This document shows, in pieces, positions 1 through 34,909 of a stretch of DNA of 34,909 nucleotides. The stretch is from a virus: positions 1-34,909 of the IMG/VR virus record IMGVR_UViG_3300042260_000321. One strand, written 5' to 3'. Position 1 is the first letter of the stretch. Each line of letters begins with the position of its first letter. The translations under genes were made by a program, and so were the position numbers. The notes under the pieces are model-generated. The model did not search any database, had not been told where the DNA came from, and was given only the letters and a program-made list of their open reading frames with translations.

Positions 1-428
1 GGCCTGGTTCCGGCCTTGTCGATGATCAAGGCCTGTTTGCGCGGGCTGGTGTCTTCACTGTTGGGAATGCTGATATGCGTCCAGCGGTCAAACTCGCGAA
101 TCACCTGGTCGAACCCAATGCCGCTGGCCACGATCTTTCGCACCACTTCGTCGGGCGTCATGCCAGGAACACGGAAGTCGGCCGCGCATCCAATACGGTG
201 CTGGCTGGTGTCTTTGCTGCCCACCGCGTCGTTGACCTTTTTTGTGCGTAGGCCCGACGAAATCATTATGGGCTTACCACCCAGCACAACTTTGACTTGC
301 TCCAGGAAATCAGCCAGGCGCGTCAGGTTGGCCAATTCCTGGTCGTTGGGGCTGTTGTCCCACCCGTTGCGCTCGGCCGTTTCGGATGCGGTCAATTCTT
401 CCAGGGTGAAATGGGGTGTCAGAATCAT
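1..428 (-). CDS. M15-family peptidoglycan peptidase (endolysin), 3' end outside window
   Basis: Predicted zinc peptidase that cuts peptide bonds in peptidoglycan at lysis. Only the first 142 residues are in the window; the gene runs off the left edge. The peptidase M15 (VanY/PF08291-like) signature is clear: SQHRIGCAADF at residues 75-85 supplies the zinc ligands His77 and Asp84, and WTHIS at 116-120 supplies the third ligand His118, with Glu112 the likely catalytic base. There is no signal peptide, so export would depend on the holin encoded next to it. The start at 428 overlaps the holin stop as ATGA, with GAGG upstream. It is the last visible gene of the late operon, the usual place for a lysis gene. 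Family assignment is firm; exact bond specificity is not visible. Confidence 0.9.
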   Translation of the reverse strand, partial: MILTPHFTLEELTASETAERNGWDNSPNDQELANLTRLADFLEQVKVVLGGKPIMISSGLRTKKVNDAVGSKDTSQHRIGCAADFRVPGMTPDEVVRKIVASGIGFDQVIREFDRWTHISIPNSEDTSPRKQALIIDKAGTR

Positions 429-835
429 TTTTTACCTCTCATGTCAACAATCTTTTCAAGTGTGCGGCCGCCAAAGTAAAACGACATCACCAGCATCCCC
501 CACTGGCCCAGCAGCGTGACGTATGCTTCGTTGGCTTCGTAGTCAAAGGCCGACATCATGGCAAACACAAAGTAGCCCACAAAGATGGCCACCAGGGTCA
601 TGGGCCGGATGTTTTTGGACAGCCAGGAATCCGATGACATATCCGCTTTTAAGCGGTCGGTCAGGTTGTTCTGCTCGGTCTTGTACAAATCGGTGTCGTT
701 GGCCATCTTGGCCAGTTCGCCCGACTGCGCCAGCGCGGCCAGTTCCAATTGCGCTTTGGCTTTTGCTTCGGGATCGGGAATCAGTTTGTCGATCAGCTTG
801 CCGCCGACATTCAACAACGCGTCAAGTGCAAACAT
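425..835 (-). CDS. Holin, GTA-type 3-TM superfamily
   Basis: Small inner-membrane protein of 136 aa that should permeabilise the membrane so the endolysin reaches its substrate. The N-terminal half is amphipathic and charged, with LIDKLIPDPEAKAKAQ at residues 14-29. WLSKNIRPMT (71-80) leads into two hydrophobic segments at about 79-97 and 105-122, and the protein ends with YFGGRTLEKI near 120-129. This combination is characteristic of the holin family first described from gene transfer agents (PF11351). The stop overlaps the peptidase start as ATGA, and the preceding gene ends 3 nt upstream, so the lysis genes are translationally coupled. The family match is from memory of its conserved motifs. 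Confidence 0.88.
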   Translation of the reverse strand: MFALDALLNVGGKLIDKLIPDPEAKAKAQLELAALAQSGELAKMANDTDLYKTEQNNLTDRLKADMSSDSWLSKNIRPMTLVAIFVGYFVFAMMSAFDYEANEAYVTLLGQWGMLVMSFYFGGRTLEKIVDMRGKK

Positions 836-838
836 GGC

Positions 839-1294
839 TTATTCCTTTAAATCAAAACTAAGGTTGGCGTGACGTGGATACTGCACAACGCGTTCCCCTT
901 CGGGACATTTGTATTTAATGGTCGCCAACAAAGTTGCTTTGCCGTTGGCAATTTTTTCTTTTCTTGCCATTGTTAGCTGGTATGTAAACGTGTCAATTTC
1001 CGGCCCCGCTGGCCCGCTAAATTTGCTTGCGGTGGTGGTTGCCTCATGCACCATGCCAGCCGCATCACGAATGCTTGGCGTAAAACTTTCAACGGAACAA
1101 TCATCGCGTTTTTTGATTCGGGCAACCGTTACGTTGATGGCTTTACCTTCCTCCGCAACAATTTTAAAATGCTTGGGCGACCATTCCAATATAGCCCGAT
1201 CAAACCATCCAAATTTATCGGCAAGGGTGTAACCACCGCCAAGCGCGGCAACACTGGCGGCGATTGCGCTGATTGTTTTTGCAACGTCAATCAT
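839..1294 (-). CDS. Membrane-anchored protein of the lysis cassette, function unknown
   Basis: 151-aa protein with one predicted N-terminal hydrophobic segment (about residues 5-25, rich in Ala and Gly) and a mostly beta-like soluble remainder of roughly 120 residues. I do not recognise a named domain. A longer reading frame begins at 1363, but the start at 1294 is preferred because its ATG overlaps the stop of the upstream gene as ATGA, the pattern used throughout this operon. The position between a coiled-coil membrane protein and the holin suggests a role in lysis or at the membrane, and a spanin-like subunit is possible. No lipobox is visible, so that remains a guess. Confidence 0.7.
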   Translation of the reverse strand: MIDVAKTISAIAASVAALGGGYTLADKFGWFDRAILEWSPKHFKIVAEEGKAINVTVARIKKRDDCSVESFTPSIRDAAGMVHEATTTASKFSGPAGPEIDTFTYQLTMARKEKIANGKATLLATIKYKCPEGERVVQYPRHANLSFDLKE

Positions 1295-1530
1295 TTGTGA
1301 AAATAGCTTGATAAGTAACCCATGGCGCTGGATGCTGCCGACACCAGGGCCATGCCAGCCCAAAACCCGCCGCGGCCCTGGTTGGCCAGCGCGACCAGCT
1401 TTTCCAGGTTGCCTTCCATCTTGTCCATCTTTTTTTCCATGTCATCAAAGCGGCGTTCGTAGTTCTGCACCTTTTCCCAAAGCACGCCGTACTTGACCGG
1501 ATCAATTCCGGATTCCTCAAACTGCGCCAT
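1291..1530 (-). CDS. XhlA-like coiled-coil membrane protein
   Basis: 79-aa protein with a heptad-rich helix at about residues 18-50 (EKVQNYERRFDDMEKKMDKM) followed by a single hydrophobic segment at about 56-75 and a short tail. This architecture is that of haemolysin XhlA-type lysis accessory proteins (PF10779), which sit beside holins. Upstream in-frame starts exist (TTG at 1560, ATG at 1557), but the ATG at 1530 has a good ribosome site (GAGGAAA, 5 nt spacing) and avoids overlap with the upstream gene, whose stop is at 1532-1534. Function by family and context: membrane lesion or holin regulation. The assignment rests on architecture, not on conserved residues. Confidence 0.72.
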   Translation of the reverse strand: MAQFEESGIDPVKYGVLWEKVQNYERRFDDMEKKMDKMEGNLEKLVALANQGRGGFWAGMALVSAASSAMGYLSSYFHK

Positions 1531-1531
1531 G

Positions 1532-4024
1532 TCACTTTCCTCGTTGGCTGATTTCATCAAGGGTGCTTCCCGCGCCAGGCTTTAGGGCTTCCGATGCCTC
1601 TTTGCGCTCTCTTGATGCGCGAATAACACGGCGGGCCTCACTGCCAAGCGGGTATCCGAAAGTTTTTAGGCCGACAACGTTGCCGACCTGTTCAGCGCCA
1701 CCGGCTGCTTTGTTGGCCAGGTATCCCACCAGGGTGTTGGAATTGTTGACAAACGAACCACGGGGCTGAAATTGCGTGTACGCGGCCACGTTGCCCAGCG
1801 TGCGTAACTGCAACTGGCTTTCAGGGTCAAAGATGACGCCAAAGTTGTTCACGTCATCCAGGCGCTTGACGGCCTTGTTGTAGTTGGCCTGGCTGAAATT
1901 GCCCTTGCCGTCCACAATGCCCGCCTTGTCCGACAACCAGTTGATGGTTCCGGCTTTCATGTGCTGGTGCGCTGGCGAATCACGGCCCAACGTTTCCACC
2001 ATGGTGTTGATGTTCTTGTTGACGCCGTTGACCACAAACTTGTCGAAATACTTGTCGGCCGGTACGGCATCATCGACGGCGGCTTTATATGCTGGGTCTT
2101 TTTTCAGCGCATCAAAACGCGACTTGGCCAACGTGCGTGCGGTGTCCGCAAGTGGTTTCAGCGCCGCGGCTTCACCCTTCAATGGCAGTTGCTCCAACGC
2201 CTCGCGCACAATGCTGGCAGCCATGGCGGCGTTGCCGTCACCGCTGCGTTCGGCCTTGCGGATTTCGGCCGCCAGGTTGGTTCGCATCGCTTCAAACTGT
2301 TCAAACGTCATTGGTTCGCCGTTTTTGAAGCGATCCAATTGGTTCTTGATGGGCGTGGGCAAAAAGTCGGTTTTCAGTTTCTTGGCCAAACCGGCTTCGG
2401 CGTTTTTGGCCAGCGTCACGCCATCGACAGGGAATTGGCCACCGGCTGCGTCTTCCAATGCTTTGTATGCTTTGGAAATGTCGGCGCTGCGTGTATCGTC
2501 CAGCGCCTTATATGCGTCAATCAACGCCTGGCTGGATTCGATGGTCTTAGTGGCGTACACGTCCGGCGCGGCCTTTTCGCGGATCAACGGCACGTTGTCC
2601 ACCAACTGCTGGTTTTGCTCGTTAAAACGCTGGGCAAATTGCGGCTGACTGCCGCGCAAATTTTGTTCTTTGGACAGCTGCACCACGTCGCCAGTTGATT
2701 GACCTTTGGTCAGGCGAACCGGAACGGGCAGCGAATCGGCTTCCAGGTGACGCAACACCACGGGCGTGTTCGCCTTATCCAGGGGCATATTGCCGTACAA
2801 CTGCTGGAATTCAGGCGTCGCATTTGTCAATGCCTGTTGGATGATGGTCGCGTCCGGCGTGGCTGCTGCGCCAGCACTTGCGCGGCCAGGCTGGGGCGCT
2901 TGGGGCATTGGCACGGCTGGCGCTGTGGGTTGGCCTGGGACGCCAAGCGTTGGCGCTTTGGCGGGCATCCTGGTGGTTCCTGGGGCGATTGCCTCGGTCG
3001 TTGCACGGACGGCACGCTGCACGGGTGCGGGGGTCACGTCAGCCGCGGCGCTTAGAACCTTGCCACCGGCTTGTTTTACAGCCTGGCCAGCCAGACCAAC
3101 TTCGCGCTGCACCGTTTTGCTGAACGGGGCGGCGGTCATGCCCAAGTTCATGTAATACTCAACTTCGGCTTTGGGCATACCGGTTTTCTGGCTGATCCAA
3201 TCGGCGCCTTTGCCGACGTTTTCGCCAATGAATTCCATGATGCGCTGGCTGGCTTCGCCTTTGTATTCTGGCGTTTCAGTGACGCCAAAGGCTTTGCCAA
3301 CAGGGCGTTCCAAGGCGCCAGTGACTTTGGCCTGGGTGGCTGCGGCTTGTTCGGGGGTTTGACCGACAGCACGGGCGCCAGCGTATGTGGCCATGCCAGC
3401 CACGCCAGGCACAACACCCAGCACGGTGTCAGCCAGGGCAGCCGATCCGCGCAAAACCTTTGTAACCGTTTCGGCCACTTTGCCTTTTTTGGGAGGCTCG
3501 TTAAACGCATCACCCACCGCGGCGTTGATTGCGTCGGGCTTCATCAAGTCATCAATGCTCAGTTCGCCAGGGGTTGCGTCTGCTTTGCCTGTGTGGCCAA
3601 ACACAGCATTGCGGCCGCTTTCCATTTGCGTGATGCCAGCGGCCAACTGCTGGCGCACCAGCGGGCTGTCTAGGTCGATTTGCTGCTTTGGATCAAGGCC
3701 CGTCACGCGGGCAACGTGGGCAATATACGCTTTGGTGTCGTTTCCGCTGGGTGGCGCCCAGGTCGAAATCACACCTTCCAGCGTATTGATGCCGCGCTTT
3801 TTGTAGCCCTTCAAGTTTTTGTCCAGGGCCGCCAAACCTTCTTCCATGCTGCCAAACTCGGCCAATTTGCCACCAGGCATCAAAGCGCCTGGGTTATTGG
3901 TGCGAATTGGCGCTGGGGTTGTTGGTGCAGCAGCGGGGGCTGGCGCTGGCTTTCGTTTCATGCCGAACGCATCGCCCACCGCGGCTTCAATTTGGGCGGG
4001 GTCTAGGAATTCGACGGTCATCAT
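1532..4024 (-). CDS. Large internal virion/ejection protein with N-terminal lysozyme-like domain
   Basis: 830-aa protein, probably packaged in the head and ejected with DNA. Residues 41-140 resemble virion-associated peptidoglycan hydrolase domains: RTNNPGALMPGG (41-52), GINTLEGVISTWAPP (78-92), then NDTKAYIAHVARVTGLDP (95-112). The rest is Ala/Gly/Pro-rich, with helical segments and a mildly hydrophobic stretch near 195-220, which suits a membrane-crossing channel protein. A short motif, AAVGDAF, occurs at 14-20 and again at 168-174, just outside the lysozyme-like domain. The start at 4024 overlaps the previous stop as ATGA. It occupies the place of the P22 gp16/gp20 ejection genes but shows no clear similarity to them. 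The virion role is inferred from context. Confidence 0.75.
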   Translation of the reverse strand: MMTVEFLDPAQIEAAVGDAFGMKRKPAPAPAAAPTTPAPIRTNNPGALMPGGKLAEFGSMEEGLAALDKNLKGYKKRGINTLEGVISTWAPPSGNDTKAYIAHVARVTGLDPKQQIDLDSPLVRQQLAAGITQMESGRNAVFGHTGKADATPGELSIDDLMKPDAINAAVGDAFNEPPKKGKVAETVTKVLRGSAALADTVLGVVPGVAGMATYAGARAVGQTPEQAAATQAKVTGALERPVGKAFGVTETPEYKGEASQRIMEFIGENVGKGADWISQKTGMPKAEVEYYMNLGMTAAPFSKTVQREVGLAGQAVKQAGGKVLSAAADVTPAPVQRAVRATTEAIAPGTTRMPAKAPTLGVPGQPTAPAVPMPQAPQPGRASAGAAATPDATIIQQALTNATPEFQQLYGNMPLDKANTPVVLRHLEADSLPVPVRLTKGQSTGDVVQLSKEQNLRGSQPQFAQRFNEQNQQLVDNVPLIREKAAPDVYATKTIESSQALIDAYKALDDTRSADISKAYKALEDAAGGQFPVDGVTLAKNAEAGLAKKLKTDFLPTPIKNQLDRFKNGEPMTFEQFEAMRTNLAAEIRKAERSGDGNAAMAASIVREALEQLPLKGEAAALKPLADTARTLAKSRFDALKKDPAYKAAVDDAVPADKYFDKFVVNGVNKNINTMVETLGRDSPAHQHMKAGTINWLSDKAGIVDGKGNFSQANYNKAVKRLDDVNNFGVIFDPESQLQLRTLGNVAAYTQFQPRGSFVNNSNTLVGYLANKAAGGAEQVGNVVGLKTFGYPLGSEARRVIRASRERKEASEALKPGAGSTLDEISQRGK

Positions 4025-5628
4025 TGCCCCCTGATAAGTTGCTGCATTCTGCCGATGTTATCCACCAGGCGTTTGTAGCCAGTCGAATTCGGGCCACCGG
4101 CTGCGGTGACCACTTCGCGGATGGCGTCTTTGTCGTTGTTTCTCATTGCATCAAACAAGCGAACCGCGTTGATGTCAACTGTCGTTGACCAATTGTTTTG
4201 GAAGTCGCGGGCAGCAAACGGATCGTTTGTCTTTTTGAATGAATTTTGAACGCCCTGGTTGAACAGGTCAGTTGCGGTGGACAGCGCACGGTTAACGCGG
4301 GCGGTCTGTTTGATGGCTGGCGCCGTCCAGTTGGTTGTGCCTGAAATTTCGCCAGCAATACCGCGGGCCGCGTCCGTGCCACCAAGGCCCGACGATGATG
4401 CCAGCGACGCAGTTTGCAGCGCCATGTAATGGCCCAACTGGTTCAAGTTTGTGGCGTTGTCGCTGGTGAACGGAATGGCCGCATAACCGCCAGTCAAATT
4501 GCCGACAAAACTTGCGCCTTTACCGGTGATTACATCGTCGGCCAGTTTGATGATCTGATTGTTGTTGAACGTCTGCAATGGCACTTGCTGGGCCGCGTTC
4601 ATGCTGCTGGTGCGTAGGTTGTTGGCCGCTTCCAATGTTTGCGGCGTTTCGCCAGGACGCATCCGCGCCACGGGCGTTGTACCACCAGGTGCAGCGGCGC
4701 CAGGTGCGGGGGCTGCGGGCGACACCGGCGCACCAGGGGCGGGGGCGCCAGGGGCCGTTGAAACAGGGCGCGGCATTTGGCCGCCAGGCAATTGACCGGC
4801 GCCAGGTGTACCCGTGCCAGCGCGTTGGCCAAGGAATCGACCGTTGGCATCGAACACGTTGACGATTGGGTTGTTGTTGATATCCACGTCGCCGGTTGGC
4901 ACTTCGCGGCTGCCTGGGCCAAGTTGGGCGGTAACCAATGGCTGTTGCGCCACGGTGGTAACAGGCGCTTCGCCAGCCACCGACGGACGGGTGGTCGTTT
5001 GGAAAGTTGCTGCACCGCTGCTGGCTGTGCCAGCCTGGGGGGCAAACAGTTGCTGTTGCGTTTCAGGTTTCAGCAGCGTATTGGCGCCAGCAATGGCCAT
5101 GGAAGGCAACTGCGGGCCGGAAGGAATGTCAGCCCAGGTCACCTTATAGGCGTCGATTAGTTTGTGAAGGTCTGGATTGTCGGGGTTTTCTTTTTTCATC
5201 AAATCCATTTCCGCAAGATACGCGTTTTTGTCTTGCACACCCAAACGGCCAAGGATGGCAAAACGCGAACCAATCATGCTGCGCTGGTCTTGCGTCAGGT
5301 TTTGTTTCGCCTGGATGGCTTGCGTTTGCGCGTTGCCCAGGGTGGTAAATTTGTTTATGTATTCGGAACCGGTCAACGGCGCAAGGCTTGGAACAGCGGC
5401 GTTCAGTTTGTCAATGTCAATACGGCCATTGCTTTGGAAGTTTTCAGGTTTCGCCAAAAACTCCGTCATTCGATTGCGCTCTTGTTCTTTTTGCTGCTCC
5501 AAAGTAAGTGAAATTTTTTCTTGCTTGTATTGCTGGGCGCCGCGGGCCATGTTGACCATTTCGCCAAGCGACATACTTGGCGTTGTTTTGATTTGGCTTC
5601 CAAGGGGGGTGATGTTGAAGTCTGCCAT
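4021..5628 (-). CDS. Putative ejection/internal virion protein with Pro-Ala-Gly linker
   Basis: 535-aa protein without a recognised catalytic domain. The N-terminal part (about 1-200) is helical and charged. Residues about 275-325 form a low-complexity linker dominated by Gly, Ala and Pro, and the C-terminal part is again helical, with many Asn and Gln. It sits between the gp7-like ejection protein and the lysozyme-like virion protein, the place where P22-type phages encode their second and third ejection proteins (gp20, gp16). An ejection role is therefore the best guess from position and composition. The stop overlaps the next gene as ATGA. Confidence 0.62.
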   Translation of the reverse strand: MADFNITPLGSQIKTTPSMSLGEMVNMARGAQQYKQEKISLTLEQQKEQERNRMTEFLAKPENFQSNGRIDIDKLNAAVPSLAPLTGSEYINKFTTLGNAQTQAIQAKQNLTQDQRSMIGSRFAILGRLGVQDKNAYLAEMDLMKKENPDNPDLHKLIDAYKVTWADIPSGPQLPSMAIAGANTLLKPETQQQLFAPQAGTASSGAATFQTTTRPSVAGEAPVTTVAQQPLVTAQLGPGSREVPTGDVDINNNPIVNVFDANGRFLGQRAGTGTPGAGQLPGGQMPRPVSTAPGAPAPGAPVSPAAPAPGAAAPGGTTPVARMRPGETPQTLEAANNLRTSSMNAAQQVPLQTFNNNQIIKLADDVITGKGASFVGNLTGGYAAIPFTSDNATNLNQLGHYMALQTASLASSSGLGGTDAARGIAGEISGTTNWTAPAIKQTARVNRALSTATDLFNQGVQNSFKKTNDPFAARDFQNNWSTTVDINAVRLFDAMRNNDKDAIREVVTAAGGPNSTGYKRLVDNIGRMQQLIRGQ

Positions 5629-5631
5629 TTT

Positions 5632-6267
5632 TTAACCCTTCATCAATGCGTACATCATGGCCGAATTACCTATGTTTCCTGCGGCATTTGAGTAAGCATT
5701 TGCAGCGCCAACCTGGCCGCCCGCAATTGCGTTTGCGCCACCAACAGCAAGTTGCGCCATGTTAGTTCCCGCAGCTTGGCCAAGGGTGCTGGTTTGACCT
5801 TGCGCGGTTTGGCCAATACCCGCAATGCCCGCCAGCGTGTTGTAAATGTTTTGGCGCTGCTGAATCACTTGGGGCATTGCAGTGCCCAGCGTGTAATCCA
5901 GCGCAAACTTTTGTGCGGCGCGATCCACGTTTGAACCAGGGCCGCCGACGTTCATGTTTTGACGCGCCACGCCCGTGCCTTGGTCAATGGCAAACTGGTA
6001 ACCAGGCAACCCCAAAATTTCCTCGCGGGAAATTGGCGATGTCAGGCCGGGCATTAATTCGCCAATACGGGTTAACGCACCGTAACCGGCTTCACGATAT
6101 GGCTTTTGCTGTTCGTTCAGAATATCGAACATTTCCTTTTGGATTGCCATGCCCTCACGCGTACCTTGAAGTTGGGTTTGCGCGGCATCTTTTGCCCCTT
6201 GTGCACCCATGTAGCCACTAACAAGGCTTGTTCCACCAACAATTAATGCAGCAGTAACCCAGGTCAT
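5632..6267 (-). CDS. DNA transfer/ejection protein, P22 gp7-like
   Basis: 211-aa protein with the hallmarks of small podoviral ejection proteins. An N-terminal hydrophobic/glycine-rich helix (about 4-28) is followed by a Gln-rich helix. Then come QKPYREAGYGALTRIGEL (about 54-71) and LPGYQFAIDQGTGVARQN (about 87-104), which are typical of DNA transfer proteins of phages with P22-like coats. The C-terminal half is Ala/Gly/Asn-rich helix with internal near-repeats. P22 gp7 helps form the conduit that carries DNA across the envelope. The start overlaps the cupin gene stop as ATGA. Confidence 0.78.
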   Translation of the reverse strand: MTWVTAALIVGGTSLVSGYMGAQGAKDAAQTQLQGTREGMAIQKEMFDILNEQQKPYREAGYGALTRIGELMPGLTSPISREEILGLPGYQFAIDQGTGVARQNMNVGGPGSNVDRAAQKFALDYTLGTAMPQVIQQRQNIYNTLAGIAGIGQTAQGQTSTLGQAAGTNMAQLAVGGANAIAGGQVGAANAYSNAAGNIGNSAMMYALMKG

Positions 6268-6728
6268 AATTTTTCCCCTTCTAAGGCGTTCATTTCGCTG
6301 ACGATTTGTTTAAGTTTGTTCGATGAATCAAATAGTGCGGTGTCGTCAGGTTCAATCAATTCCGCTTCAATTTCATCCAAGTCGGTTTTATCAGTTCGGT
6401 GGACAGTGACGCCAATCGCATCCGTCACCGCCAGGGTCACCCGTTTTGTTCCAGGCTTGCTTTCAACAACATCGCCCGCTTTCAATTTTCTCATTCCTGT
6501 TTCAGTCCAGGCAATAATTTCACCTTTGACGCACATAAAAAAATGCGGCTCTTTGTGGACCTTGCCAACAATTAATGTTCCGGCTTGACGAAACACTTTC
6601 CGGCAATACATCCCTTGGCTGAAATAGTGTTCAGTTTGCAATTCCGCTTGCGGATGCTTGACCATTTCGGCTTGCAGCCGGTCAATTTGCGCCCTGGTTG
6701 GCGCTTCGTCAAAAATTTCAAGTTCCAT
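6264..6728 (-). CDS. Cupin-fold protein in the tail gene cluster
   Basis: 154-aa protein. Residues about 50-112 show a cupin-like beta-barrel pattern: GKVHKEPHFFMCVKGEI (55-71) contains His58, His62 and Glu70 as potential metal ligands, GDVVES (85-90) marks the turn before motif 2, and His110 could be the last ligand. An acidic tail follows. A longer frame starts at 6893, but the ATG at 6728 shares one base with the stop of the preceding gene (TGATG) and gives a sensible domain, so it is preferred. Possible roles are a small virion component or an enzyme acting on cell-surface sugar. Neither is shown by the sequence. Confidence 0.72.
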   Translation of the reverse strand: MELEIFDEAPTRAQIDRLQAEMVKHPQAELQTEHYFSQGMYCRKVFRQAGTLIVGKVHKEPHFFMCVKGEIIAWTETGMRKLKAGDVVESKPGTKRVTLAVTDAIGVTVHRTDKTDLDEIEAELIEPDDTALFDSSNKLKQIVSEMNALEGEKL

Positions 6729-6967
6729 CAAAATGTACCCCCACCGATTCCGTTGATTGCGGTCAACAGTGTAAAAGTACCTTGCGCTGGCGTCACGTTT
6801 CCAATGACAGTATTGTTGATTTGCCCGCCGTTGATGACCTGATATTGAACGGTTTGCGATACCAATTGCGGGTTTTGCAGCCAAATAATCCATTCCCGCG
6901 ACGGTCTGCCGGTCGCCTGTTCAACGAACGGCGACGTGGGAAATTGAATATTTGTCAGGTTGGCCAT
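6728..6967 (-). CDS. Small fibre-like virion protein
   Basis: 79-aa protein, not assigned to a family. The N-terminal half contains PSREWIIWLQ (23-32), a segment often seen in short phage tail proteins. The C-terminal half carries INNTVIGNVTPAQGTFT and ends in a Gly-rich GGGTF. The same motif (I-x-S/N-x-V-I-G-x-x-T-P-A...F-T) occurs near residues 57-73 of the 831-aa fibre protein at 14231-16726, which also ends in a Gly-rich GGGNF. This suggests a shared assembly or trimerisation element. It starts within the stop of the gp10-like gene (TGATG), so it is translated with the tail genes. Confidence 0.65.
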   Translation of the reverse strand: MANLTNIQFPTSPFVEQATGRPSREWIIWLQNPQLVSQTVQYQVINGGQINNTVIGNVTPAQGTFTLLTAINGIGGGTF

Positions 6968-8439
6968 CAGTTATCACCCGCCGATGCCTTCAAGTTTGCT
7001 GACACGATAACGGCCTTCACGGGGTCGCTCACGGCCACTTCAAAGATGCGATCACGCGCCCAGCCCAGGCGGCGCCAAATAGCGCGGTTGGTGTAGTTGC
7101 CCTGGCGGCCAATGCTTACCCAATGTTCGTTCGACCAGGTAGAACCGCCGTCGTTCGACCAGCGCATCATGGCCTGGGGGTTGTCGCCTTGGCCGGTTGT
7201 AAGGCCCACGCCAGGCTGGAATTGAATTTGGAATTCCTCAAAATACTGGCGCTGCAAGTCGGTTGTGATGTGCGGGGCGCGGCGCAAACGACGGATCGGG
7301 TTGCCCGCGTCGGTGTACTGGTCAAAATCCAGGCTGTAAATTTTGCCGTTTTCCCAATCGCCCACCAAGTTTTTATTGGCAAACGCGATGCCGCAGTTGG
7401 CGCGGTGGCGGTGGTAGGTGGCCGTTGGGCTGTCCCAATACAGCCATTTGTGCCATTGCTGCGTGGCCAGGTCATAAACCCAGGTCAGGTCAGCGTTGGG
7501 GAATGTAATGACGTAAAACTCATGGCCCTCGACCTGGTATGTCCAGGCGCGGGCGTCGGTCACGTCAATGCCCACCAGGCTGTTTTCAACAGCGTGGGTG
7601 GATAGGCGCTTGTATTCGTAGCCTTGCATTAAGCCGATGGTGGCCGTGCCCAGCGTGTCGCGGGCAAGGAACATGAACGTTTCAGCAAATCGGGCCACGG
7701 AAAAAGCGGCGCCGCATCCGTTTTGCGATGCCGTGCCGGACACGCGCTGAAACGGGAATGTCAGCAAGCCGGTGATCTGGCTGCCCACGTCCACCCAAAC
7801 TTCGGTGGTCACCTCGCCCAACAGGTACACCTGGCGGTGGTCAACGATCAGCGACACAATGGGATCAGGCGATCCGTTCTTTGTTCCGAACCAGGCTTGC
7901 GTGGACAGCGGGTCATCCAAGTCGGTCGATGACCAGTTTTGCGTGTTGGGCTGGTTGTAAAGAATATACCCGTCCACCACGTCGGTGACGTTGGCGCCTT
8001 GCCATGGGCCGTCGGTTGGTGGCAGCTTCACAAACGTGTTTGTGGAAACCACGTAGTAGTAACGATTTGGCCCGTCCACGATGTATGCGGTCAGGCCGTT
8101 GGTGGTCATTTGGTTGTCAGTGATTGACACCGGCCCCGCGCTGGTGGTCAAAGTGCCAACTTCGGTGTATGCCAGGCTGGTGTCTATGCGGTACACGCGG
8201 TTGCCGCAAACCGCGATGGCGTATTGCAGCCCCGACAGCGCCCGCATTCCGCGCACTTCCGCAGTGACGGGGAAAGTGATTTCGGTCACCAGCCCTGGCG
8301 TTGGGTACAGCGCAACAATGCCCCGTTCGCCTGGCTGTTTAGTCGGGTCGATTTCGGGGTAAAAATTAATGCACTCCTGGTCATCTTGGTAGATTGACCT
8401 GGTGGTGTACGACGCGCCGACAAAGCCAAAATCAGGCAT
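6967..8439 (-). CDS. Tail needle hub / packaged DNA stabilisation protein, P22 gp10-like
   Basis: 490-aa tail protein corresponding to P22 gp10 (472 aa, Phage_stabilise family), which binds below the gp4 ring and closes the portal channel after packaging. The N-terminus is typical: FGFVGASYTTRSIYQDDQEC (residues 4-23), followed by NFYPEID. The body is a run of beta strands consistent with a propeller-like fold, including MRWSNDGGSTWS (about 427-438), a common ending in this family. It directly follows the gp4-like gene with a TAATG junction, the same order as in P22 (4 then 10). The family call is strong. Confidence 0.9.
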   Translation of the reverse strand: MPDFGFVGASYTTRSIYQDDQECINFYPEIDPTKQPGERGIVALYPTPGLVTEITFPVTAEVRGMRALSGLQYAIAVCGNRVYRIDTSLAYTEVGTLTTSAGPVSITDNQMTTNGLTAYIVDGPNRYYYVVSTNTFVKLPPTDGPWQGANVTDVVDGYILYNQPNTQNWSSTDLDDPLSTQAWFGTKNGSPDPIVSLIVDHRQVYLLGEVTTEVWVDVGSQITGLLTFPFQRVSGTASQNGCGAAFSVARFAETFMFLARDTLGTATIGLMQGYEYKRLSTHAVENSLVGIDVTDARAWTYQVEGHEFYVITFPNADLTWVYDLATQQWHKWLYWDSPTATYHRHRANCGIAFANKNLVGDWENGKIYSLDFDQYTDAGNPIRRLRRAPHITTDLQRQYFEEFQIQFQPGVGLTTGQGDNPQAMMRWSNDGGSTWSNEHWVSIGRQGNYTNRAIWRRLGWARDRIFEVAVSDPVKAVIVSANLKASAGDN

Positions 8440-9419
8440 TAGTTAAATCCCCCGTCCAGGATAAACGCCGCGTCCTTTGGTCGCCCTGTCATCAACACGT
8501 CAGGGTATTTGGACACTTGCGGCGGCTTCATGTTGGTGCGCTTAATTGTAGCCTTGGCCTGTGCTGCGTAGGCGGTAATTTGGCCAACCTGGGTTTGGTT
8601 AACTTTGCCAAACATGGGCATCAGCCGTTCAGCCAAACACCAGCGCAACGCCATGTTGTAGCCCTGGGGGAATTGCAGCGTGCCGTAAAGGTCGCCAAAC
8701 TCGCGAAAAATGGTTTGCGTAAACAGGTGCATTTCGCCCTGGGCGGGGTTTGGCCAAACGTAAACCGTGCCCAACTGCTCCGACGGCTGGTAATAAACAG
8801 CTTTTGGCCATGGGCCATTTAGCGACTTCAAACCAATCGATTCGTATTCTTCCAGGCTCAAAATGCTGATCGGGTAATCCAAGCCGCCGCCGTAGATTGG
8901 CACGCCGTTGGATGTTGTATTTACACGCACAAAGGCCGATTCGATGGTCAGCGGGCGCTCGTAGTAGGCATCTATGATTTCGGCCACCACGGGCGTTGAA
9001 TGCCCGCGGCTGACGGTGTACGTGCCAGCCTCATTGACGTTGCCGCCAGCGCCCGTGTTAAACGCCACAATGGTCGTGCCAGGCAACACACCAGAACCGG
9101 TCAGGGTCATGCCCATGGTGATGGCGCCCTTGGTCACGCCGTCCACCGGAACGGTCAGTGTTGTGCCGCTGATCGAACCAACAAACCTTGACGAAACATT
9201 ACCACCAGGGCCAAGCGTGTATTGAATCTGGTTTTGCACGCACGGGAAAATAATTTCGGTGCGATAAAACACCATCATGTTTTCGTTTGACCATTGCGCG
9301 ATCATGTCGTTCAGCATATCCAGCCCGTCCTGGGCTTCGTCTGCTGTCGGGTTTTCGCCCGATGCCAACGCGCCGATGTCTTTCATGGCGCGGCTGATAA
9401 TATCCAAGGGCGTTGTCAT
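8439..9419 (-). CDS. Tail accessory/head completion protein, P22 gp4-like, with inserted domain
   Basis: 326-aa counterpart of P22 gp4 (166 aa), which assembles a ring under the portal. Conserved parts are the helical N-terminus (DIISRAMKDIGALASGENPT, 6-25), then LDMLNDMIAQWSNE, and the C-terminal YNMALRWCLAERL segment. It is about twice the P22 length. Residues about 78-138 (9006-9188) look like an inserted beta domain: GTTLTV, GMTLTGSGVLPGTTI and GTYTVS are the recurring phrases of a repeat domain found across phage structural proteins. The junction to the gp10-like gene is TAATG. Confident in the gp4 role; the insert is an inference. Confidence 0.87.
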   Translation of the reverse strand: MTTPLDIISRAMKDIGALASGENPTADEAQDGLDMLNDMIAQWSNENMMVFYRTEIIFPCVQNQIQYTLGPGGNVSSRFVGSISGTTLTVPVDGVTKGAITMGMTLTGSGVLPGTTIVAFNTGAGGNVNEAGTYTVSRGHSTPVVAEIIDAYYERPLTIESAFVRVNTTSNGVPIYGGGLDYPISILSLEEYESIGLKSLNGPWPKAVYYQPSEQLGTVYVWPNPAQGEMHLFTQTIFREFGDLYGTLQFPQGYNMALRWCLAERLMPMFGKVNQTQVGQITAYAAQAKATIKRTNMKPPQVSKYPDVLMTGRPKDAAFILDGGFN

Positions 9420-9428
9420 GTTTTCTCC

Positions 9429-12377
9429 TTAGATGGCCGCAATGATGAAAGCCAGCAGTTCTTCATACCGGACACCATAAGCGTTGCCAGCGGGGTTTAC
9501 CAGCACGCGTTCTTTTGTGTCGGCTCTTTCGTCCCACTCGTCTTCCCACTCGTCATAGCAAAACATTGCGTATTTGTGCGGGTCAAGACCTTCAGCCTGG
9601 AATGCTGCGGCCAAGTCTTGGGCAACGACGCCAAAGTGAATCCGCGCACCATCACCCTTTTTGTTCACTGCGTCGTTAAATTTGAAAGCCCGCAGCAGAC
9701 CTTTGCAACGAATGGCAACAGCGCGTTCCGCATCCTCCAGCGGACGAATCTGCTGTTTGGATCGTGCGTCTGACGTGTTGATTGCGCCTGTGGCCGCGAA
9801 AACCGTATTCCAACGGTTTGATGCACCGCCAAGGTTGATCAACCCGTCCAAATCGCCGTTTGGCCTCAATGCAAGCGCACCGCCCGAATTGATAAGGTCA
9901 ACAAAAACCTCAAAACCACCAGAAGCCCCCCCCGCAAAAAACCTAAACCGGCTTGGGTTTACCGAGTCGGCGTTGCCATACAAATTGATGCCAGCGCCGC
10001 TGGCGACGTTTGATGCAACGCGAATTTCAGTAAATTCCCGCAAATCTGGCGTCAAATCATAGTTTTGTTTTATCGAAAAAAACTTTGCATTATCCGAACG
10101 TGGAGATGGGTCATATAACCTCAAACTTCCCTCGCTTGAATATTGAAAGTGATTCGTATACAGCTCAGTGTTTTCCGAATAGCCCGACACTTGCAACGCA
10201 TTTCCTTGCGGAAAGGAAATGTCAACTTGGTTTGCACGCGAATTAACGGACGCACCGCTGATTCGAGTGGTCAATGCTTGATCTAGGCTTTCTTCCCCTG
10301 TGCCGCCCATTGGTGGACGAACGGAATAAATAAGTTTGGTTCGGCGCGTGTAATTGCCAGGAACATAATTGCGAACAACTGTTCCCGTTCCTGTTCCAGC
10401 GCCAGTGGCCGTAAACGTCAGGCCGACAGTGTTTGACGCCGCGCCAATCAACGTAAAGTTAGTTGTGCCAATGGATTCAATTGTGTATGAACCGCCAAGC
10501 ACTGTGGCTGTGGCGCCTACCAATCCCTGCCATGGGCCGGATGTTGCTGATTTGGTAGTGTCCACCCATTCCAAAACGCCATCGTTGCCGTCCGGCGCGA
10601 CGTTGGTGTTTGTTGAATAGGCTGCAAAGTTCTTGCCCTTGTAGCTAACCACTGGACAGTTTGTACGCCAGTTGTCCATCACCAAGACAAGAATTTCTTG
10701 ACCGCGCAAGGCAATGCCTTCAGGCTCAAATGATGCGGGGTTGCCAAGCGTAGGGTTGTTCAAAAGCCCATCAACGCCATATTGGGCGCGTGCATCGTCA
10801 ACAGCATATTCGCCAAGCAAATTGCCGTACAGGTCGAATTTTTGGATGATGTGCTGCAACCTTGGCGCATAGAAGCCGCGCCAAATGTAAACATACCGCC
10901 CATCACACGCGACGCCCTGGTTGTATTGTGTTCGATCTGCATTAGCTGGGGGCGGCACTTGACTGTAATAAGATGGAACAGCGTCCAGCGGATTGGGCAA
11001 CGCCTCAACGTAAGCCCTGTCGTATACGAACATCCAGTTTACGGTGTCTTCCGCGACACCACCGGTCGTGTCTGTCGCAACAACAACAACGTACTTTCCA
11101 TCCGCAGAAACGCAAGGCGTTGCACCAGCAAACTCGGCATATTTGTGGCCAGACCCGCTATAACCGAACAATTGATAGTTGGTCACGTTGGAAGAGTTGG
11201 TGGAAGCGCCGTTCCAAAGAATTTTTGCGTAGCCTTTGCCGCCATTGCTGCCACGATAGGTCGGCTGCGTGAAATACTGCGTATAAAGATACAAGTTACC
11301 GTTGTCCATGATTGCGGACAAGGATTGATGGTTTCGAACAAAATCGCTGGTGTAAAGCGTGTTGCTGACCACGCCACCATTGTCTGCAAATGTAAACTCG
11401 ACAATGCGCCTTGTTTCCACCTCCGCGGCAGTGCCATCGCCAGTGCCTACGCCTGTTGCAGTAAATCTAACTCCGACTGTGTTACTGGCTGCACCAATCA
11501 GTGTGAAGTTTGTTGTTCCAACGGTAACAATTTCATACGGCAAACCAATAACAAAACTGCCAGCCGTTACAACATCGGAATTAAAAGAACCCGCTGAATT
11601 TCCTGGCTGCAAAATGTAAATCTTTTCAGCCACACCGTTGTCCACGTAGGCCATGCCTTGGCTTGCGTTTTGAGCACCAGAAAAAATTTGAGTGTTGGTC
11701 GTGCCGTTGTCAAAGCCGAAAAACGGCTCCATCATTTTCTTTTGAACAATGCGGGGCGAACCCAAACAACCTTCAAGCCAAATCGTTTGACCAGTGTGCG
11801 CTTTGATTAAGCCGTTGCCCTGATATAACCAGACATCCACCAAAGATGTGTCAACATAATATTCGCCATCAGGCACAAACGCACCTTCGCCAGCATCAAT
11901 GAATGCTTGTGTGTCATCTACCACCCCATCGCCAACTGCGCCAAAATCTTTGACGCTAACGATGTCGCGCAACTTTTCTTCAACCGTCCTGGCGTCTTGC
12001 GGGTCTTGTGCGCCGTCAGCAATAAAACCAATCAAGGACGATCCGTCTGGCGCCGCCAATTCAGCCTTTAGCGCGTTGATTGCTGCGGTAATGTCAGCGG
12101 GTGTTGCTGGGCCAAGAATGTTATCAACAGTCCACACCGAAACATCGGCCGATGTTTTTAGTGTCAGTTTGTAGCTGCCCGAACCAAGCCACACTTCAGC
12201 TTCGCCACGCGTGTCCAAAATAATTGGGTTTGTATTGGCTATGTTTCCCGCTGCGCTGGTATATGTTGCCAATGGCGTAGTTGTGCCAGCAGCGTATGAA
12301 TACAGCTTGCCACCCGCCAAAGGTGTGCCATTTGAGTCAAAAAACTGTTGTTTGGGTGTTGGTGTTAAAACAGCCAT
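9429..12377 (-). CDS. Tailspike/tail fibre with C-terminal S74 self-cleaving chaperone
   Basis: 982-aa receptor-binding protein. Residues about 1-90 are a head-binding-like module (GGKLYSYAAGTTTPLATYT, ILDTRGEAEVWLG). A pectin-lyase-type entry motif, VKDFGAVGDGVVDDTQAF, lies near 142-159. The central part (about 200-580) reads like a beta-propeller (GVACDGRYVYIWRG, PEGIALRGQEILVLV) rather than a long beta-helix. The C-terminus is an endosialidase-type chaperone (peptidase S74): SDARSK gives the Ser869/Lys874 dyad, so self-cleavage before Ser869 would release 114 residues. A module with GTTNFTLIGAASNTVG occurs twice. The ATG at 12377 is preferred over 12386 because GGAAGG lies 9 nt before it and abuts the upstream ATG. 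Confidence 0.88.
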   Translation of the reverse strand: MAVLTPTPKQQFFDSNGTPLAGGKLYSYAAGTTTPLATYTSAAGNIANTNPIILDTRGEAEVWLGSGSYKLTLKTSADVSVWTVDNILGPATPADITAAINALKAELAAPDGSSLIGFIADGAQDPQDARTVEEKLRDIVSVKDFGAVGDGVVDDTQAFIDAGEGAFVPDGEYYVDTSLVDVWLYQGNGLIKAHTGQTIWLEGCLGSPRIVQKKMMEPFFGFDNGTTNTQIFSGAQNASQGMAYVDNGVAEKIYILQPGNSAGSFNSDVVTAGSFVIGLPYEIVTVGTTNFTLIGAASNTVGVRFTATGVGTGDGTAAEVETRRIVEFTFADNGGVVSNTLYTSDFVRNHQSLSAIMDNGNLYLYTQYFTQPTYRGSNGGKGYAKILWNGASTNSSNVTNYQLFGYSGSGHKYAEFAGATPCVSADGKYVVVVATDTTGGVAEDTVNWMFVYDRAYVEALPNPLDAVPSYYSQVPPPANADRTQYNQGVACDGRYVYIWRGFYAPRLQHIIQKFDLYGNLLGEYAVDDARAQYGVDGLLNNPTLGNPASFEPEGIALRGQEILVLVMDNWRTNCPVVSYKGKNFAAYSTNTNVAPDGNDGVLEWVDTTKSATSGPWQGLVGATATVLGGSYTIESIGTTNFTLIGAASNTVGLTFTATGAGTGTGTVVRNYVPGNYTRRTKLIYSVRPPMGGTGEESLDQALTTRISGASVNSRANQVDISFPQGNALQVSGYSENTELYTNHFQYSSEGSLRLYDPSPRSDNAKFFSIKQNYDLTPDLREFTEIRVASNVASGAGINLYGNADSVNPSRFRFFAGGASGGFEVFVDLINSGGALALRPNGDLDGLINLGGASNRWNTVFAATGAINTSDARSKQQIRPLEDAERAVAIRCKGLLRAFKFNDAVNKKGDGARIHFGVVAQDLAAAFQAEGLDPHKYAMFCYDEWEDEWDERADTKERVLVNPAGNAYGVRYEELLAFIIAAI

Positions 12378-12379
12378 TG

Positions 12380-12466
12380 TCAGCATCCTTCCATTTCGGA
12401 ATTAAGAGTATAAATTTTCCACGCTGCTGGGGCAACGCAAGGCATCAGAATGGCCAAAACAATCAT
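12380..12466 (-). CDS. Tiny hydrophobic ORF coupled to tailspike (28 aa)
   Basis: 28-codon frame. It starts inside the stop of the 53-aa gene (TGATG), and its own stop lies 2 nt before the tailspike start (TGACAATG). The N-terminal 20 residues are hydrophobic (MIVLAILMPCVAPAAW), followed by a polar tail. The ribosome site of the tailspike (GGAAGG) lies within it. It may be a real mini-protein, or only a translational bridge that carries ribosomes to the tailspike start. Coding status is uncertain because it is so short. Confidence 0.35.
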   Translation of the reverse strand: MIVLAILMPCVAPAAWKIYTLNSEMEGC

Positions 12467-12627
12467 CACCAACCCATTGCCGCCACGTCAGCAGCGCGGC
12501 CAGGGTGGTCAGCCAGGTATTGCTCTTTGTCTGCTTGTGCGTACTCTTGTGTCGTGCCGTCTTCAAAGGTCACGATGAGTTTGTGTTCCGCATCAGGCGG
12601 CGTCCAAAATGTGATTGTGTGTTCCAT
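12466..12627 (-). CDS. Small hypothetical protein (53 aa)
   Basis: 53-aa protein beginning MEHTITFWTPPDAEH and ending DVAAMGW. It starts immediately after the stop of the 426-aa fibre gene (stop at 12628-12630, ATG at 12627). It is acidic, with a predicted beta-hairpin (HKLIVTFEDGTTQEY) followed by a helix (ADKEQYLADHPGRAADVAAM). Similar short proteins often accompany phage fibre genes, where they may act in fibre assembly. I cannot name a family. Its tight coupling on both sides supports real expression. Confidence 0.7.
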   Translation of the reverse strand: MEHTITFWTPPDAEHKLIVTFEDGTTQEYAQADKEQYLADHPGRAADVAAMGW

Positions 12628-13908
12628 TTAAACCACCAGATATGTGAATGAAATTGCGTAGTCTCTGGCAGCCGTTCCGCCAGACACAAATCTAAACTGC
12701 GCTCTGTCGTTAGTTGTATCAGCCAGAATGCCGCCCGTAGAGACTTCAGTGGTTGTCGTGTGAATTGAGCCTACGCCAGCCAAATTTGACACGCCGGTTG
12801 CTGATGCTGGGAAAGCACTGGCGATGGGCAATGAAATACCCAACTCAGAAGCCGTTGCTGATGCCGTGGGGTCAATGTTGACACGCCCTGAAACAGTAAC
12901 CACATTACCAATTCGTGTGTATTGAAATTGATACGGTGTAGACGCAGCAATGTTGGTCGTGTTGGTCAGAGAGGGCGTATAAGTTCCGCTGAACACGTTT
13001 CCGTCATTAGCCACCGGAGATGTAACAGCGGTGCGAAAAATTTGCACCCCTTGGCCGCTAGTCAGCAAAAGCGCCTCTTGACCGGATGTCCCACCAGAAG
13101 GAATAGTGTAAAAAGTAACTTTTGCTGGATTGCTTGAACCAGTCCAAGTTCCGTCTGCTTCAGCAAGAATTGCAACACCTGCGTTGAAAGTAGAGCCATC
13201 TGAGCCGCAGAAAATAATATTTCCTAAGTTATCATTGGCTTCAGATGGTGTATGTGTTCCGATAGTTCCACTGCGAGAATGAGCAAGCACCAGATTTGGT
13301 TCTGACGATGCTACTGTTGACCAGTTTGCAAACAACGCACTTGATGATGCTTGTGATGTTCCGTGGACTTGAAGTTGCTGTGTATCACCATCAGCAGCAT
13401 ACGCTTGTGTCGCACCTGTAATAACCCTGCCGTCGGCTGTAACCACAAACGGCGATGCGTCAGGGTTGGTTGAGTCTTCAACCAGCAATGCGTTGCCTGT
13501 GCCAAGCTGAGTGATACGCAAAGCAGCGTTGGTGTTGTCGGTGACTTCAATGCTGCTGGCGCTGGTCAACGCCAAGCCGGTAGACCACTGGGGCGCTGTA
13601 CCGGATGATGTCAACACGGTGTTGGCTGCACCGATTCCAAGTTTTGACAGCGCCGTGCCGGTTGCGTAATACAGCAAATCGCCCGCGGTGTAACTGGTTA
13701 AACCAGTGCCGCCAGCCGTTGTCGGAACGGTTTTCCAGCCAATAACTTGAACAACGTTTGCGTTGTCTTTGTAAAACAGTTTGCCGTCGGTGATGTTGAT
13801 GGCCAGTTCTGCCCCCAACGTGCTGTTGGTCAAATTGCCAGCCGCGGGCGCGGCTGCTGCCGTGCTGCTGCTGTAAATTTGAATTGGGGTAAATCCGGTT
13901 TGTGCCAT
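12628..13908 (-). CDS. Tail fibre-like virion protein
   Basis: 426-aa, Ser/Thr/Ala/Gly-rich fibre-type protein. Residues 62-108 carry the fibre module GGTGLTSYTAGDLLYYA followed by LSKLGIGAANTVLTSSGTAPQW, related to repeats in the 831-aa fibre gene. Residues about 190-270 match a region common in phage fibres, with LGNIIFCGSDGSTFNAG and NPAKVTFYT as landmarks. The C-terminal part (QYTRIGNVVTVSGRV, 329-343) looks like a jelly-roll-type adhesin end. It probably forms a trimeric side fibre or an adaptor for the tailspike. The general class is clear; the exact position in the virion is not. Confidence 0.75.
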   Translation of the reverse strand: MAQTGFTPIQIYSSSTAAAAPAAGNLTNSTLGAELAINITDGKLFYKDNANVVQVIGWKTVPTTAGGTGLTSYTAGDLLYYATGTALSKLGIGAANTVLTSSGTAPQWSTGLALTSASSIEVTDNTNAALRITQLGTGNALLVEDSTNPDASPFVVTADGRVITGATQAYAADGDTQQLQVHGTSQASSSALFANWSTVASSEPNLVLAHSRSGTIGTHTPSEANDNLGNIIFCGSDGSTFNAGVAILAEADGTWTGSSNPAKVTFYTIPSGGTSGQEALLLTSGQGVQIFRTAVTSPVANDGNVFSGTYTPSLTNTTNIAASTPYQFQYTRIGNVVTVSGRVNIDPTASATASELGISLPIASAFPASATGVSNLAGVGSIHTTTTEVSTGGILADTTNDRAQFRFVSGGTAARDYAISFTYLVV

Positions 13909-13910
13909 GC

Positions 13911-14231
13911 TTATTCCTCAAATGTTGGCGTGAACACCTGGGGCGCCCAGGGCAACGGGCGGTCTTGCTGCTCAACCACGTTGACCATTTGTTCAGCCAG
14001 GCGGGCTTCAATCATGTTTTTGCCGTCGGCCATGGTTTCGGCTTTGATCCACTCCACAATCATGGCTTCGGTCACCTGGTCAAACGGTACGGCCATTTTA
14101 GGTTCACGAAAAAACCAATTGCCTTCGGTTTCAACGACAGCAAACTGATTTTCAAGGCGTGCAAAGTATCTGGCCTGGGTGATCAAATCACCGTCCGCTT
14201 TGATGCCCAGGATTTTCCAGGTCGTGTTCAT
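13911..14231 (-). CDS. Hypothetical protein between fibre genes
   Basis: 106-aa acidic protein beginning MNTTWKILGIKADGDLI. It has a small beta-rich start (ARYFARLENQFAVVETEGNW) and a helical end containing VTEAMIVEWIKAE. The pattern is like that of short proteins found next to fibre genes in many environmental phages, where they are thought to be virion components or assembly factors. I cannot name the family with certainty. It begins at the stop of the 831-aa fibre gene (TAATG) and ends 2 nt before the 426-aa fibre gene start. Confidence 0.68.
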   Translation of the reverse strand: MNTTWKILGIKADGDLITQARYFARLENQFAVVETEGNWFFREPKMAVPFDQVTEAMIVEWIKAETMADGKNMIEARLAEQMVNVVEQQDRPLPWAPQVFTPTFEE

Positions 14232-16726
14232 TAAAAGTTGCCCCCGCCAGTGCCACCCGTGGCAGTGAATACGCCTGTGGATGGGTTGAATTTCAGTTTA
14301 GTCGATGACACTTTGGCGGGCAAGTTTCCCGTCGTGTTGGCCACCCAAACAGGGTAGTAATCCGCGTTTGTCGTTGTGTCATCGGTGATCGCAATGTTTG
14401 TTGCGTTTGTTGCGTTTGTTGCGCTGCCAGCCGACCCCGCGCTACCGTCAATCGAAACACCGGTCAGGCTTTGCGTGGCGCTGGCACGGTTCAGCGCAAT
14501 GGTGGTTGTGCCGATGTGCAGCGACGAATTAGCCAGGACGGTGGACGGAATCGTGCCGGTCAACTCGCCCGCGGGTAAACCCGTAAGCCCTGTGCCAGCG
14601 CCAGCAAACCCTGTGGCCGTCAAAACGCCGGTTGATGGGTTAAATTGGTACTTGGTGGACGATGAAAAAACGGTGGTCAGGCTGCCGGAAGTCTGGTTGG
14701 CAAACAGCGGATACCTGGTTCCGTTGGTGGTGGTGTCATCGGTCACCGTTGCGTAAGCCACGGGCGTCACCCAGGACGGGGCGCTGGTTCCGTTTGACTG
14801 CAACACCTTGCCAGAATCACCCGCGCCGGACGCCAGGAACGCGGTCGTACCGGCTGCGGATTGGTAGGGAATACTGGCGGCTGCACCACCGGCCAAATTC
14901 GTTGCTGTGCCCGCGCTGGTGGCGTTTGTGGCGTTTCCAACGGTGATGCCGGACGGGTTTGTCCACTGCGGGGCCGATGCGCCCGCGGTCAGGATATGCG
15001 TCGATGTGCCCAGGCCCAGAAACGTGGTCGTGGCCGCGCCGCTTTGGTACGGCAGCGACCCAGCCAGGCCGCCAGCCAGGTTGGTGGCCGTGCCCGCGGT
15101 AGTGGCCGATCCAGCCGAACCCGCGGTGGCCGCGTAGCTGACGGACAGGGTGCTAGCTGCAACGTTTGTCCAGTATTGGCCAGTGCCGTTGTATTGCAGC
15201 ACGTCCAGGTTGTTCAGCGTTCCAAACTGCACGTTGCCGTCTGTGCCGCCCAAATTTGAACCATACGTGGGGCGCACGAACAAAATGCCATTGGACGATC
15301 CAACGTTCACCACCGCGGCCATCAGCACGATGGCGTTGGGAACCGCTGGCTTGTTTTTGGTCAACCCACCAGTGACGGCGGGGTTGTAAAACAGTTCGTC
15401 GCCTTGCGCCCAATTTTCAGCGCCGCCGGTGGTGTTGATTTGTTTGACCTCGCCAAACGACACAACAAAAATCCAATCGTTTGTTGCGCCGGATTCGGCC
15501 GCCAGACCAAGAATGTATTGGCCCTGATCTTTGGTTAGGCCGGTGGCTGGTGCTGCGGTCAAGCCACCCGACGCGCCCAAAGTGCCGGTGAACATCACCA
15601 CCTGGCCTTTAGTCACCGCCGACGAACACTTGACGCGATAAAACTGTTCTTCGCCAATTTTCTGCACCACGTTGCCGTTCATTTGGAACGCAAGTGTTTG
15701 AAATTGGTCGGTGCTGTCGTAGTACAGCCGCGCTGTGGTGTTTGTGGGCAGCGGGCTTTGTGTGTGATTGAAATCAATGTACGACGGCGTGGCGATGCCG
15801 CCGGTGATGGCCGACATACTGGTGATGTCGTTGTTTGCTCCCAGGACGGCAGCCGACAGGTTCGCCCTGGCCGTTGGCGCGTCCGATGCACCAGTGCCGC
15901 CATGCAGCACGGCCACGTCGGTGGCTGCCCAGGTTCCTGTGGCGATGGTTCCCAGCGTGGTAATTGATGTTTGGCCAGCGTAGGTGTCAGCGATTTTTAA
16001 ACCGCTGGCGCTGGCGTCCAGTGTCGTGCCGTTCAGTTTGACGGAAAACTGGTTCGACAGCAGTTGCAGCCCGTTGCCCGCGGTGTATGTGCCCGCGCCA
16101 GAAAACTGCGTCCAGGGCATGGCGGTAACGCCGATTGTGCCGATCGATCCCGCGGTGGTCACCCAGCCGGTGGATGACAGCGTGGCGCCGTCTTCAATGA
16201 ATGTGAATGCGCCTGGCACTTCCGACCAGTTGTTCATGTCGGCCGTGCGTGTCCAACCGCTGGCGCTGGCTGCGTAAATGCCGTTTTCGGCCTGGGCTGT
16301 CTGGTTTTTCACCAAGATGCGGTCGCCCGCGGTCAGCGCGGATGGCCAATCGCCACCAGCCTGGGTGGCCAAGCCCGACAGCGTGACGTTGTTTGTGGTC
16401 GTGTACAAACAGGACGCCTTGATGTCCAGCCCCTGGGCGACGGAATCAACGTATGCCTTGTTGGCCACGTCGGCGTCAACTGTGGGCGATGCGGCCACCT
16501 GGGCGGTCGTGAAATACGCCGCTGCGGGCGTCGTGCCACCAATTACGCTGCTGTCAATGGTGCTGTTTGTGATCGCCAGGCCAGATTGCGCTGGGCTGAT
16601 TGGCGGGAAAAACGGTGTTCCGGCAGGGCCAACAAAGTATTGCAGCGTGAAAGTCGGCTCAGGGCCAAAAACGCCCTGAACCGGAACAATGTTGGTGGTC
16701 TGCTTGCTGGCGACCTGGTTGGTCAT
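14231..16726 (-). CDS. Long tail fibre-like protein with internal repeats
   Basis: 831-aa Thr/Ala/Gly/Ser-rich fibre protein. Residues about 93-205 hold the LVKNQT...ENGIY...GWTR module common in cyanophage-type fibres. Residues 271-310 carry HGGTGASDAPTARANL, another fibre signature. The C-terminal third is modular: a segment with ATNLAGG..PYQS...SAP.W occurs twice (about 546-590 and 606-653), and a segment with DDTTTN...FNPSTGV.TATG occurs twice (about 661-705 and 780-824). It ends in GGTGGGNF. It likely forms extended side fibres or head-tail decoration. No chaperone or enzyme domain is visible. Confidence 0.78.
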   Translation of the reverse strand: MTNQVASKQTTNIVPVQGVFGPEPTFTLQYFVGPAGTPFFPPISPAQSGLAITNSTIDSSVIGGTTPAAAYFTTAQVAASPTVDADVANKAYVDSVAQGLDIKASCLYTTTNNVTLSGLATQAGGDWPSALTAGDRILVKNQTAQAENGIYAASASGWTRTADMNNWSEVPGAFTFIEDGATLSSTGWVTTAGSIGTIGVTAMPWTQFSGAGTYTAGNGLQLLSNQFSVKLNGTTLDASASGLKIADTYAGQTSITTLGTIATGTWAATDVAVLHGGTGASDAPTARANLSAAVLGANNDITSMSAITGGIATPSYIDFNHTQSPLPTNTTARLYYDSTDQFQTLAFQMNGNVVQKIGEEQFYRVKCSSAVTKGQVVMFTGTLGASGGLTAAPATGLTKDQGQYILGLAAESGATNDWIFVVSFGEVKQINTTGGAENWAQGDELFYNPAVTGGLTKNKPAVPNAIVLMAAVVNVGSSNGILFVRPTYGSNLGGTDGNVQFGTLNNLDVLQYNGTGQYWTNVAASTLSVSYAATAGSAGSATTAGTATNLAGGLAGSLPYQSGAATTTFLGLGTSTHILTAGASAPQWTNPSGITVGNATNATSAGTATNLAGGAAASIPYQSAAGTTAFLASGAGDSGKVLQSNGTSAPSWVTPVAYATVTDDTTTNGTRYPLFANQTSGSLTTVFSSSTKYQFNPSTGVLTATGFAGAGTGLTGLPAGELTGTIPSTVLANSSLHIGTTTIALNRASATQSLTGVSIDGSAGSAGSATNATNATNIAITDDTTTNADYYPVWVANTTGNLPAKVSSTKLKFNPSTGVFTATGGTGGGNF
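14257..15091 (-). repeat. Two pairs of coding repeats in the fibre gene
   Basis: Within the fibre gene, two different modules are each present twice. Module one lies at about 15091-14957 and 14911-14768 and is recognised by TNLAGG, PYQS and SAP-x-W. Module two lies at about 14746-14612 and 14389-14253 and is recognised by DDTTTN, NPSTGV and TATG. Copies have diverged at DNA level but keep phrase order, so they arose by old internal duplication. The arrangement one-one-two-two suggests stepwise lengthening of the shaft. Confidence 0.7.
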
Positions 16727-16729
16727 GGG

Positions 16730-17071
16730 TTACCCCGCTGACAATGGGGTCACAAAGCATTCGCCGTTTGCAGCCGTACCGATGATGCGGACGTAAAACG
16801 TGTTGCGCGGGGCTGGAACCACGATGGGGTAATTCATTGACGGCGGCAAAATAACGCCAGGTGTCGATGCGCCTGTCGATGGAACGGCCGGTGCGGCAGT
16901 GCCAGCGGAAGTGTTGCCCAGGGATACGACAACCGACGCTGTGCCGGTGTTGATCAGCGCAACGTAGTTGTTTTCCACGTTGGTGTTGGGTTCAATGGCC
17001 AGGGCCGCGGACGCGGACGATGGAACCGTAATGCGGTACGTTGGGCCGTTCGGTCTAAAACTTGGCAGCAT
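16730..17071 (-). CDS. Small virion protein, beta-sandwich-like
   Basis: 113-aa protein, Pro/Ala/Thr-rich, with alternating beta-type segments: TYRITVPSSAS (about 11-21), NNYVALINTGTASVVVSLG (about 34-52), NTFYVRIIGTAANGECFVTP (about 90-109). Short proteins of this pattern are frequent near coat and fibre genes and may decorate the capsid or cap a fibre. No named family is recognised. The start at 17071 has a good ribosome site (AAGGGGA, 6 nt spacing). It is the first gene downstream of a terminator, so it may have its own expression level. Confidence 0.68.
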   Translation of the reverse strand: MLPSFRPNGPTYRITVPSSASAALAIEPNTNVENNYVALINTGTASVVVSLGNTSAGTAAPAVPSTGASTPGVILPPSMNYPIVVPAPRNTFYVRIIGTAANGECFVTPLSAG

Positions 17072-17111
17072 AGTTATTCCCCTTTCGATGTGAAATTATA
17101 GGTGCTGGACA

Positions 17112-17143
17112 CAAAAAAGCCACCCTTTTTGGGGGCGGCTTTC
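17112..17143 (-). terminator. Rho-independent terminator after head-fibre-like gene
   Basis: On the minus strand a GC-rich stem (GCCGCCC paired with GGGTGGC, loop CCAAAAA) is followed by TTTTTT. It lies about 20 nt after the stop of the 80-aa gene and 40 nt before the next start, and would separate the coat/head block from the fibre block. The plus strand also reads a stem followed by TTTCTTT, so weak bidirectional function is possible. Confidence 0.8.
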
Positions 17144-17161
17144 TTTAGGGTTTTGCCATCC

Positions 17162-17404
17162 TTAATTAGGGGCGACAAGACCTTTGGTTTCCAGCAAAGT
17201 GATGATCGCGTTAACTGCTGTTGCGATTTCAGTGCCGGTTGCGCTGTTGCCAAGGGCGGTGATGGCATTACCCTGAACGGTAGCCGACGCGCCGTGGAAA
17301 CCCACCAGTGCGGAAGCGGAACCACCAAGGACGATACCGTCGGCGGCGTCACCACCAAAAAGCGTGACGGGGGTTTGTGTAGATGCTGGGCCTGGATTGC
17401 TCAT
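17162..17404 (-). CDS. Head fibre/decoration-like protein
   Basis: 80-aa, Ala/Gly/Thr-rich protein directly downstream of the coat gene. The N-terminal part has Gly-rich TLFGGDAADGIVLG. The middle has a phrase common in head-fibre-type proteins (LVGFHGASATVQGNAIT, about 33-49), and the end is a short amphipathic helix (TAVNAIITLLETKGLVAPN). Proteins of this shape, including phi29 gp8.5 relatives, form small trimers on the capsid surface and follow the coat gene in many phages. A decoration role is inferred from motif and position. A strong terminator follows the gene. Confidence 0.68.
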   Translation of the reverse strand: MSNPGPASTQTPVTLFGGDAADGIVLGGSASALVGFHGASATVQGNAITALGNSATGTEIATAVNAIITLLETKGLVAPN

Positions 17405-17432
17405 TTCAATTCTCCAAAAAATGTTTATGAAC

Positions 17433-17450
17433 GGGGGGTTTTAGCCCCCC
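17433..17450 (-). terminator. GGGGGG/CCCCCC hairpin after the coat gene
   Basis: A perfect 6-bp G/C stem with a 6-nt loop (CTAAAA on the minus strand) lies 7 nt after the coat gene stop. The next T-run (ATTTTTT) begins about 10 nt further on, so this is not a standard terminator. It may be a partial terminator or an mRNA-stabilising end that raises coat protein output over downstream genes. It closely resembles the terminator hairpin at 26491-26519. Confidence 0.5.
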
Positions 17451-17456
17451 ATTGTT

Positions 17457-18701
17457 TTAGGCTGCTACGCGGCAAGCCAATTCAGGGTACAGCGGCGCCC
17501 AACCGTACAGCACATCCAAACGGGTTGGGATGCTGTCGTTGTTGATCGTGTACTGACGAACCACGCGGATCGACAAGCCAAGTTCCTTATCGGAAGCGCG
17601 GCCAGCGAAATGAACGCCATCAGGCAGTTCCAGGTCGGCGGTGGCCAACGTGAAAGCATTTTTGTGCATGATGATGTTCTGTGGGGACACAGCGCCGGTC
17701 TTGTTGAACGGGGTCACAACGGCGGTGCTGCTGGTTGCGCTCACGACAACGTTCTGGAATTGGCCGCCAGTGATGATCGCGGGCGAAACAGTCACGGCAG
17801 TGCCGCCACCGGATGCCACGGTCACGTTGGAAGTCACCACAAAGTTACGCAGCTTGCCCGAACCGTATGCAGCGCGGTTCTGTGGGTTGACAGCGAACAC
17901 GCCAGCGATCTGGATAACGTCGCCTTGCTTCAAACCAGCAGTGCCAGCGGACGAAACCAAAGTGATGGTCGATGTGGATGCCCAGCCAGTGGAAATCGAA
18001 CCGGTAAAGGTTGCGGTATTCGTGGACAGGGTGTCAGAGTAGGAACCAAAAGTTTGGTTCACAACGTTCTGATCCATCTTCCAGTTCATGCCGCCAGAGT
18101 CACGGCCCATCAGGCCTTTGGTGTACTGGCTGCTGACTTGCGCTTGTGGGTTGAACAGGCCTTTGAGGCTGTCAACGATGGTGGCGCTGGTGAACGGCTC
18201 AATGATGCAAGAACGACGGCCATCACGGGGCGCACCTTCGCTGTCCAGGTAGGCCTGGGCAGTCAGATAGGTGATCAAACCTGTGGGGGGCGTACCAGCG
18301 GAACCAACGATGTTGGCGGTGCTGTTCTTGGCCATGGTCAAACCGTCAAAGTCAATCTTGTTGGCGATGGCGGCAATTGCGGGCTTCAACACGCGGTCGC
18401 TGAACATATCCAGGGACAGGGCCAAATCTTGGGTAGTGAATTGGGTGTCAACGTGGAATTGTGTGGACAGTGTGACGGGCACGCTGGTTTCGTTGAAGTC
18501 TTCAACGTTCAGGGCGGGGCCGGTAGTGCCGATAAAACGACCAGGACGGCGAACGTTCAGCGTGTTACCAATTTTGGCGCCCACAACAGCAAATTGATCG
18601 TCATACTCGCGGTTTACTTCGCTTGTAAAAGTCAACTCGTTTTCCAAGACCATCAACGCTTCGTTGGTGATCTTGCTAATGGTAAGCAAATTGTTAGACA
18701 T
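17457..18701 (-). CDS. Major capsid protein, P22 gp5 coat family
   Basis: 414-aa coat protein (P22 gp5 is 430 aa, PF11651-type). The family start is clear: NEALMVLENELTFTSEVNRE (13-32), GNTLNVRRPGRF (46-57), TQDLALSLDMFSDRVLKPA (about 90-108). The central stretch, with GLMGRDSGGMNWKMDQNV, and the C-terminal GWAPLYPELACRV also match the family. A Thr/Ser/Val-rich segment in the middle corresponds to the insertion domain typical of P22-like coats. It lies between scaffold and head-fibre-like genes and is followed by a G/C hairpin, consistent with high expression. Confidence 0.93.
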   Translation of the reverse strand: MSNNLLTISKITNEALMVLENELTFTSEVNREYDDQFAVVGAKIGNTLNVRRPGRFIGTTGPALNVEDFNETSVPVTLSTQFHVDTQFTTQDLALSLDMFSDRVLKPAIAAIANKIDFDGLTMAKNSTANIVGSAGTPPTGLITYLTAQAYLDSEGAPRDGRRSCIIEPFTSATIVDSLKGLFNPQAQVSSQYTKGLMGRDSGGMNWKMDQNVVNQTFGSYSDTLSTNTATFTGSISTGWASTSTITLVSSAGTAGLKQGDVIQIAGVFAVNPQNRAAYGSGKLRNFVVTSNVTVASGGGTAVTVSPAIITGGQFQNVVVSATSSTAVVTPFNKTGAVSPQNIIMHKNAFTLATADLELPDGVHFAGRASDKELGLSIRVVRQYTINNDSIPTRLDVLYGWAPLYPELACRVAA

Positions 18702-18730
18702 GATTTTTTCCTAAAAACAGGGTTTAGATG

Positions 18731-19675
18731 TCAGCGGATTCTGCGTGCTGCGCGGGCTGCTTTCCACTGCTGATATGAACCATGGAAATTGCCATCGGCA
18801 TCCAGGCCCGCATCAACGGTGTTAACTGCTCCACGCAACGGCGAAATCGGCGCTGGCGCTTTTGACTTTCCAACAGTAGGCTTCACTTCCGGAACGCTTG
18901 CTTTTGCGTCACGCTCATAACGTGCCTCAATCTTTCCAATCTCACGGACAGCGGACACAAGTGACATTCCGGCCAGCTTTTGTGCAAACTCGGTGTTTTC
19001 GGCCAAGTAATACAAAATCTGCGGGCCATGCTCTGATTCGATGATCGCATCGCGCACTGGATCGCTCACGCGAACCTCGCTGCTTTGCACCATGTCGTCA
19101 AAGTCGGGTAACGTCGATTTCACCGCGTTCACACGGTCAGCCCAGGCTTTGAATTTCACTTCCTGTTCTGCCGCGGCCTTGCGGTTCAACTCCTGTTGAT
19201 CCCGTTCTGCCAACTTTTTGTCAGCGGTATATTCGGCCAACGCTTTCGCGTATTCGTACATATCGCTGAATTGATCGGCTCTAGGTTCCTCGCCCAGGTC
19301 ATCCTGTGGGGCTTGCGCCTGTGGGGTGACTTTGGATTCGTATTCCTTAAGCCTGGCTTCCAATCGTTCACGCTGTTCGCGCTCTAAGCGGGCTTCCTCG
19401 CGGGCCGCTTCGCGCTGCTTTGTGATCTCTGAAAACCGCCGTTCCAATTTGGGATTGGGCTTACGCTCTTTCTGATCGTCTGCTGTTGTCGCGTCATCAC
19501 CTTCCCGATCTTGTTCACTCTGATTGTCCGCTTCCGGCTCGGCATTCGCGTTGTCGCGTGCCGCCACGGGGGCTGCGGGTTCCGAATCAACTAAACCAAG
19601 TTTTTGGGCTGTGAATTCCGCTAAATTTTCGCTTGTTACGATGTTACTCGCCAGGCGTTCTTGCACTTCCGACAT
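18731..19675 (-). CDS. Scaffolding protein
   Basis: 314-aa, highly charged, mostly helical protein between portal and coat genes, the position of P22 gene 8 (303 aa). Residues about 30-75 are acidic and disordered. About 75-115 form a coiled coil rich in Glu and Arg (EAREEARLEREQRERLEARL). A conserved-looking middle, DFDDMVQSSEVRVSDPVRDA, is common in phage scaffolds of this class. The C-terminus is short and basic (YQQWKAARAARRIR), which in P22 is the part that binds the coat protein. Identification rests on position, composition and the basic tail. Confidence 0.85.
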   Translation of the reverse strand: MSEVQERLASNIVTSENLAEFTAQKLGLVDSEPAAPVAARDNANAEPEADNQSEQDREGDDATTADDQKERKPNPKLERRFSEITKQREAAREEARLEREQRERLEARLKEYESKVTPQAQAPQDDLGEEPRADQFSDMYEYAKALAEYTADKKLAERDQQELNRKAAAEQEVKFKAWADRVNAVKSTLPDFDDMVQSSEVRVSDPVRDAIIESEHGPQILYYLAENTEFAQKLAGMSLVSAVREIGKIEARYERDAKASVPEVKPTVGKSKAPAPISPLRGAVNTVDAGLDADGNFHGSYQQWKAARAARRIR

Positions 19676-19756
19676 AGGTAATCCTACGAATTAACCCAAT
19701 GAAAACCCATTGGTAGGTTTTGGGCTGATTTTCAACCCGAATTCTTGCATTGTCAA

Positions 19757-21973
19757 TTACATCATGCCAGGTTGCATTCCAGGCTGCGGCGCTGGTTGCT
19801 GCATTGGTGGCGGCATTTCAGGCTGCATTGGCTGGCCCATCGGCTGCGCCAGCAATTCCTGGCCAGCCTGGATAAATGGGTTTTGCGTCTGGTTGACTTC
19901 CATTTCAGCAAACGCGGACGCTTGCTGTTGTTCTTGGTTGCGTCGCTCCATTTCCGCGGCCAACGCTTCGGGCGTGATGCCAGCCAGCACCAGGCGCGTC
20001 ATGGCGTCCAGTTCAACCTTGTTCTGGTCGGTTACGGCCTTGATGTTGGCCTGGTTGACGCGGGCCTCGTTGATGGTGTCGGTGTTGTAAGCGCGGCTGA
20101 TAACGTCCATCAGCTTGCGGCGGTTGCTGCCGTCTTCCTTCATTTGCGCGATCTGGCCGCGGTTGTTGACTTCCAACTGCAACGCGATCATTTGCTGTTC
20201 CATGTCCGCGATCTGCTTTTGCTGCTGCAACATTTGCATTTGCGCTTGCGGCGGGATGTCTGATTTTTCGTCGATCTTGGACAGCGGGTTCATGGCGGCC
20301 AGGCGGTCGGCAATGATGTCTGCGCCAGGGAAATCCATGTTGCGGAACAGCAAATCGCCCGCGGCTTGGAACACTTGCGGGTCAGCCATCAACGGCATCA
20401 TGGTTTCGACGGCTTGCTGGCGCTTGCTGTTGTAGCCTGGGCCGGTGTCCATCACCACATCGTACAGGCCCACGGTCATGTCATTCATCACCTCGCCAGT
20501 GGCTTGCACTTCGTTGATCGTCACCAGGTCTGGTTTACCGTCCACGCCGATGATCCGCAGCACGCGCTGGGTGTCGTAGATTTTGGGAATTAAGTCCAAG
20601 ATGATTTTGCCCGTGTGCTTGATGCTGCGGGTCATGTTGTCGTAAAAGTGGAAGTTCGACAAATCCACTTGCATTTGCTGGCCTTGCAACGCCTTGCCGG
20701 AAATGTTGCCTGGCAATTCCTGGGCGGGGTCAAAGATGCCCAGCACGGTTTTCAGGTCATCCGCAATCGCGGCCGCGGCCACCATGATGCCTTCAGGCGG
20801 CGGCTCTGGCTGGATGCGCTGCGGCACACCGGCTGGCACGCCTTCAATGTCCTTTTGCTTGTAGCGCAAAACGGGCGTGGATTTGATGTTCGCCATCGCC
20901 CATTCGGATTCGTGGCCCTCGTCTTGACCTTCGGCCAGCAACCACTTGGGCTTGGGCGCCAGGGCAATGCTCTCGGTCATGCTGGTGCGCCAAAAGTTGT
21001 ACATCCGCTGCGGGTCTTTGGCGAACCGCACCAGGCCGTATTTCTTGCGCTTGCCCTCAATGATCATTTGGGCGCCGTAGCACGGCACGATTGGAATGTA
21101 CTTACCTGGCCACTCCTTTTCTTCCAGCACTTCCATGGCCGTCAGCTTGCACCACTTCACCTTTTTGCGGTACGACTGCCGCTTGTCCATGATGGTGATC
21201 TTGGATGCGTCCAGCAACTCGGCGCTGGGCAACTCGTCTTCATACACCTTTGTGCCGTCCGACAGCAACACCAGGGTGGCGCGTTCGCGTTCGATGTACC
21301 AGTATTCGGCCAAACGGATGTCTTCACGGGTCACCCACTCGGCCGTATCGTCGCCGGTGGCTCTAGGTAAAAACCCTGAACCATCGTCGGCGCCTGGGTA
21401 TTGTTCACGGAATGCCGTCTTTGACATCACGGTGGTGACCAAGCATTTTTCAGCGTCGGCGCCGTCGGGTGACACGCTGTTGGGGTCAAAGTACACGCTA
21501 AACGGATCGTCAACCGGTTCAATGTAGATTTCCTGGTCGAAACTGTCTTCCGACACGTAATTGGTGTTGACGCGCCAGTAACCCCAACCCATGCGGACGG
21601 CGTATTCAAACGCGGTATCGTAGGCGGTATCAGCGTTGGAATTGACCTCAACGTGGCGGGTGATGCCCTCGACCACCTGGGCCACTTTCAGGTCGCCTTC
21701 GTTGTTGACGGGGTGAACCTTAATGCGGGGGCGCTGCTGGCGCTGCTGGTTGGTGACCTGGCGCACATAGGCGTCGATCTTGTTAATGGTCAGGCACGGG
21801 CGCGATTCCAGGTTTCGGCTGTTCTGAATCTCGACGGGCCACTGGTCGCCGCCCGCAAACTTCAGGTCGCCCAGGGCTTCGGCGCGGTTCTGGCTGTCAG
21901 CCTCGCCAACCAATCGCAAAAACTTAATCGCATCACCGATGCGGCCATCCATGTCTGTGTCTTGCCATGCCAT
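19757..21973 (-). CDS. Portal protein, P22 gp1-like
   Basis: 738-aa portal (P22 gp1 is 725 aa), forming the dodecameric channel at one capsid vertex. Family landmarks include DGRIGDAIKFLRLVGEADSQ near the start, LKFAGGDQWP, RPCLTINKIDAYVRQVTNQQ (about 60-79), and the wing/stem part with YDTQRVLRIIGVDG and MDTGPGYNSKRQQAVETM. The C-terminal 150 residues form a Gln-rich helix (barrel-like) ending in Met/Pro/Gln repeats. The start at 21973 is chosen because AAAGGGGA lies 6 nt before it; a longer frame from 22024 would run into the terminase gene. Confidence 0.93.
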   Translation of the reverse strand: MAWQDTDMDGRIGDAIKFLRLVGEADSQNRAEALGDLKFAGGDQWPVEIQNSRNLESRPCLTINKIDAYVRQVTNQQRQQRPRIKVHPVNNEGDLKVAQVVEGITRHVEVNSNADTAYDTAFEYAVRMGWGYWRVNTNYVSEDSFDQEIYIEPVDDPFSVYFDPNSVSPDGADAEKCLVTTVMSKTAFREQYPGADDGSGFLPRATGDDTAEWVTREDIRLAEYWYIERERATLVLLSDGTKVYEDELPSAELLDASKITIMDKRQSYRKKVKWCKLTAMEVLEEKEWPGKYIPIVPCYGAQMIIEGKRKKYGLVRFAKDPQRMYNFWRTSMTESIALAPKPKWLLAEGQDEGHESEWAMANIKSTPVLRYKQKDIEGVPAGVPQRIQPEPPPEGIMVAAAAIADDLKTVLGIFDPAQELPGNISGKALQGQQMQVDLSNFHFYDNMTRSIKHTGKIILDLIPKIYDTQRVLRIIGVDGKPDLVTINEVQATGEVMNDMTVGLYDVVMDTGPGYNSKRQQAVETMMPLMADPQVFQAAGDLLFRNMDFPGADIIADRLAAMNPLSKIDEKSDIPPQAQMQMLQQQKQIADMEQQMIALQLEVNNRGQIAQMKEDGSNRRKLMDVISRAYNTDTINEARVNQANIKAVTDQNKVELDAMTRLVLAGITPEALAAEMERRNQEQQQASAFAEMEVNQTQNPFIQAGQELLAQPMGQPMQPEMPPPMQQPAPQPGMQPGMM

Positions 21974-21995
21974 AACTAATCCCCTTTGTTCGGAA

Positions 21996-23294
21996 TTATC
22001 CCATCCACCCACCACCGGCGGCAACTAGTGTTTTCTTGCGGATTTTGACGGGTTCTTTGATCATCAAGCCAATATATCGGAATGCGTCAGCGCCGTGGGA
22101 ATATTGATCATGCAGCGGGCTGCGGCTGAATTGCCCCGTGTCCGCGTCCACTTCATAGCGGTAATGCCGCAAACAACTAAGGCCATCGGCGCAATTCTCG
22201 CGGTCAATGTAACAGTTTGGGAACACGGTTCGGGCCGCGTTGATTGAATCAACCACCGGCACGCGATCCAAAATGCGGGTTTTGTAGCCCGCACTCCGCA
22301 CAATGTCTTCAATGCTGCGACCGGCTGCGGCCAGGGTTTTGTTCTGCGCGTCGTGCGGCAGCCAAAGCGTGTCGTACACGTAACCGAACGTTTGAAGTTC
22401 GGCCAGGTAGCTGGTCATTGTGCGCTGCGTGCCCTCAAAGTAGCGGATCAGCCTGGTTTCCATGCCAATAAACTGCACAAACCACCAGGCGGTGGCGTCC
22501 GACCAGCCCAGGTCGCACACGGCATGAACGGGTTTGGTCGGGTCATAAGGCACGCGGGTGATGCGCTCCTCTCGCTCGGCCTGGGCCAGTTCCTTGGCAA
22601 AGATGGCGCCGTCCACTGTTTGGCGGCACATTCCTTCCCACACCTGGTTATAGGCTTCGGGGTCGCGCAATTTCAGCGCGTCCTTTTCCATGGCCAGCGT
22701 GTCGGGGAACCAGGGGTTGTCGTTCCAGTTGATCTTGATGCTTATGCAGTCCCGCGGGGGCTTGACCACAAACCGCTGGTACGTTTCATCGGTTTCCAAC
22801 TCAGGGTTAAACGAAACCCATATCTCGCTGCCCTGTTTGCGGATGGTCGGGATCAGGATGTTCCAGGACAGGCGGGAAACCGTTTGGGCCTCCTCCACCC
22901 AACACACATCTACCCCCTCGAAACTTTTTATGTTGGTCGGGTTGTTTTTCAGGCCAATGAACGCGAATTCAGTGCCGTTTGCACCGCGGATGGTGGCCTG
23001 GGTAATGTCGTAGAACCCCAACAGGCCCAGGGATTCGATTTGGTCGCACAGCAGCTTATGGACGGAATCCTTGATGCTGGTCTGGTACTCACGGGCGCAC
23101 AGCACACGAATGGTCTTTGTGGCGCCCATGATCAACAGCGCCCTAGCGATGCCCCATGATTTCGCACCACCGCGGCCACCGTACAAAACTTTGTAGCGGC
23201 TCTTTTTAAACAGGCCTTGCAGCTTGACCGGAAATTGCGCCTTGGCAACCGCCTGGGCAACCTGGTCAGCTTGGGATGTCTGCGACTGATCCAT
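21996..23294 (-). CDS. terL: Terminase large subunit
   Basis: 432-aa packaging motor and nuclease. The ATPase shows Walker A GGRGGAKS (39-46) and Walker B VCWVEEA (130-136). The RNase H-fold nuclease shows DLGWSDATAW (first Asp261), LPHD (Asp315) and HGADAFRY (Asp403). This arrangement is the Terminase_3/3C (PBSX XtmB-like) type rather than the P22 gp2 type, although the rest of the head is P22-like. The start at 23294 overlaps the small-subunit gene by 29 nt and has no good ribosome site, suggesting translational coupling. It precedes the portal gene as usual. Confidence 0.94.
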   Translation of the reverse strand: MDQSQTSQADQVAQAVAKAQFPVKLQGLFKKSRYKVLYGGRGGAKSWGIARALLIMGATKTIRVLCAREYQTSIKDSVHKLLCDQIESLGLLGFYDITQATIRGANGTEFAFIGLKNNPTNIKSFEGVDVCWVEEAQTVSRLSWNILIPTIRKQGSEIWVSFNPELETDETYQRFVVKPPRDCISIKINWNDNPWFPDTLAMEKDALKLRDPEAYNQVWEGMCRQTVDGAIFAKELAQAEREERITRVPYDPTKPVHAVCDLGWSDATAWWFVQFIGMETRLIRYFEGTQRTMTSYLAELQTFGYVYDTLWLPHDAQNKTLAAAGRSIEDIVRSAGYKTRILDRVPVVDSINAARTVFPNCYIDRENCADGLSCLRHYRYEVDADTGQFSRSPLHDQYSHGADAFRYIGLMIKEPVKIRKKTLVAAGGGWMG

Positions 23295-23790
23295 CGGAAT
23301 TCAAAAATTGCACATGGATGCCCATCGGGCCGATTGGGGCGCCATCCTTGCCGGTGATCTCTTGCTCTACCTTGTCGCGCCAGCCCAAAACGTTCTTGGC
23401 CGTAAAAATGGCGAACGTGCTGTTGTAAGCGCCCGCTATCGTGCCTTCCACCAGATTTGCTTCCTGGAACGCCTTGGCTCTTTTATAGGCGTCGGAAAAA
23501 CGTGGGTGGCGTGGGTCGCCATTTACGTCTTTTGCGTGCGCCCAATCGTGCAATGTGTCACGACAAACGCCGATGTTCGCAGCAAAGCGGGCCATCGTAG
23601 GGAAAAAGCCTGGCAACACCTGGGTGGATTCGTTGCCTTGCTTATCCCTTACGGTGACATCGCGTGTGGGCGGTTGGTTAAAGAACGTGATCAGTTCGTC
23701 GGCGAATTCGTCACGATACTTTGGCGGGCGTCCTTTCTGACTGTCCGGCTTATCAGGCGCTTTCTTGTTGCGGGGTTTGGGCAGTGTCAT
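23266..23790 (-). CDS. terS: Terminase small subunit (gp3-type DNA packaging protein)
   Basis: 174-aa protein that should recognise the packaging site and hand DNA to the large subunit. It has a basic start (KPRNKKAPDKPDSQKGRPP), a helix-turn-helix at about 64-83 (PTMARFAANIGVCRDTLHDW), and the segment NSTFAIFTAKNVLGWRDKVE that is typical of gp3-like packaging proteins (PF16677-like). It overlaps the small coiled-coil gene before it by 38 nt and the large-subunit gene after it by 29 nt. Confidence 0.9.
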   Translation of the reverse strand: MTLPKPRNKKAPDKPDSQKGRPPKYRDEFADELITFFNQPPTRDVTVRDKQGNESTQVLPGFFPTMARFAANIGVCRDTLHDWAHAKDVNGDPRHPRFSDAYKRAKAFQEANLVEGTIAGAYNSTFAIFTAKNVLGWRDKVEQEITGKDGAPIGPMGIHVQFLNSDGSVADIPS

Positions 23791-23944
23791 GTTCGGTTCC
23801 TTCCTTGGATTTGTCCTGGCTCAATTGGGCAAGGACGTTTTGGTATTCCTGGATGGCTCCGCTGATCTGCAACAAGATGGCTTCGTGTTGCTTCGCCAGT
23901 TCACGCAATTCAGCCAGGCGTTTAGCAATTTGTTCCGGTGTCAT
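23753..23944 (-). CDS. Small coiled-coil protein upstream of terminase
   Basis: 63-aa protein: an amphipathic helix (residues about 3-45, AKRLAELRELAKQHEAILLQ) followed by a polar, disordered tail. No family is recognised. It starts in the stop of the preceding 54-aa gene (ATGA) and overlaps the terminase small-subunit gene by 38 nt. It may be a packaging accessory or simply a small late protein; the sequence gives no more. Confidence 0.68.
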   Translation of the reverse strand: MTPEQIAKRLAELRELAKQHEAILLQISGAIQEYQNVLAQLSQDKSKEGTEHDTAQTPQQESA

Positions 23945-24105
23945 TTTTTCGCTGTCTTGGCGCTTTGTTTAAAGGCTTTGGCCGTGGGGGCGCCTTTGTC
24001 CCCAGGGCTTCGCATACGTTCAGGCGTCTTGCCCGCTGCTTTTTGGCTTTCTATCCGGTCGCGCTTGGCGGCGATATTGGCGTAAAGCCCGGGTTTGGCG
24101 GCCAT
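23941..24105 (-). CDS. Small basic conserved phage protein (54 aa)
   Basis: 54-aa basic protein, MAAKPGLYANIAAKRDRIES at the start and GDKGAPTAKAFKQSAKTAKK at the end, with RMRSPG in between. The pattern Gly-Leu-Tyr-Ala-Asn-Ile...MR-x-PG-x-KGAPTA...FK recurs in small proteins of many environmental phages near structural genes (DUF6321-like, from memory). It probably binds nucleic acid, given the charge. The role is unknown. The stop overlaps the next start as ATGA. Confidence 0.78.
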   Translation of the reverse strand: MAAKPGLYANIAAKRDRIESQKAAGKTPERMRSPGDKGAPTAKAFKQSAKTAKK

Positions 24106-24107
24106 GA

Positions 24108-24323
24108 TTAAGCGGCGGCGATGGCAGCCAGCGTATCCACGCGGCGCCAGGTCGAACCGTTGCTGAATGCCATTACGGGGCTGCCAGCAGCGCCGTTGGA
24201 CACGTAAATCATTTGACCGGCTGGCGATGCGCTGGGCACGGTGGCAACGGTGTAAGCCTGAAATTCGACCAGGGTGACGGATGGGTCAGCGTATGCAACG
24301 CCGGTGGCTTGGGTATTGGACAT
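24108..24323 (-). CDS. Small putative virion protein (71 aa)
   Basis: 71-aa Ala/Ser/Val-rich protein. The central part (YTVATVPSASPAGQMIYVSN, about 24-43) followed by SPVMAFSNGSTWRRVD is a phrase that recurs in short phage proteins and within fibre genes. Predicted all-beta. The nearby upstream terminase and chaperonin genes place it in the late operon. A minor virion component is likely but unproven. Confidence 0.65.
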   Translation of the reverse strand: MSNTQATGVAYADPSVTLVEFQAYTVATVPSASPAGQMIYVSNGAAGSPVMAFSNGSTWRRVDTLAAIAAA

Positions 24324-24369
24324 GACAGTTCCTTTCAGGGGTTAAAAATTGTCGGTTTGATTTTTGCAC

Positions 24370-24630
24370 TTAATCTTCGACCACGCAAGCCACGTCGGCT
24401 TCCTGGATGATCTGGTAATCCTGGCCATCAAAACGCTGCACGGGCCAATCCAGGTACGTGCCGTTGCCGTATTTGATTTTGTCGCCCACCTTGATTTCAT
24501 GCACTTGGGGGCCGATGGCCACAATTTCGCCCTCGTTGAATTTTTCGGTGTTGTTCACGTAAATGATTTCCGACAAACTGCGGACAAACGGCTTTACAAC
24601 GACGCGATCATGCAGCGGGCGAATTTGCAT
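24370..24630 (-). CDS. GroES/Cpn10-like co-chaperonin
   Basis: 86-aa protein of the GroES family. The start MQIRPLHDRVVVKP (1-14) is nearly the textbook GroES start. GEIVAIG (34-40) and VGDKIKYGNG are the core barrel strands, and QIIQEADVACVVE is the family ending. Bacterial GroES has about 95-97 residues. The mobile loop that binds GroEL is shortened here (about 16-30) and reads SEIIYVNN in place of the usual GGIVLTG-type sequence. It would act with host GroEL, perhaps in coat or tail folding, as T4 gp31 does. It lies in the late operon and overlaps the preceding gene by 23 nt. Confidence 0.88.
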   Translation of the reverse strand: MQIRPLHDRVVVKPFVRSLSEIIYVNNTEKFNEGEIVAIGPQVHEIKVGDKIKYGNGTYLDWPVQRFDGQDYQIIQEADVACVVED

Positions 24631-24856
24631 TTTTTGGCTTTCTTCCAGGCTTATTGCGAACGACCGGCATTTCGGCCGTCTTGGTTTGGTCGGTGGTGAT
24701 GTCGTACACGGGCAGCTTGACCATTTGGACGTGCTGTTCCTGGTACTCGCCGCACCAATCCATTTCGTGTTTGTTGTGTAACTCAGGGTAACGGCGGCAA
24801 GCGCCCATTACCTGGCCAGTAACAAAGAAACGGCAATTTTTGCAGTGGATGGTCAT
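24608..24856 (-). CDS. Small zinc-binding protein (Cys4-type)
   Basis: 82-aa protein whose N-terminal half has four cysteines (Cys5, Cys8, Cys20, Cys35) in the pattern CKNCRFF...GACRRYP...DWCGEY, which should bind one zinc ion. The C-terminal half is basic and probably disordered. Similar tiny Cys-rich proteins are common in phages and are of unknown role. It starts in the stop of the 60-aa gene (ATGA). Confidence 0.75.
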   Translation of the reverse strand: MTIHCKNCRFFVTGQVMGACRRYPELHNKHEMDWCGEYQEQHVQMVKLPVYDITTDQTKTAEMPVVRNKPGRKPKNANSPAA

Positions 24857-25035
24857 CGCACGGGCTTTCCAGCACGCACGGCGGTGTTCAGGGCTGCGGC
24901 CATGTCTTCGGCAACCGAACGCACTTTTGCTTCGTGCATCCGTTTCATACGATGTTCAGCGGGCGTTGCCTCGCGTGCCTTCGTAGATGGCCTGGCTGAT
25001 ACTGCCGCTTCGGTAGGCTTTTTCGAGTGCATCAT
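24853..25035 (-). CDS. Small basic protein overlapping the kinase gene
   Basis: 60-aa protein, basic and Ala-rich, with a predicted helix at about 28-55 (HRMKRMHEAKVRSVAEDMAA). The start at 25035 (or the next codon, 25032) has a good ribosome site, AAAAGGA, 4-7 nt away, even though it lies inside the kinase-like gene, so about 80 nt are read in two frames. No family is recognised. Its position at the 3' end of a zeta-like gene makes a regulatory partner conceivable, but nothing in the sequence shows this. Confidence 0.6.
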   Translation of the reverse strand: MMHSKKPTEAAVSARPSTKAREATPAEHRMKRMHEAKVRSVAEDMAAALNTAVRAGKPVR

Positions 25036-25882
25036 TTAGTCCTTTTCTCACTTCATTGTGATCCAGGCGGGGCAGCTTGTCAAGTCCGCTTACAACGGCA
25101 GCCTTTCCTGGGCCGCGGCTATTGTCGATGACCATCATGTGGAATCGGTGATCGTCGCCGTATTTTTCTTGCAGCCGATCCATTACCTCACGCGAACCCA
25201 TATGCGTGCGGAAATGTTCGTCAATGGGTACGGTGCGCCCTGTCCCCATTTCGGCTTCCATGCGGCTGGCGCGTTTAAGGGCGCCACCTTCCATGGCTTC
25301 TACGGGGTCGCGGTACGTGTACACGATGCCGACCTTGCGGCCAGCTTTCAGCGCCTGGTCAATTTTCTTGTCGGCTGAATCAAACGAATTCATGTTGGTG
25401 TCGTACACCATTTCCGCGTCGCGGATGCCCTGGCTCACCTTTTGGGCCTCTTGCAGTCCCGTGGTCTTGCCAGCCCCTGTTCCACCAGCGGTGAAAAGCA
25501 CGGTGTTGTCCATGCCTGGGGGCGTTGGTTTTGACAGCCTGTCGGCGTACATCTGTTTGACAAATGCCGATGACGGCTCATGCACGTCGGCCGACTTGGT
25601 GCGATCCATCCGGTATTCGGGCGACATCTCGCGGGCATCGTCCGTGTTCAGAATGCGGCCGTTGTCCGTGGATGGCAACGCCGCATACTCTGACGCCAGG
25701 CCAGGGTAATCACTGGCTAGGCGCTCAAAGTAAGATTGCTCAATCGGGTTGGCCGATTGACCTGTTTGGGGCAGCGTAGGCTGCGGAACAAGCGATGCCA
25801 GGGCGGCCTGGGTAGGCTGTGCGCCCTGGGCCGCCGCTGGTTGCTGCCCCGCCGCTGCCAGTTGCGACAGCGGGGTGGCCAT
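24956..25882 (-). CDS. Zeta-toxin-like P-loop kinase
   Basis: 308-aa protein. Residues 1-60 are Ala/Gln/Pro-rich and probably disordered. The P-loop GGTGAGKTT (133-141) follows a hydrophobic strand (NTVLFTA). Further on, VYDTNMNSFDSADKKIDQAL resembles the substrate-side region of zeta toxins (PF06414), followed by GIVYTYRDPVEAMEGGALKRA. Zeta toxins phosphorylate UDP-N-acetylglucosamine and poison wall synthesis, but phage relatives may have other substrates. No epsilon-type antitoxin is seen upstream. The start at 25882 is set by the TAATG junction; a longer frame from 25918 exists. The fold call is good; the substrate is unknown. Confidence 0.8.
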   Translation of the reverse strand: MATPLSQLAAAGQQPAAAQGAQPTQAALASLVPQPTLPQTGQSANPIEQSYFERLASDYPGLASEYAALPSTDNGRILNTDDAREMSPEYRMDRTKSADVHEPSSAFVKQMYADRLSKPTPPGMDNTVLFTAGGTGAGKTTGLQEAQKVSQGIRDAEMVYDTNMNSFDSADKKIDQALKAGRKVGIVYTYRDPVEAMEGGALKRASRMEAEMGTGRTVPIDEHFRTHMGSREVMDRLQEKYGDDHRFHMMVIDNSRGPGKAAVVSGLDKLPRLDHNEVRKGLNDALEKAYRSGSISQAIYEGTRGNAR

Positions 25883-26103
25883 TACTTCTGGTAGCTGCTG
25901 CGGCCGTGGGTGTAGCAAACGCCCTTGCTGCGGCCGCCGTCAAACTTGTGATCGGCGCCGGTTGCATCGGCCTTGCCCATGCCAACGCCGTTCTTGACGC
26001 TGCCGGTGCGCTCACCGGATTTGTCGCTGGCAGCAGCGCCAGCGGGCGCCTTGGCGCTTGTACCGTAGCCTGCGGGCTGCATTTCGGCGTTATCTTTTTT
26101 CAT
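25882..26103 (-). CDS. Small Gly/Lys-rich phage protein
   Basis: 73-aa, polar, Gly/Ala/Lys-rich and probably disordered, with a more distinctive C-terminus: HKFDGGRSKGVCYTHGRSSY (about 52-71). That ending recurs in small proteins upstream of terminase or zeta-like genes in other phages, so it seems conserved, but no function is known to me. The stop forms TAATG with the kinase-like gene. Confidence 0.65.
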   Translation of the reverse strand: MKKDNAEMQPAGYGTSAKAPAGAAASDKSGERTGSVKNGVGMGKADATGADHKFDGGRSKGVCYTHGRSSYQK

Positions 26104-26116
26104 GGTGCTTTCCTTT

Positions 26117-26476
26117 TCAGTTTAGGAATTTCAAACGATACAACGTTTTGTCAATCAACGATGCAATTTCGTCGATGATATTCTGAAGTTCAGAATCTTG
26201 GGGCAAGTCTTGCCTTGCTTCCTTCACGAATTCTGACAACGATTCCAGGTATTTCACTGGATTTTTGGCGTTGTGGAATTCTTCGGGGTACTTTTTGATT
26301 TTTTCGTATTTGCCCTGGAACGCTTCGGCAAAATCGTCAGCCAGGTCGATGATTTCGACGTAGTATTTCCCCAGCGCCTTATGTTCCGAATACGAATCGG
26401 TCGATAGGTGCATGAAGTGTGTCACCGTGCTGCTGTGCAACAAGGCGGCGATAAATTCGGCTGCGTCGTCTTCCAT
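26117..26476 (-). CDS. Ferritin/Dps-like four-helix protein (DUF5856-like)
   Basis: 119-aa all-helical protein. The first half has HFMHLSTDSYSEHKALGKYY (about 20-39) and EIIDLADDFAEAFQGKY (about 41-57). The pattern H..H...SY.EH.AL..YY..I..L.D..AE...G is shared by phage proteins annotated DUF5856 and by Dps-like ferritin-fold proteins, where His and Glu residues line metal sites. It could be a metal- or DNA-protecting protein; ferroxidase ligands are not certain. It is the first gene after a strong terminator. No good ribosome site precedes 26476, so the start is uncertain. Confidence 0.7.
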   Translation of the reverse strand: MEDDAAEFIAALLHSSTVTHFMHLSTDSYSEHKALGKYYVEIIDLADDFAEAFQGKYEKIKKYPEEFHNAKNPVKYLESLSEFVKEARQDLPQDSELQNIIDEIASLIDKTLYRLKFLN

Positions 26477-26490
26477 GGGGCGATGATAAA

Positions 26491-26519
26491 GGAAAAAATC
26501 GGGGGGTGGTAGCCCCCCA
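26491..26519 (-). terminator. Rho-independent terminator ending the leftward early arm
   Basis: On the minus strand, GGGGGG, loop CTACCA, CCCCCC is followed by GATTTTTT. It lies 11 nt after the HNH gene stop and before the ferritin-like gene. It should end early transcription; late genes beyond it would need readthrough, antitermination or a promoter of their own. No convincing sigma-70 promoter is seen between it and the next gene. Confidence 0.88.
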
Positions 26520-26530
26520 ACAAAAATGGC

Positions 26531-26884
26531 TCAGTTCTGGCAACTGTCTAAAAGCCGCGTTAATTCTGCCTCACTTGGCAGCGGAACGTCAACAGGCCAT
26601 TGGCCGCTGTCCGTCAGGTGTTGAACCGTCTTCATGTGCGCCGCCACCCAGGCTTGTTGGCGCTCTTTTTTTGACCATTTGGCGCCCTGGTCAATGTCGT
26701 GGTGACAGTTCATGCACAGCGCGGCCACCAGGTTGTCATCGGCCTTGATGCCGCGGCCCTTGCCACCACCCCAATTGGTGTGCGCGGCCTGGACAAAATG
26801 CCCGCTGCCGCACAGTTGGCAGTCAAGGCTGGCGACCAGGCGCAACAGCTTTTTGCTTCTTACGTAAGGGTGTTTTGGAATCAT
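26531..26884 (-). CDS. HNH-type nuclease-like protein
   Basis: 117-aa protein with a zinc-supported HNH pattern: CQLC (Cys22, Cys25), AAHTNWGGGKGRGIKADDNL (33-52, with His35 as likely catalytic His), then ALCMNCHHDID (Cys57, Cys60, His61, His62). The GKGRGIKADD stretch is typical of a phage family related to YbcO/DUF1364-type nucleases. It may act in recombination or Holliday-junction-like processing beside NinB and the VRR-NUC protein. It overlaps the upstream zinc-ribbon gene by 62 nt, and no later ATG would preserve the domain. Last gene before the terminator. Confidence 0.8.
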   Translation of the reverse strand: MIPKHPYVRSKKLLRLVASLDCQLCGSGHFVQAAHTNWGGGKGRGIKADDNLVAALCMNCHHDIDQGAKWSKKERQQAWVAAHMKTVQHLTDSGQWPVDVPLPSEAELTRLLDSCQN

Positions 26885-27008
26885 AAACTTTTTCGATTGT
26901 TGAAAACCTGTGCAAATTGCCGCATTCGTAACGGCGGTGCTTTTGGTTATCAGGTTTTTTGCGTGTCTCTTTTACCAACGTCCAAGCCCCGCATTCAGGA
27001 CAATTCAT
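26823..27008 (-). CDS. NrdR-like zinc-ribbon protein
   Basis: 61-aa protein: MNCPECGAW at the start (Cys3, Cys6), then HRRYECGNLHRFSTIEKV (24-41), with Cys29 and His33 as the second ligand pair. This resembles the N-terminal zinc ribbon of NrdR, without its ATP-cone. The C-terminus is basic. It is probably a small DNA-binding regulator or a nuclease partner. It overlaps the NinB stop as ATGA and runs 62 nt into the HNH gene. Confidence 0.75.
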   Translation of the reverse strand: MNCPECGAWTLVKETRKKPDNQKHRRYECGNLHRFSTIEKVYDSKTPLRKKQKAVAPGRQP

Positions 27009-27406
27009 GCTTCTATTCCCTTTTCAGCGCACCAGGCCAGCAACCATTCGATAAATTCGGTGGCGTCTGGAATTGTGAATTTGTGTGTTTGCCAACCCAA
27101 CTGGACAACGCGCTGGCCATCCAAACTGGGCGACACCTTGCCAATCTTACGGTCGGTTTCGTGGGCCCATTGATCAATTAACAGGCGTTTCCAATCGTCG
27201 GCCGACCAAGTGGAACCAGCCGCCCGCATCGCCAGGTAAATCTGGTGAATGATGGCGTGGAACATATCGTTTTGATCCGATGACCTGGTGGCCCGTTTGA
27301 TTTCCAGCCGCATCTTGTGGCCAGCCATCAAGTTGTTTTTGACTTCCGGCCAAATGTTGTCCATCAAAACTTTGGCTTGCTGGGCGTTGTGCAGTTCGTA
27401 AATCAT
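27005..27406 (-). CDS. ninB: NinB-family recombination protein
   Basis: 133-aa protein of the NinB/Orf family (lambda NinB, 146 aa), a recombination mediator that binds single-stranded DNA and helps annealing proteins. Landmarks: NDMFHAIIHQIYLAMRAAGS (46-65), DDWKRLLIDQWAHET (70-84), and the ending FIEWLLAWCAEKGI (about 118-131). It is coupled by ATGA overlaps to the VRR-NUC gene before it and the zinc-ribbon gene after it, forming a recombination cluster. Confidence 0.9.
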   Translation of the reverse strand: MIYELHNAQQAKVLMDNIWPEVKNNLMAGHKMRLEIKRATRSSDQNDMFHAIIHQIYLAMRAAGSTWSADDWKRLLIDQWAHETDRKIGKVSPSLDGQRVVQLGWQTHKFTIPDATEFIEWLLAWCAEKGIEA

Positions 27407-27693
27407 TTCAACATACCCAGCACACGCAAGGCCGCGTCAACGCCATCAACAACGGCCAACGGGCCACCACGCCAGGCGCCGTGCCACTTCAACTGGTCTT
27501 CCGTCAATCTCCGCGCCGACGGGGGTTTATGGCCATCTTTGACTTCAAGTAAAACCGTTTTCCCTTGGTGGCCCACCAGCAAATCAGGCACGCCGACGCC
27601 AACGCCCGCCAAACTTTGAACCGTAGCGCCAGCCGCCCGCAGCGCCGAAACAATTTGTTCTTGGTTTGCATCAATTTTTGCCGCCCGCCTCAT
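27403..27693 (-). CDS. VRR-NUC/PD-(D/E)XK nuclease
   Basis: 96-aa minimal nuclease. The catalytic set is visible: Pro36-Asp37 in GVPDLLVG, then LLEVKDG with Glu50 and Lys52, a standard D-x12-E-x-K arrangement, with Gln67 further along in TEDQLKW. Gln11/Glu12 may complete the site. Stand-alone VRR-NUC domains (PF08774) in phages act on branched DNA or flaps. The stop overlaps NinB as ATGA, and the start overlaps the preceding gene by 23 nt. Confidence 0.88.
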   Translation of the reverse strand: MRRAAKIDANQEQIVSALRAAGATVQSLAGVGVGVPDLLVGHQGKTVLLEVKDGHKPPSARRLTEDQLKWHGAWRGGPLAVVDGVDAALRVLGMLK

Positions 27694-27946
27694 GTTTGCA
27701 CCTGTTCATATCTTGCCGCAAGGTACGCGCTGCACCAGGGCCGCGGATTTTCTCGATCTTCTCTATCGTGTCCGACCACCACGCGTTCGCAAACCTCACG
27801 CCCCTCTCGCGCTGGTGTATCTTGAACCGGCGCAACCAATCCCTCGCTTCGCATTCCCGCCGCCAGGCTTCCGACCAGGTGTGTTTCTCGCCATCCAGCA
27901 AGGTCGCCTGTGGCAATAAGGGCTGCTGTAATTTGTTCAAAGTCAT
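27671..27946 (-). CDS. Small phage protein (DUF7696-like)
   Basis: 91-aa basic protein. TWSEAWRRECEARDWLRRF (23-41) is the conserved-looking core, followed by GPGAARTLRQDM (about 69-80). The pattern of an EAWR.E.EARD core with a later RG..AA..L...M ending is shared by short phage early proteins (DUF7696-like, from memory). The start at 27946 has GAAGG 8 nt upstream. It is encoded almost wholly inside the frame of the 103-aa ORF at 27690-28001, so 257 nt are read twice; the protein pattern favours this frame as functional. Confidence 0.72.
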   Translation of the reverse strand: MTLNKLQQPLLPQATLLDGEKHTWSEAWRRECEARDWLRRFKIHQRERGVRFANAWWSDTIEKIEKIRGPGAARTLRQDMNRCKHEAGGKN

Positions 27947-28001
27947 AAATTTGGCCTTCGCGCACCTTGTCCAACAACAAATTTGCTGCTGCGGGGGTCA
28001 T
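27690..28001 (-). CDS. Early protein with overlapping 3' part (103 aa)
   Basis: 103-aa frame. The start is supported by an ATGA overlap with the zinc-ribbon gene before it. The first 36 residues (MTPAAANLLLDKVREGQIYD and following, with TAALIATGDLAG) look like short phage proteins that carry this sequence alone. The remaining 67 residues overlap the DUF7696-like gene in another frame and have an unusual composition for a folded protein. Either the tail is a by-product of missing a stop, or both frames are used. No function known. Confidence 0.55.
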   Translation of the reverse strand: MTPAAANLLLDKVREGQIYDFEQITAALIATGDLAGWRETHLVGSLAAGMRSEGLVAPVQDTPAREGREVCERVVVGHDREDRENPRPWCSAYLAARYEQVQT

Positions 28002-28279
28002 GTGTTCTTCTCCTTGAGTTTGGCTTCAATGGCGTAAGCAAAACGATCAACGGAATTTTCCGGCCCGCCAGCAACAACATCCCGGCTGCATTGCCTTATA
28101 TCCTCATCCGTCAGCGACACCCATGTGCGCTGTGGTGGGGTGATGCCAGTGCCCGTAGCAATTACCAGATCGCATTCAGCGCACACAATGTCTTGAAACG
28201 GTTCGTTAGTCTTGGCGTCTCGGCAGTTGTCAATATGGACGGGCTGCACCTTGTCGCAGCATGAACAATAGATTTTCAT
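27998..28279 (-). CDS. Zinc-ribbon early protein
   Basis: 93-aa protein with two Cys pairs in the N-terminal half (CSCC at 5-8 and CAEC at 33-36), forming a zinc ribbon. The second half ends in a helix (RFAYAIEAKLKEKN) and contains QRTWVSLTDEDIRQ, a phrase frequent in small early phage proteins. Unknown role. It ends in an ATGA junction with the next gene and begins 3 nt after the 244-aa gene. Confidence 0.75.
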   Translation of the reverse strand: MKIYCSCCDKVQPVHIDNCRDAKTNEPFQDIVCAECDLVIATGTGITPPQRTWVSLTDEDIRQCSRDVVAGGPENSVDRFAYAIEAKLKEKNT

Positions 28280-28282
28280 GCG

Positions 28283-29017
28283 TTACTCCTTGATGCCGTG
28301 TGCGGCTTCGATGGCTCGGGCAACTGCACGAAACGAAACCGCATCTGAAACTGTTACGCCATCAATTGTTGCGTTGACTAATTTCCTGATCTGCTCATTC
28401 GTCAGCGGCTTGCGCTGTGCTGGTGCAATCGACAAATGACTGCGTAGTTCATTGGCGAGTCGATATGCCTTCTGTAAATAGCCTTCAGATGGCTCTGGCG
28501 TGGTGTAGCCGCCATATGTTCCTGCATACTTTCCAAGATCGATCTTCGGCTCATGCTTTTTCTTCGCCACAGGCTCCTGCTGTGCTGGTGGGGTGGTGTA
28601 GAGAAGATTGCGACCAACAGGCAGGTCATGCCCCCAATCATCAAACTCTCGCTCACCAATTCCTGAGATAAAGATTGACGCCACAGGCTCCTGCTCTGGC
28701 TGTGCCTTCAAACGCTCGATTTCATCGCCACGTAAATACCATTCACGCTCGAAATGTTCTGTTTGAGAATTTGCCCTTTTAAGGCAATTTGTCAACCTTG
28801 CAATCTCGGTACGCAACTCACATTCTTTGTTCATTTCCTCATGTGGGTGGCTACGTGTGCAGTCGTGCTCTGGCTGTGCCAAGGCTTCTTTGATGGCGGT
28901 GATGGCTGGCTCTATTTTGTCAACGGTGTCTCGGTCAACTTCTTGCCACCAGTAACTATTTGTGTTGTTAAGTTTTTCCAACGCCTCAAGCGCCAGCTTC
29001 AATGCTTCTTTGCTCAT
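28283..29017 (-). CDS. Hypothetical early protein with coiled coil (244 aa)
   Basis: 244-aa mosaic protein. An N-terminal helical part (EALKLALEALEKLNN, 4-18; IKEALAQPEHDC) is typical of a phage family that places this stretch before variable modules. A coiled coil at about 64-105 is followed by EPVASIFISG, LLYTTPPAQQEPV and, at the end, PLTNEQIRKLVN. These phrases recur in mosaic early proteins of betaproteobacterial and enterobacterial phages. No enzymatic motif is seen. The start overlaps the P-like gene stop as ATGA. Confidence 0.72.
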   Translation of the reverse strand: MSKEALKLALEALEKLNNTNSYWWQEVDRDTVDKIEPAITAIKEALAQPEHDCTRSHPHEEMNKECELRTEIARLTNCLKRANSQTEHFEREWYLRGDEIERLKAQPEQEPVASIFISGIGEREFDDWGHDLPVGRNLLYTTPPAQQEPVAKKKHEPKIDLGKYAGTYGGYTTPEPSEGYLQKAYRLANELRSHLSIAPAQRKPLTNEQIRKLVNATIDGVTVSDAVSFRAVARAIEAAHGIKE

Positions 29018-29403
29018 TTGGGCATCCTCATTTGTTGGGTGATTTCGCGCAACTTGGCCAGGGCTTCGGCCTTCGCCTTTTCGGTTGCGATCTTTTCGTG
29101 GACGGTCGGCTGCCTAGTGATCATGGTGTTTGGTTTGTCAGGAATGCGCGGGCCGTCGTTCAGCAGCTTGGCAAACGCCAGGGCCGACGGTGGCCTGTCA
29201 GGGTTCATGTGCTTCAAGGCGTAATCCATCTTTGGGCGGTACGTCAGGGCGCGGCCGCATTCATCCATCCAGGCTTGGCGAATGATGGCGGGGTCGATGT
29301 CGCGCCAGTGATTGGCAAACGTGGCGCCGTAAATGGCGTTCATTTTGGTGAAAATGTAATCAAAGCCGCTGTCGGCATCACAAAAGTCGTTTGCGTTCCA
29401 CAT
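29014..29403 (-). CDS. Replication protein P-like helicase loader
   Basis: 129-aa protein directly after the initiator gene. FDYIFTKMNAIYGATFANHW (14-33), IRQAWMDEC and PPSALAFAKLL (about 71-81) match the pattern of lambda P/DnaT-type helicase-loading proteins, though it is about half the length of lambda P (233 aa). It would bring host DnaB to the origin. It overlaps the initiator gene by 26 nt, giving the O-P order of lambdoid phages. Confidence 0.72.
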   Translation of the reverse strand: MWNANDFCDADSGFDYIFTKMNAIYGATFANHWRDIDPAIIRQAWMDECGRALTYRPKMDYALKHMNPDRPPSALAFAKLLNDGPRIPDKPNTMITRQPTVHEKIATEKAKAEALAKLREITQQMRMPK

Positions 29404-30157
29404 CGGACACCTCCACGGTTTTGTCTGTGGGCTTGGCCCAAAAGTTTGCCGCGGGCTTTGGCGTGGCCAGGCCGCGTGTAAGGGCTGCCATTTGCGTCAA
29501 ACGGGCCTCTGACGCGGTTTTCTTGGCTTGCTGCTGCCGTCGCACCCAATTGCGCCAAGTCGCCGTCCAATCGGTTTTTACGCCCTTTTGGCCAGGCTGG
29601 GCAATCCAGTAATCACGGAACCCGTCAAACGTTTCCCTGGGGTCGAGTTCGGGCCTGTGTTGGCGACAAAAACCAACCCATTCGTCAGACAACTGAAAGT
29701 CAGGGGCCAGGCGCGTGCCGCGTTGGCTCTCTCTCTTTGGTTTCTGGTTATTGGTTATTGGTTCATGGTTACTGGTTGGTTGAACGTCCGTTAAACACAA
29801 ATCCAACGCCTGTTCAACGGACGTTGAACGCCTGTTGAACGCCCGTTTAGCGGCCGATGCCTTGCCAGCCTTGGACGCAATTTCAAGTTGCTGGTGGTAA
29901 TGGTCAATTTCTTTGTCGCAGCGGGTGTGACGCCATACGTTGTTTTCCAACGTAAAAAACATCCCCAGGATTCCGGCCAGCGCATCTTGCTGATCGCGGG
30001 CGTTCACCTTCATGGACAGTTCAAACAGCGAATTTGGCAACGGCTGTTCGGTGTCGTAGTAAATCCACAACAATTTCAAATAAATGCCGACCTCATCATT
30101 TGTCAAAAATGACGTGTCCTTGATGAAATCACCAATGTGATGTTGATAGTAGTGCAT
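29378..30157 (-). CDS. Replication initiator, DUF1376 N-terminal domain (lambda O-like role)
   Basis: 259-aa protein. The N-terminal 90 residues are a DUF1376-type winged-helix domain (HYYQHHIGDF at 2-11, LTNDEVGIYLKLLWIYYD at 18-35). Residues about 103-140 are a polar linker. The C-terminal part, with DEWVGFCRQHRPELDP (158-173) and DWTATWRNWVRRQ (196-208), is common to phage replication proteins. The linker is encoded by iteron-like DNA repeats, as in lambda O. The start at 30157 is chosen for its ribosome site (GGAG, 6 nt spacing); the frame extends to 30244 without such support. It should bind the origin and recruit the P-like loader. Confidence 0.82.
   Translation of the reverse strand: MHYYQHHIGDFIKDTSFLTNDEVGIYLKLLWIYYDTEQPLPNSLFELSMKVNARDQQDALAGILGMFFTLENNVWRHTRCDKEIDHYHQQLEIASKAGKASAAKRAFNRRSTSVEQALDLCLTDVQPTSNHEPITNNQKPKRESQRGTRLAPDFQLSDEWVGFCRQHRPELDPRETFDGFRDYWIAQPGQKGVKTDWTATWRNWVRRQQQAKKTASEARLTQMAALTRGLATPKPAANFWAKPTDKTVEVSDVERKRLL
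29738..29851. other. Candidate replication origin: tandem 7-mers and 11-mers
   Basis: Plus strand, 29738-29779: six head-to-tail 7-mers TGGTTNN (TTC, TAT, TAT, TCA, TAC, TGG as last three bases). From 29783 come 11-bp units AACGNCYGTTN at 29783, 29805, 29816, 29827 and 29838, with a degenerate unit at 29794 filling the register and a weak one at 29849. Neither period is a multiple of three, so the repetition is not a protein repeat. The block lies in the linker-coding part of the initiator gene, the place of lambda ori inside gene O. The T-rich 7-mers may be the unwinding side and the 11-mers the initiator sites. Confidence 0.78.
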
Positions 30158-30171
30158 TGCACGCTCCGCAA

Positions 30172-30237
30172 AACTCCCTGAAAAGAAACACTGGCAGGCG
30201 GGGAGTTCGCTTTTCGGTTGGGTAGCAACTCCCAACC
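30172..30237 (-). promoter_or_regulatory. Competing hairpins between Cro-like and initiator genes (attenuator-like)
   Basis: In the leftward transcript: GGTTGGG (30237-30231) pairs perfectly with CCCAACC (30222-30216). GGGAGTT (30233-30227) pairs perfectly with AACTCCC (30207-30201). A second GGGAGTT (30178-30172) can also pair with that AACTCCC and is followed by TT. The first two stems share bases and exclude each other. This is the layout of an attenuator or antiterminator ahead of the initiator gene, whose ribosome site begins about 6 nt later. Function is inferred. Confidence 0.5.
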
Positions 30238-30257
30238 TAGCCATGTTTCAAACAATT

Positions 30258-30416
30258 CTATCCTTTGAACCACTTGGGCCGCAAGGCCCGCAACTGCCAT
30301 AACCGCGCCTGGGGAACCCTGTCGCCCCATTGGCTGATCGCTTGGCGCGTGATGCCCAGCAGCTTGGCCAACGCAACCGCGCTGCCCGCTTTTTGTATTG
30401 CTTCGTGTGTTTCCAT
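30258..30416 (-). CDS. Cro-like helix-turn-helix repressor (52 aa)
   Basis: 52-aa DNA-binding protein starting METHEAIQKAGSAVALAKLL, with a helix-turn-helix at about 13-37: AVALAKLLGITRQAISQWGD is a typical Cro/YdaS pattern, with TRQAISQW as recognition helix. PQARLWQLRALRPKWF closes the fold, as in P22-type Cro. It is the first leftward gene facing the divergent control region, so it likely represses one or both early promoters. No ribosome site precedes the ATG; instead a promoter ends 6 nt before it, suggesting a leaderless message. A larger frame on the same strand (30248-30454) is a shadow. Confidence 0.87.
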   Translation of the reverse strand: METHEAIQKAGSAVALAKLLGITRQAISQWGDRVPQARLWQLRALRPKWFKG

Positions 30417-30422
30417 GCCGCG

Positions 30423-30451
30423 ATGGTAAGCCACCTTTCGCTTTTTTGCAA
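30423..30451 (-). promoter_or_regulatory. Leftward promoter for the Cro-like gene
   Basis: Minus strand: -35 TTGCAA (30451-30446), 17-nt spacer, -10 TACCAT (30428-30423). The spacer end and -10 (AAAGGTGGCTTACCAT) resemble the core of the rightward promoters (AAAGCGGGCTTACAAT). The start codon lies 6 nt after the -10. The sequence TTTTGCAA on the plus strand occurs at 30444-30451 and again at 30466-30473, 22 bp apart, as might be expected of a regulator site on one DNA face. Confidence 0.55.
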
Positions 30452-30478
30452 CACCTTAAAAAATATTTTGCAAGGGGG

Positions 30479-30508
30479 CTTTACTTTGTTGTAAAGCTGG
30501 CTTACATT
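30479..30508 (+). promoter_or_regulatory. Rightward early promoter A with palindromic operator
   Basis: A perfect inverted repeat CTTTAC-TTTGTT-GTAAAG (30479-30496) overlaps a promoter with -35 TTTACT (30480-30485), 17-nt spacer and -10 TACATT (30503-30508). The 18-nt core from 30491 (GTAAAGCTGGCTTACATT) matches promoters B and C at nearly all positions. The leader contains CCATGCC and a GCCC/GGGT stem before the ribosome site AAGGAG. It drives the first rightward gene. The palindrome is a good candidate site for the Cro-like protein. Confidence 0.62.
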
Positions 30509-30555
30509 ACATCCATGCCCTAGCGAATTGCACGGGGTCTTTTAAGGAGTTCCAA

Positions 30556-30834
30556 ATGTCTGCTGATTTCCAAATTCTTCCCTTTGATTTCAACGCCACT
30601 ACGGTCACGTTTGTGGCCATCAGCGCCCAAGCAAAGGCCCGCATGGATGGCGCTGTGTCTGTTCAAGTTCGCAAGTCTGCGGCGCAACAGTTTTGCGACA
30701 AGTTGGAAAGCGAGGGCTTCCAAGTTTCTGCTGACGAATTGGAATACCAGGCTTACCTGGATGACCAAGATGCCGCTTATGAAGAATCTGTTTGCGTTTC
30801 ATATCGCGCCCGCGGACTTGCAAACATTTATTGA
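30556..30834 (+). CDS. Hypothetical early protein (92 aa)
   Basis: First gene of the rightward arm, 92 aa, acidic, mixed alpha/beta. It starts MSADFQILPFDFNATTVTFV, has a central helix (KSAAQQFCDKLESEGFQVSA) and ends SYRARGLANIY. I do not recognise a family. A strong ribosome site (AAGGAG, 6 nt spacing) and its own promoter A just upstream suggest strong immediate-early expression, typical of small host-takeover proteins. That role is inferred from position only. Confidence 0.75.
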   Translation: MSADFQILPFDFNATTVTFVAISAQAKARMDGAVSVQVRKSAAQQFCDKLESEGFQVSADELEYQAYLDDQDAAYEESVCVSYRARGLANIY

Positions 30835-30840
30835 TTTCTG

Positions 30841-30890
30841 TTGACAGCCCGTGTAAAGCGGGCTTACAATCAAACCATGCCCTAACGGGT
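30841..30890 (+). promoter_or_regulatory. Rightward early promoter B and leader hairpin
   Basis: Consensus -35 TTGACA (30841-30846), 18-nt spacer, -10 TACAAT (30865-30870; 5 of 6 matches). The spacer carries an inverted repeat AGCCCG/CGGGCT (30846-30851, 30859-30864). After 6 nt comes ATGCCCTAA, and GCCC-TAAC-GGGT (30879-30890) can form a small stem-loop before the ribosome site AAAAAGGA of the LPD29-type gene. It is the strongest looking promoter in the window. Confidence 0.82.
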
Positions 30891-30910
30891 CTTTTAAAAA
30901 GGAAATTGTG

Positions 30911-31492
30911 ATGACTACATACCTCTCTTGCGCTGACACTGCAAAACTCGTTCGCGCTGCCCTCAAAGAAACATTCCCTGGCGTCAAGTTCAGCGTCAAG
31001 TCCAGCGTTTACGCTGGCGGCGCCAGCATCAACGTGGCGTACACCGACGGCCCATCGGCTGGCCAAGTGGAAGCGGTGGCCAAGGCTTTCCAGGGCGCTT
31101 ACTTTGACGGCATGACCGATTACAAGGGCAGCAACTACAACACGCTGGATGGCCAGGCTGTTCGCTTTGGTGCTGACTTCATTTTTGTCAACCGCAAGTT
31201 CACCGCCCCGACCTTGACCGGCATTGTTGTCCAGGTCTGCAATTACTACGGCTTCGACAACGAAATCCTGATCGACGATGGCAACTCATTTGGCGCGTAC
31301 ATCAAGGCAGTTGGCGCCAACGCTGACAGTGAGGCCCGCGGTTTCACCGCCTACGACATTGACCGGATCATCCGCGATGCTTGCAGCAAGTACAGCAACG
31401 ATGACGGCGCCGAAAGCGCCACCCTGGCCCGTGTCGCCTTTGCTGGTGATGACGGTTACGGATACAACAGCGTCGGCCGCTTGGCCGCATAA
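30911..31492 (+). CDS. LPD29-type domain protein
   Basis: 193-aa early protein. The N-terminal part matches the Large Polyvalent Protein-associated Domain 29 pattern: ADTAKLVRAALKETFPGVKF (8-27), then SVKSSVYAGGASINVAYTDG. LPD29 normally occurs inside very large multi-domain proteins of phages and conjugative elements; here it is almost the whole protein. The remainder has a Tyr/Asp-rich region (FDGMTDYKGSNYN) and a C-terminal helix with YDIDRIIRDACSKY. No catalytic motif is visible. A GTG lies just before the ATG at 30911, but AAGGA spacing favours the ATG. Confidence 0.78.
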   Translation: MTTYLSCADTAKLVRAALKETFPGVKFSVKSSVYAGGASINVAYTDGPSAGQVEAVAKAFQGAYFDGMTDYKGSNYNTLDGQAVRFGADFIFVNRKFTAPTLTGIVVQVCNYYGFDNEILIDDGNSFGAYIKAVGANADSEARGFTAYDIDRIIRDACSKYSNDDGAESATLARVAFAGDDGYGYNSVGRLAA

Positions 31493-31502
31493 GGGGAAAG
31501 CC

Positions 31503-31601
31503 ATGAACCGCGAACCAACCGATTGGGAAATTGTGGGCATGGCGCTGATCGCAGCGCCGGTCTTGTACGTTTTGCTGTGGCTTGCCATGGCTCTGTTTTG
31601 A
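31503..31601 (+). CDS. Small single-TM protein (32 aa)
   Basis: 32-aa frame: a polar start (MNREPTDWEI) and one hydrophobic helix (about 11-32, GMALIAAPVLYVLLWLAMAL). A ribosome site (AAGGGGA) precedes the ATG, and the gene fills the gap between two early genes, so it is likely real. It would be a tiny inner-membrane protein of unknown role. A longer in-frame reading from 31278 overlaps the LPD29-type gene and is not favoured. Confidence 0.62.
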   Translation: MNREPTDWEIVGMALIAAPVLYVLLWLAMALF

Positions 31602-31611
31602 AAGGCAACAA

Positions 31612-31788
31612 ATGACAATCATCAAAGTGCATCGCAACGGCCGCGTGTTCTACGCAACCACCATCAGCGGTGTTTACATCGAACGCGCCAGCGAACAGGA
31701 ATTGCGTGAAGCGGTCGCCGTTCGTGAAAATTTTAGAAATATTTTTGCGAAACCTGTTGACATTGAAAGTAAAGCCCGCTTACAATGA
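31612..31788 (+). CDS. Hypothetical early protein (58 aa)
   Basis: 58-aa protein with a small beta start (IIKVHRNGRVFYATTISGVY, 3-22) and an alpha tail (SEQELREAVAVREN). The start at 31612 has GAAAGG 6 nt upstream; an in-frame ATG at 31582 lies in the preceding gene and is disfavoured. The last codons encode promoter C (-35 and -10 boxes at 31757-31786), so the 3' end serves two purposes. No family recognised. Confidence 0.68.
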   Translation: MTIIKVHRNGRVFYATTISGVYIERASEQELREAVAVRENFRNIFAKPVDIESKARLQ

Positions 31789-31806
31789 AACCATGCCGGA
31801 AACGGT
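31757..31806 (+). promoter_or_regulatory. Rightward early promoter C and leader hairpin
   Basis: -35 TTGACA (31757-31762), 18-nt spacer, -10 TACAAT (31781-31786), identical boxes and spacing to promoter B. The core GTAAAGCCCGCTTACAAT (31769-31786) differs from B at two positions. ATG follows after 6 nt, and GCCG-GAAA-CGGT (31795-31806) forms a stem with a GNRA-type loop, at the same place as the GCCC-TAAC-GGGT stem of B. The boxes lie within the end of the 58-aa gene. Confidence 0.8.
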
Positions 31807-31831
31807 CTATTACGAAAGGAAATTGAAATGA
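31793..31831 (+). CDS. Possible 12-codon leader ORF
   Basis: Starting at the ATG 6 nt after the -10 of promoter C, a 12-codon frame reads MPETVYYERKLK and stops in TGA overlapping the next gene's ATG (ATGA). If transcription starts here the message is leaderless and the leader is coupled to the 71-aa gene. At promoters A and B the same position gives only ATG-CCC-stop. It may be chance: the AAAGGAA ribosome site of the next gene lies inside it. Confidence 0.3.
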   Translation: MPETVYYERKLK

Positions 31832-32043
31832 CTTATGTGCCTACCTTTTACACGGCCACTTTTACAAATGGGCGCTGTGTTAAATCAAAAATGATTCCTA
31901 GCGCTAACTGGCAAACCCAACAACGCGGAACCAATGACCAGGAATATCAAATCTACCTGGCTTGCGCTGACAACGGCAAAGGCGGCGACATTACTCGCAA
32001 CGGCGCCCCTTTTTTGACTTACGACCAATGGTTGGCAGCATGA
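31828..32043 (+). CDS. Hypothetical early protein (71 aa)
   Basis: 71-aa protein: a beta-type start (YVPTFYTATFTNGRCVKSKM, 3-22) and a polar end containing NDQEYQIYLACADNGKGGDI. No known family. It is well expressed by appearance: promoter C and a good ribosome site (AAAGGAA, 6 nt spacing) precede it. The stop overlaps the next start as ATGA. Confidence 0.72.
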   Translation: MTYVPTFYTATFTNGRCVKSKMIPSANWQTQQRGTNDQEYQIYLACADNGKGGDITRNGAPFLTYDQWLAA

Positions 32044-32252
32044 ACGCGGTCACCATCACCAATCCCAACCAAATTGCAACGTTTGTCAACGCCGACCTGG
32101 GCATCGCTGCCCTGGTGACAAAAATCAGCACGGGTTATGCCGTGACCCTGTGGGACACTGACGCGGAATTGCCAGTTGGCAGCATCCGCACTTACGGCAG
32201 CGCGATGTTGACGCCAGCCATCAATTACGCGCAACAACTGGCCAATGTCTAA
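32040..32252 (+). CDS. Hypothetical early protein (70 aa)
   Basis: 70-aa protein with ITNPNQIATFVNADLGIAAL (5-24), then ISTGYAVTLWDTDAELPVGS and a helical end (MLTPAINYAQQL). It resembles short beta-beta-alpha early proteins found beside recombination genes in other phages. No function is known. The start at 32040 is set by the ATGA junction; an in-frame ATG at 32028 is less likely. Confidence 0.7.
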   Translation: MNAVTITNPNQIATFVNADLGIAALVTKISTGYAVTLWDTDAELPVGSIRTYGSAMLTPAINYAQQLANV

Positions 32253-32355
32253 CTGGCCATTTCCACCACCAGGGGGGCCAATCCCCTGGACGCGCCAACA
32301 ACAGCGCGATTTTCAACAACAACAGCGGGACAAATTGCCACCCGCACCATTTTGA
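32245..32355 (+). CDS. Small Pro/Gln-rich ORF (36 aa)
   Basis: 36-aa frame overlapping the previous stop by 8 nt (ATGTCTAA). Composition is extreme: Pro-rich ends (NWPFPPPGGPIPW, LPPAPF) around a Gln/Arg-rich middle (RQQQRDFQQQQRD). It fills the space between two genes and is coupled to the previous one, so translation is plausible. No family or function visible. Confidence 0.45.
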   Translation: MSNWPFPPPGGPIPWTRQQQRDFQQQQRDKLPPAPF

Positions 32356-32364
32356 AAGATAACC

Positions 32365-32523
32365 ATGAAAGTAAAACGCACCAATCCAGTTAACAAATCA
32401 ACACGCCAAGCGCGTTTGCTTAACCCCGATTTCAAATATGTGCCAGCGTCAAAAACGGACATCGTTAAACGATTCCGCGACCTTGGCTGGATTCCCCCGT
32501 CTGAATTAAAAACCCAATCGTAA
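32365..32523 (+). CDS. Small conserved basic phage protein (52 aa)
   Basis: 52-aa basic protein: MKVKRTNPVNKSTRQARLLN, then FKYVPASKTDIVKRFRDLGW, ending IPPSELKTQS. The pattern F.Y.PA..TDI...FR..GW.PPSE recurs in small early proteins of many phages, usually near recombination genes, so it seems to be a real conserved gene. It probably binds nucleic acid, from charge. The ribosome site is weak (GAAAG). Function unknown. Confidence 0.78.
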   Translation: MKVKRTNPVNKSTRQARLLNPDFKYVPASKTDIVKRFRDLGWIPPSELKTQS

Positions 32524-32540
32524 ACACTGAAAGGTAAATC

Positions 32541-33161
32541 ATGAAAGTTTATAAAGCAATCAACGCCGTCCAGGCTGAATTGTCCACGGTAGGCATCACC
32601 AAAGACCGTCGCAATATGCAAGGCAGCGGTTACAACTTCCGCGGCATTGATGATGTTTACAACACCATTTCGCCTTTGCTGGCCAAACATGGTTTGTGCA
32701 TTTTGCCCCGCGTGCTGGCGCGTGAATGTATTGAACGCGTCAGCCAAAAGGGCGGCGCGTTGTTTTACATCACCGTTGAAGTCGAATTCGATTTTGTATC
32801 TGCTGAAGATGGCTCCAAACACACCGTGAAAACGTTTGGTGAAGCAATGGACAGCGGCGACAAAGCCACCAACAAAGCAATGTCAGCCGCTTATAAATAC
32901 GCCGCATTCCAGGCGTTCAGCATTCCAACAGAAGCGGACAACGATGCTGACGCGCACACGCATTCTGTTGCTGCTGTGCCTGACATTACCGACCACTTGG
33001 CTGCAATTGACGCAAGCGCCAGCAGCGACGAATTGGCGGCCGTTTACAAAACAGCGTTTGAGGCTTGCCAGGGCAACCAGGCATTGCAAGCCAAAGTAAT
33101 GGCAGCCAAAAAAGTTCGCGTGGCCCGTGCCAAAAAAGATTTATCAACCAAAGGAAACTGA
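32541..33161 (+). CDS. erf: ERF-family single-strand annealing protein
   Basis: 206-aa recombinase of the ERF family (P22 Erf, 204 aa), which anneals complementary single strands and helps circularise or repair phage DNA. Landmarks: YNFRGIDDVYN (31-41), then SPLLAKHGLCILP (44-56), and GEAMDSGDKATNKAMSAAYK (101-120), the best conserved family segment. The C-terminal third is variable and helical. It forms a pair with the YqaJ-type exonuclease next to it, equivalent to lambda Red. Confidence 0.92.
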   Translation: MKVYKAINAVQAELSTVGITKDRRNMQGSGYNFRGIDDVYNTISPLLAKHGLCILPRVLARECIERVSQKGGALFYITVEVEFDFVSAEDGSKHTVKTFGEAMDSGDKATNKAMSAAYKYAAFQAFSIPTEADNDADAHTHSVAAVPDITDHLAAIDASASSDELAAVYKTAFEACQGNQALQAKVMAAKKVRVARAKKDLSTKGN

Positions 33162-33162
33162 A

Positions 33163-33789
33163 ATGACCGACGAAATCGAACAACGTACCGACGAATGGTT
33201 TGCCGCCCGCCTGGGCAAGGTCACCGCATCCAAAGTGGCCGACGTGATGGCCCGCACAAAATCGGGTTACAGCGCCAGCCGCGAAAACTACATGGCCCAA
33301 CTGGTGGTCGAACAAATCACCGGCACGCGCCAGGAATCGTTCAGCAACAGCGCGATGCAATGGGGAACCGACCAGGAACCCTTTGCCCGCGGCGCGTATG
33401 AAGCGGCCACCGGCAACATGGTGGACGAAACCGGCTTTATGAACCACCCGACCATCGCCATGGCTGGCGCGTCACCCGACGGCCTGATTGGCGACGATGG
33501 CTGCGTGGAAATCAAGTGCCCCAACACGGCCACCATGATTGAAACGCTTTTGACCGGCACTGTGCCGCAAAAGTATTTCACGCAAATGCAAATGCAAATG
33601 GCCTGTGCTGGCCGTGCCTGGTGCGACTACGTGGTGTTTGATCCACGTATGCCCGCCAAGGCGCAATTGTTCATCAAGCGCGTTCTGCGTGATGACGTTT
33701 TCATCGCTGACATGGAAGCGGAAATTGTCAAGTTCCTGGCCGAAACCGCGGTCAAGGTCGATCAACTGAAAAAACTTATTGGGGAATAA
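33163..33789 (+). CDS. YqaJ-type recombination exonuclease
   Basis: 208-aa nuclease of the lambda-exonuclease fold. Landmarks: WFAARLGKVTAS (12-23), WGTDQEP (67-73, Glu72), SPDGLIG (104-110, Asp106), VEIKCP (115-120, Glu116 and Lys118), then QMQMQM (141-146). It should degrade the 5' strand of duplex ends and supply the 3' tails used by the ERF protein. The start at 33163 has AAAGGAAACTGAA upstream; a longer frame from 33127 lies inside the ERF gene. Confidence 0.92.
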   Translation: MTDEIEQRTDEWFAARLGKVTASKVADVMARTKSGYSASRENYMAQLVVEQITGTRQESFSNSAMQWGTDQEPFARGAYEAATGNMVDETGFMNHPTIAMAGASPDGLIGDDGCVEIKCPNTATMIETLLTGTVPQKYFTQMQMQMACAGRAWCDYVVFDPRMPAKAQLFIKRVLRDDVFIADMEAEIVKFLAETAVKVDQLKKLIGE

Positions 33790-33792
33790 ATC

Positions 33793-34071
33793 GTGGCCAA
33801 ACTTATCAACGAAATCACCGTCATTACCGGCACATACACCAACGCGCAAGGGCAGCAAAAAAACCGTTACCAGCGCATCGGTTCGATCATCGAAACAAAG
33901 AACGGGCCAATGCTCAAAATTGACGTAATACCCCTCAAAGATGGCGGCTGGGATGGCTGGGCATACATCAATGAACCACGCGAACGCGACGAACAGCAGC
34001 AAGGCCAACGTCGCCAGGCGCCCCAGGGCAGCGGGTTCGACGATATGAACGACGATCTGCCAAACTTTTAA
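33793..34071 (+). CDS. SSB-like single-stranded DNA-binding protein (GTG start)
   Basis: 92-aa protein with a beta-rich first part (ITVITGTYTNAQGQQKNRYQ, 8-27; IGSIIETKNGPMLKID) that suits an OB-like fold. A Gln/Arg-rich linker leads to an acidic tail (FDDMNDDLPNF, 82-92) like the SSB tip that recruits partners. It lacks the full bacterial SSB length. Start is GTG at 33793 with GGGGA 7 nt upstream; no other start would keep the domain. It follows ERF and exonuclease, as expected of an SSB partner. Confidence 0.75.
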   Translation: MAKLINEITVITGTYTNAQGQQKNRYQRIGSIIETKNGPMLKIDVIPLKDGGWDGWAYINEPRERDEQQQGQRRQAPQGSGFDDMNDDLPNF

Positions 34072-34080
34072 GGGGGCATC

Positions 34081-34230
34081 ATGGGTTACATCATTGGATT
34101 TTTGTGTTTCATCGCCTGGTTAACCCACGTCTTTACCTGCTTTGCGGATGGGATGTGGGGGTTTTTATTGGCTGGCGCGATCTTTTTCCCGCTTGGCATT
34201 CTCCACGGGTTTTACCTGTGGTTTGCGTAA
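34081..34230 (+). CDS. Small two-helix membrane protein (49 aa)
   Basis: 49-aa hydrophobic protein: helix one at about 2-20 (GYIIGFLCFIAWLTHVFTCF), and helix two at about 25-48 (MWGFLLAGAIFFPLGILHGF). The pattern W..HV..CF....WGFLLAGAIFFP.G..HG...WF recurs in small membrane proteins of many phages, so it is a conserved gene. Function unknown; possibilities are membrane tethering or superinfection control. Ribosome site AGGGGG precedes it. Confidence 0.78.
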   Translation: MGYIIGFLCFIAWLTHVFTCFADGMWGFLLAGAIFFPLGILHGFYLWFA

Positions 34231-34239
34231 GGGGGAATC

Positions 34240-34752
34240 ATGCAGTTGGATTTTTTTGGTGATGCTGAACAATACTTAGCGCAACTGAAAACCAACTGGC
34301 GGGCCACCATTGAGGGCGACGGGGGCCACTGCCCCTGTTGCAACAAATGGGGCAAGATTTCACCCTTCACCATTACCGAAACACACGCGCTGGCGCTGCT
34401 ATGGATGTCCAGGGCGCCGTGTGATGGTGACGGTTGGGTGGATGTCCCGCCAATTGCACCGGCCTGGATGCTGCGCGGCAAAAACTACACCACGATGGCC
34501 AAATGGGGGCTGATCGAACACGGCGGCAACGATGACAAATCAAAGCGGTCGGACGGGTTCTGGCGCGTGACGGCCAAGGGGCTGCACTTCCTTTGCGGAA
34601 CCACTACCGTGCCACGCAAGGCTTTCATCTACAACAACCAGGTGCAAGGCTGGTCTGACGAATGCGTGTCGTTCAGGGATTGCTTTGGCCGTCATTTTGA
34701 TTATGCTGACGTGATGGCCGACAACTTCAATCTGAACGGGATCAAACTATGA
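34240..34752 (+). CDS. Hypothetical protein with Cys-rich N-terminal motif (170 aa)
   Basis: 170-aa protein. A Cys-rich motif near the start (CPCC, 31-34, preceded by His30) may bind zinc. The middle reads like a winged helix (RGKNYTTMAKWGLIEHGGND, then GFWRVTAKGLHFLCG), and the end (FRDCFGRHFDYADVMADNF) is a recurring closing segment in related phage proteins. It is possibly a DNA-binding regulator. I do not know a family name. Ribosome site GGGGGA. Confidence 0.75.
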   Translation: MQLDFFGDAEQYLAQLKTNWRATIEGDGGHCPCCNKWGKISPFTITETHALALLWMSRAPCDGDGWVDVPPIAPAWMLRGKNYTTMAKWGLIEHGGNDDKSKRSDGFWRVTAKGLHFLCGTTTVPRKAFIYNNQVQGWSDECVSFRDCFGRHFDYADVMADNFNLNGIKL

Positions 34753-34909
34753 ACACAACGGAAAAGCCAGAATGGGTTTGCCCGTTTTGCTACGCCACCA
34801 AATGCGAAACGCCTGGCGAATGCAAAAGCCTGGCGATCCGCAACCATGTGCTGGATGAAGTCGCCAAGGAATTCGACAAAATGAAAAGCCTGGGCGACAC
34901 CGCCGCGTC
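34749..34909 (+). CDS. Cys-rich protein, 3' end outside window
   Basis: First 53 codons of a gene cut by the right edge. Four cysteines (Cys11, Cys14, Cys19, Cys25 in CPFCYATKCETPGEC) suggest a zinc site, followed by a helix (RNHVLDEVAKEFDKMKSL). It begins within the previous stop (ATGA). Nothing more can be said without the remainder. Confidence 0.65.
   Translation, partial: MNTTEKPEWVCPFCYATKCETPGECKSLAIRNHVLDEVAKEFDKMKSLGDTAA

Follow-up and report, generated by a model that had tools for sequence, protein, structure and literature searches.

A two-part repeat array in the linker-coding region of a DUF1376 phage initiator gene as a likely replication origin

Replication origins that lie within initiator genes are already known. 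The origin of phage lambda is located in gene O and combines inverted repeats with 40 bp of A+T-rich DNA (PMC5043065). In RepA_N plasmids of the pSK41 type, the origin lies in the rep gene of a DnaD-like protein with a winged-helix N-domain and an origin-encoded linker, and in pPR9 the N-domain and the origin swap as one unit (PMC5703833). Winged-helix Rep proteins have been described that bind iterons and strand-specific single-strand repeats simultaneously (PMC4081077). We analysed a 34,909-bp virus record (IMG/VR IMGVR_UViG_3300042260_000321, positions 1 to 34,909; hereafter the window) in which an earlier note had proposed iterons and an unwinding element inside an initiator gene, as in lambda O. 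This proposal remains the best-supported reading. Very likely the stretch of the phage's own initiator gene that codes for the linker doubles as its replication origin, in which 11-bp units bind the initiator, 7-bp units melt and the C-domain plausibly holds the single strand for helicase loading; the origin function itself is inferred.

On the plus strand, TGGTT starts at 29738, 29745, 29752, 29759, 29766 and 29773, all in one 7-bp register. These six starts were read directly in the sequence and bear out the perfect register reported in the earlier note; a seventh TGGTT at 29777 is offset by 4 from it. On the coding (−) strand the units read AACCANN, and the tandem array of six in-register units plus a junction AACCA spans 29738–29781 and is our proposed DNA unwinding element. 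An 11-bp iteron lattice adjoins it at 29782–29847 (−), with good units at 29837–29847, 29826–29836, 29815–29825, 29804–29814 and 29782–29792, and a degenerate unit at 29793–29803. The corresponding plus-strand starts are 29783, 29794 (degenerate, AACACAAATCC), 29805, 29816, 29827 and 29838. The unit positions had been given correctly before; the consensus AACGNCYGTTN had not, as it excludes the unit at 29816 (AACGGACGTTG). All five good units match AACRNNCGTTS on the coding strand. Read along that strand, the order is the protein tail AGKASAAKR, then AACGGGCGTTC AACAGGCGTTC AACGTCCGTTG AACAGGCGTTG, the degenerate unit, AACGGACGTTC, AACC and six copies of AACCANN. Shuffled windows gave an expectation of 0.00 for three or more in-register 7-mers (4 overlapping matches observed) and of 0.00 for two adjacent 11-mers plus AAC. 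We confirmed that the array in the window is real and far above chance.

The initiator gene occupies 29378–30244 (−) and encodes a DUF1376 N-domain and a DnaT-like C-domain. Its real start is probably the ATG at 30157, which is Met30 of the longest ORF; the conserved MHYYQ block begins there, with GGAG ~8 nt upstream. Counted from this start, the array does lie within the initiator linker at residues ~103–140, as had been claimed. The protein matched DUF1376 (PF07120) over positions 1–86 of 86 (E = 6e-22; 78.3 bits against a cut-off of 30.1) and so met our membership criterion, a domain score above the Pfam gathering cut-off. PHROG matches were to "primosomal protein" (1.8e-39) and "replication initiation protein" (1.5e-12). 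There was no match to Phage_rep_O, Pfam giving only DUF1376 and a sub-threshold DnaT, and PDB sequence searches found no relative.

AlphaFold modelled the N- and C-domains confidently and the linker between them at low confidence. The N-domain (29879–30157, −; pLDDT 91–98 for residues 11–100) is predicted to form a winged helix that closes with a long helix. Its VIA-align rows (model residues 7–93) were mostly winged-helix proteins with a best Z of 6.7. Such middling fold matches are common to many winged helices, including DNA-bound RepA_N initiators: unrelated winged helices scored level with 5kbj (Z 5.3) and 4pta (Z 5.0), and Pfam gave no RepA_N match. The long C-terminal helix of this domain carries a basic tail, ASKAGKASAAKR (29843–29878, −), which we propose as the specificity determinant of the 11-mers. 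The C-domain (29516–29731, −; pLDDT over 90 for residues 11–60) is predicted to have a DnaT-like single-strand-DNA-binding fold. Its top three VIA matches were all DnaT (Z 5.7 with rmsd 3.4 over 63 aligned residues, 5.4 and 4.3; next 3.6; all below 8), and one of these three structures contains single-stranded DNA. The match to Pfam DnaT was below the cut-off (E = 0.052).

A Cro/YdaS-like regulator lies upstream of the initiator (30258–30416, −; P22_Cro E = 4e-13, YdaS 3e-8). Overlapping the end of the initiator gene is a 129-aa gene in the position of a helicase loader (29014–29403, −), and its homologues directly follow the initiator in the loci of 13 relatives. The earlier description of this gene as P-like found no family support: Pfam, PHROG and NCBIfam gave no match, so no P or DnaC family can be assigned, and there was one weak phage match. 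Gene order around the initiator is as in Rac ydaS-ydaT-ydaU-ydaV. The Cro/YdaS-like gene and the 129-aa gene are reminiscent of lambda and Rac in their arrangement alone. Elsewhere in the window, a Zeta-toxin kinase domain (E 5e-13) is present in the protein encoded at 24956–25918 (−), and 30908–31492 (+) encodes an LPD29 domain (E 8e-25), typical of large polyvalent proteins, alone in a 194-aa ORF. Genes for an ERF annealing protein and, after it, a YqaJ exonuclease form a recombination module at 32541–33789 (+), on the strand opposite to the initiator. A 25-bp tandem repeat (27089–27144; 2.3 copies, 71% match) sits within a NinB/Orf-like gene at 27005–27406.

The block is present in hundreds of other phages. 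About 80 relatives from the protein search keep the 7-mers in the same place, almost without exception. A DNA-pattern search that ignored the protein returned at least 120 contigs with the array. Among the matches listed, 118 of 120 arrays lay inside a same-strand ORF, and 117 of these 118 shared the DUF1376 N-domain, with C-domains in at least 10 clusters. Carriers include Moraxella Mcat phages, Methylophilaceae phage P19250A and phages of Acinetobacter, Vibrio, Psychrobacter and Thalassomonas. Three weak matches were all that a plasmid collection yielded.

A search for three adjacent 11-mers gave 86 distinct loci. The 11-bp units were found in DUF1376 and in Lin1244_N proteins, which are distant relatives by profile comparison. 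We observed a significant short tandem repeat downstream of the 11-mers in 73 of the 86 loci, compared with 7 of 86 for an upstream control stretch; periods were mostly 7, 5 and 6. The short-repeat unit was clade-dependent (AACCANN, AAGCCAG, AACCAG, AAACANN, ACAGAT, AAAGN, AAACAG or ACCCATN). Other palindromes, AACCCAGTCGGTT and AAATCAGATCTG among them, also preceded AACCANN arrays. In the DUF1376 gene of Bordetella phage vB_BaM-IFTN2 (L289, 3031–3849), the 6-bp repeat AACCAG stands behind AACGGCTGTTC-type units. One locus, L011, is a natural chimera with window-like 7-mers, C-domain and downstream gene, and with another N-domain class and palindrome (AACCCAGTGGGTT). We rejected it as a case of the window N-domain with another iteron, the N-domain itself being of another class.

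Spacing between the two blocks was fixed in helical phase. In 94 of 96 loci, the distance from the last 11-mer to the start of the first in-register 7-mer was 4, 15 or 26 bp (4 modulo 11). At 157 of 159 loci the 7-mer block formed a weaker duplex than the DNA around it (P = 2e-27, Wilcoxon), and the 11-mer region was among the most stable bins. In the window, the 7-mer block is at the 98th percentile of the phage's 40-bp windows for low duplex stability; its G+C content is 40% against 55% for the genome, and it is not a strong A+T island. The weak duplex and the fixed phase support the earlier suggestion that the TGGTT side is the unwinding element. Cumulative GC skew, named in the earlier note as a check, peaked near 27 kb and not at the array, and gives the origin no support. 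This measure is uninformative here because gene orientation confounds it, the genes diverging near 30.5 kb.

We observed that the upstream palindrome co-varies with the tail of the N-domain helix. For 173 AACCANN initiators, the table of tail class against palindrome was nearly diagonal: the tail AGxxS[AGF] occurred in 96 of 99 initiators with AACRNNYGTT compared to 0 of 74 with other palindromes. No true cross-class pairing was found among the defined classes, the remainder being motif-less loci and one single chance match. In the 11-mer-selected set, 81 of 86 loci had the AGxxS[AGF] tail, and 2 of the 5 exceptions lacked an initiator ORF. The pairing holds across Lin1244_N and DUF1376, with L381 as an unexplained exception. 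N-domains with as much as 87% identity over 82 residues (L189 and L202) nevertheless differ in both tail and palindrome. On the N-domain tree, tail class A changes 12 times and palindrome A likewise 12; only 3 independent switches of tail and palindrome fall on well-supported branches, all concordant. Only the window palindrome was defined in advance; palindrome classes B–F, like the exact tail pattern, come from the same data. Part of the correlation is kept by linkage alone, because the tail codons abut the iterons and are co-inherited with them.

From these observations we infer how the origin may work. DUF1376 initiators would bind the 11-bp palindromic units AACRNNYGTT, probably as dimers, and with one unit per helical turn they would be stacked along a single side of the double helix. 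The basic tail AGKASAAKR of the long N-domain helix is predicted to decide which palindrome is read. The assembled complex would then melt the AACCANN array beside it, which is the weaker duplex and differs between its two strands, and the melted strand could plausibly be held by the DnaT-like C-domain, leading to helicase loading. We assign binding to the 11-mers and melting to the 7-mers because the 11-mers co-vary with the helix tail and the 7-mers are constant, and because of the low stability of the 7-mers and the fixed phase between the blocks. Origin function, initiator binding, melting and helicase loading are all inferred; we found no binding, footprint or replication data for any member in the literature. 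Going further, we suggest tentatively, as a possibility that may or may not hold, that the locus embodies a modular specificity code: a shared winged-helix domain would read the adjacent palindromic iteron through its short basic helix tail, tail and binding site would move together between phages of distant hosts in a cassette of ~150 bp, and the phased 5–7-nt repeat would be a strand-specific single-strand track for the DnaT-like domain.

Because the array itself codes for protein, the correct null is synonymous codon resampling. In 1000 synonymous resamplings of the window linker, the observed 5 seven-mer pairs and 5 eleven-mers were never reached. Across 67 distinct relatives, we observed 275 seven-mer pairs compared to 15 expected (maximum 33) and 177 eleven-mers compared to 11 expected (maximum 21). 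Proline codons within the array were CCA in 140 of 140 cases, compared to 38% elsewhere. The repeats could instead be read as the by-product of a hydrophilic, repetitive linker selected as protein (NHKPITN heptads, STxVQ motifs), since nearly all arrays sit within a linker and the heptad of the peptide is kept, as 7 and 3 are coprime. Synonymous resampling and the codon choice largely refute this reading, to which we give hardly any credence: a coding by-product is ruled out, and the earlier inference that selection acts on DNA is upheld. Arrays also occur in DNA without an initiator ORF, in three metagenomic loci. One (L397) is in an intergenic stretch, after a stop codon, and the others (L310 and L360) combine 11-mers with ACCCATT repeats where no initiator can be recognised; no initiator was found elsewhere on these contigs, which are only 5–10 kb fragments. 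The sequence features expected of a lambda-like origin are present, namely tandem repeats in the initiator linker under DNA constraint and an adjacent low-stability stretch, and that the initiator binds them and replication starts there is inferred. The possibility that the array is a recombination hot spot or a slippage product at a domain-swap junction draws on the fact that C-domains and iteron cassettes do swap around it, as in L011. Slippage should make the two free positions of the 7-mer uniform, yet these vary widely and freely among relatives while AACCA is fixed, and the fixed phase with the 11-mers would be left unexplained; we consider this origin of the array highly improbable.

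The roles of the two blocks could also be reversed, with the 7-mers as the main initiator-binding sites, tracking DUF1376, and the 11-mers accessory. AACCANN accompanies DUF1376 in nearly every listed case whatever the C-domain, and the 7-mers persist where the 11-mers have been replaced (L011). We nevertheless judge this assignment unlikely: it is the palindromes and not the 7-mers that co-vary with the initiator tail, the same 11-mers accompany entirely different short repeats, and the 7-mers have no dyad symmetry and form a weak duplex. Being palindromic and close to a Cro-like gene, the 11-mers might instead serve the neighbouring Cro/YdaS-like regulator as operators, or act in autoregulation of the gene. 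No unit occurs in the cro-side promoter region (30417–30555), however, and the sole 11-mer match outside the lattice, at 30038, is inside the gene. The palindrome follows the initiator's own tail, and an operator role would leave the phase-fixed, attached short repeat unexplained. This makes regulatory sites very unlikely, and an origin with initiator-binding 11-mers and melting 7-mers remains our preferred reading.

Origin recognition is a likely function for DUF1376 and, by extension, Lin1244_N, widespread phage families without a tested role. The repeats offer a sequence signature for locating replication origins in many uncultured temperate phages. Should tail and palindrome truly form a recognition code, one could predict from it which phages are compatible in replication, and it would provide a small, testable system for the evolution of initiator specificity, with site and reader encoded side by side. 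We found no earlier description of these repeats in the open-access literature (subscription papers were outside our scope). As far as our searches reach, what is new is the two motifs as a pair, their occurrence in two domain families, a short repeat that differs by clade, the constant phase between the blocks and the pairing of tail with palindrome.

YdaU of the Rac prophage shares the DUF1376 domain, the AGKAS tail and degenerate AACNNNTGTT units followed by AAAGATACAGATAAAGAT repeats, and differs in its short repeat and C-domain. Presumably ydaU also contains the Rac origin oriJ; the relevant papers that we found mention only that oriJ exists. E. coli Rac-type YdaU matches (L276–L283 and L285) were longer by ~340 nt, and the DNA that comes after their repeats is different. 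As in RepA_N plasmids, a winged-helix N-domain would bind boxes in the middle of its own gene within a DnaD-like primosomal architecture (PMC5703833), whereas we found no sequence relation and only weak fold similarity, and those systems have other boxes and belong to Firmicutes plasmids. RK2 TrfA, along with the DnaA-trio idea, offers a precedent for an iteron-bound initiator that also reads one-strand repeats of the melted element (PMC4081077). The RK2 repeats are 13-mers rather than 5–7-mers, a DnaT-like domain here replaces the second winged helix, and single-strand binding is here only proposed. Like phage lambda, the locus would have its origin in the initiator gene, with palindromic iterons bound by the initiator, then ~40 bp that melt, and a cro-like gene upstream (PMC5043065). 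In lambda, by contrast, the iterons are four inverted repeats of ~19 bp and the melting stretch is simply A+T-rich, where this locus has an 11-bp lattice and a strand-asymmetric 5–7-bp tandem repeat, and the initiator here is DUF1376, not Phage_rep_O, with no P homologue recognised.
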